Shown here: positions 1 through 61,684 of the stretch, in pieces
Layout of the letters: every line of letters starts with the position of its first letter
Position numbering within the stretch: the stretch's first letter is position 1
Source of the DNA: Gammaproteobacteria bacterium
Lineage (GTDB): Bacteria; Pseudomonadota; Gammaproteobacteria; GCA-001735895
Direction: 5' to 3'
Assembly: GCA_024225395.1 (NCBI GenBank)
Contig: JAAEMR010000033.1
Coordinates: 1 to 61,684, forward strand
Length of the DNA stretch: 61,684 bases
Notes under the pieces: model-generated
What the model was told of the DNA's origin: nothing
Databases searched by the model: none
The model's input: only the letters and a program-made list of their open reading frames with translations
Position numbers and translations under genes: made by a program

Positions 1-419
1 ACAGTATGGTTAACAGGGATCATTTCGATTTCGCGGTGTCGAAGAGTAATTTTATCCCCCGGCTTCATTACATCAAAACGAATACAGGGATTATCTTTAT
101 TGGGTAATTCAGAAAAATCAGGCCAGATAACCCAGTTAAAGATATGCGCCTTCAATGCTTTAATCGTTTTTTCCTGAGCATGAATCACTATGGGTTCTTC
201 ATGAACACCAAACATACTGTCAGCCAGTAAAGGAAGCCCCACAATATGGTCCATATGGGAGTGGGTAATAAATATGTGACGAATCCCCGTCATCTGATTC
301 AACGGCAAGTCACCCAGACCGGTACCAGCATCGACTAACACATCATCATCCACCAGGAATGATGTTGTGCGTAATCCTGCACCTATTCCACCTGACCAAC
401 CTAATATTTTGATTTGCAT
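1..419 (-). CDS. Metallo-beta-lactamase-fold hydrolase, C-terminus cut by window edge
   Basis: The 139 visible residues begin at an ATG whose complement lies at 417-419 and run off the left edge with no stop. The start MQIKILGWSGG, the LRTTSFLVDDD segment and the zinc motif THSHMDH (HxHxDH) identify a metallo-beta-lactamase fold. The N-terminal pattern (GxSGGIGxxLRTTSFLVDD followed by DAGTGLGDL) resembles class II cyclic-nucleotide phosphodiesterases, so a 3',5'-cAMP phosphodiesterase role is possible, but the fold covers many hydrolases. The remaining metal ligands lie outside the window. It is divergent from ypjD, across a long gap. Fold certain, substrate uncertain. Confidence 0.75.
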   Translation of the reverse strand, partial: MQIKILGWSGGIGAGLRTTSFLVDDDVLVDAGTGLGDLPLNQMTGIRHIFITHSHMDHIVGLPLLADSMFGVHEEPIVIHAQEKTIKALKAHIFNWVIWPDFSELPNKDNPCIRFDVMKPGDKITLRHREIEMIPVNHT

Positions 420-1198
420 AATATTTTATTTTTTAGCAATACTGGCTCTCTAAACAGCTAAGGAACCGGTCCTACTCTGGCACTCTATTAACATTACTAC
501 CAAGACCCTTCTTCATTCATTGATTTAAGCAGGTATACGAATTATGGCATAACTTTAACTCTAAAAAGCGTTATAACTCTTACAGCCAGCTAAATATTTA
601 CAAAGAATAAAACATCTTCAACTAAATTACCTTCTAAAAAAACCACAAAATATCTTTTTTTTCCTTTAACAATATTACCTGCTTTAATTAAACAAACGGG
701 GCTGTCCAAATACCGTGATCAAATTCAAAAATATTAACCCTGCCAGGGCATAGTGATCCGGGCAATCATAATATTGAGAAAATTTAACCCGGGAAACCTC
801 TAATCAACTCATAAATTCATATCTTACATTCAGAAAAGCCAGCTTTTGCGTTACGAATTTTCGCAATAGTTTACTGATACGTGCAATTCGGTGCCTTGAA
901 TCTGAATTTTCTGAGTACAATCTATTTCTTTAAGAATTAATCAGCGGTTTCCTAAACTCAAATATGGCAATTCTTCAAAGGCCCGGCAGACTAAACTCAA
1001 ATAAAATTCCGTTATCTCAAGACTTCCCATAAAACCCAGCTCAACTACCCGTTTTTGTAAAAAACGAATCCATAGTTACAGAGACCTCATGTCTATCTCT
1101 TGTAATGAAGTGATAGATTCAGCTGTAACACACTTCTACTTATCAAATAATTGAGCTAGAATAGTAGTTCAACAGTTAATTCTTATCGTTTCTAAATA
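420..1198. other. 780-base non-coding AT-rich gap
   Basis: No reading frame of useful length occurs on either strand between the metallo-beta-lactamase gene and ypjD. I find no tRNA and no strong terminator. The only compact structure is a short palindrome at 1050-1066 (CGTTTTT-GT-AAAAAACG), whose two-base spacer suits a protein site better than a hairpin. In many gammaproteobacteria ffh is divergent from ypjD; it is absent here. The stretch may be a decayed gene or a long regulatory region. Confidence 0.6.
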
Positions 1199-1996
1199 GT
1201 GTTTTTTGCTAGTCTCCTTATATTTATATGTTATAGCCTGTCAGCGGTTCTGATTTACCGTAATTTAGGCAAAAGCAAAACCTCTTTGCGCTGGCTACAG
1301 TTGTCCCCCGCTCTGGTTGGCTCTGTGATCCACGTAATTTTTTTAAAACAACTGATCTATCCGGAACAGGGCATTCTTAACCTGGGGTTTTTCAGTGCAT
1401 TCTGCTTGATTAGCTGGTTAGTTAGCATTCAGATATTAATCAGCAGCCTGTATAGACCTTTGGAAAGTCTTGGAATTATCATGTTTCCTCTCAGCGGACT
1501 GACTACGATACTGGTTCTATTTACACCAGTGTCTGAACCCCTGACCAATGTCAGTAGTCAGTTTATCCACGGACATATCCTGATTTCCGTCATCGCATAT
1601 AGCTTAATTATGCTAAGCGCTTTACAGGCGATTGCCCTGGCGTATCAGAATCATGCAATTCGTTCTCACCACCCCGGCGGACTGATCAGGTTCTTACCTC
1701 CATTACACGATATGGAAACTCTGTTATTCCAAATGTTAGGTTTTGGATTTATTTTCCTGAGCACTGCACTGATCAGCGGCTTCTTTTTTATGGAGGATTT
1801 ATTTGCCCAGCATCTGGTACATAAAACCATACTATCCATAATTAGCTGGGTAATTCTGGCCATTTTATTATTTGGACGCTTTAAATTTGGCTGGCGTGGA
1901 AAACTGGCCATTAGATGGACCCTGACCGCTTTTGTTTTTATTATGCTTGCCTACTTCGGCAGTAAACTGGTACTTGAGTTTATTGTTACCTCTTAA
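1199..1996 (+). CDS. ypjD: CcsA-like inner-membrane protein YpjD
   Basis: This 265-residue integral membrane protein has about eight hydrophobic segments and belongs to the cytochrome c assembly (CcsA/YpjD) family. The C-terminal pattern (FKFGWRGKLAIRW, then LAYFGSKLV) matches E. coli YpjD, which is nearly the same length. The family is related to haem-handling proteins, but YpjD itself has been linked to the CorB/CorC magnesium system and has no proven enzymatic role. The start is a GTG: an in-frame stop lies two codons upstream, so no earlier start is possible, and no clear Shine-Dalgarno sequence precedes it. It sits 38 bases before corB, the usual arrangement, and the two are probably co-transcribed. 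Confidence 0.88.
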   Translation: MFFASLLIFICYSLSAVLIYRNLGKSKTSLRWLQLSPALVGSVIHVIFLKQLIYPEQGILNLGFFSAFCLISWLVSIQILISSLYRPLESLGIIMFPLSGLTTILVLFTPVSEPLTNVSSQFIHGHILISVIAYSLIMLSALQAIALAYQNHAIRSHHPGGLIRFLPPLHDMETLLFQMLGFGFIFLSTALISGFFFMEDLFAQHLVHKTILSIISWVILAILLFGRFKFGWRGKLAIRWTLTAFVFIMLAYFGSKLVLEFIVTS

Positions 1997-2034
1997 CAGC
2001 TAATTATCAATAAAACACAAATTGCTTTCATTCC

Positions 2035-3300
2035 ATGAATGACATACCCATCAGCTTTCTATTTGCCGCATTAGCGGTTCTGATTATGCTATCGGCTTTT
2101 TTCTCCGGATCAGAAACAGGCCTGATGAGTCTGAACAGGTATAAACTTAAACACCAGGCAGAAAAAAACAATGGCGGGGCAAAAAGAGCTTTAGAACTGT
2201 TAAAAAAACCTGATCAATTAATCAGCCTGATTCTGCTAGGCAACAATTTCATCAATATATTAATAACCCAGCTAGCCACCTATATTGGTTACAGGCTATA
2301 TGGCGATCCCGGTATTGCTATTGCTACAGGTCTGCTTACTATCATTCTATTATTATTTGCCGAAGTTACCCCCAAAACCCTGGCCGCTAACAACCCTGAA
2401 AAAATAGCATTCATCGCATCTTATGTTTACAGACCTTTACTCAAAATTTTATTACCACTTATTATCGCCATAAACTGGCTCGTAAAACAGGTCTTTAAAT
2501 TATTTAAAAATAGCAACAAAATAAGTAGTAACGATGCTCTAAACTCCGAGGAGCTGCGCATCGCAGTATCAGAAACAGCAGGTTTGATCCCGGATACTCA
2601 CCGTGACATGTTACTCGGAATTCTTGATCTGGAAAAAATCAAGGTTGACGACATCATGATTCCCAGAAATGAAATTGCGGGCATCGACCTTGATGATGAC
2701 TGGGAGGATACCCTTTCTCAAATTACCCGGTTACCTTACACCCGCATTCCTGTTTACTCGGAAACCGTAGACAACCTCATAGGCGTTGCATTAATGCGCA
2801 AGATTCTACCGCTGTTAATGAACGATAATTTCAACCCGAAAACGTTGCAGGAAATAACACGTGAACCTTATTTCATCCCGGAAGGCACCGCTCTTACCAC
2901 CCAGCTGATAAATTTCCTGCAAACTAAACGGCTGGTAGGTTTTGTGGTGGATGAATATGGTGATATTCAGGGTCTGGTAGCACTGGAAGACATACTTGAA
3001 GAAGTAGTGGGAGAGTTCACCACGGATCCCAGGGCGACACACACTGCTTTTTTTCAGGACCTGGATGGTAGCTACCTCGTCGAAGGTAGCACACATGTTC
3101 GGGACATCAACAGCCAGCTGCACATTCAGTTACCGACCAAAGGGCCACGTACCGTCAACGGATTAATTCTTGAGCACCTTGAAATGATCCCTCAGGCCGG
3201 TACAAGCCTTAAAATTGCCGGTTACCCACTTGAAATCATGCACACTAAAAATAACATGGTAAAAACAGTACGCATTCAACTAAATCGGCAAAAGCAGTAA
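2035..3300 (+). CDS. corB: CNNM/CBS-domain magnesium transport protein (CorB/YfjD type)
   Basis: A 421-residue HlyC/CorC-family membrane protein. Residues about 1-180 form a DUF21/CNNM transmembrane domain (GSETGLMSLNRYKLKHQAE; EVTPKTLAANNPEK). Two CBS domains follow at about 200-330 (DIMIPRNEIAGID; FVVDEYGDIQGLVALEDILEE), then a C-terminal CorC/HlyC domain (TVNGLILEHLEMIPQAGTSL). The family mediates or regulates Mg2+ efflux in the inner membrane, with nucleotide sensed by the CBS pair. It lies downstream of ypjD as in E. coli and just upstream of radA. A second family member without the membrane domain, corC, occurs at 58595-59455 and could be a partner. Confidence 0.92.
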   Translation: MNDIPISFLFAALAVLIMLSAFFSGSETGLMSLNRYKLKHQAEKNNGGAKRALELLKKPDQLISLILLGNNFINILITQLATYIGYRLYGDPGIAIATGLLTIILLLFAEVTPKTLAANNPEKIAFIASYVYRPLLKILLPLIIAINWLVKQVFKLFKNSNKISSNDALNSEELRIAVSETAGLIPDTHRDMLLGILDLEKIKVDDIMIPRNEIAGIDLDDDWEDTLSQITRLPYTRIPVYSETVDNLIGVALMRKILPLLMNDNFNPKTLQEITREPYFIPEGTALTTQLINFLQTKRLVGFVVDEYGDIQGLVALEDILEEVVGEFTTDPRATHTAFFQDLDGSYLVEGSTHVRDINSQLHIQLPTKGPRTVNGLILEHLEMIPQAGTSLKIAGYPLEIMHTKNNMVKTVRIQLNRQKQ

Positions 3301-3306
3301 TAGTCG

Positions 3307-4668
3307 ATGGCTAAAATGACGACTCAATACCAGTGCCAGCAATGTGCCACCACTTTAAACAAGTGGGCCGGACAATGCCCGGAGTGTAAAGGCTGGAACT
3401 GCATTGAAGAAATACGGCCTGTTACTACCTCTCATGCAAATAGAGGAAACTGGACAGAGCACAAAACCACGACCGATGTCGTCACCTTAAACGATGTACC
3501 CGACAACGTGACTGCTCGTTTTAGCAGTCAGATTGATGAGCTGGATAGAGTGCTCGGCGGAGGCATGGTGCATGGTTCCGTTGTACTGCTGGGTGGTGAT
3601 CCGGGCATTGGCAAATCAACCATCCTGTTACAATGCCTGACCCTGGTCAGTCAACAGCTCGACACCTTATACGTCACCGGTGAAGAGTCATTACAGCAGG
3701 TAAACCTGCGGGCCAAAAGACTGGGCTTACCCAGAGACAAACTACAGCTACTCAGTTCTACCTGTGTTGAAGAAATAATTGCACATGCGATTAATCTAAA
3801 ACCCACCGTCATCGTGATTGACTCCATCCAAACAGTTTATACCGATAGCCTGCAATCTGCCCCGGGGTCAATCAGCCAGATACGCGAAAGTACAGCGGTA
3901 CTGGTTCGCCTGGCCAAACAGCATAATATTGCCATTTTTCTGGTAGGTCATGTGACTAAAGAGGGTCAACTGGCAGGTCCTCGTGTACTCGAACATATGG
4001 TGGATACCGTACTGTACTTTGAGGGCGATAGCTCTACCCGTTACAGGGTGATTCGGGCTGTAAAAAATCGATTTGGCGCAGTCAATGAAATTGGAATTTT
4101 TGCGATGACGGATGAAGGCCTGAAAACAGTCTCAAACCCTTCAGCCATATTCCTGTCAACCCATGAAAAGCCAGTCGCCGGTAGTATTATCATGGTTTCA
4201 CGAGAAGGAACCCGGCCCATACTGGTTGAGATTCAATCCCTTGTCACGGAAAGTCATCTGGGAAATCCACGCCGCATCAGTGTCGGTCTGGAAGCTAACC
4301 GCCTGGCCATGCTGCTGGCTGTTTTACAACGCCACGGAGGAATTCCTCTGTATGACCAGGATGTATTTATCAATGCTGTGGGCGGTGTACGCATCAGTGA
4401 AACCGGAGCAGATCTGGCTGTTATTCTGGCGATATTATCCAGTTACCGGGATAAACCTGTCAGCAACCGGTTACTGGTATTTGGTGAAGTTGGCTTATCC
4501 GGGGAAATAAGACCTGTACCTAATGGAGAAGAGCGACTGAAAGAGGCCAGTAAACATGGCTTTGAAACCGCCATCATTCCTGCTGCTAACAAACCGCGCA
4601 AAGATATCTATAAAAACATGAAACTGATTTCAGTAAGTCACCTGGAAGACACACTCGATGTATTTTGA
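3307..4668 (+). CDS. radA: DNA repair protein RadA (Sms)
   Basis: A 453-residue protein with the complete RadA plan: an N-terminal C4 zinc finger (CQQCATTLNKWAGQCPEC), a RecA-like ATPase with Walker A GGDPGIGKST at about 95-105, the RadA-specific KNRFG motif near residue 255, and a C-terminal Lon-protease-like domain from about 300. RadA is a DnaB-like helicase or branch-migration factor that processes recombination intermediates in the cytoplasm. It begins 6 bases after corB stops, so it is probably in the same transcript. No key residue is missing. Confidence 0.97.
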   Translation: MAKMTTQYQCQQCATTLNKWAGQCPECKGWNCIEEIRPVTTSHANRGNWTEHKTTTDVVTLNDVPDNVTARFSSQIDELDRVLGGGMVHGSVVLLGGDPGIGKSTILLQCLTLVSQQLDTLYVTGEESLQQVNLRAKRLGLPRDKLQLLSSTCVEEIIAHAINLKPTVIVIDSIQTVYTDSLQSAPGSISQIRESTAVLVRLAKQHNIAIFLVGHVTKEGQLAGPRVLEHMVDTVLYFEGDSSTRYRVIRAVKNRFGAVNEIGIFAMTDEGLKTVSNPSAIFLSTHEKPVAGSIIMVSREGTRPILVEIQSLVTESHLGNPRRISVGLEANRLAMLLAVLQRHGGIPLYDQDVFINAVGGVRISETGADLAVILAILSSYRDKPVSNRLLVFGEVGLSGEIRPVPNGEERLKEASKHGFETAIIPAANKPRKDIYKNMKLISVSHLEDTLDVF

Positions 4669-4747
4669 ACCGGCTATAAACATGACCTCTCGCTATCCAT
4701 GCAAAGGTCTCTTATAATGCCGCCAACCATTAGCCTTAATACAAAAC

Positions 4748-4990
4748 ATGTCAACATCTGATAAGAGCATTAAAGATTTTGAAAAATCTCTACTCAATCT
4801 GGAGCAAATAGTGCAAAAGATGGAGAATGGAGAGCTGGGCCTGGAAGATTCTTTAAAACAGTTTGAAAAAGGCATTCAGCTGGCAAAAAACTGTCAAAAC
4901 GCATTAAGCTCAGCCGAGTTGAAAGTTAACCAGTTGATTGAACAAAACGGTTTACAGAAAACCCTGCCATTTGATGAGCAAAATGGTTGA
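4748..4990 (+). CDS. xseB: Exodeoxyribonuclease VII small subunit
   Basis: An 80-residue all-helical protein with the family signature [20 protein letters not shown]...[16 protein letters not shown]. XseB binds in multiple copies to the catalytic subunit XseA, giving the exonuclease VII that degrades single-stranded DNA. XseA is not in this window, which is normal. It is the first gene of the conserved xseB-ispA-dxs operon and overlaps the start of ispA by 8 bases (ATGGTTGA), suggesting translational coupling. Length is standard. Confidence 0.96.
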
Positions 4991-5885
4991 TCAACAAACT
5001 TTTGACAGGCTGCTAACGGAATTTAAGCAACGAGTAGATCAGGCACTGGAGCACTGGCTACCCGTCGATACGCTGAATCCGGTCAGCCTGCATCAGGCAA
5101 TGCGCTACTCTGTACTAGGCAGCGGTAAACGCGTACGTCCCGCTCTGGTCTATGCAACTGCATCTACTCTAGGTTTACCACTGGAAAAAGTCGATGGCAT
5201 TGCTGCAGCAATCGAAATCATCCATGCCTACTCTCTCATTCATGACGATTTACCCGCCATGGATGATGATGACCTGCGCCGGGGTAAACCCACCTGTCAT
5301 AAACAATTCGATGAAGCAACGGCCATCCTTGCCGGTGATGCTCTTCAGGCTCTTGCTTTTTACATATTAACTCATGATCCGGAAATGACATCCGATGCAT
5401 CTCGCCGACTGGAAATGATAGAAAAGCTGGCACTGTTTTCCGGCTCCAGGGGCATGGCGGGCGGCCAGGCCATAGACCTTGCATCTGTCGGTAAGGAAAT
5501 TAATATTACCGAACTTGAAACCATGCATATCCATAAAACCGGGGCATTAATTCGTACCTGTATTCAGATGGCCGCACTGACTTCCAACTCAATTTCTGAT
5601 GTAAAGTTTGAAGCACTGGATTGTTATGCTAAAAAAATCGGCCTGTCATTCCAGGTTCAGGACGACATTCTGGATGTGACCGGCGATACTGAAACCCTGG
5701 GCAAACCCCAGGGGTCAGATGCCGGCCTGGACAAACCAACCTTCCCTGCCATTATGGGACTTCAACCGGCACGGGAAAAGGCACTCGAGTTACATCATCA
5801 AGCACTAAAAGCTATTGACTGCTTTGGAGAAGAAGCAGATATTCTACGCTCAATTTCAAACTGGTTCGTGCAACGCAGCCATTAG
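4983..5885 (+). CDS. ispA: Farnesyl diphosphate synthase (geranyltranstransferase)
   Basis: A trans-prenyltransferase that condenses dimethylallyl and isopentenyl diphosphate to geranyl and then farnesyl diphosphate, the precursor of undecaprenyl phosphate and quinone tails. It has the first aspartate-rich motif ([18 protein letters not shown]) and the second ([12 protein letters not shown]). The frame is open from an ATG at 4938, but that would overlap xseB by 53 bases. Alignment with IspA favours the ATG at 4983 ([11 protein letters not shown]) or the one at 4974. The GATGAG at 4973-4978 could serve as a weak ribosome site for 4983. Followed after 17 bases by dxs, the next isoprenoid gene. 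Confidence 0.95.
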
Positions 5886-5902
5886 CCCAAGAAACCAGAA
5901 AG

Positions 5903-7768
5903 ATGCCGACTTCACAATATCCAATATTAAACACCATCGATGACCCGAGTGATTTGAGGTTGCTCGAACCACAGCAATTACCCTTACTGGCCAACGAACT
6001 CAGGCAATACCTGATCTCATCGGTTGCTAAAACGGGCGGTCACCTGGCATCCGGACTGGGCTCCATCGAACTGACCATTGCTTTACACTACTTATACAAC
6101 ACGCCCAATGATCGACTGGTCTGGGACGTAGGACATCAATGTTATCCGCATAAAATTTTGACCGGCAGAAAGCACCAGATGGATGGCTTACGCCTGCACG
6201 GAGGAATGTCCGGTTTCCCTAAAACTACCGAGTCAGAATACGATCATTTCGGGGTTGGTCATTCGAGTACGTCTATCGGCGCAGCACTCGGCATGGCAAT
6301 AGCCGCAAAAGCTCTAAATATTCAACGCCAGATTGTTGCTATTATCGGTGATGGGGGCATGTCTGCGGGTATGGCCTTTGAAGCTCTCAATCATGCCGGC
6401 AGCCTGGATACCAATTTATTAGTCATTTTAAATGACAATGAAATGTCTATCTCTCCCAACGTGGGAGCCATGTCAAAATACCTGTCTCGAATTTTATCAG
6501 GCAGCTTCTATTCTCATATGCGTGCTGGTAGTAAAAAAGTTTTATCACAAATTCCCAGCGCCTGGGAACTGGCTAAACGTGCAGAAGAACACCTTAAAGG
6601 CATGGTCGTACCCGGCACTTTGTTTGAAGAAATGGGCTTTTCCTATCTTGGACCAATTGACGGGCATGATTTACCCAGCTTAATGCAATTACTGACCAAT
6701 TTACAAAAGCTTGAAGGCCCAAGAATACTGCACATCGTCACTAAAAAAGGTAAAGGCTATGAACCCGCTGAAATGGATTCCTGTCGTTTTCACGGTACCG
6801 GGCCATTTGACATAACATCCGGCAAGACCATTAAAGGTACAACAGAAGACAAGGTTCAATCATACACTCAGGCTTTTTCATCCTGGTTAGTAAAAAAAGC
6901 CCGGGATCATCAGGATATTCACGTCATCACACCGGCTATGCGGGAAGGCTCCGGGCTGGTTGACTTCTCCAGACAGTATCCTGATCGCTTTCATGATGTC
7001 GCTATCGCAGAACAACACGCAGTCACCCTGGCAGCAGGAATGGCCATTGATGGTTTAAAACCCGTTGTCGCCATCTATTCCACATTTTTACAGCGTGCCT
7101 ATGATCAATTAATACACGATGTCGCTATTCAACACCTCAACGTGCTTTTTGCAGTTGATAGAGCTGGCATTGTGGGGGCAGATGGTGCGACTCACACCGG
7201 CAATTTTGATATCAGTTTTTGTCGTTGTATTCCAAATATGCTGATCATGACGCCTGCAAATACCGAAGATTTGTTTGCCCTGCTAAATACAGGTTTTGAT
7301 TTTAATGGCCCTGCACTGGTTCGTTACCCACGAGATAACTGCTTAAAAACCGATGCTATCAATACCGTTAAAAGCATTCAGATCGCTCAATCTGAGCTCA
7401 TTCGTGGTGGTAACAATATAGCCATTTTAGTGTTTGGACCATTCCTTAAAATTGCAACAGAATTAGCCGAGACATTCGACTGCAGTGTAGTCAACATGCG
7501 CTTTGTCAAGCCTCTTGATGAACAACAACTAATCAAACTCAGTCAAAATCATAGCCACTTTTTCTGCCTCGAAGATAATGCAGAGATCGGGGGAGCAGGC
7601 AGTGCCGTTAATGAACTTATTAGTCAGCAAAATCTGAACGTGAAATGCAGTTTAAACGGGTTAAAAGATAATTTTCCGGAACAGGGAACCCGTGATCAGG
7701 TACTACAGCAAAACAAGCTCGATATTGAACAGCTTAGTGTAAAAATTAAATCTATAATTAATTCATAA
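5903..7768 (+). CDS. dxs: 1-deoxy-D-xylulose-5-phosphate synthase
   Basis: A 621-residue thiamine-diphosphate enzyme joining pyruvate and glyceraldehyde 3-phosphate, the entry step of the MEP isoprenoid pathway. The ThDP site is visible as GDGGMSAGMAFEALNHAG with downstream NDNEMSISPNVG. The transketolase-like middle domain has IAEQHAVTLAAGMA with the catalytic glutamate, and the C-terminal domain contains the conserved EDNAEIGGAGSAVNE. Normal length, no disruption. Together with ispA directly upstream it shows that this organism makes isoprenoids by the MEP route. Confidence 0.97.
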   Translation: MPTSQYPILNTIDDPSDLRLLEPQQLPLLANELRQYLISSVAKTGGHLASGLGSIELTIALHYLYNTPNDRLVWDVGHQCYPHKILTGRKHQMDGLRLHGGMSGFPKTTESEYDHFGVGHSSTSIGAALGMAIAAKALNIQRQIVAIIGDGGMSAGMAFEALNHAGSLDTNLLVILNDNEMSISPNVGAMSKYLSRILSGSFYSHMRAGSKKVLSQIPSAWELAKRAEEHLKGMVVPGTLFEEMGFSYLGPIDGHDLPSLMQLLTNLQKLEGPRILHIVTKKGKGYEPAEMDSCRFHGTGPFDITSGKTIKGTTEDKVQSYTQAFSSWLVKKARDHQDIHVITPAMREGSGLVDFSRQYPDRFHDVAIAEQHAVTLAAGMAIDGLKPVVAIYSTFLQRAYDQLIHDVAIQHLNVLFAVDRAGIVGADGATHTGNFDISFCRCIPNMLIMTPANTEDLFALLNTGFDFNGPALVRYPRDNCLKTDAINTVKSIQIAQSELIRGGNNIAILVFGPFLKIATELAETFDCSVVNMRFVKPLDEQQLIKLSQNHSHFFCLEDNAEIGGAGSAVNELISQQNLNVKCSLNGLKDNFPEQGTRDQVLQQNKLDIEQLSVKIKSIINS

Positions 7769-7923
7769 CGCCCGTTACTTCTGAGCCCGAGTAAAGTAAT
7801 CATTCAGGATAAATTTAATTCAAATTGAAATATTGCTTTAATATTTAAGTTTTTTGACCAATTTATTCGATCTCCTGCAATTACCCATTGCTATCAGCAT
7901 TCTTTCTCGCATACAATATCGAT

Positions 7924-7957
7924 AACTCGCTATTTATAATGGCGAGTTAAAGTTTTT
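7924..7957 (+). promoter_or_regulatory. Hairpin with TATAAT in its loop, csp leader
   Basis: A 7-base stem (AACTCGC 7924-7930, GCGAGTT 7942-7948) encloses an 11-base loop that contains TATAAT at 7935-7940. Five thymines follow at 7953-7957. It lies 22-56 bases before the cold-shock gene ATG. It may be the -10 region of the csp promoter, or a transcribed leader hairpin acting as an attenuator or thermosensor. Start-site mapping would decide between them. Confidence 0.45.
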
Positions 7958-7979
7958 ATTACATTAAAAAGAGAAAATT

Positions 7980-8189
7980 ATGTCTGATTTAGTTTCTGGT
8001 ACTGTGAAGTGGTTTAACGATTCCAAAGGTTTTGGGTTTATTTCACAGGATGGAGGACAAGATGTCTTTGTTCATTTCAGTGTCATCAATAGCGATGGTC
8101 ACAAAACTCTCAAGGAAGGCCAGAAGGTCACCATGAATGTCACCGATGGCGCCAAAGGTTTACAAGCTGAAAACGTAACACCTGTTTAA
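7980..8189 (+). CDS. Cold-shock domain protein (CspA family)
   Basis: A 69-residue single cold-shock domain. Both RNA-binding motifs are intact: RNP1 as KGFGFISQ and RNP2 as DVFVHFS, with the preceding [14 protein letters not shown]. Such proteins bind single-stranded RNA or DNA and melt mRNA structure, as RNA chaperones in the cold or as constitutive regulators. Which paralogue this is (CspA, C, D or E type) cannot be told from the sequence. An AAGAGA-type ribosome site lies just upstream, and a strong terminator ends the transcript at 8253-8284, so the gene is probably monocistronic. Confidence 0.96.
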
Positions 8190-8219
8190 TTTAAAAACAG
8201 CAGCAGCTTATACCCATTT

Positions 8220-8284
8220 GATTGGTGCGTAATATTTTGCACCAATCACTATAAAATACCTGAGTCTTTAACTCAGGTATTTTT
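8220..8284 (+). terminator. Tandem hairpins with intrinsic terminator after csp
   Basis: The first hairpin has a 9-base stem (GATTGGTGC 8220-8228, GCACCAATC 8239-8247). The second has a perfect 13-base stem (AAAATACCTGAGT 8253-8265, ACTCAGGTATTTT 8271-8283) with a 5-base loop and a thymine tract, a textbook Rho-independent terminator. The adenine run on the 5' side makes it potentially bidirectional. It ends 14 bases before the tusE start, so tusE either has a promoter inside this structure or depends on read-through. Confidence 0.88.
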
Positions 8285-8297
8285 ACGAGAGGTTATT

Positions 8298-8633
8298 ATG
8301 GAAGCCATTGTTAATGGTCAAATTATTCAGTTGAGCGAAGCTGGCTGGTTAGAAAATCTGGATGAATGGAGTCCGGAACTTGCACATGAAATTGCTAAAA
8401 ATGAGCGCATTAATGAGCTCACCGAAGAACACTGGAACATCATCAACATGGCCCGTGAACATTTTCAGGAAAATGGTGTCGTTTGCGAACCCCGTGCATT
8501 TTCAAAAATGATGAAGAAAAAATACGGAAAAGATCGTAGTGATCAAAAGTATATTTACTCATTATTTCCAACGGGTTTAATCAAATGTGCCAACAAAGTA
8601 GCCGGTTTACCACGTCCAAAAGGATGTAGTTAA
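8298..8633 (+). CDS. tusE: TusE/DsrC-family sulfur-carrier protein
   Basis: A 111-residue member of the TusE/DsrC family. The flexible C-terminal arm ends in GLPRPKGCS with the conserved penultimate cysteine (Cys110), which carries persulfide. The second cysteine typical of dissimilatory DsrC, 11 residues before Cys110, is replaced by asparagine (Asn99 in CANKVAGLP), although a cysteine occurs at 97. That pattern fits TusE, which relays sulfur from TusBCD to MnmA for tRNA 2-thiolation, better than DsrC of sulfite reductase. No tusBCD or dsr genes are nearby. GAGAGG forms a good ribosome site. It has its own terminator. Confidence 0.85.
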   Translation: MEAIVNGQIIQLSEAGWLENLDEWSPELAHEIAKNERINELTEEHWNIINMAREHFQENGVVCEPRAFSKMMKKKYGKDRSDQKYIYSLFPTGLIKCANKVAGLPRPKGCS

Positions 8634-8664
8634 AAGTTTAACCGCTCTTATATTGAATTTGAGG

Positions 8665-8694
8665 AGGGTAACAGTCCAGCTGTTACCCTTTTTT
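8665..8694 (+). terminator. Intrinsic terminator after tusE
   Basis: A 10-base stem (AGGGTAACAG, CTGTTACCCT) with a 5-base TCCAG loop is followed by six thymines. It lies about 30 bases after the tusE stop and separates tusE from folE2. Confidence 0.92.
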
Positions 8695-8776
8695 ACAACC
8701 CCCGACTACACACATCGTTTATTTTATCAGCTGTTATAATTGCTTCTGCAAATAGCACTGACATTTAGGTATTAAT

Positions 8777-9577
8777 ATGAATCAAGTTGCCAACACAGAA
8801 ATTCCAGACGTTCAGGGAAGCACTGATAAGCGCAAAATAGCGATTAATAAAGTCGGGATTAAAGATATTCGCCATCCCGTGGTGGTAAAAGACCGTTCTG
8901 ATGGTCTTCAGCATACTATTGCTACCTTCAGCATGTTTGTATTTCTGCCCCATCATTTCAAGGGCACTCACATGTCCCGTTTTGTAAAAATACTTAACGA
9001 TCACGAGAAAGAGATTTCCAACAAGTCTTTTAAGGAAATGCTGGTTGAAATGTCGGAGTTACTGGAAGCTGAGTCCGGCCATATAGAAATGAACTTCCCG
9101 TTTTTTATTAATAAAAAAGCACCTGTGACCGGTGTCGAATCATTGATGGATTATGACGTCAGCCTGATTGGGGAAATAAAAGATGGAACGACCCAGACAC
9201 GGATCAAAATTCAAATTCCGGTGACAAGTTTATGCCCCTGCTCAAAATCTATTTCTGATTATGGCGCACATAACCAACGCTCTCATGTCACTGTTAATGT
9301 TAAAACCGACGGTTTTATCTGGATTGAAGAAATCATTGAAATGGTAGAAAAGCAGGCTTCCTGTGAGCTTTACGGATTACTCAAAAGACCTGATGAAAAG
9401 CATGTCACCGAACGCGCTTATGATAATCCGAAATTTGTCGAAGACATGGTTCGTGATGTGGCCGGAAAACTAAATGAAGATGATCGTATTCGCAGCTACA
9501 TACTTGAATCTGAAAACTTTGAGTCTATTCATAATCATTCTGCGTATGCTTTGATTGAACACGATAAAGACCTGTAA
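8777..9577 (+). CDS. folE2: GTP cyclohydrolase FolE2 (type IB)
   Basis: A 266-residue enzyme converting GTP to 7,8-dihydroneopterin triphosphate, the first step toward folate (and queuosine). The FolE2 family is unrelated in sequence to FolE, and its diagnostic motif [19 protein letters not shown], with the metal-binding cysteine and catalytic residues, is intact near residues 151-170. FolE2 works with metals other than zinc and in many proteobacteria is induced by Zur under zinc shortage. I see a TTATAAT -10-like element at about 8734 but no convincing Zur palindrome. It stands alone between two terminators. Confidence 0.95.
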
Positions 9578-9595
9578 GCTGTTAGACAACAGCTT
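9576..9595. terminator. Hairpin between convergent folE2 and the next gene
   Basis: A perfect 8-base stem (AAGCTGTT, AACAGCTT) with an AGAC loop starts inside the folE2 stop codon and ends 3 bases before the stop of the convergent minus-strand gene. No long thymine tract follows on either side. It probably acts as a bidirectional transcript end. Confidence 0.6.
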
Positions 9596-9598
9596 CAG

Positions 9599-10255
9599 TT
9601 ATAAAATAGAGGCTTTAGCCACGTCATTAACGGGCCTGACCAGTAAACCACTCTGGCCAATTGAAACCCGGAAGTGCGCACCATCAATCATCGGCATAAA
9701 AATACCCTGACCAAACAACGTGTCAACAAAACCCAGTTTCGCCTGATACATTTTTTTCAATTTCCACAAATCAATACCGCGAGACTCGGGGGTCAGATCA
9801 TGAATAGTCGGCAGCATTAACCTGGCCTGTTCTACATCCTCATAGCGACCACTCAAACGATCCAGCTGGTAATAACTGTCCAGCCCAATCAAATTAGCCC
9901 AGCCTTTCCATTTTAAGATTCGCGCATCAAGCTGCCACTGATCTCCCTGCAAAATATAATATAACCGGGTCTTATCCTGTTCAGAAGATGAGACTGATAA
10001 TTGATATTTCCGGGCTTCGAGCTGAGTTACATGCACATCCGCAATATGAGCTTCATAAGTTAGCCTCTGGTAGGTATGTAAATTCGAATAAACCAGTAGC
10101 ACTAAAATAGAGATGGAAAATACAAGCACTCCCTGAGTACTCCACAATAAGCTGGAGACAATTCGTTTACGTTTAACCTGGTGCACAAATCGCCAGCCAA
10201 TCATACAGGCTATGAGTGCAAGCAATCCGCTGATAAACAATAGACTACCCATCAA
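9599..10255 (-). CDS. Conserved membrane-anchored protein, function unknown
   Basis: A 218-residue protein with two N-terminal hydrophobic segments (about 4-24 and 36-60) and then a soluble domain rich in beta-prone sequence. The domain has a KWKGWANLIGLDSYYQLDRL segment and ends in HFRVSIGQSGLLVRPVND. I recall similar proteins in other gammaproteobacteria, sometimes labelled as efflux-related, without experimental support. The C-terminal domain probably faces the periplasm. It lies 11 bases downstream of the 619-residue membrane protein gene, and the two are probably co-transcribed and work together. Confidence 0.6.
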   Translation of the reverse strand: MMGSLLFISGLLALIACMIGWRFVHQVKRKRIVSSLLWSTQGVLVFSISILVLLVYSNLHTYQRLTYEAHIADVHVTQLEARKYQLSVSSSEQDKTRLYYILQGDQWQLDARILKWKGWANLIGLDSYYQLDRLSGRYEDVEQARLMLPTIHDLTPESRGIDLWKLKKMYQAKLGFVDTLFGQGIFMPMIDGAHFRVSIGQSGLLVRPVNDVAKASIL

Positions 10256-10266
10256 TAAATCCTGTG

Positions 10267-12126
10267 TTAATCAAACCCGAATCCATCAAGTAAGTTGTGG
10301 CGTAAAATATTTCCTATCGGATAAACCAGTGGCTCAGTCCTGGCGACCCAGTCCAGTGCATCTGCCCACAGACCATAATCTTTTTGCGTTTCCGATAATA
10401 GATCAACATAGGCAGGCTGACTATAAATTTGATATTCATGACGTACCGGCATCATCAGGATAAAGGTAACCAGCGCTATAAACCCGGCCCAGCGTATCCA
10501 GAATTTTTCCTGTATTAATAAAAACAAAAGGTTGAGAATTAAATTAATAAAATTCAACAGTCCAAAAATTAATGAGAATGCGATGGCTACAGCAGGAACC
10601 ACCAGGTTTCTCAGGCTTGATTTCCCTGATTCTTCATAGGGAGCATCCATGTGATACCAGCTCTCATCTGCTTTGAGTTTATTTAACAGGGCTTTAAATT
10701 TGGAAAAATAAACTGGGGCGATATGACTATTTTCAAACTGCTCCAGGGTCAGGTTTAGATCCACCTCCTGATCATATAATTCTCCAAGAGCCTGGGCAAA
10801 GTAGTTCTGCATTTTATGAATTTGATTAAACTCTGTTAGTTCGATGCGTGGCTTTATGTCAGTATCATATTGCTGTAAAACAGATTTTGAATATTCAGCT
10901 AAATACTTCGCATCCAGCTGAGCACTGACATCCTGTAAAATCATTTCGTACTGATCAAACCTCCAGGCCGCATCGATGGTAATACCCTGTTGACTCAAAT
11001 ACGAAAAAACACTGGATCTAAAATCTATACTATTCAGATATTGCAGCTTCGAGTCATAAACGCTGGTTAGACCCGCATTCACAGCCAGAGTTAATCGCCG
11101 TAATTTATAGATATTGTCATGGACATCTTGAGTATCTTTTAAACAGCGTAACTTTATTCCATCATTTTCATACCGCTGACACCAGTCAGAAACCGGACTG
11201 TAAAAACCCAGTTGCTGACCAAGACGCAACTGCAGTTGCTGCACTGCATCATCGAAACAATCGAGGTGTGTACAATTATTCACCCGCTGTTGGGCAGTCA
11301 TCAACAGGTATTGCATAGTTGAAATCTGACTGGATGAGATATCATCAATACCGCTACTCTCTTTATTTAACCGCAGGTAATCCAGCCACGGAAGAAGCGC
11401 TTCGTTCATCGCCTTTTGGTACAGGCTGATCGCTTCACCCAGGGAGAGAGACTGCTGATGCTCAAGCGTTTCAACCAGTTTATGGTAATCAGTATATTGA
11501 TCCATTATCTGATTACTGACATACAGATAACTCTTGTAAAGCTGCTCACTAGTTTCAGTTTGCTGGGTAGCAATTGCGTAACCAGCTATTTTTTCCAGTT
11601 CTCTATCCAGAACTTCCCGCATATTGTTTGAGTTAAACGCCAGTAACCCCGACAGAGTAATAAACATTTTACCTTCTGCGGTCTGCAACACCACTTCATC
11701 AATGGCCAGTTCATCTATTTCGACAAAACCATTGGCAATGCCAAATTTCAACAGGCTTAATATTTCAGCCGTCCGTCTCGTTTCATTTGAAGATTTATCC
11801 ACCAGGTTATCAACCAGGGTTTTTTGCCCGATAAAAACAACCGGAAATACAATAACTGCGATCAACAGAAACTTCAGGATAATATTGAATAAACTAATTG
11901 ATGACCATGATGGAACCAGTAATCGCCAGGCAAACAAAGTAGCGCCGGAAGCAGAAATGCTTCGACCATAAAGTTCCAGTTGAGAAAAATCAGTAGCTGG
12001 AGAAAATGCAGCTGAAACTTCCAGTATGCGAGCATTGAAAGATAGCTCTATAACCAGATAGATTAGATTTAATGCAATAAAAAACAGGGTATATAACGAC
12101 CCTTTAAACGTATTCAGCCAGTTCAC
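10267..12126 (-). CDS. Large membrane protein, function unknown
   Basis: A 619-residue protein I do not recognise. A transmembrane segment lies near the N-terminus (about 10-27) and another at about 80-100. A long helical region of roughly 400 residues follows, rich in glutamine and glutamate with several heptad-like stretches. Two or three transmembrane segments near the C-terminus (about 508-560) precede a short tail. Cysteines occur in the middle domain (CTHLDCFDD and DWCQRY...KLRCLKD), consistent with disulphides if it is periplasmic. The layout suggests a membrane-anchored helical scaffold or sensor. The small exported protein directly upstream and the 218-residue protein downstream probably share its transcript. 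Confidence 0.6.
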   Translation of the reverse strand: MNWLNTFKGSLYTLFFIALNLIYLVIELSFNARILEVSAAFSPATDFSQLELYGRSISASGATLFAWRLLVPSWSSISLFNIILKFLLIAVIVFPVVFIGQKTLVDNLVDKSSNETRRTAEILSLLKFGIANGFVEIDELAIDEVVLQTAEGKMFITLSGLLAFNSNNMREVLDRELEKIAGYAIATQQTETSEQLYKSYLYVSNQIMDQYTDYHKLVETLEHQQSLSLGEAISLYQKAMNEALLPWLDYLRLNKESSGIDDISSSQISTMQYLLMTAQQRVNNCTHLDCFDDAVQQLQLRLGQQLGFYSPVSDWCQRYENDGIKLRCLKDTQDVHDNIYKLRRLTLAVNAGLTSVYDSKLQYLNSIDFRSSVFSYLSQQGITIDAAWRFDQYEMILQDVSAQLDAKYLAEYSKSVLQQYDTDIKPRIELTEFNQIHKMQNYFAQALGELYDQEVDLNLTLEQFENSHIAPVYFSKFKALLNKLKADESWYHMDAPYEESGKSSLRNLVVPAVAIAFSLIFGLLNFINLILNLLFLLIQEKFWIRWAGFIALVTFILMMPVRHEYQIYSQPAYVDLLSETQKDYGLWADALDWVARTEPLVYPIGNILRHNLLDGFGFD

Positions 12127-12128
12127 GA

Positions 12129-12398
12129 CTACTGATCAGGTTTGCTTTTAGAACTGATAACCAGAGGATCAATGGTTTTAGGTGGATTTTTTGCCGGATT
12201 CACAGGTTTATAACTCGAAAGATCAGGGCTCCAGGGAAGATATTGCTGATTTTTTTGAGGAGCAATACTGAAAATCAGTTTACCTTGCGTATTAAACTGA
12301 AAACCCCAGGATTTCAGCAACCGGTTTTCATCAGAGTTCTGATCAGCAATCAGCGAGGATGCACAGCAGAAACAGCACAGGAAGAGCATTGTTTTCAT
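12129..12398 (-). CDS. Small exported protein, function unknown
   Basis: The start at 12398 (MKTMLFLCC) gives 89 residues and an ATGA overlap with the stop of the upstream hydrolase gene; the longer ATG at 12410 would overlap more and lack that coupling. The N-terminus is a short hydrophobic signal sequence with a CCFCCASS cysteine cluster. The rest is a proline-rich, low-complexity tail (DLSSYKPVNPAKNPPKTIDP). It could be an exported peptide or small lipoprotein. It stops 2 bases before the 619-residue membrane protein gene starts and may be its accessory. I do not recognise a family. Confidence 0.55.
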   Translation of the reverse strand: MKTMLFLCCFCCASSLIADQNSDENRLLKSWGFQFNTQGKLIFSIAPQKNQQYLPWSPDLSSYKPVNPAKNPPKTIDPLVISSKSKPDQ

Positions 12399-13147
12399 AT
12401 CTGTACCCATTCAAATCCCTGTTGCTGACTTGCCAGCACAGGAACATATTGACGATCTTCCTGCTGTAGTAACCCGTCAACGATATCAACCGAGTTATTT
12501 TTTTCAGAAATATGCCCGGCTATCAGACAATCCAGCTGGGAAGTATCTATCTGCTGCAACATATCGAGAGATTGAGTATTGGATAAATGCCCACGTAACC
12601 CCGAAATTCTTCGCTTTAAACCGGGCGGATAAGGGCCATTTTGTAACATGACTTCATCATAATTAAACTCAAGTAAAAGACCATGCAAACCATCATATGC
12701 CTGCTTCATGTGAGCAGTTATATGCCCGGTATCTGTCAAAACCCCCAGTTTTCGCCCGGAAGATATCTGAGTAAAAACGAACTGAACGGGTTCCGCGGCA
12801 TCATGTGGAACTGTCACCGCTAACACCTTAAGGTCATCACCGATGGAATACTCCACTCCTCCGCTGATCACCTGATATTCATCCAGCGATAATGCGCGAG
12901 CAGTACCTACGGTAGTCCAGATGGGAATAGAGTATTTTCTGGCCAGTTTTAGAATACCTGCGCCATGGTCTGAATGTTCATGAGTCACCAGGATCGCACT
13001 GATTTCATTGGCAGAAATTGAAAAATTCTGCATTCTTTTCTCAAATTGCAGTAAAGAATAACCACAGTCGATCAATACACAGGTATTTTCACAGCGAACA
13101 AGCGTCGCATTACCTTTGCTACCACTGCCCAGAGAAGCTAACATCAT
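12395..13147 (-). CDS. YycJ/WalJ-type metallo-hydrolase
   Basis: A 250-residue metallo-beta-lactamase-fold protein. The start MLASLGSGSKGNATLV, the metal motif THEHSDHGAG (HxHxDH), LTDTGHIT (aspartate and histidine) and the later LRGHLSN and AGHISEKNN histidines match the YycJ/WalJ family, which may have nuclease activity. In many gammaproteobacteria this gene lies beside dapA-bamC, as here. The true start may be the second methionine. It overlaps the following small exported gene by ATGA. Confidence 0.85.
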   Translation of the reverse strand: MMLASLGSGSKGNATLVRCENTCVLIDCGYSLLQFEKRMQNFSISANEISAILVTHEHSDHGAGILKLARKYSIPIWTTVGTARALSLDEYQVISGGVEYSIGDDLKVLAVTVPHDAAEPVQFVFTQISSGRKLGVLTDTGHITAHMKQAYDGLHGLLLEFNYDEVMLQNGPYPPGLKRRISGLRGHLSNTQSLDMLQQIDTSQLDCLIAGHISEKNNSVDIVDGLLQQEDRQYVPVLASQQQGFEWVQI

Positions 13148-13197
13148 TTAATCGAACCAGGTTTCATGGTACGAATAAATTCAACCGACGAGTGAAA

Positions 13198-13449
13198 TTA
13201 CTGTTTCGTCTCATTTTTTGAATTCAAATTACCTGTCTCTACAAAACGTCCGGTATTTTCTTTAGTGCCTACTTTAGACCCGGGTAAAACGAGGTTTTTA
13301 CCAGACTCCCTGCTAATCAGATCAGGTGGGATTTCGAGGGTTGGGGTTATTTCACTATCGCTATAGTTCACGCCATCATCAGAACCCGTGCTACAGGAAA
13401 ATTGCGTTAAGCCACAGACCAGTAAGATTAAAAGTTTAGAATTTTTCAT
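13198..13449 (-). CDS. bamC: Short BamC-like (NlpB) lipoprotein
   Basis: An 83-residue exported protein directly after dapA (ATGA overlap), the usual place of bamC. After a signal sequence with a candidate lipidation cysteine (Cys19, FSC-STGSDD), the segment EITPTLEIPPDL matches the conserved N-terminal lasso of BamC that wraps around BamD. The two helix-grip domains of full BamC (about 340 residues) are missing, and the frame stops cleanly at 13198 with no continuation before the next gene. The lipobox is imperfect, with glutamine at -3. It may be a naturally minimal BamC keeping only the BamD-binding part, or a remnant. Confidence 0.65.
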   Translation of the reverse strand: MKNSKLLILLVCGLTQFSCSTGSDDGVNYSDSEITPTLEIPPDLISRESGKNLVLPGSKVGTKENTGRFVETGNLNSKNETKQ

Positions 13450-14321
13450 AGTATTCCTGTTGACTTAAGCGCGCTAAGAACTTGCTCATGATATTTTTCA
13501 TCTAATGGTGTCATGGGTAATCGAAAAATGTTTTCACATAAACCCATTTTACTGACTGCCCATTTAACCGGAATGGGATTAGATTCAATAAATAAAATTT
13601 TGTGCAACTGGGCAATTTGTTGATCAATTTTTACAGCTTCCTGCTCATTACCGTCCAGGGCAGCATCACACATGCTGGCCATCTGGGCAGGCGCTACATT
13701 CGCGGTAACCGAAATAGTTCCATGACCACCCTGAAGCATAAACTGACAACCCGTCGCATCATCACCGGTCAATAGCAGAAAATCATCAGTAACCAGGTCT
13801 TTTATCTGCTTCAATCGCTGTAAATCGCCGGTTGCTTCCTTTATCCCGATAATATTTGTAATTAAAGATAAACGTTGAACCGTTTCAGGCAGCATGTCAC
13901 AGGCTGTACGGCCCGGTACGTTATACAGCAGTTGATCAATATCTACTGCTTCGGCTATCGCTTTATGATGCAGGAATAAACCTTGCTGAGTCGGCTTATT
14001 GTAATAAGGCGTTACCAGTAAAGCCGCATCTGCCAACGCTTTTTTAGCACAGCGAGTCAAAGCAATAGCTTCAGCAGTGGAGTTGGCACCGGTACCAGCA
14101 ACCATCGGCAGACGCTTATTGATCATTTCACGGGCAAGATTAAGCAGCTCACAATGCTCACTAATATCCATTGTCGCAGACTCCCCGGTAGTCCCTGCAA
14201 TCACTAAACCATGCGTGCCTTGCTGCACGTGAAAATCTATCAGCTTTTCAAGTTTAGAATAATCGATATCCCCACCTTCTAACATCGGTGTGACTAACGC
14301 CACTAAACTTCCTTTAAGCAT
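13446..14321 (-). CDS. dapA: 4-hydroxy-tetrahydrodipicolinate synthase
   Basis: A 291-residue (beta/alpha)8-barrel lyase that condenses pyruvate with aspartate semialdehyde, the committed step to lysine and diaminopimelate. The substrate motif GTTGESATM near residue 45, the tyrosine in LLYNVPGRT and the Schiff-base lysine in GIKEATGDL near 161 are all present. First gene of a minus-strand group with the BamC-like and YycJ-like genes. Divergent from bcp, an arrangement seen in many gammaproteobacteria, although gcvR is missing between them. Confidence 0.97.
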   Translation of the reverse strand: MLKGSLVALVTPMLEGGDIDYSKLEKLIDFHVQQGTHGLVIAGTTGESATMDISEHCELLNLAREMINKRLPMVAGTGANSTAEAIALTRCAKKALADAALLVTPYYNKPTQQGLFLHHKAIAEAVDIDQLLYNVPGRTACDMLPETVQRLSLITNIIGIKEATGDLQRLKQIKDLVTDDFLLLTGDDATGCQFMLQGGHGTISVTANVAPAQMASMCDAALDGNEQEAVKIDQQIAQLHKILFIESNPIPVKWAVSKMGLCENIFRLPMTPLDEKYHEQVLSALKSTGIL

Positions 14322-14352
14322 AACTATTGCCTCATAACTGTGTGTAAAATTT

Positions 14353-14519
14353 AAGCTGGAAAATGCTGTTGAACGCAGAAAAGAGACGTAAGAAATTGGC
14401 GTGCATAGTTAAATTAAAAATACCGTAATCACCTGATTGGTGAAGAGTGTATTTTCATTTTTTCCAGGGGCGGCAAGATCTTGCGTAGACTTTCGTGATT
14501 CAACTACATTTTCCAGCTT
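14353..14519. repeat. Inverted repeat framing the dapA-bcp intergenic region
   Basis: A perfect 13-base inverted repeat (AAGCTGGAAAATG at 14353-14365, CATTTTCCAGCTT at 14507-14519) bounds 167 bases between divergent dapA and bcp. Inside are a hairpin (TCACC 14429-14433, GGTGA 14439-14443) and a 12-base palindrome, GCAAGATCTTGC, at 14473-14484. It could be paired operator sites for a looping regulator, or the ends of a small non-autonomous element. No second copy was seen in the window. Confidence 0.5.
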
Positions 14520-14606
14520 CAAGCAGAGTATGGTATAAAGACTAACACTATTACACAAGTAAACTGTGTCAAAACAGAACAAATTTTATTTATAAAGAGA
14601 TTAAAT

Positions 14607-15077
14607 ATGTCAGTTCCAGCAATTGGTAATACTATTCACAATTTCACACGCCCTGCTACCGGTAATCAGGACCTCAGCCTTTCAAACTTTCAGGGTAAAA
14701 ATGTCGTATTATATTTTTACCCTAAGGACAATACACCCGGTTGCACCACCGAAGGGGGTGATTTTCGTGACTCTATCAAACAGTTTGAAAAAGCCAACAC
14801 CGTTATTCTTGGCGTATCTCGCGATAACATAAGAAAACATGAAAACTTCAAGTCCAAACAGGCATACCCCTTCGAACTGTTATCAGATGAAGATGAATCA
14901 CTTTGCAAGCAGTTTGATGTCATCAAACTTAAAAAGCTGTATGGAAAAGAATATTTAGGCATCGAACGCAGTACATTTTTAATCGATGGCAACGGAGTAT
15001 TAATCCGGGAATGGAGAAAAGTAAAAGTAAAAGGTCATGTTGCCGAGGTTTTATCGGCGGTACAAAACCTGAGTTAA
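14607..15077 (+). CDS. bcp: Thiol peroxidase of the Bcp/PrxQ family
   Basis: A 156-residue peroxiredoxin reducing hydrogen peroxide and organic hydroperoxides with thioredoxin. The peroxidatic cysteine lies in PKDNTPGCTTEGGDF (Cys46). The intramolecular resolving cysteine found five residues later in E. coli Bcp is glycine here, so this copy must use another cysteine (for example Cys97 in ESLCKQF) or an external thiol, as other Bcp proteins without that residue do. Divergent from dapA. The 3' end is followed by a copy of the repeat family. Confidence 0.93.
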   Translation: MSVPAIGNTIHNFTRPATGNQDLSLSNFQGKNVVLYFYPKDNTPGCTTEGGDFRDSIKQFEKANTVILGVSRDNIRKHENFKSKQAYPFELLSDEDESLCKQFDVIKLKKLYGKEYLGIERSTFLIDGNGVLIREWRKVKVKGHVAEVLSAVQNLS

Positions 15078-15091
15078 AATTCAACAACATA

Positions 15092-15216
15092 TTCACGACG
15101 AAGGCACGAAGAGCACAAAGAAAAAATCTGTTTTAATCTAGTGCTAATTTTATTGATAGATACAATATTAAAGGCCTGATACCTAAATAGATAATCTTTG
15201 TGATCTTCGCGCCTCG
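15092..15216. repeat. CACGAAG-type inverted repeat element, copy 1
   Basis: The left arm TTCACGACGAAGGCACGAAG and the right arm CTTTGTGATCTTCGCGCCTCG are partly degenerate complements around an AT-rich core. It lies between the convergent bcp and perM genes. The adjoining 15217-15327 is more GC-rich and includes CCTACATCCATG, which is related to CGGATGTAGG inside copy 5. The most diverged of the five copies. Confidence 0.7.
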
Positions 15217-15327
15217 ACAATAGCTCCTTGCATTGTTCCAGGCTTTAATTCCTGTGTCGCCCTGCCTCCTACATCCATGCAGTCGTACCTACGGGTGTCC
15301 TGCCCTGGTTGGTGGTGAGTTTTTTAA

Positions 15328-16392
15328 TTATTCAGCCGCTAACTGCCGTTGAGTTGGCCACACATTCAGCACTGCCTGTATCAAGGTTGCCAGTGGAATC
15401 GCAAAAAATACGCCCCAGACACCCCACATGCTTCCAAAAAATACTACCGCAACAATGATAGCGACCGGGTGAAGGTTAACCACTTCCGAGAAAAGTAGTG
15501 GCACCAGCAAATTACCATCCAGGAACTGGATAATGGCATAAATTAAAATGGTATAACCGAACATCGATTCTGTCCCAAACTGGAAGAATGCAATGATCAT
15601 GACAGGAATAGTCACAACAGTAGCACCCACGTAAGGCACGATTACCGATAACCCGACCAGCAGGCTTAGTAACATCGCATAGTTCAAGCCCATGATTGCA
15701 AAACCAATATAGGATGCCACCCAGATTATGGCTATTTCCATAAACTTGCCGCGCACATAACTGGCAATTTTCAGATTCAGCTCTTTCCACACATCGCTGA
15801 CCAGTTCATGATCCTGAGGCAAAAACCGGCTCATCCAGTACAAAATCAGGTGTTTATCTTTCAGGAAGAAAAATAACATCAGCGGTAGTAAAATTAAATA
15901 CACAAAAAATGTAATAACCCCGACAACTGATGATAGCGATAGCGTCACTATCTGTTGACCAAGACTGGTAATTTCACTGCGAATAATGGCCAATGCTTCC
16001 TGAACCTGTTGATCAGAGACATAATCAGGGTAACGTTGCGGTAGCTGGGAAACCAGGTTTTGCCCTTTCGCCAGCATACCTGGCAACTCACGAAATAAAT
16101 CACTGATCTGAGCCGATAACAATGGCAGTAACACCAGCAATAACAGCAGGATCAGGGTCAGGAAAAACCCGGTCATCAAACTCGAGGCTATCGTTCGATT
16201 GATACCAATATAACTCAGCTTAACCACTATTCCCTCAAATAGGTAAGCGATAACAATGCTCACCAGTATAGGCATCAGGTGTTTACTCATGACAATCACC
16301 AGCACACTGCCAACGATTAAAATCAGCGCCAGAATAACGGTTTGTGGATTGGCAAAATTACGCAAATACCAGCGTTTGAAAACATCAATCAT
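15328..16392 (-). CDS. AI-2E family (PerM-like) membrane transporter
   Basis: A 354-residue inner-membrane protein with about eight transmembrane segments, belonging to the AI-2E transporter/UPF0118 family. The N-terminal paired helices, the soluble loop at about 100-150 and the C-terminal signature FLDGNLLVPLLFSEVVNLHPVAI are typical (family pattern: NxLxPxxxG...hP). Members have been described as autoinducer-2 exporters, Na+/H+ antiporters or permeases of unknown substrate, so the substrate is not predictable. It overlaps the preceding 118-residue gene by ATGA. Confidence 0.88.
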   Translation of the reverse strand: MIDVFKRWYLRNFANPQTVILALILIVGSVLVIVMSKHLMPILVSIVIAYLFEGIVVKLSYIGINRTIASSLMTGFFLTLILLLLLVLLPLLSAQISDLFRELPGMLAKGQNLVSQLPQRYPDYVSDQQVQEALAIIRSEITSLGQQIVTLSLSSVVGVITFFVYLILLPLMLFFFLKDKHLILYWMSRFLPQDHELVSDVWKELNLKIASYVRGKFMEIAIIWVASYIGFAIMGLNYAMLLSLLVGLSVIVPYVGATVVTIPVMIIAFFQFGTESMFGYTILIYAIIQFLDGNLLVPLLFSEVVNLHPVAIIVAVVFFGSMWGVWGVFFAIPLATLIQAVLNVWPTQRQLAAE

Positions 16393-16745
16393 GATTGAAG
16401 ATAATTTTGGTAGTGTTGATCAAACAGAGTTTCAAGGTCATCGATAACTTCCACAGCTTCACGTCCATGTACGATATGTTGAGTCATCAATGAACTGGTT
16501 TCATCCAACAGGGTATCTGTATTCAACATAAAAAATGATGCCCGCAACCTCTTTATAGCATTAATTATATTTTCTTCATCCGGACGAGGCTGTTTAAGCG
16601 GCTGGAGTTTCTCCTGCGATTCAAGATTTTGCTCTGACTGCCGGGATTTCTGCTTAAGGAATTCAGCAAAATCCACCAGACTACGTTTATGCTCCCGGCT
16701 CATACCCTCCATCAAGCGGGTAAGCCTCTGCAATTCATTGCTCAC
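16389..16745 (-). CDS. Small helical cytoplasmic protein, function unknown
   Basis: A 118-residue charged, mostly helical protein with no signal or membrane segment. The segment HKRSLVDFAEFLKQKSRQ near residues 19-36 resembles the short helix of DUF2281-like proteins, but the match is too short for a firm assignment. It lies between a LysR regulator (6 bases upstream) and the PerM-like transporter (ATGA overlap), so all three are probably one transcript. A small regulatory or adaptor protein is possible. Function not inferred. Confidence 0.6.
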   Translation of the reverse strand: MSNELQRLTRLMEGMSREHKRSLVDFAEFLKQKSRQSEQNLESQEKLQPLKQPRPDEENIINAIKRLRASFFMLNTDTLLDETSSLMTQHIVHGREAVEVIDDLETLFDQHYQNYLQS

Positions 16746-16751
16746 AGGGTT

Positions 16752-17657
16752 TTATTCGGAGCCTGATTTACAATAAGCCTTGGCAAATTCAAGTAACTCT
16801 TCCATGACCCGGACACGAAATTTCTGACGCTGACGAACAAATGAAAAGGGTCTACTGAGAGGTGGGTCAAGCTGTATTTCACACAGAGTTTTAAGCTTTA
16901 GTTCTTTAGCAATGGTTGAACGTGACAGTATAGAAATGCCCATGCCTGCTTCAACAGCACCTTTTAATGCTTCAGGGCTGCCCAGTTCAAGGCAAAAATT
17001 CATTTCGGTATTATTCACATCATTATTATTGAGGTACTCCATAATAACTTCTCGAGTACCAGAACCTTCTTCACGGCAAATAAAGGGTAAAGCTTTCAAT
17101 TGATCAGGTTTAACAGGAAATTTCTGTTTCGCCAGTTCATGGGTTGGAGGAGCCACAACGACCAACTGATCATCATGGCACATTTCAACAATCAGGTTTT
17201 TATTTGAAACAGTTGCTTCAACAACACCAAGGTCAATCACGTTATGCTCCACCATGGAAACAATACCTTCCGTATTAGAAACCTTAAGGCGAATATTAAT
17301 TTCAGGATATTTCGCTTTAAACTGTCCAAGCAAAGTGGGCAGCATATACTCTGCTATCGTCGTACTGGCTCCAATGGTTAAAGCCCCGGATATTTCTCCA
17401 GTGAGCTCACGTACCGAGTTCTCCATTTCATCATAAAGATCGAAGATTCTATCTGCGAATTCATAAACTTTATTACCGGCAGGTGTTAAATTGACTTTAT
17501 TATGGGTTCTATCAAATAAACGGGTATTAAAATACTCTTCCAGTTGACGTACCTGAAAGGTTACAGCTGGCTGAGTCATGTGTAATGATTCCGCAGCTTT
17601 AGTAAAACTCAACAGCTTGGCTACTGCATGAAATACTTTTAAACGTCTATCACTCAT
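16752..17657 (-). CDS. LysR-type regulator of the CysB/CysL (YeiE) group
   Basis: A 301-residue LysR-type transcription factor. The N-terminal winged helix-turn-helix (LLSFTKAAESLHMTQPAVTFQVRQLE) is intact, followed by a linker helix and a substrate-binding domain from about 90. FTKAAESLHMTQPAVTFQV and FICREEGSGTR resemble the CysL/YeiE/CbbR branch, whose members sense sulfite, sulfur metabolites or carbon-fixation intermediates. The likely target region is its own upstream DNA at 17658-17913, shared with the divergent DUF4124 gene. The ligand is not predictable. Confidence 0.88.
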   Translation of the reverse strand: MSDRRLKVFHAVAKLLSFTKAAESLHMTQPAVTFQVRQLEEYFNTRLFDRTHNKVNLTPAGNKVYEFADRIFDLYDEMENSVRELTGEISGALTIGASTTIAEYMLPTLLGQFKAKYPEINIRLKVSNTEGIVSMVEHNVIDLGVVEATVSNKNLIVEMCHDDQLVVVAPPTHELAKQKFPVKPDQLKALPFICREEGSGTREVIMEYLNNNDVNNTEMNFCLELGSPEALKGAVEAGMGISILSRSTIAKELKLKTLCEIQLDPPLSRPFSFVRQRQKFRVRVMEELLEFAKAYCKSGSE

Positions 17658-17913
17658 TTAGCGAGGCCCCATAAAATAACGAGCGTAAGTATATATTATT
17701 TTTATGAATGACTACAGGCTTTCTATTAATTATATTAGCAATTCATTATTTACTAAAACTTATACCGGTAAATAGCACTTATTTTATAAAGTTCTTGCTG
17801 ATATGAATTATGATCATTCGTAAACTACAGCTATAATAATATAGGAAGCAGTTGAATAACTGATTTATACCACCGGGAGCTTTTGAGACTCCGGAAAAAC
17901 TAAAGGTACTTGC

Positions 17914-18339
17914 ATGAAGCGATTTCTAATTCCTTTTCTTTTCATCGTCGGCAACAGTTATGCCGCAGGCATCCAGAAATGGGTTGATGAAAAAGGAAAT
18001 ATTTATTATGGTGATACACCGCCAGTAAAAGCTAAAACTCAAACTATAAACGTTACTCATCCGCCGGCTAACCCTGGAAAACCTTTACCTCGCCTGTCTG
18101 ACGGCAATAAGGATAAAGAAGAATCAAACAATGAAACACAACAAAACACCCGGAAAGGTCAGACAAACAAAAAAGCACAGGAATTATGTGAAAAATATAA
18201 AGCCAACTACAACATAATTATAAACAGTGACCTTATTCGTGCAACAGAAGAAGATGGATCTGAACGATTTTTATCTGATCAGGAAGTCGATGAACGCAGG
18301 AAAAAACTGGAAGAAAATATTAAACTATATTGCAAGTAA
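17914..18339 (+). CDS. Exported DUF4124-domain protein
   Basis: A 141-residue protein with a cleavable signal peptide (MKRFLIPFLFIVGNSYA-AG) followed by the DUF4124 signature IQKWVDEKGNIYYGDTPP at about 20-37. The remainder is polar, with a low-complexity asparagine/lysine/glutamine stretch and a helical C-terminal part with two cysteines. DUF4124 is common in gammaproteobacterial periplasmic proteins but its role is unknown. GGTACTTGC before the ATG is a weak ribosome site. A bulged GC-rich hairpin (CCGGGAG...CTCCGG) lies at about 17873-17894 in the leader. Confidence 0.8.
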   Translation: MKRFLIPFLFIVGNSYAAGIQKWVDEKGNIYYGDTPPVKAKTQTINVTHPPANPGKPLPRLSDGNKDKEESNNETQQNTRKGQTNKKAQELCEKYKANYNIIINSDLIRATEEDGSERFLSDQEVDERRKKLEENIKLYCK

Positions 18340-18345
18340 CTAATC

Positions 18346-18684
18346 ATGCCTTATTTATCCATAATCAGTAATCAGGTGCTCGACACCGATTCAAACCAGC
18401 TCAATTTACTAAGTAAAACGGTTGCCAGGGGATTGAACAAACCTGAATCTTATGTCATGGTTTCGGTACAACATAACCCTGACATGTTATTTGCGGGTAA
18501 AAAAGAACCGCTGGCTTTTTGTGAACTTAAAAGTTTGGGGCTTCAAATCTCCCAGACAGCCGAACTCTCTAAAAGCCTGTGCATCTGCCTTAATAAACTT
18601 TATGGTATTAGCACCGAACGTATTTATATTGAATTTTCTGCTCCCGCCCGATCCATGTGGGGCTGGAACACAAAAACTTTTTAA
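18346..18684 (+). CDS. MIF/tautomerase-family protein
   Basis: A 112-residue member of the macrophage migration inhibitory factor/phenylpyruvate tautomerase superfamily. After methionine removal the N-terminal proline (MPYLSIISN) would be the catalytic base. The C-terminal GISTERIYIEF...WGWNTKTF matches the family pattern (ERIYIxF...WGWNGxTF). Six bases after the DUF4124 gene, so probably co-transcribed. The natural substrate of bacterial members is mostly unknown. Confidence 0.88.
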   Translation: MPYLSIISNQVLDTDSNQLNLLSKTVARGLNKPESYVMVSVQHNPDMLFAGKKEPLAFCELKSLGLQISQTAELSKSLCICLNKLYGISTERIYIEFSAPARSMWGWNTKTF

Positions 18685-18769
18685 ACTCCTGAGCCGCTAA
18701 AGATAACCTTAACTGTAAAACATCTCATACCGTTTTACCTAAAGCTCCCTAACCCTGAGATATCTATTT

Positions 18770-20476
18770 ATGAAAACCAGTCGTTTTCATCTATCCACGT
18801 TAAAAGAAACACCCGCAGATGCGGAAATTATTAGTCATCAACTGATGCTTAGAGCAGGTCTAATCAGACGATTAGCCTCGGGTTTATATACCTGGCTTCC
18901 AATGGGCTTACGCGTCCTGAGAAAAGTTGAATCTATTATACGGGAAGAAATGAATAATGCCGGTGCACTCGAATTATTGATGCCGGCAGTACAACCCGCA
19001 GAACTTTGGCAGGAATCAGGACGTTGGGAACAATATGGCCCCGAACTGTTACGTTTGAAAGACCGGCATCAAAGGGAGTACTGTGTTGGCCCGACTCATG
19101 AAGAAGTTATCACCGATATGTTTCGGCGTGAAGTCAAAAGCTACAAACAACTTCCTATAAATTTTTATCAAATTCAGACTAAATTTCGTGATGAAATTCG
19201 ACCCCGTTTCGGCATCATGCGTGCACGAGAATTTCTGATGAAAGATGCCTATTCTTTTCATACCAACCAGGATTCTTTACAGCAAACATACGACCAGATG
19301 TTTGAGACTTACAGCAAAATTTTTGATCGATTTGGGTTGAAGTATCGTCCCGTCAATGCTGACTCAGGTGCAATAGGTGGAAGTGCTTCTAACGAATTTC
19401 ATGTTTTAGCCGATTCCGGTGAAGATGCTATCGCCTTTTCTGATCAAAGCGATTATGCCGCAAATATTGAAATGGCTGAGGCTATTTGCAATCAGCAGCG
19501 CAACGAACCGGGGCAAGAGCTAAAAACTGTTGATACGCCAGATCAACGAACTATCGATCAAATTGCTGATTTTCTTTCTATACCTGTTGTGAAAACAATC
19601 AAAACACTGATCGCCTGTGGAGAAGACAATCAATTGGTCGCCCTGGTGCTTCGAGGAGATCATGAACTCAATGCCATCAAAGCCGAAAAACTACCCGGTA
19701 TCGCCTCTCCTTTCCAAATGGCTGATCCTGAAGAAATTAAAAAGCAGCTGGGTTGTGATATAGGCTCTATCGGACCCGTTGGATTAACGATTCCAACCTT
19801 TGTTGATCGCAGTGCTGCTTCAATCAATGACCTTGTCTGTGGTGCTAATGAAAACGATAAACATTACACCGGTGTAAACTGGGGTCGAGATTTGCCAGAA
19901 CCGGATAGTGTCGACATAAGAAATGTGGTCGACGGGGATCCCAGCCCTGACGGTGAAGGCACATTAAGTATTGTAAGAGGCATAGAAGTTGGACATATTT
20001 TCCAGCTGGGTGATAAATATTCTTCAGCCTTGAATGCAACCGTACTGGATGAAAACGGTAAATCAGCAGTGACTAAAATGGGCTGTTATGGCATTGGAGT
20101 TTCACGTGTTGTTGCCGCCGCCATTGAACAGAGTCATGATGATTCAGGCATAATCTGGCCCATGTCTCTGGCACCCTTCCATTTGGCTATTGTGCCTATT
20201 AATTATCACAAGTCCGAACTTGTTAAACAGGCAGCCGATGACTTTTATGCTCAGTGCCAGCAACAGGGCATAGAAGTATTACTAGATGACAGACCTTTAC
20301 GCCCGGGAGCCATGTTTTCCGACATGGAATTAATCGGTATTCCTCACAGAATCGTGTTCAGTGAGCGCGGCCTGAAAGCACAGCAGTGTGAATACAAAGG
20401 TCGCTGTGATGAAAAGTCTCAGGATATTGACATTGATAACCTGCCTGAATTCATTCAGGCTAAACTGAGTAGTTAA
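18770..20476 (+). CDS. proS: Prolyl-tRNA synthetase, bacterial type
   Basis: A 568-residue class II synthetase that charges tRNA-Pro. The start [20 protein letters not shown] is typical of bacterial ProS. Motif 2 is visible ([26 protein letters not shown]) and motif 3 in the [18 protein letters not shown] segment. The YbaK-like editing insertion occupies about 230-380, with the conserved KTIKTLIAC lysine region, and the C-terminal anticodon-binding domain is present. Normal length. Followed after 6 bases by a lytic transglycosylase, as in several gammaproteobacteria. Confidence 0.97.
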
Positions 20477-20482
20477 CAACCG

Positions 20483-21070
20483 ATGAGTAAACACGGAATA
20501 GAAAAGCTGGGTATTTTGCTTTTCACTCTGTGTTTATTCGTATTTTCAAATAGTAGTTTTGCCAGCAGCCAGCAATTTGATCCCGAGTTAAGAAAGTTAT
20601 TACAGCAAGCTATCAATAGCCCCAATGGTTTTAAAGATAAATTTGATGCCGAAGTCTGGTTGCAGGATATGAGCAACCGTTTAAGTCTATTTATCAAAGA
20701 CCCTGTTGAGCGAATCACCCTGTTAAAAACAATTCATTACGAGGCTAAACGGGCCAACCTTGAACCTGAGCTTGTATTAGCCGTAATAGAAGTTGAAAGC
20801 CATTTTGACCAGTTTGCAATCTCCGTTTCCGGAGCGCGGGGCTTAATGCAGGTGATGCCATTCTGGCTAGATGAAATACATTTATCGGATAAAAACCTGT
20901 TTAAAATCCGCACTAACCTGCGCATGGGTTGCACCATTTTAAGGTATTACATGGATAGAGAGTCAGATAATCTGGGACCTGCCCTGGCCAGGTATAATGG
21001 CAGTTATGGTAAAACAAAATATCCTGAAAAAGTAAGTACAGCTCTAAAAAAACACTGGTTTAAGCAGTAA
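20483..21070 (+). CDS. Lytic transglycosylase (SLT domain), exported
   Basis: A 195-residue periplasmic enzyme predicted to cleave peptidoglycan glycan strands with 1,6-anhydro-MurNAc formation. A signal peptide ends near SSFA-SS. The SLT fold begins at about 90 with the catalytic glutamate in AVIEVESHFD, then SVSGARGLMQVMPFW and ALARYNGSYG, all canonical. Short relative to Slt70, closer to the small MltE/EmtA-size class. Downstream of proS and convergent with the GspE-like gene, with only 3 bases between them. Confidence 0.92.
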   Translation: MSKHGIEKLGILLFTLCLFVFSNSSFASSQQFDPELRKLLQQAINSPNGFKDKFDAEVWLQDMSNRLSLFIKDPVERITLLKTIHYEAKRANLEPELVLAVIEVESHFDQFAISVSGARGLMQVMPFWLDEIHLSDKNLFKIRTNLRMGCTILRYYMDRESDNLGPALARYNGSYGKTKYPEKVSTALKKHWFKQ

Positions 21071-21073
21071 CTT

Positions 21074-22834
21074 CTACCCGTCATATCGCGGAGGGGCAAC
21101 TTTTATCACTTCCTTAATAGTGGTTAATCCTTGTGCTACTTTCTTTGCCCCCGCCAGGTTTAATGGGCGCATGCCACTTTTAATCGCCTGTTTACGAAAT
21201 CTATACAGATCAAGATCCTGTGTAATACACTGTTTCAACTCATCCGTCAGAGGCATCATTTCATAAATACCCTTACGTCCCATAAAACCCGTTTGACGGC
21301 ATTCCAGACATCCGGTTGATTGATACACTGATTTTGGTGGTTCAGTTTTCCAGGGTTTAATCAATGAATCCCAATGCGATTTATCCAGCTCAACCTTCTT
21401 TTTACAATGAGGGCACAATATGCGTACCAGGCGCTGGGCCACCACACCCAGTAATGTTGCACTGATTAGATAAGGAGGAACCCCTATCTCGATCAGTCTC
21501 GCCGCTGCAGATGGAGCATCATTAGTATGCAGCGTGGATAACACCAAATGTCCGGTCAATGCTGCCTGAATCGCCATTTCTGCGGTTTCCCTGTCTCTGA
21601 TTTCTCCAATCATAATAATATCGGGATCCTGCCTTAACAACGTTTTCACACCTGAGGCAAAATCAACACCTATATTATGTTGTACCTGCATCTGGTTGAA
21701 CCGTGGTTCTACTAACTCAATGGGATCTTCGATGGTACATACGTTAACTTCTGGCACGGCCAGGTATTTCAGACTGGTATACAGGGTTGTGGTTTTACCC
21801 GAACCTGTGGGGCCGGTAACCAGGATTATTCCAAAAGGCTGACGAATCATTTGATTCCAGCTATCCGAATCTTTAGGTTCGAATCCCAGATCAGCAAAGT
21901 CCCTGACCAGAACTTCCGGGTCAAAAATTCTCAACACCAGTTTTTCACCAAATGCAGTCGGCATACTGGAAAGTCGCATTTCAACTTCCTGCCCTTCCGG
22001 TGTAACTGTTTTTATACGACCATCCTGGGGTTTACGTTTTTCGGCAACATCTAAGCGGCCCATAATTTTAATGCGACTGGTAACAGCGGCAGTAATATTA
22101 GCGGGTATTTCGTAAACCTGATGCATGATACCGTCAATTCGAAAGCGCACATTCCCCTGCTCTCGCCTGGGTTCAATATGAATATCACTTGCTCGCTGTG
22201 AAAATGCATACTGCATCAACCAGTCAACAATACTGACAATATGCTGGTCATCGGCATCAACAGATCCAGTCTTTCCCAGACTGATTAACTGTTCAATATT
22301 CTGCACATTGCTAACCGGCTCACTCTGATTAAACCCTGCATGATCAATCGCCTTACTGACACTATAGAATTCCAGTGAGTAATCTTTAAGCTGCTGCGGA
22401 TTAGCCAGAACCAGCTCAATAGACCGATGAACAATCGGGCGAATCTCTTCTAGCCATTCGGTTTTGTAGGGATCAGCTACAGCAATGGTCACTTTGTCAG
22501 CAGTGACTTTCACTGGCAGAATATTGAAACGAGAGGCATAAGCATAGGACATCAGACTGGTACAGGAGGCGACATCCATTTTAAGAGGGTCAAAATGAAA
22601 ACGTGTTAATCCTGATTCGTCCGCCAGCCAGTCGGTTAATACATCCAGAGTCAAACCTTGTGAAGGCTTTGCCTGGTTTACCCACTTTCGACTCGCTATA
22701 CTTTCCAGAGCATGTAATTTTTTCTGGTCTTTGGCAGTAGCAAGGGAAGAAACCATTCTGGCTCTATCAGCTTCAACCATGCCCTGTTCGACCAGTCGGT
22801 CTAATATGCTTTCCAGTGAACAGGATTTTTTCAT
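21074..22834 (-). CDS. GspE/PilB-type secretion ATPase, solitary
   Basis: A 586-residue hexameric ATPase of the type II secretion/type IV pilus family. Residues about 50-190 form an MshEN-like N-terminal domain. The core has Walker A GPTGSGKTTTLY, an aspartate box, Walker B IMIGEIRDRETAE and the His box TGHLVLSTLHTNDA. A zinc-binding tetracysteine (CPHC...CLEC) is also present, so catalysis should be intact. No pseudopilin, GspF or secretin gene is nearby. Instead it is the last gene after a TolC protein and an adaptor, 8 bases downstream. It may serve a secretion system encoded elsewhere. Confidence 0.88.
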   Translation of the reverse strand: MKKSCSLESILDRLVEQGMVEADRARMVSSLATAKDQKKLHALESIASRKWVNQAKPSQGLTLDVLTDWLADESGLTRFHFDPLKMDVASCTSLMSYAYASRFNILPVKVTADKVTIAVADPYKTEWLEEIRPIVHRSIELVLANPQQLKDYSLEFYSVSKAIDHAGFNQSEPVSNVQNIEQLISLGKTGSVDADDQHIVSIVDWLMQYAFSQRASDIHIEPRREQGNVRFRIDGIMHQVYEIPANITAAVTSRIKIMGRLDVAEKRKPQDGRIKTVTPEGQEVEMRLSSMPTAFGEKLVLRIFDPEVLVRDFADLGFEPKDSDSWNQMIRQPFGIILVTGPTGSGKTTTLYTSLKYLAVPEVNVCTIEDPIELVEPRFNQMQVQHNIGVDFASGVKTLLRQDPDIIMIGEIRDRETAEMAIQAALTGHLVLSTLHTNDAPSAAARLIEIGVPPYLISATLLGVVAQRLVRILCPHCKKKVELDKSHWDSLIKPWKTEPPKSVYQSTGCLECRQTGFMGRKGIYEMMPLTDELKQCITQDLDLYRFRKQAIKSGMRPLNLAGAKKVAQGLTTIKEVIKVAPPRYDG

Positions 22835-22842
22835 GATGTGAA

Positions 22843-23616
22843 TTATTCCTTAATAACAATAGTTACCGGCATCTCTGCAGGTATAAATTGATCAACTTCA
22901 AAACTGATATGAATTTCATAAGCCGGTAGCCTGTCCGTCGGTTTAACGCGCTTATAACCCAGGTAATTGACTATTCCGCTAAACTTTTTTTCACCTAATT
23001 CAACGGTGGCTGTCTTACCCATTAACAAACTATTCCACTGTTCAGAATTTATTAATGCAATTGCTTTCATTTGCCCGCTAGTTGCCAGTGTTATCAAGGG
23101 GTCCAGACTCACCTCAGGGTTTACATATTGAGCAGCATTAGTATGAACCTGTAACACTTGCCCATTAAACGGAGACGTTATAGCTGCATTTTTTAACTGA
23201 TATTCTGCTAAAACTTTATCCGCAATGGCAACCTGATACGCCCCGTCCGCTTCGGTCAACACATTTTCAGCAGTTTTTAACGCCACCTGCGACAGTGAAT
23301 CTCTGTCGTATAATTCTTCTGCTCGCTCAAGTTCCAGCTGGGCAGTTTGTACCACCGGTAATAACGATTTTTCCAGGGCCAAAGCTTTATCCAGATGAGC
23401 TTGAAATGGAATAACATCAAGTTGCAATAACACATCGCCTTTTTTTACCCGTTGACCGGATTTAACGGTGATGGTTTGAACAATGCCACTGACTCGTGCA
23501 TTTAATTTCACAACCGAAGCAAAACTGGTAAAACCATTGAGTGTTAAAGCCTGGCTTGCAGGAGAATATGACAGGCTGAAAACTGTCAGTATTAATATTA
23601 ATCTCATTGATCTCAT
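22843..23616 (-). CDS. Periplasmic adaptor (HlyD/RND membrane-fusion family), short
   Basis: A 257-residue exported adaptor. After the signal peptide the biotinyl-lipoyl half-motif ARVSGIVQTITVKSGQRVKKGDVL pairs with ITSPFNGQVLQVHTNAAQYV around a short helical hairpin at about 75-140. A beta-barrel domain follows. The C-terminal membrane-proximal domain is abbreviated compared with typical 350-400 residue adaptors. Such proteins link an inner-membrane pump to TolC, but no pump gene is adjacent. It lies 6 bases after the TolC gene; a second possible start is at 23607. Confidence 0.85.
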   Translation of the reverse strand: MRSMRLILILTVFSLSYSPASQALTLNGFTSFASVVKLNARVSGIVQTITVKSGQRVKKGDVLLQLDVIPFQAHLDKALALEKSLLPVVQTAQLELERAEELYDRDSLSQVALKTAENVLTEADGAYQVAIADKVLAEYQLKNAAITSPFNGQVLQVHTNAAQYVNPEVSLDPLITLATSGQMKAIALINSEQWNSLLMGKTATVELGEKKFSGIVNYLGYKRVKPTDRLPAYEIHISFEVDQFIPAEMPVTIVIKE

Positions 23617-23622
23617 TGATCT

Positions 23623-24972
23623 TTAACCATTATCTAAAGTGTTAACTGTCATTTTATTGATAAATTCATCTCCAAGCAGAACTTGAAGCTTACGCCAGGC
23701 CATTTCCAGAGCAAACCGGGCCTTATAAGCTTTCATACGACTATCAGAGAACTGCACCATCGAGTCACCAAGATCAGTATTAAATTCAAGATCATATTCG
23801 GCTCGACTTCTATCCAGCGTCATATCCCGAAACTCCTGATTAATTAATTCACCACCTAAACGTAATTCATTCTGACGAATAGTCTGCCATAAATGTAATA
23901 CTGAAATCCGAATTTCCGACCGGGTACGGTGTAAATCAGACAACGCCTGATTTTGTTTAGCTTTCGCAATGTCAGTTGCCGTTTTTCCGGCAGAACCGGC
24001 ATATAAAGGTATATCAAAATATAAAGTAGCACGCCAGTCATCTCGATAAAGACCTTCACGAGTATAATCTGAAATTTCAAGTTCAACATCCAGTTGCGGT
24101 CTTGACGTATGGTGAGCAGATTCAATCGCCTTCATTGATATCTGGTGTTTCTTTAGCTGAATTTTCAACATCAGGCTATGCTTAAAAGCCTGTTGCACCA
24201 GCATATCCACGTCATCGCTAATAACCCTGGTAGATATGAGTTCCGGTACAGACAGTTCACTAGGTGGCGTATCTGGAAAACCAAGCTCTTCGGCTAATAA
24301 AATACGCGTAAGACGCTGCATATTTTCACTATTGTATCGATTTTGCCTGATTTTCTCATACACAACCTGGCGCTCTAATACCTCAAGATCTGAAGTCAAA
24401 CCCAGCTCCTTATTTTCTCTGGCTCGATCAAATCGAATATATCCTATGGCCAGTTCTTCGTTATGACGTAAAAATTCATTATCTGCATTCAATACATCAA
24501 AATATTTTTGCGCGATAGATAGCGTTCTTTGTTCTATAAGGTAATCTTTCTCAAGTTGCTTCAGTTCTGAATTTAATCGAGCAAGGCTGTTCCGTGTGGT
24601 GGTTTTACCAAAATCAAACAATGGTTTTCTAACAAACAAACTCACCAAACTATCATTATCATTTGCACCTGCTCCAACACTTGACACACCGGCTTTCCTG
24701 AGTCGCCCATTCACACTTATTGATACATCATTATCTGAAGCAGCATATCCAGCTTCTGCCAGAGCCTGTTGTATTTTTTGTTCAGCGGACTGTAACTGGT
24801 AATGATCCGGCTTTGAGGCAAATGACAAAGCAGCCTGAAGCGTTAAAGGTTCCGGTAATGCTAAAGGTTCTGCTGAAGAGGGATTCTCAGACGCATGAAG
24901 CACGCCAGAAAAGGCATAAAAAACAGCCGACATTAAAAAATGGCGAATGACTAACAACAGCCTATATCTCAT
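23623..24972 (-). CDS. TolC-family outer-membrane channel protein
   Basis: A 449-residue exported protein with the two internally repeated OEP domains of TolC-like efflux channels: coiled, glutamine- and leucine-rich helices (ARLNSELKQLEKDYLIEQRTLSIAQKYFDVLN) and a beta-strand segment (SVNGRLRKAG, VELEISDYTREG). It would trimerise to form a channel from the periplasm across the outer membrane. Co-transcribed with the adaptor and the GspE-like ATPase. Substrate not predictable. Confidence 0.85.
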   Translation of the reverse strand: MRYRLLLVIRHFLMSAVFYAFSGVLHASENPSSAEPLALPEPLTLQAALSFASKPDHYQLQSAEQKIQQALAEAGYAASDNDVSISVNGRLRKAGVSSVGAGANDNDSLVSLFVRKPLFDFGKTTTRNSLARLNSELKQLEKDYLIEQRTLSIAQKYFDVLNADNEFLRHNEELAIGYIRFDRARENKELGLTSDLEVLERQVVYEKIRQNRYNSENMQRLTRILLAEELGFPDTPPSELSVPELISTRVISDDVDMLVQQAFKHSLMLKIQLKKHQISMKAIESAHHTSRPQLDVELEISDYTREGLYRDDWRATLYFDIPLYAGSAGKTATDIAKAKQNQALSDLHRTRSEIRISVLHLWQTIRQNELRLGGELINQEFRDMTLDRSRAEYDLEFNTDLGDSMVQFSDSRMKAYKARFALEMAWRKLQVLLGDEFINKMTVNTLDNG

Positions 24973-25013
24973 GAATAATTGGTAGGGTTGAATCTGAAAT
25001 CTTAAACTCAGTA

Positions 25014-25574
25014 TTAATTAATAGTTTTTTGTTTCTTTTTAAGCCGCTTATATTTTCCAAAACGAATAATTCGACCATTTTTATCTTTCATTTTATACAC
25101 ACCCTTGAGGAAATATTCAGCTAACCACTCAAACTCTTCACTGCTTGAAGCAGCTCCGGTATAACGGACTACCTGCTTTCCTTCAAGGTCATAAAAAGCC
25201 ATCACAGGAGTTGCTCTGACCCTGTTCTTACTGGAAAATTCCTTTTGAGTCGTTTCATTTCCTTCGAAATCGACAATTTCAAGATCACCTTCAATATCTA
25301 AAGCAATGGAATGAAAATTCTTTTTAAATAGTTGCTGAATTTCAACCTGATTTAAAATTGTTTGTTTCATGCGATGACAAAATGGACACTCATCCATTTC
25401 AAAAAATATAAATACGCCTTTTTTGCCTTCGTCTTTAGCCGTTTCAAGTTCTTCAGTAAGATCCCCCAGATTTTGCTCGAAAAAGAATTCGTAAGGGTCT
25501 CGCGGAGCAGATGCATTAACAACATGACTGATTATCAACAGCAGTGATAAAAAAAATAATGAATGAATTTTCAC
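25014..25574 (-). CDS. Exported thioredoxin-fold protein, SoxW-like
   Basis: A 186-residue periplasmic protein with a signal peptide (cleavage near VNA-SAP) and a thioredoxin fold. The redox motif is CPFCHRM at about 63-69, with the cis-proline in RATPVMAFYD. This resembles SoxW and related thiol-disulphide proteins. The C-terminal 30 residues are very lysine/arginine-rich, unusual for this group. It precedes the TolC gene by about 40 bases on the same strand but may have its own transcript. The partner is not known. Confidence 0.8.
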   Translation of the reverse strand: MKIHSLFFLSLLLIISHVVNASAPRDPYEFFFEQNLGDLTEELETAKDEGKKGVFIFFEMDECPFCHRMKQTILNQVEIQQLFKKNFHSIALDIEGDLEIVDFEGNETTQKEFSSKNRVRATPVMAFYDLEGKQVVRYTGAASSSEEFEWLAEYFLKGVYKMKDKNGRIIRFGKYKRLKKKQKTIN

Positions 25575-25698
25575 CGTTATATTAATGCCTCTTATTTTAA
25601 TATAACAATTTATACCACTAATAAGCCACTAACTAAAGTAGAGAAATAAGCAGGCATTAAACGCTAAACGAAATAGTGGTTACTACCACCTGGCTATA

Positions 25699-26169
25699 TT
25701 AGTTTTGCTGCTTATCGCTCCACTTTTTCATATACCTTTCTATCATTTCCTGTGTAACACCACCGACCTGTCGCGCTTCAACTTTGCCTTCAGGTGAAAT
25801 TAAAAAAGTTGTTGGTAAACCGGGTACTTTACCGAATTCAGTATCACTCACCGGACCCACACGGAAATTAGGATAAGTCACAAAATAGTCTTCCAGAAAC
25901 TCCTGAATATCATCTTCACCAATCACTTCCGTATTAAAACCAAGAACGACTCCGTCTGTTTTTTCATGATCATCATGAAATGCCTGAAGCTCCGGCATTT
26001 CCTCTCGACAGGGAGGACACCATGTAGCCCAGTAATTAACCACAATCCACTTCCCAAGATAATCAGATATTTTTGATTGCTTGCCTTTTAAATCAGTCAT
26101 CGACATATCTACCGCATAAAGCGATAACGAATAAAACGATAGCAGTAATAAGAGTAGTGTTTTTTTCAT
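25699..26169 (-). CDS. TlpA/ResA-like exported thiol-disulphide oxidoreductase
   Basis: The best start is the methionine of MKKTLLLLLLSFYSLSLYA at 26169, which begins a clean signal peptide. The frame extends to 26226 but that would put charged residues ahead of it. The mature protein has the TlpA core: VNYWATWCPPCREEMPEL with the CPPC active site, and GLPTTFLISPEG with the cis-proline. These periplasmic proteins reduce disulphides, typically for cytochrome c maturation or metal insertion. No ccm genes are nearby. Confidence 0.88.
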   Translation of the reverse strand: MKKTLLLLLLSFYSLSLYAVDMSMTDLKGKQSKISDYLGKWIVVNYWATWCPPCREEMPELQAFHDDHEKTDGVVLGFNTEVIGEDDIQEFLEDYFVTYPNFRVGPVSDTEFGKVPGLPTTFLISPEGKVEARQVGGVTQEMIERYMKKWSDKQQN

Positions 26170-26251
26170 AGTGTGATTTATATCCATTTCATAACAGGAG
26201 TAATACTTTGATAGAAAAATCAGCATTAGGTTTCAATCAAAGTTTATAAGC

Positions 26252-26279
26252 AAAAAAAAGGCTCGCAATGCGAGCCTTT
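26252..26279 (-). terminator. Intrinsic terminator after the LysM lipoprotein gene
   Basis: A perfect 10-base stem (AAAGGCTCGC, GCGAGCCTTT) with a 3-base loop is followed on the minus strand by a thymine run (adenines at 26252-26259). It ends the LysM lipoprotein transcript and separates it from the TlpA-like gene. Confidence 0.93.
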
Positions 26280-26299
26280 GGTATCAATGTCAGTTAGCT

Positions 26300-26971
26300 T
26301 TACTGAGCCAGATAATCCATATCAGAAGCTTCTGTTTCGCCTATAGACCATGCACCACGAGTTTTAGCATGCTGTACTGCAGCACTAATCTCATATGAAT
26401 CGGCTGATGGAATACTGAATACCTGTCCAGAATAAATCAAGTCAGCATCTTTAATCTGATCTGAATTAGCTTTGTAAATTAAAGGCCACTCATAAGGATT
26501 GCCATAGACAGATTCTTTAGCTGAAATATCCCATAAATTATCTCCGGCAACAACTGTGTACTCACCACCATAATAGTTGTCACCCTTATTCATATCCTCA
26601 CTTTCTACAGCACCCATATTTTCATCATATCGTTTGCTTTCTGAATGATATTGAGCAATGGCGTCATCAGCTTCTTCACTCGCCTTATTGGCCAGTTGAA
26701 TAGCTTTTTCATTGTCACCTGCAGCTGCTGCCTTTTCGGCTGCTTTAATCATGTCACCGGTATAACTCCAGGCATAGCCCAGCTTTTCAGCACGGGCTAA
26801 TTTAATTTTAGCTGAATAAATTGCATTTTTAGCTTCAGCACTAGGGCCTGCTTGAGCCTGTGTATCTGTTGTTGGAGCGGGTTCATCGGCACTGTCACTC
26901 GCACAACCAGCAACTAAACCTGTTGAAAGAGCTGCCACTACAGCTAATTTTAGGAATTCAGTTTTTTTCAT
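26300..26971 (-). CDS. LysM-domain lipoprotein
   Basis: A 223-residue lipoprotein. The signal peptide ends in the lipobox LVAGC (Cys23). A DUF4398-like helical region at about 45-115 is rich in alanine, glutamate and lysine and would form a helical hairpin or coiled coil. The LysM domain follows at about 135-185 (YTVVAGDNLWDISAKESVYGNP...IYSGQVFSIP) and should bind peptidoglycan. It probably tethers the outer membrane to the cell wall. GGAGA forms a good ribosome site, and the strong terminator suggests a discrete, possibly abundant, transcript. Confidence 0.88.
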   Translation of the reverse strand: MKKTEFLKLAVVAALSTGLVAGCASDSADEPAPTTDTQAQAGPSAEAKNAIYSAKIKLARAEKLGYAWSYTGDMIKAAEKAAAAGDNEKAIQLANKASEEADDAIAQYHSESKRYDENMGAVESEDMNKGDNYYGGEYTVVAGDNLWDISAKESVYGNPYEWPLIYKANSDQIKDADLIYSGQVFSIPSADSYEISAAVQHAKTRGAWSIGETEASDMDYLAQ

Positions 26972-27400
26972 AAGTACGTTCTCCAGGAACGGTAATAGTT
27001 TAAATCAAAAAATTGCTGTAAATCATTATTTACTATAAAAAATATAGTTCAAAACCTTACCTATTACAAGGGTCTAGATCAAGACTAAATCAATTAAATT
27101 ATCTATTTTTGATGAATAAGTAAATAAGTAAATAAGTTTTATTAATTGAACCACTTTTGTTTGAGGCAAATTACCTAAAGCTCCTCCAGCTGTCAAGGTT
27201 ACAACCTGGTTTCAGTTAATAAATTCATAAATTTACAGTGAAGAATGAGTTTGACAGGAAATACTCGCGGTAAGCTTTAACAAAAGTTATTATCTGTTCC
27301 ATATCCTTGGCAATTTCTATGGAATACCGTATTCAATAAGCTGGAATAATCTACATAGCAATATACAAAGAATTTTCAAAATTATAATCTTGAGGACATC
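26972..27400. other. 429-base divergent intergenic region
   Basis: An AT-rich region between the LysM lipoprotein gene and arsC with no reading frame of useful length. A short tandem repeat of AAGTAAAT-type 8-mers (about three units) lies at 27111-27140. It presumably contains the promoters of both flanking genes, but I could not choose -35/-10 pairs with confidence. No hairpin terminator and no tRNA were found. Confidence 0.5.
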
Positions 27401-27760
27401 ATGACTAATTCAACTGTCACCATCTACTATAACTCACGCTGCAGCAAGTCTCGTGAAACACTTCAACTACTGGAAGATAACGGTATCACTCCCAATATAG
27501 TTGAATACATGAAAGATACGCCCAGTAAAGAAACCATCCAGAAAATAGCCAAATTATTAAACTTGCCGCTGCGTGATTTATTACGTACCACTGAACAGGT
27601 TTATAAAGATGCCGGGCTTGATGACCCGGATCTGACAGATGAAGATATACTGGAGGCTTTAAGTGAATGTCCGTCCTTGCTACAAAGACCCATTGTCGTG
27701 GTCGACGATAATAAAGCTGCCCTGGGCCGCCCGCCTGAAAGCGTGCTGGAGATACTCTAA
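27401..27760 (+). CDS. arsC: ArsC-family arsenate reductase (glutaredoxin type)
   Basis: A 119-residue thioredoxin-fold protein of the ArsC/Spx family. The catalytic cysteine lies in YYNSRCSKSRETL (Cys14) and the conserved arginine-proline in LLQRPIVVVDD. It could reduce arsenate to arsenite with glutathione and glutaredoxin, though chromosomal copies without an ars operon, as here, often have an undefined role. It shares a TAATG stop-start overlap with wrbA, which implies translational coupling. Confidence 0.88.
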   Translation: MTNSTVTIYYNSRCSKSRETLQLLEDNGITPNIVEYMKDTPSKETIQKIAKLLNLPLRDLLRTTEQVYKDAGLDDPDLTDEDILEALSECPSLLQRPIVVVDDNKAALGRPPESVLEIL

Positions 27761-28347
27761 TGTCACAAATCCTGGTTGTTTATTACAGCCGCTATGGATC
27801 TGTATCCAGAATGGCCCAGCAAATCGCTCTGGGGGTTGAAGCCGTTACTGGCTGCAGCGCTATAGTTCGCTGCGTACCGGATGTTTCTCCAAATCATCAA
27901 CAAACAGAAGCTCCAGTGCCTGATGATGGCCCTCCTTATGCAAGCATGGATGATTTAAAAAACTGTGATGGCCTGCTAATAGGAAGCCCTTCATATTTTG
28001 GAAATATGGCAGCCCCGTTGAAATATTTTTTAGATCAAAGCAGCCAGGTCTGGCTTTCGGGTGCTTTAATAGGTAAGCCAGCCGGTGTATTTACCGCAAC
28101 TTCGAGTCATCACGGGGGCCAGGAAAGTTTATTAATCAGCATGATGATTCCGTTAATGCATCACGGCATGATCATCAGCGGTATACCCTATTCTGAACCC
28201 GCTTTACAGCAAACCTCTTCAGGGGGAACGCCCTATGGGGCAAGCCATATTTCAGGCAGGGATGGTCAGAAACTCACCACTGATGAAAGTGATATCTGTA
28301 AAGCTTTAGGCAGACAAATTGCCGAATTAAGTATAAAACTCGCTTGA
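27760..28347 (+). CDS. wrbA: NAD(P)H:quinone oxidoreductase WrbA
   Basis: A 195-residue flavodoxin-like FMN protein that reduces quinones by two electrons, protecting against redox cycling. The FMN phosphate loop is YYSRYGSVSRMAQQI, and GSPSYFGNMAAPLKYFLDQ and ATSSHHGGQE complete the flavin site, typical of WrbA type IV. Length is normal. Coupled to arsC upstream and followed by the DUF2069 gene, the usual wrbA neighbour in gammaproteobacteria. Confidence 0.94.
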   Translation: MSQILVVYYSRYGSVSRMAQQIALGVEAVTGCSAIVRCVPDVSPNHQQTEAPVPDDGPPYASMDDLKNCDGLLIGSPSYFGNMAAPLKYFLDQSSQVWLSGALIGKPAGVFTATSSHHGGQESLLISMMIPLMHHGMIISGIPYSEPALQQTSSGGTPYGASHISGRDGQKLTTDESDICKALGRQIAELSIKLA

Positions 28348-28385
28348 ACCTGTAACCTCAACCATCCTTTATCATTTCATTCTTC

Positions 28386-28745
28386 ATGTCTATCCACCCG
28401 CTTAAACTTATCAGCCTGGTTTCTATTATTGCTCTAATTGGTTGTCAGACAGGACTTATTTTCTGGCTGGATAATGACTACCGATACTTCATATCGGGAA
28501 TTCTTTCAGTACCCCTGTTATTACCACTGAAAGGTCTTTTTAGCAATAAACGCTATACATTTAAGTGGACAGGTTTTTTAACCATGCTTTATTTTAGCAT
28601 TGGCGTAAGTGAATCCTTTGCCAATCCGGATTTACAAATTTATGCTGCCCTGAATATCTTATTGAGCGGAATTTTATTTGTCAGCAGCATCTATTACAGC
28701 CGCTATCTCAGAATAATTGAACAAGCTGAACACAAAGCTGACTAG
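28386..28745 (+). CDS. DUF2069 membrane protein
   Basis: A 119-residue inner-membrane protein with four predicted transmembrane helices. The pattern of the second half (RYTFKWTGFLTMLYFSIGVSESFANP) is the DUF2069 signature. Function unknown. The gene regularly follows wrbA, which suggests a shared role at the membrane. Convergent with hda, 8 bases apart. Confidence 0.85.
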   Translation: MSIHPLKLISLVSIIALIGCQTGLIFWLDNDYRYFISGILSVPLLLPLKGLFSNKRYTFKWTGFLTMLYFSIGVSESFANPDLQIYAALNILLSGILFVSSIYYSRYLRIIEQAEHKAD

Positions 28746-28753
28746 TTTATAGA

Positions 28754-29443
28754 TTAAATCTGGCATGTTTCCCTAATCAGTGGAATGGTTATTTTGCGTT
28801 TACTCGACATCGACGCATGATCGAGTTGATATAATAACTTCATCTGCTCTGACAACTTTCTAGAGTAATGCGTCAATAAATAATTAAGTGCACCGTTACT
28901 CATCTCCAACCCTAATAATTTGGCTCTAGCTTTTAACACGCCGGACAATTGATCATCATCCGGACTTTTGAGTGAAATCAACAATCCCCACATCAAACGT
29001 GACTTAAGATCTGGCAACCTGAAACCGATATCACGGGGATTGCGTGACAGGCTGAATACAAAACGAATTTCACCGGTTTTCACACGATTAATGAGCTGGT
29101 AAAACTGTTCCTCCCAGTCTCTGTTGCCTGCCAACAGGTCCAGGTTATCGACACCCAGGACACTACCATGGGGAAAATCACTGAAACTTCCTGCTTCCGC
29201 ATCCAGCAACTGCAAAGCATCAAACAGATGAAACTGCACATGACAATGCCGGGCGTAATGCGCACAGGCATTTAACAGATGCGTTTTACCGGAATCTGTG
29301 CCTCCCCATAATCCAATTAACGGCTCCCCTGTTTCATCGAATAACGCGGTTAAATTCTGACAAATATAGTTTGAATTTTCTGCGATATAGTTTTCCAGGC
29401 TGAAACGTTTATCGAAAGATAACGGTAAAGGGATTTGTGCCAT
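28754..29443 (-). CDS. hda: DnaA regulatory inactivator Hda
   Basis: A 229-residue DnaA-related AAA+ protein. The N-terminal QIPLPLSFD is a beta-clamp-binding motif, as required for regulatory inactivation of DnaA, where clamp-bound Hda stimulates ATP hydrolysis by DnaA to prevent re-initiation. The nucleotide site reads GGTDSGKTHLLNAC, and the arginine-finger region FRLPDLKSRLMWG is present. The DnaA DNA-binding domain is absent, which distinguishes Hda from DnaA. Next to the DUF2066 gene as in many gammaproteobacteria. Confidence 0.93.
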   Translation of the reverse strand: MAQIPLPLSFDKRFSLENYIAENSNYICQNLTALFDETGEPLIGLWGGTDSGKTHLLNACAHYARHCHVQFHLFDALQLLDAEAGSFSDFPHGSVLGVDNLDLLAGNRDWEEQFYQLINRVKTGEIRFVFSLSRNPRDIGFRLPDLKSRLMWGLLISLKSPDDDQLSGVLKARAKLLGLEMSNGALNYLLTHYSRKLSEQMKLLYQLDHASMSSKRKITIPLIRETCQI

Positions 29444-29481
29444 GATGAATTAACGCGGAAGTTACCAGCAAATGATATGTC

Positions 29482-30576
29482 TTAACGAATAAACCGGTAA
29501 TTCATCAAAATAGTCTGATCATCGGTAGCCGTATTTATTTGCGGCAAATCAATTTGCTCAAGCACATAACTTAACTCGATCAGTCGGGACAGATCCTCGG
29601 TGGAGTTTCGTAGTTTCAGGCGATAGGTCACATTGTCCTGAGAAATTAAAACAAGTCGTACAGACTCAACCGCATCCAGAGACTGCAGATAGGATTGCAC
29701 TTTTATATGATCGGTTAATTCCGATATCTGATCCACGGTAAATAATACATCTTCCTCCAGTGAAGCAACCGATGCCAGCGCATATTCACTGGCCAGAGTT
29801 TGTGCCAGTCGAGCAATTGCCTGGCTCATCAATTCCTGTCGTGAACTTGTTTTGAATGTCCAGTTATACAGCTGGCCGGAAAAATTTAACTGCCAGATTC
29901 CCTGCCAGCCTTTACCAGCCCTGCCGGATACCTGCCCGACAAGTACTGCATCCGGAGAATAACGTGCTGAAGCCATCACCAGGTTTTCTTCGTTAGATTC
30001 GATAATATCCTGCACACCAAACTGAATTCTATCCTCCAGATCAAGCAACGGGAAAAGCACTGGTAACCCTTGCTGTTGGGCAAGCGCATCCAGCTCTTCT
30101 ACAATAACCGGTGTTGTATCACCGGAAACCACGCTGGTATTTTTATTTAACTGATAACTGACCAGCAGTAAGGTGCTAGGGCGCTCCTTTCCCCACACGG
30201 GGATATCATTACTACGTAACAGGTTTTCGATCACCTCCTGATTAAAGCTCACGCGTAAAAACAGCTGACCTCCATCAAAGCTATCTTCAGTTTCATCTTT
30301 TCGAGTGATATAACGAAATTGATGCACATAACGGGAACTGGATTTGAGTGGTCGGGACATTCCAGGGTATTTAAGAACTGCTGCAGAACCACTGACTTTA
30401 ACAATGACATTGCGAAACGCCAGTTTAAAAATTTCCAGGCGCTGGCTGGTTGTCTGATCAGCGACTGCCAGTTCAACAGTATACAGGTCGTCTACTACAG
30501 CAGCCTGTAAACTGGACGACACAAACAACAGAAGTGCATAAATGGGTGTTGATAATATTTGTTTTAATCGGTTCAA
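29482..30576 (-). CDS. Exported DUF2066-domain protein
   Basis: A 364-residue protein with a signal peptide (cleavage near LQA-AVV) and the DUF2066 N-terminal pattern TSQRLEIFKLAFRNVIVKVSGS. The family is periplasmic or membrane-associated and of unknown function. Its place between hda and purM is conserved. No catalytic motif stands out. It reads toward hda, with 38 bases between them, and is divergent from purM across a structured region. Confidence 0.85.
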   Translation of the reverse strand: MNRLKQILSTPIYALLLFVSSSLQAAVVDDLYTVELAVADQTTSQRLEIFKLAFRNVIVKVSGSAAVLKYPGMSRPLKSSSRYVHQFRYITRKDETEDSFDGGQLFLRVSFNQEVIENLLRSNDIPVWGKERPSTLLLVSYQLNKNTSVVSGDTTPVIVEELDALAQQQGLPVLFPLLDLEDRIQFGVQDIIESNEENLVMASARYSPDAVLVGQVSGRAGKGWQGIWQLNFSGQLYNWTFKTSSRQELMSQAIARLAQTLASEYALASVASLEEDVLFTVDQISELTDHIKVQSYLQSLDAVESVRLVLISQDNVTYRLKLRNSTEDLSRLIELSYVLEQIDLPQINTATDDQTILMNYRFIR

Positions 30577-30610
30577 AACTAGCTCATCACTTTCCAGGCA
30601 CTCCCTGTAA

Positions 30611-30703
30611 AGCAGGAAATGCGATATTGAAGACTGACTCTATCAGCAGAGTCCTGCTTATTATAAAGAATCACAGCAAAAGACTTAACTTTTTCTGTGA
30701 TTC
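30611..30703. promoter_or_regulatory. Two hairpins between DUF2066 and purM
   Basis: The first structure is nested: AGCAGG at 30611-30616 pairs with CCTGCT at 30653-30658 around an inner stem, GACTCT 30636-30641 with AGAGTC 30648-30653 (the two share a base, so they partly compete). The second is a long hairpin, GAATCACAGCAAAAG at 30668-30682 with CTTTTTCTGTGATTC at 30689-30703, one mismatch and a 6-base loop. They lie 67-159 bases before purM. A TAAAAT -10-like element follows at about 30731. Possible leader regulation of purM, or a divergent operator region. No PurR-type palindrome seen. Confidence 0.45.
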
Positions 30704-30769
30704 CCTAAGAAATTATTTTTCAGGCTGTGTAAAATAGCACACCCTAAATTATTCCTGAACTAGTGGACC

Positions 30770-31831
30770 ATGAAAACAGGCCAATCTTCTCAAAAATCAT
30801 CTGACCAGGCTTTAAGCTATCGTGATGCAGGCGTTGATATCGACGCAGGTAATGAGCTGGTGGAACGCATTAAACCATCTATAAAGCGAACTCAACGCGC
30901 AGGCAGTGTCGGCAGCATTGGTGGTTTTGGCGGCCTGTTCGAACTACCACTGGATCGTTATAAAAACCCGATGCTGGTTTCCGGTACCGACGGCGTAGGC
31001 ACCAAATTGAAACTGGCCATTGAGTTGCAGCAATACGATACCATTGGAATAGACCTTGTGGCTATGTGCGCCAACGATATTGCCGTGTTAGGAGCTGAAG
31101 CATTATTCTTCCTGGATTATTATGCCACTGGAAAACTAACACTGGAGATTGCAGAGAGCGTTATTGCCGGCATAGCCGAGGGTTGTGTGCAGGCTGGCTG
31201 CGCTTTAATTGGCGGTGAAACAGCCGAAATGCCGGGCATCTATCAGCAGGGTGATTTTGACCTGGCCGGTTTTTGTGTTGGTATAGTCGATAAAAATAAC
31301 ATCATCGATGGTCAAAATGTACAGCCGGGGCATAACCTGATTGCAATCGCATCATCCGGTCCTCACTCAAACGGTTACTCACTGATTCGAAAAGTGATTG
31401 AAGTCAGTGAAGTTGATTTGCAACAGGATTGTGCCGGAACACCATTAGGCAAAGCACTACTCGAACCCACTCGCATCTATACCAAAAACCTGCTGGAATT
31501 AAGTCAGCAGCAAAACCTGCAAGCCATCGCCCATATCACCGGTGGTGGACTGATTGATAACATTCCCCGTGTACTGCCACAAAACTGTACCGCGGAAATT
31601 GATAAAAACAGCTGGCAGATACCTGCTGTATTTGAATGGCTACAACAGGCAGGTAATATCGAGCAACTGGAAATGTACCGCACTTTCAACTGTGGCATCG
31701 GCATGGTACTGGTGGTCGAAGAATCAATAACAGAAGACTGTATTACCTTATTAAACCAGCTTGGTGAAAACGCCTGGAAACTGGGGCAGGTTATTGAAAA
31801 AACAACTGATGACTCAGTGACCTTCAAATAG
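30770..31831 (+). CDS. purM: Phosphoribosylformylglycinamidine cyclo-ligase
   Basis: A 353-residue ATP-dependent ligase making aminoimidazole ribonucleotide, step 5 of purine synthesis. The N-terminal [20 protein letters not shown] and the glycine-rich [13 protein letters not shown] are signature segments; [15 protein letters not shown] and [13 protein letters not shown] complete the active site. Normal length. It precedes purN by 11 bases, the usual purMN operon. Confidence 0.97.
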
Positions 31832-31842
31832 CAGTCGTCCTG

Positions 31843-32502
31843 ATGAAAACCTTATCCCTCGTGGTACTCATTTCCGGCAGTGGCAGTAATCTTCAGGCCA
31901 TTATTGACGCTATTGAAAGTAAGCAGTTAAATGCTCAAATCTCTGCGGTTATCTCAAATCGTCCTGATGCCTACGGCCTAACCCGGGCGCGGCAACATGA
32001 TATTCCTGCCATTAGCCTGGATCATAAACATTATCAGAACAGGGAACTGTTTGATCAGCAATTACAACTTGAAATTGAATCATTCAAACCTGACATCATT
32101 GTTCTGGCGGGTTATATGCGAATTTTAACCACAGCATTTATCAATGCTTTTTCACCGACAATATTGAACATTCACCCGTCTCTACTGCCAAAGTATCAGG
32201 GCTTAAACACTCATCAGCGCGCACTGGACAACAATGACAGCGAACACGGTGTCAGCATTCACGTTGTCACACCAGAACTGGACTCGGGTCCGGTCATCGT
32301 GCAGGGGAAATTCAGCATTGAAAAAGAAGACAACAGTGAAAGCCTGCAACAAAAAGCGCACAAACTGGAACATCAAATGTATCCCCTCGTGCTCAACTGG
32401 CTTAGCAAGCAACGTCTTAAATTAAATTCAGACATGCCGCTGTTCGATGAAAAACCCGTGCTAACTCCGTTATTATTTGAAGCAACTGTCGATGCTGGCT
32501 AA
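31843..32502 (+). CDS. purN: Phosphoribosylglycinamide formyltransferase
   Basis: A 219-residue enzyme transferring a formyl group from 10-formyltetrahydrofolate to GAR, step 3 of purine synthesis. It has ISGSGSNLQAIIDAI at the phosphate site, the catalytic asparagine-histidine in NIHPSLLPKYQGLNTHQRAL, and the aspartate in VTPELDSGPVIVQ. It overlaps the following DUF3108 gene by 11 bases, indicating a three-gene operon purM-purN-DUF3108. Confidence 0.96.
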   Translation: MKTLSLVVLISGSGSNLQAIIDAIESKQLNAQISAVISNRPDAYGLTRARQHDIPAISLDHKHYQNRELFDQQLQLEIESFKPDIIVLAGYMRILTTAFINAFSPTILNIHPSLLPKYQGLNTHQRALDNNDSEHGVSIHVVTPELDSGPVIVQGKFSIEKEDNSESLQQKAHKLEHQMYPLVLNWLSKQRLKLNSDMPLFDEKPVLTPLLFEATVDAG

Positions 32503-33187
32503 GATTCGTTATTTACTACTAACAGCCCTGCTAATTACAGGATTCAATGTTCAGGCCATAGAGCTCAGTCCATTCGATACACGTTACTTTGTTTATCGTG
32601 GCAACACACATGTCGCAATCAGTCAGTTCTCCTTAAAAAAGTACCGATCTGAATGGGTCTGGCGAATGAATACAGGCCCCAGGGGTATTTTCAGCTGGCT
32701 GACCCCAAAAAAACCTTTTGCAGAAACACGAATGCAGGAAACAGCAAATGACATCCAGTTATTACTTGAAACTAGCGGTGACTACCCCAACAAGCCAGCC
32801 AAACGCAACACCTGGTTTGACCATACCAATAAAAAAATTTACAGCATGAAGGGTAAGGAAATCAAGCAACTAAAATTACCGGAGAATATCTATAACTATC
32901 ACAGCGTGCACCTGCTGCACCCCCGGATGCTGGCAAGCAACAACGTAAAGATGGATATCAATTTTTTCAAAAGAGGCAAGCTGCTGAAGTCCACATTAAC
33001 CCTGGAAAAACAGGTTGAACTACCCGTAAAGAAAGGAAAAATGGTTGTCGACAAAATTACTCAGACGTTTAAAGACTCAGGTAAAAAGCTGATTTATTAC
33101 TACCAGGGGGAAACTCTTGCCCCGCTTAAAATTGAACACAGTAAACCGGGGAAAGATAAAAGCGTCATGTGGAGAATTGATAGCTGA
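32492..33187 (+). CDS. Exported DUF3108-domain protein
   Basis: The ATG at 32492 (MLAKIRYLLLTALLITGFNVQA) gives a proper signal peptide; the TTG at 32477 would add four residues without benefit. The mature 209 residues are beta-rich with the DUF3108 pattern: YFVYRGNTHVAISQFSLKK, YSMKG and a terminal YYYQGETLAPLKIEH. It is predicted to be periplasmic, of unknown function. It regularly follows purN in gammaproteobacteria, though the reason for the link is not known. Confidence 0.83.
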   Translation: MLAKIRYLLLTALLITGFNVQAIELSPFDTRYFVYRGNTHVAISQFSLKKYRSEWVWRMNTGPRGIFSWLTPKKPFAETRMQETANDIQLLLETSGDYPNKPAKRNTWFDHTNKKIYSMKGKEIKQLKLPENIYNYHSVHLLHPRMLASNNVKMDINFFKRGKLLKSTLTLEKQVELPVKKGKMVVDKITQTFKDSGKKLIYYYQGETLAPLKIEHSKPGKDKSVMWRIDS

Positions 33188-33211
33188 AAACGCTATGCAA
33201 GCACAACTTTG

Positions 33212-33691
33212 TTAAAGTCGTGTAAAACCTTTCTCTCGCTCAAGTCTGTCGATTTCTACAGGCGCTAAAGGTACCTGTTCGATAAAATCAGGTAACTCTG
33301 ATTGATCAATCTGAAGATTATTCATGACCGTCTGACAAGCTTTGATATCAATTAAATTTTGCTGATCCAGGTGGCGAGCTTTTTCTACAATACTCATATA
33401 CCTGGAATAATTTTTTTTACGGAACATATTCAGTTCCAGTCCGTGCAATACGATCACAACTCGACCATATTGATCAGGACTAAACTGTCCTTTAAGCTTA
33501 TCCGCACGGTCTAACACGGCATCCAGTTGTTCAATATTCTGTACGGTTATATCCAGAACATAACCAGAAGGGTGCTGATTTTGTTGATGATTTTGGTCTA
33601 AGTGATCTACAGCGAGTTTATACTGTGCATTTTGATCCTGAGCATAAGCCGGCACACAGGTTAATAAAATTAACACGAAGACATGTCGCAT
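33212..33691 (-). CDS. Exported DsrE-like protein
   Basis: A 159-residue protein with a signal peptide (VPAYA-QDQ). The mature part has the DsrE/DsrF-like fold pattern: YVLDITVQNIEQLDAVLDRADKL, the strand GRVVIVLHGLELNMF, and a cysteine in the IKACQTVMNN helix where many DsrE proteins keep a conserved one. The C-terminal AGxxRLxxLQxxGY-like segment is replaced by LAPVEIDRLEREKGFTRL. Cytoplasmic DsrE proteins carry sulfur; exported members are less understood. Directly downstream of pmbA, with no gap. Confidence 0.7.
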   Translation of the reverse strand: MRHVFVLILLTCVPAYAQDQNAQYKLAVDHLDQNHQQNQHPSGYVLDITVQNIEQLDAVLDRADKLKGQFSPDQYGRVVIVLHGLELNMFRKKNYSRYMSIVEKARHLDQQNLIDIKACQTVMNNLQIDQSELPDFIEQVPLAPVEIDRLEREKGFTRL

Positions 33692-35044
33692 TTAACCTTC
33701 CCCGGCAATGGTCATGCTTTCAATTAAAATTGAGCCACACTGAATATTACCCCGGTAATCTACATCAGAACCGACTTCAATAATGCCATTAAACATATCT
33801 TTCAAATTACTGGCGATAGTAATTTCTTCTACCGGATACTGGATAGCTCCATTTTCGACCCAGAAACCGGCTGCGCCTCGAGAGTAATCACCGGTTACGG
33901 TACTCACTCCCTGCCCCATCAATTCAGTCACCAGTAATCCTCGACCCATGGTCTTTAAGCATTCATCAAAATTCTTTCCAGTATCATTTAATGTCAAATT
34001 ATGCACGCCACTGGCATGCCCGGTAGACTGAAGATCAAGCTTACGGGCCGAATAACTATCCAGTAAATAGCTTTGAATAATGCCATCCTGAATCAGATGA
34101 CGTTGCCGCGTGGCCACGCCTTCCCCATCATAATTAGCCGAGCCCAGTGCCTGCTTTTTAAACGGCTGTTCAATAAGTTGAATAAAATCAGGGAACACTT
34201 TGGTATCCAGTGCATCCAGTAAAAAACTGGCCTTACGATACTGGGCATTGCCACCAATCGCTGCATTAAAGTGGCCAATTAATCCCCTCGCCATTTCCGG
34301 AACATACAGCACAGGATATTTTCCAGTTTTAAGTTTTTGAGCACCCAGCCTGTTCAAGGTACGTTCTGCAGCCAACTTCCCAATTTCACTAGCCGATTGT
34401 AATAAATCCGGGGTCCGACTGACGTCATACCAGTAATCACGTTGCATACCCTGCTCATCTTCAGCAACCACAGAACAGCTAATTGAATGGCGGGTTTTAC
34501 GTTCCTGTTGCAAAAACCCATGACTATTGCCGTACACTGAAATACCTTTTCCAACATCTATACTCGCCCCGTCAGAGTTCGAAATATTTTTATCAAAATC
34601 CAGTGCAGCAGCTTCACACTCCAGCGCCATTTCGATGGCATCATCAGAACTGATATTCCATTCGTGGTACAAATCCAGATCAACAAATTCAGTGGCCATT
34701 AATTTGGCATCGGCAAGCCCGGTACAGGGATCTTCCGATGTATATTTAGCAATATTACAGGCTGCTTCTACTGTTTTTCGAATCGAGTCCAGGTCCAGAC
34801 TGGAAGTACTCGCTGTTCCTTTATGTTTGCCAAAATAGACACTAATACCCAGACCATTATCTTTCTGGTATTCCACCGTTTCTACCGACCGCATTCGAGC
34901 GGAAACGCTCATGCCTTCAGAAACAGTCAAACCGGCTTCAGCCTGGGTCGCTCCATTTTGTTTGGCCAGTTGTAATGTATCCGCGATAATATTTTTCAGG
35001 GATTCTTCAGATTCAGGTAAACTGTTATTATTTATATTTTTCAT
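33692..35044 (-). CDS. pmbA: Metalloprotease-related protein PmbA (TldE)
   Basis: A 450-residue TldE subunit. TldD and TldE form a heterodimeric protease that degrades unfolded or leader peptides and matures modified peptides such as microcin B17. The family fold is visible in LYVPEMARGLIGHFNAAIGG, LDSYSARKLDLQSTGHASG and GDYSRGAAGFWVENG. The HExxxH zinc motif is absent, as expected for TldE; it is supplied by TldD at 35785-37233. yjgA lies between them on the other strand. Confidence 0.95.
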   Translation of the reverse strand: MKNINNNSLPESEESLKNIIADTLQLAKQNGATQAEAGLTVSEGMSVSARMRSVETVEYQKDNGLGISVYFGKHKGTASTSSLDLDSIRKTVEAACNIAKYTSEDPCTGLADAKLMATEFVDLDLYHEWNISSDDAIEMALECEAAALDFDKNISNSDGASIDVGKGISVYGNSHGFLQQERKTRHSISCSVVAEDEQGMQRDYWYDVSRTPDLLQSASEIGKLAAERTLNRLGAQKLKTGKYPVLYVPEMARGLIGHFNAAIGGNAQYRKASFLLDALDTKVFPDFIQLIEQPFKKQALGSANYDGEGVATRQRHLIQDGIIQSYLLDSYSARKLDLQSTGHASGVHNLTLNDTGKNFDECLKTMGRGLLVTELMGQGVSTVTGDYSRGAAGFWVENGAIQYPVEEITIASNLKDMFNGIIEVGSDVDYRGNIQCGSILIESMTIAGEG

Positions 35045-35062
35045 AACTGCATTTTAGCCCAC

Positions 35063-35605
35063 ATGAAGCATCAAACAGAAGCACAGATTTCAGATGATCA
35101 AAACGATATCGATGAAAATGAAGATTGGGTAAGCAAATCGCAGCTTAAAAGAGACAGTAAGGATTTGCAGAGCCTGGGGAAAAAACTCGCGTCTTTTAAT
35201 GCTGAGCAATTAGCTAAAGTACCGTTAAATGATAAAATGCTGGACGCTATCGAACTGGCTCAAAAGCTATCCAGCAAACGCGGTGCTTTAAAGCGGCATT
35301 TTCAGTTTATCGGAAAAATTCTAAGATCAATCGATGTGGAACCAATTCTTGCAGCCGTGCAGGCGATTGAGGATACCGATAACAGCGGCAAGCTGATATT
35401 TAAAAAAATGGAATACTGGAGAGATCGAATAGTGACTGAAGGCGATCCTGCTATCGACGAATGCTGTGATAAATATCACAACATGGATCGTCAAAAATTG
35501 CGCCAGTTATCCAGAAACCTGAAAAAGGCGCCTTCCGAAGAGAAGAAAATCCGTTTTGCCCGGCAGATATTTCAAGAAATTCAAGCCGTCCTGAAGATAA
35601 GCTAA
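35063..35605 (+). CDS. yjgA: Ribosome-associated protein YjgA (DarP)
   Basis: A 180-residue highly charged helical protein of the DUF615/YjgA family, now DarP, which associates with late 50S ribosomal intermediates. Signature: NEDWVSKSQLKRDSKDLQSLGKKLA, VPLNDKMLDAIELAQKL and RRHFQFIGK-like KRHFQFIGKILR. It is divergent from pmbA with 18 bases between starts, the same pairing as in E. coli, so the two promoters overlap the coding starts. Convergent with tldD across a repeat element. Confidence 0.94.
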   Translation: MKHQTEAQISDDQNDIDENEDWVSKSQLKRDSKDLQSLGKKLASFNAEQLAKVPLNDKMLDAIELAQKLSSKRGALKRHFQFIGKILRSIDVEPILAAVQAIEDTDNSGKLIFKKMEYWRDRIVTEGDPAIDECCDKYHNMDRQKLRQLSRNLKKAPSEEKKIRFARQIFQEIQAVLKIS

Positions 35606-35611
35606 ATAATG

Positions 35612-35773
35612 CAACACGAAGCACACATAGATCACGAAGAAAAAATCATCAAATGATACTTTTTCAATTGCTGGCTCCATGCATTCTGTAAAGTATTATC
35701 AGGAGTCTGTCAGATTCCTAGATTAGAAGTGTTTAACCTGGCATTAATACGTCGAGTTCTTCGTGCTGAGCCT
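35612..35773. repeat. CACGAAG-type inverted repeat element, copy 2
   Basis: The left arm CAACACGAAGCACACATAGA (continuing to ATCACGAAG at 35631-35639) and the right arm GTCGAGTTCTTCGTGCTGAGCC are degenerate complements around an AT-rich core. It fills the gap between convergent yjgA and tldD. Outermost bases are less conserved than in copies 3-5. Confidence 0.68.
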
Positions 35774-35784
35774 TAAATAGAGTA

Positions 35785-37233
35785 TTAGCCATCAGTGCCA
35801 CCCACGGTAATCTCATCAATTTTCAGAGTAGGCTGCCCCACTCCCACCGGCACTGACTGACCTTCTTTACCACAGACACCTACACCGGTATCCAGTGCAA
35901 GATCATTACCCAGCATTGAAATTTTATTCATCACCTCGGGGCCGGAGCCAATCAATGTGGCTCCTTTTAGCGGTCGACCTAATTTCCCATTCTCAATTTC
36001 ATAAGCTTCAGATAATGAAAATACAAAACGTCCAGAGGTAATATCTACCTGGCCACCACCAAAGTTAACCGCATAAATACCTTTATCAACCGACTCAATA
36101 ATTTCCTGCGGGTCTGATTCACCCGGCAACATGTAGGTATTGGTCATACGAGGCAGTGGTAAATGCGCATAAGATTCACGCCGCCCATTGGAGGTTGGCC
36201 GTGTTCCCATCAGGCGTGCATTCATTTTATCCTGCATATAGGATTTTAAAATACCATTTTCAATCAACGTGGTGCATTCTGCAGCAACACCTTCATCATC
36301 GACCGTCAACGAGCCTCTACGATCAGCCAGGGTGCCATCATCCACCACGGTACACAGCGGAGATGCCACCTGTTGCCCCATGCTGTTACTGAAAGCCGAA
36401 GTACCCTTTCGGTTGAAGTCACCTTCAAGTCCATGTCCTACTGCTTCATGCAATAACACGCCCGGCCAGCCAGAACCCAGCACAACTGGCATACTGCCGG
36501 CGGGCGTTGAAATAGATTGTAAATTGACCGAAGCCTGTCTAACCGCTTCCCTGGCGTAATCAAACGCGATATCGGTATCGAAAAATAAATCGTAATTGTG
36601 ACGCCCGCCGCCACCGGCAGACCCCTGTTCACGACGCCCGTCATCATGCATTAACACGGTAACATTGAGGCGCACCAACGGGCGAATGTCAGCAGCCAAC
36701 GTATTATCGGTAGAGGCGATCAGAATATGTTCAATGCTTCCGGCGATAGAGATAATCACCTGTTCGATACGGGCATCCAGCCCCCGGGTAAACTCATCCA
36801 GCCGTTTTAATAAATCCACCTTGTCATCAGCACTACGACTGTCAATCGGGTTTTGAGACTGATACAACGCTTTTGCAGAGCTCGATGTAATTAACTGATT
36901 TGCTGCTGTTTTATCCTGTCCCAGTTTAGCAATTGCACTGGCATTTTTTGTTGCCGCCGTCAGTGCAGTTAAGCTCATGTCATCACTGTAGGCAAAACCT
37001 GTTTTCTCACCACTGATGGCACGAATACCGACACCACTGTCTATGTTGAAACTGCCTTCTCTGATGATGCCATCATCCATCACCCAGGATTCCTGCTGAG
37101 ATACCTGAAAATAGAGATCTCCAGCATCCAGTTGATGTTGCTGCAATCTATCCAGTGTCTGGTTAATCTGATCCAGTGTTAATTCAGCAGGTTGCAGTAT
37201 AACCTGATCAACAGCGGTTAAAATTGATGTCAT
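35785..37233 (-). CDS. tldD: Metalloprotease TldD
   Basis: A 482-residue catalytic subunit of the TldD/TldE protease. The zinc motif is in [18 protein letters not shown] (HExxxH), and the active-site cleft segments [21 protein letters not shown] and [20 protein letters not shown] are intact. It acts in the cytoplasm on short unfolded peptides and on modified-peptide leaders. No precursor peptide gene is visible nearby. Both sides carry a copy of the CACGAAG repeat (35612-35773 and 37272-37404). Confidence 0.96.
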
Positions 37234-37271
37234 TGCATATTTCTCTTTAATTCTTCATTAACTAATAACCA

Positions 37272-37404
37272 TTCACCACGAAAACACGAAGTTGTTAACA
37301 TTATTTATGAATCTACTCACTTTAGTAAAAACATATATAACACATCATTTTAAATAATTATTAATACTATTTAACTCTTCATGTTCTTCGTGCTTCGTGG
37401 TGAA
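37272..37404. repeat. CACGAAG-type inverted repeat element, copy 3
   Basis: Cleanly bounded 133-base element. The left end TTCACCACGAAAACACGAAG (37272-37291) is nearly the reverse complement of the right end CTTCGTGCTTCGTGGTGAA (37386-37404). The core is AT-rich with no gene. It sits between nit and tldD on the same strand, within what would otherwise be one operon. Confidence 0.82.
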
Positions 37405-37410
37405 CATATA

Positions 37411-38229
37411 TCACTCACATTTAAAAAACTTTCGATGTAAAAGTACAGGAAAGCGTTCCCGAATTGTATGTTGTTGAGAAAGGTTCAAATCTGCAATTGC
37501 AAACCCCGAGCCTGATTCAATTTCATCCAGTACATTACCCCAGGGATCTACTATCAGGCTATGACCATAAGTTTCACGCCCATTGACGTGGTATCCGCCC
37601 TGCGCCGGTGCTACTATAAAACTCAAGTTTTCAATTGCCCTGGCTTTTAACAGGGTATGCCAGTGAGCCTTTCCCGTTGCAGCAGTAAAAGAAGAAGGCA
37701 GTAAAATTACTTCGGCACCTTTCTCTACCAGAATACGGAACAGTTCTGGAAATCGTAAATCATAACAAATAGCCAGCCCTAGTTTTAAACCACCCACATC
37801 TACGACAACAACCTGATTACCGGGTTCAATTACAGCTGACTCCTGATAACTTTCATCCGCATCAGGCAACGAAACATCAAATAAATGAATCTTGTCATAT
37901 TGAGCAACACATTCACCACTCTGGTTGTAAACCAGCAGGGAATTTCTGTAGCGATTATCATCATCAGACTGCATCGGAATGGTGCCGCCGGCAATGATAA
38001 CTTTATGTTTCGCAGATTGTTCAGCCAGAAAATCCTGCAAAGGTCCCTGACCCGGCTTTTCTTTAAACTCGACTACATCTTCCTGTTTAACACCGATCAT
38101 GCCAAAATTTTCAGGTAAAACAATCATTCCTGCACCGTCATCAACGGCTTCGGCGATTATTTTTTCAGCTTCCAGCAGGTTCCCGCTGATGATGGAACCA
38201 GAGGCCATTTGTATTGCAGCTACTCGCAT
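37411..38229 (-). CDS. Nitrilase-superfamily amidohydrolase
   Basis: A 272-residue carbon-nitrogen hydrolase. The catalytic triad is readable: glutamate in LPENFGMIG, lysine in YDKIHLFDV and cysteine in GLAICYDLRFPELFR. The close match to Nit1/Nit2-type motifs suggests deaminated-glutathione amidase or omega-amidase activity, a metabolite-repair role, but substrates vary in this family. Lies between yhdP and tldD as in many gammaproteobacteria. Its start overlaps the preceding stop (TAATG). Confidence 0.88.
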   Translation of the reverse strand: MRVAAIQMASGSIISGNLLEAEKIIAEAVDDGAGMIVLPENFGMIGVKQEDVVEFKEKPGQGPLQDFLAEQSAKHKVIIAGGTIPMQSDDDNRYRNSLLVYNQSGECVAQYDKIHLFDVSLPDADESYQESAVIEPGNQVVVVDVGGLKLGLAICYDLRFPELFRILVEKGAEVILLPSSFTAATGKAHWHTLLKARAIENLSFIVAPAQGGYHVNGRETYGHSLIVDPWGNVLDEIESGSGFAIADLNLSQQHTIRERFPVLLHRKFFKCE

Positions 38230-38615
38230 TATTCGATTAACTCCTGATGGCTTCCCACCAAAATTCTAATTTCATCACTATCTAGCAGGCTGGAGGAAAT
38301 CAAGATGAAGTCCGATGGGACTCCTAAAGAGACAAGCCAGTCTTTCAACTCAGAAGCCCATATTTCACCACTATCTTCACCCGAGTGAGTCAGTAGAATA
38401 CTGGCATCGGTACCGGATTCCCAGTAAGCCATTGCGAGCTTGACCGGTTCCAGTTGAGGGATAACTTCTCCTGCTCTGGGCCTCGCCCACTGATCAGCAC
38501 TCAGGCTAAATATTCGTATAGAGTTAGCCCAGACGGAATTAAATAATAACCCGTTAGATAGCAATATTAGAGACAACATTGCAGGTTTAAATAATGATCT
38601 ACAGATCTGCATCAT
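38229..38615 (-). CDS. Small exported protein, function unknown
   Basis: A 128-residue protein with a signal peptide ending near VWA-NSI. The mature region has SADQWARPRAGEVI, AMAYWESGTDASILLTHSG and ASELKDWLVSLGVPSDFI. The latter two segments resemble, faintly, the alternating strand-helix of OmpA-like peptidoglycan-binding domains (strand, polar loop, helix with leucine-valine-glycine). Too short and divergent to assign. Between yhdP and the nitrilase gene, coupled to the latter by TAATG. Confidence 0.6.
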   Translation of the reverse strand: MMQICRSLFKPAMLSLILLSNGLLFNSVWANSIRIFSLSADQWARPRAGEVIPQLEPVKLAMAYWESGTDASILLTHSGEDSGEIWASELKDWLVSLGVPSDFILISSSLLDSDEIRILVGSHQELIE

Positions 38616-38622
38616 AACTATT

Positions 38623-41600
38623 TTAATTATCCTGTTTAATAATCGGTTTCTTTACCAGCGTAACTTGTGGATTTTCCCAGCTACCCGATATTTTATATTC
38701 TATTCCAATACTCTTTTCGATGGGTTTTTTAAATAACCTGTTCAACAACAACAGCCCCCATCCTACGCTACTACCAGAAGCCAGCGTGCCTAAAACGGGT
38801 AATGTATCACTTATCCTGGGAATAATAATCATTGTTTGATCATAGGTTTTACGACGCAAGTTCGTATTACCTTTAATTTTGACTTTAGCAGAGGCACTAT
38901 CCATCGATGCGCTTTCTGTCTGCATTATTTCTCCCTTGACACTAAACTTGCCTTTGATTTTATCAAAGTGCATGCCTTCTTTTAGCACATCACCAAAGTC
39001 CATAAACAAGCGTTTAGGCAACGCATTGAAACTTAGCAGGCCGACAAAACGCCCGGCTCCGGGGTCAACATTACGCAGAAACCCATTCTCCAGCTTAAGA
39101 TCGGCCTCTCCAATCAAGGTGGGCCAGTTCATACTGAATAACTCACCCCCCCATCCAATTTGGCCATTAAAATTGATATCACCGGCTTTAATCGATTCAC
39201 CAAGCCCTAAACCATTAACAGTTTTACCAAAATTAGAACCTTTAATATTTATATTAAATACACTCACATGTTCCCGAGTTTCGGGCTGGAACTGCCAGTG
39301 ACCGGAGGATTTAAGCGCCACTTTATCACGTGAAAAATCCAGCTGATCGATGATGAAATGATTTTCTTCACTCCTGGTTTTTAAAACCAGACTATTAACA
39401 GTGATATTATCATAGGAAATTTTATTACTTGTAATACTGAGACTCGGCATATTATTGATACCAACCTCAAATTTTCTTTTCGAGTCTGATTGTTTAAGTG
39501 CCAGATTTTCCAGCTCTGCCTTAAAGGGAGAAGTCTTTCCCGGTTTATAGGGCAATTCAAACGTTCCTTTAATCTGCTCTGAATCAATACTACCCAGAAG
39601 AAATTTTCCGTTATTATCAATATTTACTTTACTGTTTTTTATCCGCTGAGTTCCTAAAACCATCTCATCCATATTCAGCTCTACTAAATTTATCTGCTGT
39701 AGAAATGAGGATGAGCCTGTGTTTTCTGCACTAAAATATTGATCCTTAAACTCGAACCAGTCATTCAAATCAATCAACTCGGGGTTACCTTTTATATTAA
39801 CGCCGGATTTTTCCAAAGATTTTTGATAGCCACCCAAATAAACATTTAACCATTGTAAATTATCAGATTTTGGAGTTGTAAAATTCAATTCGCCATTGGC
39901 TTTCAAGTCATCTGCTAAAGCCAGGTTAAAAGAAAATTCTCCAGCATCAAACAATTTGGCACTAAAGTTTAGTGGCCGCTTTTCAGTTAGTAATACTTTT
40001 CCTGGTTGGGGGTAATCAAGCTGGGTACCCTGCAAACTGGAGTTAGCTTTAATTTCCAGCCTGGGGATTTTTTTTGCGGCCAGATGGCTTACCGATACTG
40101 AGACATCCCAGGGACTCTTTCCTGACACAGGATGCTGCAGATAGTCAGGGGTCAGGCTTAATAAATTACGTGACTGCACATCTCCAGTTAAATGAAAAAT
40201 GGTACGTTTTCGCTTTGCATCAGGTTTTATGTTCAATTTGATAGCATCATCATAGAATTTACCCGTTAATGCCGTTGCGCTCACTTTTTGATTATCTATT
40301 TCAATCGGGCCTTTCATTTCTTTAAACTCAATCATCCATTCAGGAATCGAAATCGCTGCACCTTTTAAATTTGCTTTTGCAGTAACACTGACCTTTTTAT
40401 TCAGCTTTTTGGTAAGGGGAATATCCAGTTTAACTTCACCACTTATCGGGCCGGATATTTTTGAAGTTTTTTGTTTAACGGTATCGAAGGTATTTAAAAT
40501 CGGAAGGTCACTCAACGTGGACAATAAATCTTTGGCATCACTATCGACTTTCACCTTCAGGAATAAATTTGCCGCCAGGAAATCAGGGATATCTCCATTC
40601 ACTTCGCGAGCAGTAATATCCGCATACCTAACTTGAGACAAGTTGAAACTCATTCCACTGTTTTTAAATTCAATTAACCCTTTTCCCTGACTGGCAACCG
40701 GCCAGTCAGGCCTGTAAACAACGACTGCATTACGGACATTAAATGGTATACTCATTACTCCTGATTGTTTTTTAGCAAAAACTGACGGCTTTTGCAGGCG
40801 CCCATGAAATAAAAAATCACCCTGTGGAACCTGCCCTGAGCGTAACGAATCATCTAACCACTTGACGACTGAATTATGCATTATTTTGACCGGCAAATAT
40901 TTATGTACGGTATCAATCTGTCCATTTTTATAATTTGCACGTATTGAAGCAAATGGGCGTTGCCCGGCTGCTGCCTCTAACCATAGTCGACCCTGCAAGC
41001 TGATATCTTTATTGGAAGCATCAAGCTTATCCATCTCAAACAAAACGCTGGAATCCCTGATTTGTATAAAGGCTTTGGCTGACAGCGTATCGAACTCCAG
41101 AGGGGCTCTAAATAACGCACCAAAGTCCATCGATACCTTCTCAGAATTAATATCCAGCCCGGTTACTCCCTTGCTCGAAACTAAAGAGCCCGTCAATCCT
41201 TTAACACCTGGAATAGAGCCATGATTGCGGACATTCAAATGAGAAAAATTAAAACTGAAGCTTGAATCTTCAAGTGTAGCAATATCCAGTTCTGCCACTA
41301 CATTTTCAACCAGTGCTTCAGGCTGCAAGTTTGCTAGTAAGTCAAGTTGTGAACCATCACTTATCACTTCCTTTAAAATACTACGCAGCAAAGACAGATC
41401 AATTTGATCTATCCATAATAATGGCTTTTCCTGGTCACCGATCAAAACCTGCGCTTTTATATCTGCAAACTTTTGTTTTCCTTTACTAATATTTTTAATT
41501 TCCGTATTAGCTTGCCATTGATTTGAAATGACCCGGGATGAATGCAAAAGGGAAAAACTTAATGCCTGTGGCTGGCTGTTATTATTCTCAAAACCCACCT

Positions 41601-42423
41601 GTGTCACATTGGCTTTGGTAACCATCCGATCAATATGAAAACGTTTAAGCTCGACCCAGCTTCGAAAAGATATGAGCGCTTTTTGCAGAGGTATTTTTTG
41701 TGTCGATATCAATTGAAAAAGCCGCACAAGATCCAGCTGCCGGGCTTTCACAAATAGCTGCTGATTAAACGCATCACCCGTGAGAATAAATTGAATTTCC
41801 TTACCCAGGTCAGATGGTAAACGGGACACCAGCTCAAGCGATAGCTGTTGCTTTTTTCGACTACTACGCAACGCACTATTCTGTATTAAATAATTTTTTC
41901 CGGCCCTTAAATCACGTAGTTGAATCAAGCCAATATCAATATTAACAAATGACGGAAGTCGCTGAAAAAAACCATATACATCCAGATTTTCACGCGAGCT
42001 ATTACCTGCTGACAATAAAATATCGTTTAGCCACCAGGCACCTTTGGCATCTCTGACTAACACCAGCTTTTCAATACTGGAATTTATCGATTCAAGAATC
42101 AAGTCACGACTGAGTAAACTGGGTATCAATTTGACACGCAGAGACAGCTCATTCACAAACAGCGCATCCGAACGATCAGGAATACTAAGAGAAGCCCCTT
42201 TTATTTTTAATACCGGTTGCACCCCCTGCCAATGGCCTTCAATATCTTCAAGATCTACACCTTTAATGCCATAGTCTGCAAGCTCCTGTACTATCGAATT
42301 TTTGAAATACTCGATATTTTCAAGTAAAGCACGTCCGGCTAAACTCAGTAAGGCAACACAAACCAGAAAAACCAATAGCGTCCATTTACTAAAATGATAA
42401 ATTTTAATACTGACAGCTTTCAT
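38623..42423 (-). CDS. yhdP: AsmA-like phospholipid-transport protein YhdP
   Basis: A 1266-residue protein with one N-terminal transmembrane helix (about 14-30) followed by a long, repetitive beta-rich region, the DUF3971/AsmA_2 architecture of YhdP. Such proteins form a hydrophobic bridge across the periplasm and move phospholipids to the outer membrane. The C-terminal AsmA-2 block (GLLSFNALPKRLFMDFGDVLKEGMHFDKIKG) is diagnostic. Length matches E. coli YhdP closely. Downstream of rng as in E. coli. Confidence 0.94.
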   Translation of the reverse strand: MKAVSIKIYHFSKWTLLVFLVCVALLSLAGRALLENIEYFKNSIVQELADYGIKGVDLEDIEGHWQGVQPVLKIKGASLSIPDRSDALFVNELSLRVKLIPSLLSRDLILESINSSIEKLVLVRDAKGAWWLNDILLSAGNSSRENLDVYGFFQRLPSFVNIDIGLIQLRDLRAGKNYLIQNSALRSSRKKQQLSLELVSRLPSDLGKEIQFILTGDAFNQQLFVKARQLDLVRLFQLISTQKIPLQKALISFRSWVELKRFHIDRMVTKANVTQVGFENNNSQPQALSFSLLHSSRVISNQWQANTEIKNISKGKQKFADIKAQVLIGDQEKPLLWIDQIDLSLLRSILKEVISDGSQLDLLANLQPEALVENVVAELDIATLEDSSFSFNFSHLNVRNHGSIPGVKGLTGSLVSSKGVTGLDINSEKVSMDFGALFRAPLEFDTLSAKAFIQIRDSSVLFEMDKLDASNKDISLQGRLWLEAAAGQRPFASIRANYKNGQIDTVHKYLPVKIMHNSVVKWLDDSLRSGQVPQGDFLFHGRLQKPSVFAKKQSGVMSIPFNVRNAVVVYRPDWPVASQGKGLIEFKNSGMSFNLSQVRYADITAREVNGDIPDFLAANLFLKVKVDSDAKDLLSTLSDLPILNTFDTVKQKTSKISGPISGEVKLDIPLTKKLNKKVSVTAKANLKGAAISIPEWMIEFKEMKGPIEIDNQKVSATALTGKFYDDAIKLNIKPDAKRKRTIFHLTGDVQSRNLLSLTPDYLQHPVSGKSPWDVSVSVSHLAAKKIPRLEIKANSSLQGTQLDYPQPGKVLLTEKRPLNFSAKLFDAGEFSFNLALADDLKANGELNFTTPKSDNLQWLNVYLGGYQKSLEKSGVNIKGNPELIDLNDWFEFKDQYFSAENTGSSSFLQQINLVELNMDEMVLGTQRIKNSKVNIDNNGKFLLGSIDSEQIKGTFELPYKPGKTSPFKAELENLALKQSDSKRKFEVGINNMPSLSITSNKISYDNITVNSLVLKTRSEENHFIIDQLDFSRDKVALKSSGHWQFQPETREHVSVFNINIKGSNFGKTVNGLGLGESIKAGDINFNGQIGWGGELFSMNWPTLIGEADLKLENGFLRNVDPGAGRFVGLLSFNALPKRLFMDFGDVLKEGMHFDKIKGKFSVKGEIMQTESASMDSASAKVKIKGNTNLRRKTYDQTMIIIPRISDTLPVLGTLASGSSVGWGLLLLNRLFKKPIEKSIGIEYKISGSWENPQVTLVKKPIIKQDN

Positions 42424-42467
42424 CGTTCTACAGGCCTAATACCTCTGCGTATTTCAAATTGCAGGTT

Positions 42468-43943
42468 TTATACAGGTACCACGTCATAATTTTCCTGCGA
42501 GTAGTAACTCTCCACCTGCAATTTTACCGGAATTTTAACGAACGTTTCCAGTTCAGCTAAACTGGTTGCCTCCTCATCCAGAAGCATATCAATAACATCC
42601 TGATTAGCCATCACCAGTAATAGTTGAGCTTCATCATAAACTCTGGCTTCACGTAAAATTTCCCGGAAAATTTCATAACAAACTGTTTCAACCGTTTTGT
42701 GAGTACCTCTCCCTCCACAGATCGCACAAGATTCACATAAAATATGTTCCAGACTTTCTCTTGTTCTTTTACGTGTCATTTCAACCAGCCCCAGAGGTGA
42801 AACCTCGCAGACCTGTGTCTTTGCATGATCTTTATCCAGATATTTTTCGAGTGACTTCAACACCTGTCGTTTATGATCATCAGTCACCATATCAATAAAA
42901 TCAATAATGATAATACCACCCAGGTTACGTAGTCGTAATTGACGTGCTATCGCCTGTGAAGCTTCCATATTAGTTTTAAAAATGGTTTCTTCCAGGTTAC
43001 GATGACCAACAAATGCACCCGTATTTATATCGATAGTGGTCATAGCTTCAGTTTGATCGATAATCAGATAACCACCCGATTTCAGCTCAACTTTTCGCCC
43101 TAAAGCGCGCTGTAATTCATCATCGATATTGTACAAATCAAATAACGGCCTATCACCCTGATAGTGTTCAATGACACAGGGCAAATCAGGAATATATTTA
43201 TCCGCAAATTTTTTCAACTTGAGATAAGTTTCACGGGAATCAACTTTCACCACATCCGTATCATTCCCTACCATATCTCTTAAAGTACGTATCGCCAGTG
43301 GCAAATCTTCGTGTATGACATTTCCGGGTTTAGCCGTTTTAGACTGTTCCTGTAAGCTATCCCATAAAGTACATAAAAAGTTGATATCACGATTTAATTC
43401 TTCATCAACAACACCCTCAGCCGCTGTTCGAACAATACAGCCACCGGTACGATTTTCGGTCATGCACCCAGATAACAGGGTTCGTAGACGCTCACGCTCA
43501 TCATCTTCTTCTATTTTTACTGATATTCCAATAAGCGAAGAGTTGGGCATATAAACCAGGTAACGGGATGGAACGGAAATACTGGTGGTCAGTCTAGCCC
43601 CTTTTGTGCCTAACGGATCTTTTACCACCTGCACCAGCACACTTTGACCATCGTGTAAAAGCTGGCTAATGGGTGGTATAACTGCCGGTTCCTCATCATC
43701 ATTATTTGATTGCCCCAGATCCAGATCGGAAACATGCAGGAAACCAGATCGCTCAAGGCCTATATCCACGAAAGCAGCTTCCATACCGGGTAAAACACGG
43801 TTCACCTTGCCTTTATAAATATTGCCGACAATTCCCCTGTTTCTGCGCCGTTCAATTGAGACTTCCTGAAGCGAGCCATTCTCTACGATGGCGACCCGGG
43901 TCTCCTGCGGCGTGACATTGATTAAAATTTCTTCACTATTCAT
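42468..43943 (-). CDS. rng: Ribonuclease G
   Basis: The frame opens at 44000, but the family start MNSEEILINVTPQETRVA lies at 43943, overlapping the maf stop by 8 bases. The protein has an S1-like RNA-binding domain (about 38-120), the catalytic DNase-I-like subdomain with IIIDFIDM carrying the metal aspartate, and the zinc-link CESCAICGGRG. RNase G is a 5'-end-dependent endonuclease that matures 16S rRNA and some mRNAs. The C-terminal degradosome scaffold of RNase E is absent, which separates the two. Confidence 0.95.
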   Translation of the reverse strand: MNSEEILINVTPQETRVAIVENGSLQEVSIERRRNRGIVGNIYKGKVNRVLPGMEAAFVDIGLERSGFLHVSDLDLGQSNNDDEEPAVIPPISQLLHDGQSVLVQVVKDPLGTKGARLTTSISVPSRYLVYMPNSSLIGISVKIEEDDERERLRTLLSGCMTENRTGGCIVRTAAEGVVDEELNRDINFLCTLWDSLQEQSKTAKPGNVIHEDLPLAIRTLRDMVGNDTDVVKVDSRETYLKLKKFADKYIPDLPCVIEHYQGDRPLFDLYNIDDELQRALGRKVELKSGGYLIIDQTEAMTTIDINTGAFVGHRNLEETIFKTNMEASQAIARQLRLRNLGGIIIIDFIDMVTDDHKRQVLKSLEKYLDKDHAKTQVCEVSPLGLVEMTRKRTRESLEHILCESCAICGGRGTHKTVETVCYEIFREILREARVYDEAQLLLVMANQDVIDMLLDEEATSLAELETFVKIPVKLQVESYYSQENYDVVPV

Positions 43944-44532
43944 AATTATTATTTGTCTGTATGTTATATCCGGCCTGATGTAATAAACTGGCTGTTTCAA
44001 ACAGTGGCAAACCCATCACCGCAGAATAACTGCCGCTAATGTGCTCAATGAATATTGCCGCTTTACCCTGTATAGCATAAGCCCCTGCTTTATCTCCAGG
44101 TTCCGTAGAACTGCAATATTGTTCAATTTCCTGTTGCTTCAAATTTCTAAATGTTATTTCATTAACGCTACATTTTTCACTCAGCTCGCCGTGTCGATTT
44201 ATCACCGCAATCGAGCTTAACACCTGATGTGTTTGCCCTGATAACTGTTGCAACATCGAGCAACAGTGTTCAGCAGAAGCAGGTTTCCCCAATACCCTGC
44301 CCTGACAATTTATCAAAGTATCGGCCGCTAATACCAGCCCTTTTGTATTCATCGCGTGTAACTGTTCACGACCTTTGAGGGCTTTTTCCCGGCTCAGTCG
44401 AGTAACCTGATCAACGGCTGATTCACCGTCTTGAGCAGATTCATCAATATCTACTCGAATGATATTAAATTGGACTCCTATCTGCGTTAACAGTTCGGCC
44501 CGACGTGGAGAAGATGACGCAAGATAAATCAT
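43936..44532 (-). CDS. Maf-like nucleotide pyrophosphatase (YhdE type)
   Basis: The start MIYLASSSPRRAELL at 44532 agrees with the family; the open frame extends to 44586. The Maf signature SSSPRRAELL binds the phosphate, and AADTLINCQGRVLGKP and GDKAGAYAIQGKAAIFIEHISGSYSAVMGLP complete the site. Maf proteins hydrolyse dTTP, UTP or modified nucleotides and can halt septation. The place directly before rng corresponds to E. coli yhdE, the dTTP/UTP subtype. Confidence 0.92.
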   Translation of the reverse strand: MIYLASSSPRRAELLTQIGVQFNIIRVDIDESAQDGESAVDQVTRLSREKALKGREQLHAMNTKGLVLAADTLINCQGRVLGKPASAEHCCSMLQQLSGQTHQVLSSIAVINRHGELSEKCSVNEITFRNLKQQEIEQYCSSTEPGDKAGAYAIQGKAAIFIEHISGSYSAVMGLPLFETASLLHQAGYNIQTNNNYE

Positions 44533-44542
44533 TTTACAGGGT

Positions 44543-45013
44543 TTATTCCCGATGGTAAGGGTGTCCTTCAACCACAGACCAGACACGGTAAAGCTGCTCC
44601 ATTAAAACAACGCGCGCCAGTCCATGAGGCATCGTCATTCTGCCGAGAGCAATGGTTTGATTTGCTCGCTTAACCAGTAGCGGATCCAGTCCATCCGGCC
44701 CACCAATGACAAAATTAACCTGCGAATATTGCTGCAGCCAAAGACGGTATTGATTAGCCCATTCTAAAGTAGACCAGTGTTTACCTTTTTCATCCAGCGC
44801 GATGAGTAAACTTCCCGGTTTAATCTTCTGTTCAATCTTTTGCGCTTCCTGCTGTTGAATACGCTGCCGGGTCTGCCCTGTCTTTCTTGAAGCCGTGGCG
44901 ATGCAACTGAGTTGAACACTTTGTTGCCGGGGAAGGCGTTTAGCATATTCATCAAAAGCTAAATCAACCCATTTCGGCATTTTTTGCCCAACAGCAATGA
45001 TTTGAATATTCAT
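44543..45013 (-). CDS. rlmH: 23S rRNA pseudouridine-1915 N3-methyltransferase
   Basis: A 156-residue SPOUT methyltransferase that modifies pseudouridine 1915 in helix 69 after 70S assembly. It has the knotted C-terminal motif VIGGPDGLDPLLVKRANQ and the tail LARVVLMEQLYRVWSVVEGHPYHRE, typical of RlmH. Directly upstream on the strand is rsfS, as in E. coli, and downstream is maf, linking two loci that are separate in E. coli. Confidence 0.96.
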   Translation of the reverse strand: MNIQIIAVGQKMPKWVDLAFDEYAKRLPRQQSVQLSCIATASRKTGQTRQRIQQQEAQKIEQKIKPGSLLIALDEKGKHWSTLEWANQYRLWLQQYSQVNFVIGGPDGLDPLLVKRANQTIALGRMTMPHGLARVVLMEQLYRVWSVVEGHPYHRE

Positions 45014-45028
45014 AACTGCCGGTTGAAA

Positions 45029-45385
45029 TTATTCAGAATCTAAATTTTGGCCAGCCTGATCGGCCCATAAACGTTCAATATCATAAAATTCCCGCGTTTC
45101 AGGTAACATCACATGAACTACAATATTACCCAGATCGACGAGCACCCAGTCACCGATATCTTCACCTTCAACGCCCAGTGGAGGAGTATTTACCTGCTTG
45201 CTGACATCAATAACGGATTGAGCAATCGACTTAACATGCCGATTAGAATTACCACTGGCAAAAACCATACGGTCGGTAAATCCACTGACTCCTTCCAGGT
45301 TAATATGGTTTATATTTTCAGCTTTCAGATCGTCCATCGCCTGTATCACCAGATCCTGTAGCTCTTCGGTCTTCATTTCAGTCAT
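45029..45385 (-). CDS. rsfS: Ribosomal silencing factor RsfS
   Basis: A 118-residue protein that binds L14 on the 50S subunit and blocks subunit joining during starvation. The family signature MVFASGNSNRHVKSIAQSVID and the tryptophan motif DIGDWVLVDLGNIVVHVMLPETREFYDIERLW are both present. It lies between nadD and rlmH, the conserved order. The start could be at the fourth codon (MKTEELQ). Confidence 0.95.
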   Translation of the reverse strand: MTEMKTEELQDLVIQAMDDLKAENINHINLEGVSGFTDRMVFASGNSNRHVKSIAQSVIDVSKQVNTPPLGVEGEDIGDWVLVDLGNIVVHVMLPETREFYDIERLWADQAGQNLDSE

Positions 45386-45399
45386 TAAATACTCTTTAC

Positions 45400-46014
45400 T
45401 CAGGTTTTATATAATTCATTTCTCTGGATAAATTCTAACACAGGCTGAGGCAAACACCCCGATACAGATAGCTGCTGTTTTAACTGTCGTCTAATATCAG
45501 TCGAAGAGCAGCGATTCGGTTGCATCTCATGAAATGCAATCCGGCCAGATTTAAAATCACTTAGAGATTCATTTTTGTTTAAATAATGAGATGGGAATAC
45601 ACTCGAATCAATCTTTATATCAGGGCGGGTGCAGACAATCATATTCACCTTTTGCAGAATGCCCTGCGGATTTTTCCAGCTTAACAGGCTATTAAAAGAA
45701 TCCGCTCCCATCAACCAGCAAATAGACTGCTGTGGAAACTTTTGCGTCATAAACTGCACGGTATCAATAGCATATGACGGCCCATGCCGGTCAATTTCAC
45801 AGCTATTCAGGATTAAATCAGGGTAAGGCTGTAAAGCAAGCTCAACAAGGTGTTTACGAATTTCAGCCGAAACTTCCGGCGTTTCCCGGTGAACAGAAAT
45901 ATAACTGGGCAAAAATTCAATCGATTCAAAATTGAACGCTTCTTTTACTTCAAGCGCCAGGCTGATATGCCCTTCATGAACCGGATTAAAGGTGCCTCCA
46001 AAAAGGGCAATCAT
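45400..46014 (-). CDS. nadD: Nicotinate-nucleotide adenylyltransferase
   Basis: A 204-residue nucleotidyltransferase that makes deamido-NAD from nicotinate mononucleotide and ATP. The ATP-binding GGTFNPVHEGHISLA (with HxGH) and the C-terminal CSSTDIRRQL (SxxxxR) are intact, as is LMGADSFNSLLSWKNP. The gene group proA-nadD-rsfS-rlmH is preserved, and the 14 bases to rsfS imply a common transcript. Confidence 0.96.
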   Translation of the reverse strand: MIALFGGTFNPVHEGHISLALEVKEAFNFESIEFLPSYISVHRETPEVSAEIRKHLVELALQPYPDLILNSCEIDRHGPSYAIDTVQFMTQKFPQQSICWLMGADSFNSLLSWKNPQGILQKVNMIVCTRPDIKIDSSVFPSHYLNKNESLSDFKSGRIAFHEMQPNRCSSTDIRRQLKQQLSVSGCLPQPVLEFIQRNELYKT

Positions 46015-46056
46015 TGGTGATCAGCTAATTTGCGATTAATTGACTCAAGACCAAAT

Positions 46057-47334
46057 TTACTGACGAATGTGGCCATCACCAAACACGATATATTTCTGAG
46101 AAGTTAAACCTTCTAATCCCACCGGACCACGCGCATGAATTTTATCCGTGCTTATGCCAATTTCGGCTCCCAGACCATACTCAAAACCATCTGCAAACCG
46201 GGTTGAAGCATTAATCATCACCGAACTGGAATCAACAGTCGCCAGAAACTGACGGGCACGGGTATAATTTTCTGTCACAATACTGTCCGTATGATGTGAG
46301 CCATGCAGGTTAATATGCTCAATCGCCTGCTGCATATCATCCACCAGTCGAATCGATAATACCGGCGCCAGGTACTCAGTATCCCAGTCTTCTGCGGTAG
46401 CAGCTTTCATGTCAGCATCTATTTTTCTAGTGTTTTCACAGCCTTTTAATTCCACGCCTTTTTCACGGTAAGCTGTCACAAGTTCAGGCAATATTTTTTC
46501 AGCAACGTTTTTGGCAATCAATAAAGTTTCCATTGCATTACAAACACCATAACGATGGGTTTTAGAATTTAAAGCAATATCAAAGGCTTTTGTCAGCTCA
46601 GCCTGGTCATCAATATACACATGACAAATACCATCCAGGTGTTTAATCACCGGAATTTTAGCTTCTCTGGATACCCGTTCAATCAGACCTTTTCCACCGC
46701 GTGGAATAATCACATCGACGCTGTCACTCATGCTCAGAAGTATACCCACCGCAGCCCGGTCGGTTGTATTGATAACCTGCACGGCATGTTCCGGTAAACC
46801 TACCGACTTCAAACCGGATTGAATGCATTCGGTAATCGCCTGATTGGAATGCAGCGCTTCTTTGCCGCCCCGAAGAATCGTTGCGTTGCCAGACTTCAGG
46901 CACAACGCCGCTGCATCGATGGTTACGTTTGGACGGGACTCATAAATAATGCCAATAACACCCAGTGGTACCCTCATTTTCCCCACCTGAATACCGGAAG
47001 GACGATAATCCATATCGGTAATTTGACCAATGGGATCGGCTAATGCGGAAACCTGGCGTAAACCTTCCACCATGCCTTCAATACGTTCATCGGTTAATTC
47101 GAGTCTGTCCAGCATCGCTTCATCGAGACCATCGTTTTTTCCCTGTGCCAGGTCTTTGTCATTGGCCTGTTTGACTGCATCACGTTGAGTAATCAAGGCA
47201 TCCGCAATGGCCAGCAAGGCATCATTTTTACGCCCCGGCTCAGCATTAGCCAGAATCGAAGAAGCAGATTTTGCCTGCTCTCCCAACTGCTGCATATATT
47301 GTTCAAGACTTTGCTGATTGATGACCGCGTTCAT
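46057..47334 (-). CDS. proA: Glutamate-5-semialdehyde dehydrogenase (gamma-glutamyl phosphate reductase)
   Basis: A 425-residue NADPH-dependent reductase in proline synthesis. The catalytic cysteine is in [15 protein letters not shown], and [17 protein letters not shown] and [17 protein letters not shown] are family signatures. Its partner proB is not in the window. It lies between holA and nadD, a position seen in many gammaproteobacteria, and is likely co-transcribed. Confidence 0.96.
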
Positions 47335-47380
47335 GCTTTTTACTCGTTACAAATTAATAGATTTCAACTGAAATTTAACT

Positions 47381-48409
47381 TCAGCTATAAGACAGACTAT
47401 GCACGTCAGCTAGACCTGAGAAAGAATTCACAAGTTGCTGGAGTGTTAACCAGTCTGCGTCAACATATAAAGGTTGCTGTTGCCCTTTATTAATGCGATC
47501 TAATGTAGCACAGCTTTGTAAAAATCGCTCTATCCGGGAATAAGAAAGACGAGATAATGCGCTGCTGTACAGACGTTGTTTACTTTTCCATATACGCAAT
47601 GATTGCCAGGTTGATGCATTGAGTTGATTATTTTGCTGTGCCTGTTTTAACTGAAGTAACACTTCAATCGCACTTTGCAATGCATACAAAATTTGAATGG
47701 GCTGAATACCCTCCTGTCGCAAACCCTGTAATATTTTCACCGCTCGAGCCGGTTTACCGGCCAGGCAGGCATCCACCAGAAGAAAATGGGTGTATCGTGA
47801 ACTACGGGAAATACTCTGATTTATCTGTTCAAGATTGAGCGCTGCATTCGGTTCAAATGCCAGGGCCAGCTTCTCCAGCTCCTGATCTGTTGCCAGTAAA
47901 TTCCCTTCGGTTAAATCAGCCAGATACATGGCGGCCTGATGATCCAGACTAATCCCCTTTGACAGCGCCCGCTGACTAGTCCATCCAGCCAGTTCATTAG
48001 GGTAAACCGGTTTTAGTTCTATAGATTCACCCGCTTTATTAATCTTCTTTAACCAGGCACTATTTTTTGTGGCCATATCGAGCTTTGGCATGACCAGAAT
48101 AAAAACAGTATCTTCAGGTAAAAGCTCGCAGATCTGACCAATAAATTTAGCTCCTACCTGCCCGGGTTTGTTACTGGAAAAGCGAATCACATGGCATTTT
48201 TTCTCACTAAAAAGAGAAAGACTCTGACTATCTTCAAGCAAACCATTCCAGTCAAAGCCAGCTTCAACCTGATGACTGATTATTTCTTCAAAACCGGATT
48301 CCTTCAGAGCTTTGCGCGCGGCATCCAGCCAGTCCCTGACTAATAGCGGTTCATCACTGGACAACAAATAAACAGGAGCGGCTGAAGATTTTAACGATGC
48401 AGGTAACAT
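47381..48409 (-). CDS. holA: DNA polymerase III delta subunit
   Basis: A 342-residue clamp-loader delta subunit, which opens the beta sliding clamp. The N-terminal PVYLLSSDEPLLVRDWLDAARKAL and the FSEKKCHVIRF and GNLLATDQELEKLAL segments match HolA; no Walker motif is expected. In most gammaproteobacteria holA follows leuS-lptE directly, but here a regulatory RNA and four accessory genes come between lptE (53956) and holA. Confidence 0.93.
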   Translation of the reverse strand: MLPASLKSSAAPVYLLSSDEPLLVRDWLDAARKALKESGFEEIISHQVEAGFDWNGLLEDSQSLSLFSEKKCHVIRFSSNKPGQVGAKFIGQICELLPEDTVFILVMPKLDMATKNSAWLKKINKAGESIELKPVYPNELAGWTSQRALSKGISLDHQAAMYLADLTEGNLLATDQELEKLALAFEPNAALNLEQINQSISRSSRYTHFLLVDACLAGKPARAVKILQGLRQEGIQPIQILYALQSAIEVLLQLKQAQQNNQLNASTWQSLRIWKSKQRLYSSALSRLSYSRIERFLQSCATLDRINKGQQQPLYVDADWLTLQQLVNSFSGLADVHSLSYS

Positions 48410-48525
48410 AAATAGAGTTACAACAAATAGCAGAATGCTAACACATAGACGAGCTGGAATGAGCCTTCATCTTTGTAGATTATAAAATGGCAGCATAATT
48501 AATTTGTGAAAAGAAGCCAGAAAAG

Positions 48526-48556
48526 AAAAAACCCTCAACCATTGCTGGTTGAGGGT
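48526..48556 (-). terminator. Intrinsic terminator of the candidate sRNA
   Basis: A perfect 10-base stem (ACCCTCAACC 48531-48540, GGTTGAGGGT 48547-48556) with a 6-base loop is followed on the minus strand by thymines (adenines at 48526-48530). It lies 117 bases before holA, so it terminates something that is not holA, supporting a separate small transcript. Confidence 0.93.
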
Positions 48557-48693
48557 CTAATAATCTGCTGGCAATCCCTTTAGCGTGCATCCTGCAAGGC
48601 TTCCATCCTAAACGTGATAACCTGCTAATCGCTTGTCCAGCTATAGGCTATCCCCTAACTCACGTATTCCTTTGTCTAACTCCCTTTGGACAC
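48526..48693 (-). ncRNA. Candidate CsrB/RsmY/RsmZ-type regulatory RNA
   Basis: About 168 bases with no coding frame. Eight GGA motifs occur on the minus strand (plus-strand TCC at 48575, 48590, 48602, 48606, 48636, 48651, 48668 and 48681), where about two would be expected. Several lie in loops: TGCA-GGA-TGCA (48586-48596), TAGG-GGATAG-CCTA (48644-48657), and TGTC...GACA around AGGGAG. ACGTGA (minus strand, 48660-48665) can pair with TCACGT (48612-48617), enclosing the central part. Such RNAs titrate CsrA/RsmA. The 5' end near 48693 is inferred from TATTAT at 48700-48705. It ends in a strong terminator and has a GacA-like box upstream. Confidence 0.72.
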
Positions 48694-48748
48694 CCTTCAA
48701 TAATACCCCGATTAAATAATTTTCATATCAGCATATAACGATTTATTT

Positions 48749-48766
48749 TGTAGGAAAAATCTTACA
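48749..48766. promoter_or_regulatory. GacA-box-like site (TGTAGG-N6-CTTACA)
   Basis: An 18-base near-palindrome, TGTAGGAAAAATCTTACA, matches the upstream activating sequence known for GacA targets (TGTAAG-N6-CTTACA) at 11 of 12 positions. Its centre is about 64 bases upstream of the inferred sRNA start, similar to the spacing at rsmY and rsmZ in Pseudomonas. A recognisable -35 box is missing, as expected for an activator-dependent promoter. It lies just downstream of the permease stop codon. Confidence 0.72.
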
Positions 48767-48807
48767 CTGTGTCATCAAAATAAGTTTATTTTTCACCTGC
48801 CCGGGGG

Positions 48808-50019
48808 TTAGATATCTCTTAAACCATCTGATGGCTCAATGCGAGAAGCTCTTATCCCCCCCAGAATAGCGGCTGTTGCGGCAACAAACATCGTCAGACC
48901 TAAAGCCCAGAAAAAATGCTGAGGCAGCAGGTAACAGATGACCTGCTCAATTTCCAGATTCGGTGCCAGTAATTGATTAATGGTTTGTTCGGCAACCAGG
49001 TAAATTAACACCGCCAGTAACCAGCCCAGCAAACCGGTATACATGGATTGTAATACCGGAAATAAAATGATTTTCCCTCCCTGAAACCCCACCAGCCGAA
49101 GAATACTTAATTCTTTTCGCTTGCGATCAACATTGGCCCACAGACTAGCTCCGAGAGAAAACGAGAACCCTACAGCTCCGACGCAGGCTATTATCCAGAA
49201 AATAATACTCAGATTTTGATCGATAGATTGAACCGTTTTTATTTCGGCAATATTGGCTTTAACATTGATGCCTTCCTGTTCCAGCTCATTGACCAGCTTT
49301 TCCACATTTCCAATCGATCGGGCGTACATTCTGAACGATGGATAAACTCTTAACGCTTCAGTATTAACATTTCCACTCCAGTTCAATTCAGCTACTGCTC
49401 GCCCATCTTTAAAGCTTTCTGTGGCCAGTAATAAATCCAGGCTAACAAACGCAACATTACGACTCATAACATGTGCCGGAGCAACATCGATAACCTGCAG
49501 GTCAATATGAACACGTTCTCTTTTACCTTTAAACTGCCGCACCAGGCTCCCGTCAATTCGGTCTCCCTGCTCGATATTTAATTTATTAGCGATAGTGTCA
49601 CTTAAAATGACCTGGTAAAAACCTTGCGGTTTTGTTTCCAGGTCTTTAAGTAGCGGGTCGTTAGCAGCTGTGGCAAACAACTCGGTGGAATATATACGCC
49701 CGGCTTTATCACTTTTGAGTTGAATCGTTGCTGCTAAGGAACGGGTCTTTGGAATTATAAACGCAATATCTTTTCGCCCGGCATATTCATCAAACCATGT
49801 CTGCTCATAACGACCGCTACCAACAGCTCGAATTTCTCTATTCGAGGGATTTTCAATCAATCCGGTAATCATCGAGCTGACAATACCAAATTTCAGACCG
49901 AACAGAATCATCATGGGAGCCAGCACAGAAGCGAGGGCCAGCACAAAACAACCGGACATTCTCCATTCGTGACTGTAATCTCTGAAACTTAAACTGATGA
50001 TTTTATTAAACTGATTCAT
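48808..50019 (-). CDS. FtsX/MacB-like ABC permease (TagS-like candidate)
   Basis: A 403-residue permease with the MacB/LolCE/FtsX layout: one transmembrane helix near the N-terminus (about 22-45), a periplasmic domain of roughly 220 residues, and three helices at the C-terminus (about 275-300, 325-345 and 370-392). The ending ILGGIRASRIEPSDGLRDI matches the PxxxLR coupling tail of this superfamily. With the ABC ATPase upstream it should form a mechanotransmission-type complex rather than a classical importer. The vWA partner nearby suggests TagS, but the family also includes LolC/E and others. A repeat element lies between it and the ATPase gene. Confidence 0.8.
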   Translation of the reverse strand: MNQFNKIISLSFRDYSHEWRMSGCFVLALASVLAPMMILFGLKFGIVSSMITGLIENPSNREIRAVGSGRYEQTWFDEYAGRKDIAFIIPKTRSLAATIQLKSDKAGRIYSTELFATAANDPLLKDLETKPQGFYQVILSDTIANKLNIEQGDRIDGSLVRQFKGKRERVHIDLQVIDVAPAHVMSRNVAFVSLDLLLATESFKDGRAVAELNWSGNVNTEALRVYPSFRMYARSIGNVEKLVNELEQEGINVKANIAEIKTVQSIDQNLSIIFWIIACVGAVGFSFSLGASLWANVDRKRKELSILRLVGFQGGKIILFPVLQSMYTGLLGWLLAVLIYLVAEQTINQLLAPNLEIEQVICYLLPQHFFWALGLTMFVAATAAILGGIRASRIEPSDGLRDI

Positions 50020-50048
50020 ACAGACTCTTATTCATTAGACATAAAATA

Positions 50049-50180
50049 TTCACCGCGAAGCTCACGAAAGACACGCAGAAAAAATTAACTGAGTAATTGC
50101 GACATTTTTTACTTTAGGTAAAAATCACTCAACTGATACGCTTAAAAAGCCTTCGTGATCTTCGTGTACTTCGTGGTGAA
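50049..50180. repeat. CACGAAG-type inverted repeat element, copy 4
   Basis: A 132-base element with ends TTCACCGCGAAGCTCACGAA and (right) CTTCGTGTACTTCGTGGTGAA after a further CTTCGTGAT. It lies between the permease and ATPase genes, which would otherwise be adjacent, so it may form structure in the shared transcript or interrupt it. Confidence 0.82.
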
Positions 50181-50200
50181 AAAAATTAAAGAGATAATTA

Positions 50201-50926
50201 CTAGTCTCTAAAAGTTGACTGGTAAATATTACCATTTTCAACCACTTCAGCTTCCTGGTGCAAACTGCGTAAATCCATTTTATACACATGAGCCCAGTCA
50301 TGGCTGGCCGTAATCATGGTTATCTTCAAGCCTTTCACCAGCTCCATCACAACTGCCATGATTTTCCTGGCCGTAATCGGGTCAAGAGAAGCGGTGGGTT
50401 CATCGGCCAGTAAAATAGAGGGGCGATGAGATATCGCCCGAGTAAAAGCGACTCGCTGACGTTCACCCGCCGATAATAACCCGGGAAGTTTATCCAGCTG
50501 GCGATGTATGCCCATCACTCTGGCAATTGAGTGGGTAGAGTCATCTTCCGGCATATTCATTAATTTCCGTGGTAATTCTATATTTTCACGGACGGTTAGA
50601 TAAGGTAATAAACCACCCTGTTGAAGCACATAACCAATATGCTGCTTGCGTATTTTGGCCAGCACATTCTGTTTTTTCTTTTTCCACAATGTATCGATGT
50701 TGAAAGTATCATCACCTTGCGGAGACAGGTTAAATTCATCTGCAGCATCGGGATGCAGGGCAAGCGCCAACATATCCAGCAAGGTACTTTTACCACAACC
50801 ACTATGACCGACTAAAGCCACATTTTCCTGAGCTTTAATTTCAACAGATGGTACTTGCAAGCGAAAACCTGCTCCATCTAAGACGCGAGATTTCACTACA
50901 TTTTTGAGTGAATAAATAACCGACAT
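50201..50926 (-). CDS. ABC transporter ATP-binding protein (LolD/MacB-type, TagT-like candidate)
   Basis: A 241-residue ATPase. Walker A is GHSGCGKSTLL, the Q-loop follows in VLQQGGLLPYLTVREN, the signature is LSAGERQRV (A and E replace the usual G and Q of LSGGQ), Walker B is ILLADEPTASLD, and the switch histidine is in ITASHDW. Complete and probably active. The MacB/LolD subclass pairs with FtsX-like permeases, here encoded downstream. Repeat copies 4 and 5 lie on each side. With the vWA protein it resembles TagT of the TagQRST-PpkA pathway. Confidence 0.86.
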   Translation of the reverse strand: MSVIYSLKNVVKSRVLDGAGFRLQVPSVEIKAQENVALVGHSGCGKSTLLDMLALALHPDAADEFNLSPQGDDTFNIDTLWKKKKQNVLAKIRKQHIGYVLQQGGLLPYLTVRENIELPRKLMNMPEDDSTHSIARVMGIHRQLDKLPGLLSAGERQRVAFTRAISHRPSILLADEPTASLDPITARKIMAVVMELVKGLKITMITASHDWAHVYKMDLRSLHQEAEVVENGNIYQSTFRD

Positions 50927-50966
50927 GGTAAAAAGAATTAAGACGAAAAAATAAAAAACCTAACTA

Positions 50967-51142
50967 TTCACCACGAAGCCCACGAACGCCTACACGGATG
51001 TAGGTAGTTAGAGCAACGCAGGAGCAGTTGCCGAGGGCACGAGGTAGAAAATTTATAGGAACAAGACATTTATATACATTAAGTAACGGATAATTAATTC
51101 AAGAAAACACTTTGAAAATTTACTTCGTGCCTTCGTGGTGAA
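50967..51142. repeat. CACGAAG-type inverted repeat element, copy 5
   Basis: A 176-base element with ends TTCACCACGAAGCCCACGAA and CTTCGTGCCTTCGTGGTGAA (reverse complement of the left end apart from the central bases). It is longer because of a GC-richer insert at about 50990-51050 that contains the hairpin CCTACA-CGGA-TGTAGG; similar sequence flanks copy 1. It separates the ATPase and vWA genes. Confidence 0.82.
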
Positions 51143-51169
51143 TGATTAAAATAGATTATCGAGTTAAAA

Positions 51170-53245
51170 TCAGGGCAGCAAATCCAGCACCACAGGAAAC
51201 ATTGAATTACCATTGACCGAACCACCACCGGGCGTGACCCACAGATCAGTATGATCATGCAATGCCTGGTAATAATTGATTTTACTTTCAAGTCTGTGCA
51301 TAAATTCAATCTGTTCTTTAGCAGACCACTCTTCCCAGCTGGCCAGGCTTAAATTCATCACTTCACCGGTGTATGGCAAGTCATCTATATATTCACGCAT
51401 ATAGCCCAGATCAGCCAGGTTGCCGTCTTCGACAGAAATATTTCCTGCTACTGAAGCAGGATCACGACTGACAGATGCCGCGAGACTCTTCAGGTCATTT
51501 AAAAAGCCGGCAGGTGTTAACACGCCCTCTTCCGCCAGCTCAAGAACTTGCTGCATAACTGCTTTCAAATCCGATAACTGATCACGAGTCAGTAACACTC
51601 GAACATCCACTAAAGATTTTTCCGGATCATTGAAGTCACGGTCAACCATCCATGCGTCAAACACTTTCGGCAATGGCTCGCCCGCTTCCTTTTGCAAATA
51701 ACGCATTCTTAATGCATTGCCCAGCTTGGCGACCCGGGTCTGTAATTTTTCCAGTTGTGTGTTTTCTACTGGTTTCGGCTCAGGTTCTGCTATTGAAGCA
51801 GGTTCAGGCATTGCTATAGCAGTCGGCTGAGGAGTGATTTCTTGCTGTGACCCGGGAATAGGAATAGGTAAAACTCCATTAGTGGTAGCCAGAACCTGCT
51901 GAGTAATCTGGTTAGCCAATACTTCCAGCACATTTCCAAACTCGTCGACTTTGCCCAGTTCGACACCGTAGTAAAAATCACCTATACCCGGATACAGAGA
52001 AATTTCCTTATAACGTTTCTCGGCCCGATCATGATCAGCTGCAGGGGAATCAGATCGTAAATGTAATACCCAGATAGAAATCCCTTTGTCATAGGCCAGT
52101 TGTTGCAAAGCCTTGGCACTTAACCCGGTAGAGCTCAGTGAATCATGACTCTCACGAGGACCGGCATCAGTAATTAATACCACATAACGCGCATCAAAAT
52201 CTTCCCAGTTTGTATTTTCTATAGCGGCTTTAATTCCAGCGTAGGCATCTTCCCGGTAATCACGACTGGACACGGCGGAAGGTTCAAGAGTATCCACCCG
52301 GGAGAAAAATTCTATTGAATCAGATCCCTGATCAAGGTTAACGAAAGTACGGGTCAGGTAACCCAGCTCAGGAACCTGCCCAAGGTTATCGCGAAACGCA
52401 GTCAACCCAAAATTAACCTGATTATCAAGACCCTGCCTGGTGATAGAACCGTAGACTTTACGCACGGCTTCACGCGTCCGATCAATATAAGGCCCCATTG
52501 AAACGGTAGAGTCTATAACGAAATGAATACCGCTACGGTATTGACGCGCAGTAGTTTCTGTATCTACTACCTGAACCGGCTGATCTAGCTGTGAAGGCCG
52601 GGGCTGGGGCTGCTGCGGCGGCTGACTATTTATCTCCAGTCCATCGCTCAACGGCACACTGGCTATTTGCAATAGCCGGGCCTGTTCATTTCCCAGGTAA
52701 ACGTCTTCATGCTGCTTAATTGGAACCAGATAGAAATTAGTGTGAATATCGACATGAGCTTCGGGCTGAATGGCGATTACCGGGTTATTTTCAATCTCTT
52801 CATCGTTCACCAGTTTTTGATACAGACTGGCATAAGCTTCCTGATCATTATCATCAACCATTTTCTGCAAAGAGGATTTTTCTCCAAACATCAATACCCG
52901 TTGCGTATCCTGAGGATCTTTAAACGAAACGGTTAATGCCTGATTCCACACGATGGTCTTATCTTCAGGGATCCAGCCGGATGTTTTACCAAAACTGTCA
53001 TGCCCGATCTTTAACCAGTTATCCTGTTGCTGATAAACATAAAATACACTAAACGGGATAACATCTTCTGCCGTTGATTGCTGATCAGGCTTGCTATAAA
53101 GCCTGGCATCAGGAACACTCAACACACGTTTAAACAGAGTTCTTTTACCCTCCATTAACAACGGTTTATCCAGTGCCCAGCTATTAGCTGAAAACAATAA
53201 TAAGCCGATAAGTATCAGGCGAAAAAACAGGGAGTTCATAAACAT
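51170..53245 (-). CDS. Exported SH3-like/von Willebrand A domain protein (PpkA-vWA-like)
   Basis: A 691-residue secreted or periplasmic protein. A signal peptide ends near SWA-LDK (about 24). An SH3-like domain follows (about 38-98; LYSKP...WLKIG...SGWI), then a helical stretch and a proline/glutamine linker (207-225). The vWA domain starts at about 238, with the MIDAS DSTVS at 245-249 and later FGLTAFRD and LITDAGPRE. A second linker and a helical C-terminal domain (about 500-691) end the protein. The vWA resembles, from memory, that of PpkA, but no kinase domain is present. The start may be the third codon (53239), which has a CCGGA ribosome site. Confidence 0.82.
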   Translation of the reverse strand: MFMNSLFFRLILIGLLLFSANSWALDKPLLMEGKRTLFKRVLSVPDARLYSKPDQQSTAEDVIPFSVFYVYQQQDNWLKIGHDSFGKTSGWIPEDKTIVWNQALTVSFKDPQDTQRVLMFGEKSSLQKMVDDNDQEAYASLYQKLVNDEEIENNPVIAIQPEAHVDIHTNFYLVPIKQHEDVYLGNEQARLLQIASVPLSDGLEINSQPPQQPQPRPSQLDQPVQVVDTETTARQYRSGIHFVIDSTVSMGPYIDRTREAVRKVYGSITRQGLDNQVNFGLTAFRDNLGQVPELGYLTRTFVNLDQGSDSIEFFSRVDTLEPSAVSSRDYREDAYAGIKAAIENTNWEDFDARYVVLITDAGPRESHDSLSSTGLSAKALQQLAYDKGISIWVLHLRSDSPAADHDRAEKRYKEISLYPGIGDFYYGVELGKVDEFGNVLEVLANQITQQVLATTNGVLPIPIPGSQQEITPQPTAIAMPEPASIAEPEPKPVENTQLEKLQTRVAKLGNALRMRYLQKEAGEPLPKVFDAWMVDRDFNDPEKSLVDVRVLLTRDQLSDLKAVMQQVLELAEEGVLTPAGFLNDLKSLAASVSRDPASVAGNISVEDGNLADLGYMREYIDDLPYTGEVMNLSLASWEEWSAKEQIEFMHRLESKINYYQALHDHTDLWVTPGGGSVNGNSMFPVVLDLLP

Positions 53246-53250
53246 TCCGG

Positions 53251-53853
53251 TTAATTAAAATTTAAAAGTAGTTGTTCAGCTTCGACATTTCCAAATTTCG
53301 CTTCAGCCACGGCCCACTGATAAAGATTATCCAGCCTGGATTGAGCCGGTTCAAAACCACTGCTTAATGCAAGCTGATACCATTTATAAGCCTGTACCGG
53401 ATCAGCCTTATCGAGCAAATTATTTTCAGACTGGAATAACGTAGGGTCACTCATTTCGGCCATCATCATCATGGCTTCTACATGACCTTCTCGCGCGACA
53501 AAGAAAAAGGTCAGATGAGCATCTGCCAGGCTACCTTCATTGACATAAATTGATGCTTTGGCCATTAATTCTTCGAGCGGATAAGGTCTACCATTTTGGC
53601 GAACCTGACCGATAAATTTCCTGGCACGTAAGCCGGGAGGAACAAGCGCATCACGGTTAATCAGGCCTTCAGCAGTTTCAACAACTTGCGACTCGATTTG
53701 CGCATGCTGATCTTCTAACTGTAGAGTTTCAGTTTTCACCGAACCTCGATCTGACCCTAAAAAAATAAACAATATCAGACCTATGACGATTATCGACACC
53801 CAGATCAGGGGGTTAATCCCTTTTTTAACTTGTTCTAAATCTGCCTGTACCAT
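53251..53853 (-). CDS. Membrane-anchored Sel1-repeat protein
   Basis: A 200-residue protein with one transmembrane helix (about 16-33, LIWVSIIVIGLILFIFLG) after a short cytoplasmic tail, then a linker and Sel1-like alpha-alpha repeats (ADPVQAYKWYQLALSSGFEPAQSRL is the clearest, preceded by LADAHLTFFFVAREGHVEAM). Sel1 repeats usually mediate protein-protein contacts. It stops 6 bases before the vWA gene start, so the two are probably coupled and may form a complex in the periplasm. I do not recognise a specific family. Confidence 0.75.
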   Translation of the reverse strand: MVQADLEQVKKGINPLIWVSIIVIGLILFIFLGSDRGSVKTETLQLEDQHAQIESQVVETAEGLINRDALVPPGLRARKFIGQVRQNGRPYPLEELMAKASIYVNEGSLADAHLTFFFVAREGHVEAMMMMAEMSDPTLFQSENNLLDKADPVQAYKWYQLALSSGFEPAQSRLDNLYQWAVAEAKFGNVEAEQLLLNFN

Positions 53854-53955
53854 TCCCCAACCCGGTTCATTTTTGTGTTCAATCTGGACGCCGTATCGTG
53901 CATGACAGAGACCATTTTGGCAAGTGCTAAGCCAATTGATTAGAAAATACTGTTG

Positions 53956-54435
53956 TTATCGACCTAACTGACTAATCATGCTTTGAATCAACCGGCTCTG
54001 AAGTCCTTTCCTGGCTCTATTTTTAACCTGTTCATGAGACAGCACATTGGCCGTATCAAGCTCAACTTCTACGCTATCAACAAGCTCCTGTTGATCTATC
54101 AGAAGTTCACCGGAATCGCTCATTACACTATACATCAGGCTCATGCTGAGCCGAACGATTTCAACATCAGTTAAACTTGAGCGGGTAATTTGACTATCTT
54201 TCAATGACGTCAATTTAATAAGCAACCGATTAGACCTGATCTCTGTTTGAGCAAGCTCTGCCCCGGAACGTATCAACTGTTTTCGAATCAGTGTCAGTTG
54301 TGTTGAATCAAGCTGATCCTCGACCACATATAGAGGATTCAACCGGGCAGCAATCTGAGAATCACCGCGCAGATGAAACCCGCAGCCAGACACAAACAGG
54401 GTAATCAGCAAAGCAAGAATCAGTTGATTTCGCAT
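53956..54435 (-). CDS. lptE: LPS-assembly lipoprotein LptE
   Basis: A 159-residue lipoprotein that plugs the LptD barrel and helps insert lipopolysaccharide in the outer membrane. The lipobox FVSGCGFHLRG is followed by the family hallmark GCGFHLRG, and the SRxxLxD-like strand segment and VKNRARKGLQSRLIQSMISQL end match. It directly follows leuS with 12 bases, the conserved pair. Its usual downstream neighbour, holA, is displaced. Confidence 0.93.
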   Translation of the reverse strand: MRNQLILALLITLFVSGCGFHLRGDSQIAARLNPLYVVEDQLDSTQLTLIRKQLIRSGAELAQTEIRSNRLLIKLTSLKDSQITRSSLTDVEIVRLSMSLMYSVMSDSGELLIDQQELVDSVEVELDTANVLSHEQVKNRARKGLQSRLIQSMISQLGR

Positions 54436-54447
54436 GGATGAAATTCG

Positions 54448-56898
54448 CTAAACCACGATGTTAATCAATTTTTTAGGCACAACAATCACTTTACGCACTT
54501 CTTTCCCATCGATGAAGCGTTGCACTTTTTCATTCTCTAATGCAGCTGACTCGCAGCTGGCTTTGTCGGCATCAGTACTCACTTCGATCTTGCCGCGCAC
54601 TTTACCATTAACCTGAACCACCATTTCAATCGTATCCTGCACCAGCGCAGATTCATCAACCTTTGGCCATTGATGATCAATAATGATGCTGTCATGCCCG
54701 AGTTCCTGCCACAATTGATGACTCATATGAGGAATAATCGGTGCGAGCATTAATACGATACTTTCCAGCACTTCCTGACGGATAGCGACAGACTGATCGG
54801 TCATATCGGAAAATTTAGACAGATGGTTCATCAATTCCATATTGGCAGCAATCGCCGTATTGAAAGTTAATCGGCGACCAAAATCATCGTTTACTTTTTT
54901 CAACGTTAAGTGCAGCTTAAAACGCATTGCCTTTTGATCACTGTTATGAGTCTTAGTGTCCAGCGGAACAAGCTTGTGTCCAGCATCTACATGTTCAAAA
55001 ATAGCTTTCCACAGGCGTTTAAGATAACGGTAAGCACCTTCTACCCCCGAATCTGACCATTCCAGCGATTGCTCAGGTGGCGAGGTAAACATGATAAACA
55101 GGCGTACAGTGTCCGCGCCATAGCGTTGTATCAATCCCTGGGGATCGACGGTATTGCCCTTGGATTTAGACATTTTACTGCCGTCTTTTAACACCATGCC
55201 CTGAGTCAGCAGGTTTTTAAAAGGTTCATCGGAATTCACCAGGCCTTCATCACGTAATAATTTGTGATAAAAACGTGCATACAGCAGATGTAATATGGCG
55301 TGTTCTATTCCACCGATATATTGATCAACCGGCGCCCAGTAATCAACGCGGGAATCGAGCATAGCGTCCTTCTGATCACGACTGGCATAACGACCGTAGT
55401 ACCAGGAGGATTCCATAAAAGTATCAAAGGTATCGGTTTCACGTTCTGCCGGTTTGCCACATTTAGGACAGGTCGTTTTCTTGAATGAATCCATTTTTTT
55501 AATCGGAGAACCCACACCGTCAAATTCAACATCTTCAGGCAATACAACCGGTAAATCCTGCTCAGGCACAGCGACCGAGCCGCAACTATCGCAATTAATA
55601 ACCGGGATTGGAGCACCCCAGTAACGCTGACGGGATACACCCCAGTCACGTAAACGAAAATTGATTTTACGAATGCCTTTGCCCTGTGCCTCTAATTCAT
55701 CGGCCACCATATTAAAAGCGGCTTTATGATCCATTCCATCAATCGGACCTGAGTTACAACTCACACCCTCTTTGGTGATGAAAGCTTCCTTGTCCAGGTC
55801 GATATCAGAACCATCTTCAGGTGCAACGACCTGGCGGATTTCAATTCCATATTTTTTAGCAAATTCCCAGTCACGTTGATCATGAGCCGGTACCGACATA
55901 ATTGCGCCCGTGCCATATCCTGTCAGCACAAAGTTAGCGACATAGATCGGAATTTCTTCACCATTGACCGGGTTGATGGCGTTGATGCCCAGGTCAAAGC
56001 CCAGCTTTTCCATCTTTTCCATTTCAGCTTCGGCTGTATTGGTTGTCTTACAAACCTGAATAAACTCGGCTAACTCGGCATTATCTTTGGAAGCAGCTAA
56101 AGACAACGGGTGCTCTGCAGCTATCGCCATGAAAGTAGCACCGTATAAAGTGTCGGGACGTGTGGTATAAATTCGCAGCGGATCACTACCCGGCACGTCA
56201 AAATCGACTTCCATGCCCTCTGAGCGACCAATCCAGTTGCGCTGCATGGTTTTGACTTTTTCAGGCCATTCAACCGAGTCAAGATCATCGATCAACTGAT
56301 CGGCATAATCGGTAATTCTTAAGAACCACTGTGAAAGCTCGCGGCGTTCTACCACGGTTTCACAACGCCAGCATTTCCCGTCCTCAACCTGCTCATTGGC
56401 TAACACCGTTTGATCATTCGGACACCAGTTAACTGGCGCGGTTTTTTTATAGGCAATTCCTTTTTCCATTAATCGCGTGAAAAACCACTGCTCCCAGCGA
56501 TAATATTCCGGATGACAGGTGGCCAGCTCACGGCTCCAGTCATAACCCAGACCCAGTGATTTTAACTGATCACGCATGTAATCAATATTTTCATAAGTCC
56601 ACTTAGCCGGCGCTACATTATTCTTTATCGCAGCATTTTCAGCCGGCAGTCCGAAAGCATCCCAACCCATAGGCTGCAGGACATTTTTCCCCATCATGCG
56701 CTGATAACGACTAACAACATCCCCGATGGTGTAATTCCGCACATGTCCCATGTGCAGTTTCCCGCTGGGATAAGGAAACATTGACAGGCAATAATATTTT
56801 TCCTTATCAGCCTGTTCGGTCACTATAAAAGACTTTTTCTGCTCCCAGAATTTCTGGGCTGTAGTTTCGCAGTTATTAGGGTCGTAATTTTGATCCAT
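54448..56898 (-). CDS. leuS: Leucyl-tRNA synthetase
   Basis: An 816-residue class I synthetase. It has the HIGH motif in [23 protein letters not shown] in [15 protein letters not shown], the editing domain (about 220-415, with [13 protein letters not shown]), a zinc-binding region (CDSC...CPKC) and a complete C-terminal domain. Normal for bacteria. First gene of the leuS-lptE pair; 198 bases of sequence follow upstream toward lnt, which hold the tandem repeat. Confidence 0.98.
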
Positions 56899-57036
56899 GA
56901 TTAATCAGATTTGGGACTATATAAAAAAGCAGCCAAGGATACTCTACAGAGCACCGGACATAAAGAATAAAGTTTGAAGATGGCAGTAGTAAGTCATAAA
57001 GTTTTGGAGGGCATTTATGTGTCAAGAAAAATTATT

Positions 57037-57114
57037 GCTCCCTACTCCCTACTCCCTACTCCCCGTTTCCTGCACCCTGCTCCCCGTTTCCTGCTCCCTA
57101 CTCCCTGCTCCTTG
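57037..57114. repeat. Degenerate CTCCCTACTCCCTGCTC tandem repeat
   Basis: About 78 bases of an imperfect 7-mer tandem repeat (CTCCCTA/CTCCCTG) interspersed with CTCCCCGTTTCCTG and CACCCTG variants. It lies between leuS and lnt and overlaps the 3' end of lnt, supplying its stop codon (57098-57100) and the last residues RSRE. Strand asymmetry (pyrimidine-only on the plus strand) could allow unusual DNA or RNA structures. Confidence 0.88.
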
Positions 57115-58591
57115 TTTTAAACTTCAAACTCTTAACTCGAATCATCAGAATCGATAAGCCGAAAATTAAAAAAGCCAGCCAGGATTGAATTTTAGCAAAA
57201 TACAGGAAAGGTGTAGAACCCGTCCGACCCTGAATATCAGCCGTTAATGTCTGAGCCTTAAACTGCTCAGTGGTATCGATAATTGAGCCTTTATAATCAA
57301 TAAATGCACTTTGCCCTGTGTTTGTCGATCTGACCATCGGGCGTGCAGTTTCCAGCGATCTCATTTGTGCAATTTCAAGATGCTGATGCGGAGCCAGTGA
57401 ATCACCAAACCAGGCATCATTACTGGTATTCACCAGAATGTTGGCTGCCGGTAAATCACGATTGATATCCCGGCTAAAGACATCTTCATAACAAATAGAC
57501 ACCCCCAGTTTCACGCCATTAACAGACATCATGATTTGCTCATCAGGGCCTGGTTTCATGTCTGACATTGGAATACGGATATAACTCTTCATAAATGAGA
57601 GTAACTGGCGAAACGGGTAATACTCACCAAAAGGCACCAGGTGACGTTTATGATAAACGCCCTGATTATCACCCATCAAAATCATGCTGTTGTAATATTC
57701 ACGTTTCATCCAGTCTGATACGACGATACCGGTCAGTAAGTTACTATTATTTTCACTGGCCTGCATCGACATGGGTACAAGAATATCATCCTGCAAATCT
57801 TCTGAACGCCCGGGAATAGCCACTTCCGGCCACACGACCAGGTCACTGCCCCAGTTTAATTTTGTAGCATCCCAGTAAGTATCCAGAATTTCTTGGCGGT
57901 CATCACGTCGCCATTTCATTTCCTGCGGAATATTGCCCTGTATCATGGTGATATTAAGGGGCTTACCCGATTCTTTAGTCCAGTCAATTTGCTTTAAGCC
58001 ATATCCGGCAAAGCCAATGAGACAGATCATGATGAGACTGACTGGATTTTTTTGCTGTACCAACAGTAGCAGTAAGGAAATCACAATCGACAAACTGCCC
58101 ACGCCATAAACGCCCAGTAACGGGGCAAAACCGGACAACGGAGAGTCAATATGAGCATAACCCGTACTCAACCAGGGAAAGCCTGTTAACACCCAGCCTT
58201 TTAACCATTCCATGGAAAACCAGAGCAAAGGAAGAGTCCACACCGCCCAGCGAGCCGGGTAAAGAATCAGTATTTTTTTATAAAGGTACAGTGCCGTTCC
58301 GGTAAACACTGATAATGTCAGGATCATCAACCCGGTCAGCCCACCGGCAACCAGCGGCGGGGCATGACCGTAAACGTGCAGGCTATTGTAAATCCAGTTA
58401 ACCCCAAATCCGAAATAACCTAAACCATAAATCCAGCCCAATATAAAAGCCTGTTTACTCTGGTTAATAAATGACAGCTGGAATATCAATATGGCTGGCG
58501 AAAGAATAACGATTGGCCAGAAATTAAAGGGGGAAAATGCCAATGGCATACTCGCGCCTGCAGCGAAAGCTATTAGCAAGTGAACTAACAT
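57098..58591 (-). CDS. lnt: Apolipoprotein N-acyltransferase
   Basis: A 497-residue inner-membrane enzyme that adds the third acyl chain to lipoproteins. After about six transmembrane helices, the nitrilase-like periplasmic domain shows the triad: glutamate in WPEVAIPG, lysine in YHKRHLVPFGEYYPF and cysteine in GVSICYEDVF. A C-terminal helix ends the protein, but its last four residues (RSRE) come from the tandem repeat, so the tail may be altered from the ancestral form. It precedes or follows corC as usual, 3 bases apart. Confidence 0.95.
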   Translation of the reverse strand: MLVHLLIAFAAGASMPLAFSPFNFWPIVILSPAILIFQLSFINQSKQAFILGWIYGLGYFGFGVNWIYNSLHVYGHAPPLVAGGLTGLMILTLSVFTGTALYLYKKILILYPARWAVWTLPLLWFSMEWLKGWVLTGFPWLSTGYAHIDSPLSGFAPLLGVYGVGSLSIVISLLLLLVQQKNPVSLIMICLIGFAGYGLKQIDWTKESGKPLNITMIQGNIPQEMKWRRDDRQEILDTYWDATKLNWGSDLVVWPEVAIPGRSEDLQDDILVPMSMQASENNSNLLTGIVVSDWMKREYYNSMILMGDNQGVYHKRHLVPFGEYYPFRQLLSFMKSYIRIPMSDMKPGPDEQIMMSVNGVKLGVSICYEDVFSRDINRDLPAANILVNTSNDAWFGDSLAPHQHLEIAQMRSLETARPMVRSTNTGQSAFIDYKGSIIDTTEQFKAQTLTADIQGRTGSTPFLYFAKIQSWLAFLIFGLSILMIRVKSLKFKTRSRE

Positions 58592-58594
58592 CCG

Positions 58595-59455
58595 TTATTT
58601 TTTTTGTTGTGGAGATTCGAGACTATTATCGCTAACCTGATACAGGTGAACCTGTCGGCTATTAGTATTCAAAACTCGAAAAGTAAAATTTTCCAGCTCA
58701 AAATTTTCACCCCGGGTAGGAAGACGGCCGATCCGGCTGAGCAGATAACCGCCTATTGTTTCTACGTCATCATTCTCAAACGATGTTTTAAAGAAATCAT
58801 TAAAGTCATCCAGTGGCGTCAATGCCCTTACATTAAAACGATTTGAACCCTGCGGCTTAATATCGACTTCATCCTCTTCATCATCATGCTCATCATCGAT
58901 CTCACCAACAATTTGCTCAAGTACATCCTCAATGGTAACCAGGCCGGAAACACCGCCATACTCATCGACAATCATCGCCATATGTCGATGATTAATGCGG
59001 AAATCCTTGAGTAAAACACTCAACCTTTTGCTTTCCGGAATAAATGTAGCCGGGCGAATATAATCATTAATCTCAAACCGGGAGCCGCTCGTTAATGAAA
59101 GCTGTAACAAGTCTTTGGCCAGTAAAACGCCCACGATGTCATCTTTATCATCATCGATGACAGGAAAGCGGGAATGCCCGGATTCAGTTATGATTTTAAT
59201 AATTTCAGAAGTTGAACTGGAGTGATCTACTACCGTCATACGCCCGCGGGGAATCATAATATCCCGTACCTGCATATCTGAAACCTGCAACACGCCTTCG
59301 ATCATAAACAGTTCATCGGCACCAATAATTTGATGCTGGTGAAAACTTCTAAGCAACTGTATCAGTTCCTCCTGGTTCTGGGGGTCCCCGGAAAAAGCGC
59401 TCATCAAACGCTCAACCAACCCCCTGGTCGACCCAGTTATATCGGCATCAGCCAT
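58595..59455 (-). CDS. corC: Magnesium/cobalt efflux-associated CBS protein CorC
   Basis: A 286-residue cytoplasmic protein with two CBS domains (VRDIMIPRGRMTVVDHS; MIVDEYGGVSGLVTIEDVLEQIVGEI), an acidic linker (DDEHDDEEDEVD) and a CorC/HlyC C-terminal domain (VETIGGYLLSRIGRLPTRGE). It lacks the membrane domain present in CorB (2035-3300). E. coli CorC influences Co2+/Mg2+ efflux. It forms the conserved cluster ybeZ-ybeY-corC-lnt with its neighbours. Confidence 0.94.
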   Translation of the reverse strand: MADADITGSTRGLVERLMSAFSGDPQNQEELIQLLRSFHQHQIIGADELFMIEGVLQVSDMQVRDIMIPRGRMTVVDHSSSTSEIIKIITESGHSRFPVIDDDKDDIVGVLLAKDLLQLSLTSGSRFEINDYIRPATFIPESKRLSVLLKDFRINHRHMAMIVDEYGGVSGLVTIEDVLEQIVGEIDDEHDDEEDEVDIKPQGSNRFNVRALTPLDDFNDFFKTSFENDDVETIGGYLLSRIGRLPTRGENFELENFTFRVLNTNSRQVHLYQVSDNSLESPQQKK

Positions 59456-59477
59456 TTTATTCTCTATATCTTTTTAT

Positions 59478-59933
59478 TTAGTAAGGATTAGTGTGACCCA
59501 GAGTCGTCAAGATTTCAATCTCCATTGCTTCCATTTGCTCTGCCTGAGCATCAGTAATATGGTCAAAACCCTGTAAGTGCAACATACCGTGAACCACCAT
59601 GTGAGCCCAATGAGAAACGGGATTCTTATTTTGCTGCGATGCTTCAGCCTCAACCACTGATGCACAGATCACCAGATCACCCAGGTGATCATAATCAAGA
59701 TATTCAGAATCTTCAGCCGGAAACGATAAGACATTAGTGGCCTTATCCTTGCCGCGCCAGGTTTTATTTAATGAACGACTTTCTGATTCCTCGACGACTC
59801 GAATAGTTTGCTCCAACTGGGTAAAGTTAGACTGTAAAGAGCAGGAAACCCAATTTTCTAACTGTTCAATGGAGGGAGTATCAGGAATATTACTATCGTT
59901 TTGCAGGTCAATTTTTATTGAGCTTTTCTTCAT
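59478..59933 (-). CDS. ybeY: Endoribonuclease YbeY
   Basis: The start at 59933 ([13 protein letters not shown]) fits the family better than the open-frame ATG at 59984. A later one inside ybeZ is expected because of overlap (about 26 bases). The zinc site is [15 protein letters not shown], with three histidines, and [24 protein letters not shown] precedes it. YbeY is a single-strand RNase needed for 16S 3' maturation and ribosome quality control. Couples to ybeZ upstream. Confidence 0.94.
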
Positions 59934-60861
59934 AAGCCTCATAAGCTCTGACAATATTCTGTACCAGCGGATGGCGCACCACATCTTGCGCTGAAAAGTA
60001 GCTAAACCCTACGCCATCAACTCCATCAAGAATACTCAACACCTGTTTCAACCCCGATTTCTGATGACCGGGTAAATCAGTCTGGGTAACGTCGCCGGTA
60101 ATTACCGCACGAGAACCAAAACCAACTCGAGTCAAAAACATTTTCATTTGTTGTGGTGTGGTATTTTGCGCTTCATCGAGAATGACAAAAGCATGATTTA
60201 AGGTTCGTCCTCGCATATAAGCCAACGGAGCAACTTCGATGACATGCCTGGCGATGAGCTTTTCTACCTTGTCAAAACCCAGCATTTCATACAACGCATC
60301 ATAAACAGGGCGTAAATAAGGATCGACTTTTTGCGCCAGGTCACCCGGTAAGAAACCCAGTTTTTCTCCGGCTTCAACTGCCGGACGGGTTAAAACCAGG
60401 CGGGAAACCTGCTCCTGCTCCAACGCTTCTACAGCTTTTGCTACGGCTAAATATGTTTTTCCGGTTCCTGCGGGGCCTACACCAAAATTTATATCGTATC
60501 GCTGTATTGCGTCGAGATATTCATTCTGATGCTGAGACTTAGGCGCAATTTTTGTTTTTCTAAGTTTAACGATATGATTCAGATTATCTGGACTCTGCCC
60601 GTTTTTAGTCATCATCAAAATTTCAGCAACTTTTCGATCATCCAAAGTGCCTTTTGAAACCTGTTCAATAAAACGATTTAAGCAAAAGCCAGCTGACTCA
60701 ATATTTTGCTCCTCACCCTGAATCGAGATAACAGAGTTCTGCTGTGAACATTTCACGTTAAACCAGGTTTCAATATCTTTTATGTTTTTCTGGTACTCCC
60801 CAAAAAGAGAAGAACGTTGATCCGAATTGAGTGATTCGATATCAAAACGGGTGTTAATCAT
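59908..60861 (-). CDS. ybeZ: PhoH-family ATPase YbeZ
   Basis: The start [14 protein letters not shown] at 60861 overlaps the preceding stop (ATGATTAA), whereas the frame extends to 60912. The PhoH domain has Walker [20 protein letters not shown], Walker [18 protein letters not shown] and [17 protein letters not shown], preceded by an N-terminal KH-like region. It interacts with YbeY in rRNA processing. Usually miaB lies upstream; here it is a Wzz-like gene. Confidence 0.95.
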
Positions 60862-61684
60862 TAGGGTTGATTTCTTCCAGCCTGTTTTCTGGTAAGCGCT
60901 TAAACAGGGCAATCACAACAGACAGCATCAAAGCAATAAAACCCGCTAAAATTGAAATAATCAATACCTTCTTCAGCCTGGACACAAGACTTGAGTCAAC
61001 CAGTAAGTCATTACTGGTAATTTGATACAGGCTGGCCGTATTACCTAAAACCTGTTGATTTCGTACTGCAAGTAATGCTTTATATTCTGCCACCAGCAGT
61101 TCAAAGTTCTCTCGCGCAAGACCTATATCTTTAATAACGGCAACGCGAATGTCTGCAGAAGTGTTTTCTGCACTGCTGAGTAATCTTTCTTCAGCACGTT
61201 GAAATTTAATGATATTACCTTCGATATCTTCAATGTTCTGCATCACTTTCAAACGTTGTCCCAGCAAACCCTGTTTAAAAGCCTGATCGCTTTTATCTTC
61301 AATCAAGGCCGTAAATTTATCCAGAAAAGAGCTGTCATACTGAGCGTAACCTCCAGCCGTCCCCTGCTCGCCAGTCGACGGTTGAGTCGGATTACTACCC
61401 GCATATTGATCAATGATTTGCTCGTAATTTATTGCTTTATTTTGCAAAACTTTTCTTTTATCTTCTAAATTCTGAACCGTATTTTTCAAATAAATAAGTG
61501 CTTTATCCGCTTCCCTTGTTATCCCCAGATTGGTTACTGTAGAAAACAGTGGTTCTATTTCAAAAGAGATCAAATTTTCGAGCTGAACCTGTAAATCATA
61601 CCCGCTTTTCCCGGTAGTAGAATTACGCACCAAACCACCAACATCATCACCGAGAAGCTGCACTAACGCGTCATCAAGATACCC
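60854..61684 (-). CDS. Wzz-like coiled-coil membrane protein, N-terminus cut by window edge
   Basis: The frame has no stop up to the window end, so the GTG at 61663 is not necessarily the start; the residues upstream read [11 protein letters not shown]. The visible part has a long helical coiled-coil region with glutamine- and glutamate-rich heptads (about 50-220 of the visible segment) and ends with a transmembrane helix ([22 protein letters not shown]) and a short polar tail. This fits the C-terminal half of a Wzz/FepE-type chain-length determinant or a similar polysaccharide co-polymerase. The N-terminal helix is outside the window. It overlaps ybeZ by 8 bases. Confidence 0.5.

Follow-up and report, generated by a model that had tools for sequence, protein, structure and literature searches.

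A GGA-rich interval between a permease gene and holA

The 61,684-nt stretch of DNA analyzed here (the window) carries, on the minus strand, an ABC permease gene and holA, with a predicted Gac/Rsm-type small RNA gene, its GacA box, a -10 element and an intrinsic terminator lying between them (Table 1). The original prediction had described eight GGA motifs within about 120 bases of a non-coding interval; eight were counted on the minus strand, with their first G at positions 48683, 48670, 48653, 48638, 48608, 48604, 48592 and 48577, giving a span of 109 nt (48683 to 48575). The perfect 10-base terminator stem that it had reported is present as CCCTCAACCA-GCAA-TGGTTGAGGG at positions 48532-48555 and is followed by a T6 tract. 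The box likewise was found as described, with one mismatch to TGTAAG-N6-CTTACA and its center ~64 nt upstream of the RNA start, which we place at ~48693 on the basis of the TATTAT -10 element. With respect to coding capacity, the RNA stretch has 1-nt indels among close relatives, without a conserved reading frame.

A density of eight GGA motifs per 120 nt was reached by only two clusters in the whole window. The second and densest, at positions 57040-57130 on the minus strand upstream of a leuS-like gene, is an imperfect GGGAGTA/GGGAGCAGG/GAAACGGGGAGCAGG simple repeat (GGGAGTA/GGGAGCA) and not an Rsm RNA.

Table 1. Coordinates of the genes, regulatory elements and conserved helices
Feature	Position	Strand	Details
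FtsX-like (LolC/E-related) ABC permease gene	48808..50019	-	upstream neighbor; Pfam PF02687
GacA box TGTAAG-ATTTTT-CCTACA (upstream activating sequence)	48749..48766	-	exact TGTARG-N6-CYTACA
-10 element TATTAT	48700..48705	-	aligns with TATAAT/TATACT-like elements of homologues
Predicted small RNA gene, Gac/Rsm type	48526..48693	-	~168 nt; eight GGA motifs; predicted ends
Helix 1, 5´ hairpin TGTC...AGGGAG...GACA	48673..48692	-	GGA in loop; double-sided changes in 5/6 pairs; 78.5% of cells paired
Helix 2, long-range ACGTGA/TCACGT	48612..48665	-	encloses central GGAs; double-sided changes in 4/5 pairs; 93.2% of cells paired
Helix 3, AGG-ATGGAAG-CCT hairpin	48597..48609	-	GGA in loop; double-sided changes in 2/4 pairs; 91.7% of cells paired
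Helix 4, TGCA-GGA-TGCA hairpin (GC-AGGAN-GC core)	48586..48596	-	GGA in loop; core G-C pair retained in 23/24 and C-G pair in 24/24 sequences
Intrinsic terminator	48526..48555	-	perfect 10-bp stem and T tract
holA, DNA polymerase III delta subunit	47381..48409	-	downstream neighbor; TIGR01128, 257.9 bits (cut-off 80)
Predicted second Gac/Rsm-type RNA	L035:1271-1433 = G000:C90 ~45226-45388	-	between ttcA and a prolyl-aminopeptidase-like gene

Searches with known RNA families

Rfam searches of the window at gathering thresholds reached no family, CsrB (RF00018) and CsrC (RF00084) included, and the matches seen under relaxed conditions, to NsiR1, ctRNA_p42d and Spot 42, were discarded as terminator-like chance matches. 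For 20 loci with homologues, no Rfam family was matched at E 0.1. The RsmY model (RF00195) gave no match in the window or in its own genome, and in 369 genomes of the class it gave nothing relevant except one true RsmY in another family (L130, 81.5 bits). With the PrrB/RsmZ model (RF00166), none of the genomes of 55 relatives had a match above the cut-off, and the locus of the window RNA was not among the weak matches. The expectation that homology searches may miss this RNA was thus borne out for Rfam, RsmY, PrrB/RsmZ and CsrB included. In a literature search weighted to openly accessible papers, no Rsm RNA turned up at either holA or ttcA.

Conservation of the locus in the taxonomic family

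Each of the three genera in the taxonomic family shows the order permease gene, RNA, holA. Of 41 family genomes, 30 gave a match to a covariance model (R1) built from the alignment of homologous RNAs, and several of these 30 were outside the model-building set; the window RNA scored 86.8 bits, its sequence being itself part of the model. In the sampled genomes of the class outside the family, no credible R1 match was found, and three weak matches there (25-28 bits) were rejected as matches to a terminator, with neither a box nor a GGA cluster next to them. When DNA similarity was searched over relatives, matches reached the genus only.

Both the GGA motifs and the box are kept in related genomes at the same position, and it is because of this conservation that the feature stands beyond chance. 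The exact box was found in 22 of 25 other aligned homologues and was degenerate or absent in three (L053, L054 and L055). One further homologue (L009/L051, G004:C194) has a gap of several hundred N over the 5´ half of the RNA and the promoter, such that it is only half readable.

The closest named records by HolA are SI039_bin4 (93% identical) and NIOZ-UU29 (69%), both uncultured Gammaproteobacteria metagenome assemblies, and we read their isolate names as indicating a marine lineage. As judged from these searches, the RNA family is missing from Rfam and is apparently confined to a single uncultured group of marine bacteria.

A conserved fold with compensatory changes

Covariation was computed on 24 aligned RNAs with a structure of five helices, over which 87.6% of the cells were paired. 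Double-sided changes were observed in 17 of 25 pairs, with 72 such cells compared with 28.9 in shuffles, and the covariation score was 0.375, compared with 0.232 for shuffles and at most 0.136 for slid controls. Compensatory changes were present in five helices. The terminator helix had double-sided changes in 5 of 7 counted pairs (95.2% of cells paired), and the long-range ACGTGA/TCACGT pairing that had been proposed corresponds to helix 2, one of the well-supported elements (Table 1). Helix 3 takes the form AGGC-AGGAN-GCCT in most relatives. Helix 4 gives little covariation because it barely varies.

Of the hairpins originally proposed to hold GGA motifs in their loops, TGTC/GACA and TGCA/TGCA belong to the conserved fold, whereas TAGG-GGATAG-CCTA occurs only in the window RNA and its closest relatives, most relatives being without that segment. 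Three hairpins with a GGA in the loop are conserved, by covariation or by invariant stems, but are weak in the single-sequence fold. The window RNA was more stable than shuffles (z = -3.95), with much of this contributed by the terminator. The minimum-energy fold of the window sequence alone did not contain all of the named hairpins, and constraining the fold to the conserved helices cost ~10 kcal/mol in stability relative to the predicted minimum, so the placement of the GGAs in loops is less certain in this species than in its relatives. The idea that folding would leave the GGAs exposed held in the relatives, where they were more clearly unpaired, but not in the window sequence, in which GGA unpairedness was 0.52 compared with an average of 0.51 for G/A.

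Regulatory partners and a second RNA

The genome encodes the partners expected for an RNA of this kind. There is one CsrA (114.9 bits, cut-off 73), in which L4 and R44, residues required for RNA binding in E. coli, are both present. One response regulator has UvrY/SirA/GacA as its top NCBIfam model (257 bits, below the equivalog cut-off of 280), and its gene is directly followed by uvrC, the usual arrangement. A BarA/GacS-like hybrid kinase of 911 aa, with sCache_4, HisKA, HATPase, receiver (REC) and Hpt domains, has BarA as its best model (530 bits, below the NCBIfam equivalog cut-off of 890), and a cysM-like gene lies near the kinase gene. The csrA gene is found behind alaS and an aspartate kinase gene and before tRNA-Ser, as in Marinomonas mediterranea, where it likewise precedes tRNAs (PMC8523701). 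The presence of CsrA, GacA and GacS/BarA, like the anatomy of the RNA and its conservation with compensatory changes, is directly evident from the sequence.

Exact TGTARG-N6-CYTACA sites are found at only three positions in the whole 4.45-Mb genome. The second of these (G000:C90:45456) precedes a second GGA-rich, terminator-ended RNA, which contains AAGGATGT, and RNAs of this type occupy the same ttcA slot throughout the family. Some genomes of genus g3 keep the ttcA-slot promoter but have only one to three GGAs there, most having been lost. The third exact box (L036:1501-1518, G000:C132:16645-16662), with a GGDEF/EAL-type gene on one side and a gene for a small membrane protein on the other, faced no GGA-rich RNA and possibly marks a direct protein-gene target of GacA.

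The ttcA-slot RNA bears on whether the holA-slot RNA might instead be a cis-acting 5´ leader or attenuator of holA, whose terminator would set read-through and whose GGAs, when bound by CsrA, would modulate it. Consistent with such a leader, holA starts ~117 nt past the RNA end on the same strand, and the order is conserved. However, the box, GGA repeats and terminator recur in the second RNA, which lies by ttcA with no holA after it; in a member of the genus (G007), the sequence before holA differs and the gene is retained without the RNA; and relatives show poor conservation of the stretch from the terminator to the start of holA. We therefore consider a holA leader very unlikely, and note that some read-through into holA may remain.

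GacA boxes and the promoter half-site

Allowing up to two mismatches, the box pattern had four matches in the window compared with 2.6 expected, and so is weak evidence by itself. Exact boxes occur ~2 times per genome across 40 family genomes, compared with ~0.25 for a reversed control pattern. We gathered 72 distinct exact boxes from these genomes. A terminator-ended stretch carrying five or more GGA motifs lies in front of 35 of them, compared with 5 of the 1570 positions used as controls in those loci.

Exact boxes are present in 22 other homologues of the holA type. Every one of these boxes ends 64-67 nt before the -10 element and is followed by a YTAC half-site 22-23 bp past its own YTAC. 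When RNA-facing boxes of both RNA types were considered, a YTAC or YGAC half-site was present at 34 of 35. For YTAC alone, the counts were 28 of 36 for oriented boxes (the 36 include the back face of one box) and 3 of 108 for other orientations. The sole exception among the 35 RNA-facing boxes is that of the window RNA, for which the half-site is absent and the box end is 43 nt before the -10 element, 23 bp closer. Its promoter has the appearance of having lost one unit through a deletion between the repeated CCTACA sequences.

These observations raise the possibility, which we put forward only tentatively, that the GacA-driven Rsm promoters of the family have a two-part operator composed of the 18-bp box and a YTACA/YGACA half-site two helical turns (22-23 bp) downstream, with the window RNA as a natural variant from which 23 bp have been lost, which would bring its one box closer to the promoter and probably alter its response to GacA. 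In the RsmY promoter of L130 (Pseudomonas-type), a CTAC half-site lies 22 bp past the YTAC of the box, and on the strength of this one RsmY promoter examined, the two-part rule may be general. A 'UAS2' named without detail in earlier work (PMC4950607) may or may not correspond to the downstream half-site.

The promoter also speaks to the origin of the RNA. It lies directly downstream of the permease gene on the same strand, as would be expected if it were the 3´ untranslated end of the permease mRNA with its terminator, a CsrA-binding RNA perhaps released by processing, as has been proposed for RsmW of Pseudomonas aeruginosa (PMC4950607). The holA-slot RNA, however, has its own conserved box and -10 element at fixed spacing inside the intergenic region, in contrast to RsmW, for which the GacA site is weak and distant (PMC4950607), and we judge derivation from the permease mRNA to be very unlikely. 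Least probable is that the GGAs and box arose by chance in intergenic DNA that needs only a terminator. The mismatched box pattern is not rare and the window holds a repeat with even more GGAs, but this reading is refuted by the conservation, the compensatory changes, the excess of exact boxes and the way in which these are paired with GGA-rich RNAs.

Discussion

Taken together, the conserved GGAs, hairpins, box and terminator in the same position and the partners encoded in the genome support the CsrA/RsmA-sequestering function originally predicted. We conclude that the RNA at holA is almost certainly an independently transcribed Gac/Rsm (Csr)-type RNA that would be activated by GacA and titrate CsrA, acting with the second RNA at ttcA. 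When the GacS/GacA sensor system is on, phosphorylated GacA would bind the box and direct transcription from the -10 element, and the ~168-nt transcript would stop at the intrinsic terminator. With its repeated GGAs, several of them in hairpin loops, the RNA could bind several CsrA dimers, which then would be withdrawn from target mRNAs, and the RNA of the same kind from the ttcA locus would act alongside. We infer the transcription, GacA dependence, CsrA binding and set of target mRNAs by analogy with the well-studied class (PMC2375449, PMC4950607, PMC8523701).

The predicted RNA resembles RsmY, RsmX and RsmZ of Pseudomonas in its size, its several loop GGAs, its TGTAAG-N6-CTTACA-type box and its intrinsic terminator, but has no sequence or model similarity to them and sits between the permease gene and holA. 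The box is centered ~64 nt before the predicted start here and ~87 nt before it in relatives, compared with -75 for Pseudomonas rsmY and -196 for rsmZ (PMC4950607). The same architecture is found for the CsrB/CsrC-like RNAs of Marinomonas mediterranea, again two in number, whose prediction drew on a GacA box, AGGA/ANGGA motifs and a terminator; in that species, RNA-seq demonstrated their expression and its dependence on the kinase/regulator pair (PMC8523701). CsrR1 and CsrR2 of Alcanivorax, compared by their description, also are lineage-specific CsrA-related RNAs of marine gammaproteobacteria with several unpaired GGAs but are encoded at other loci, in the hfq leader and beside a ferredoxin gene (PMC9788540). 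We regard the holA-slot RNA as a new lineage-specific family within a well-known kind of regulator.

The alignment with its covariation provides the basis for a new Rfam family, and the half-site at a fixed distance of two turns offers a testable rule by which GacA-driven RNA promoters may be found or ranked in other lineages. For the organisms themselves, these findings would place a complete switch of GacS/GacA, CsrA and two RNAs in an uncultured marine gammaproteobacterial family in which Rfam-based annotation sees none.
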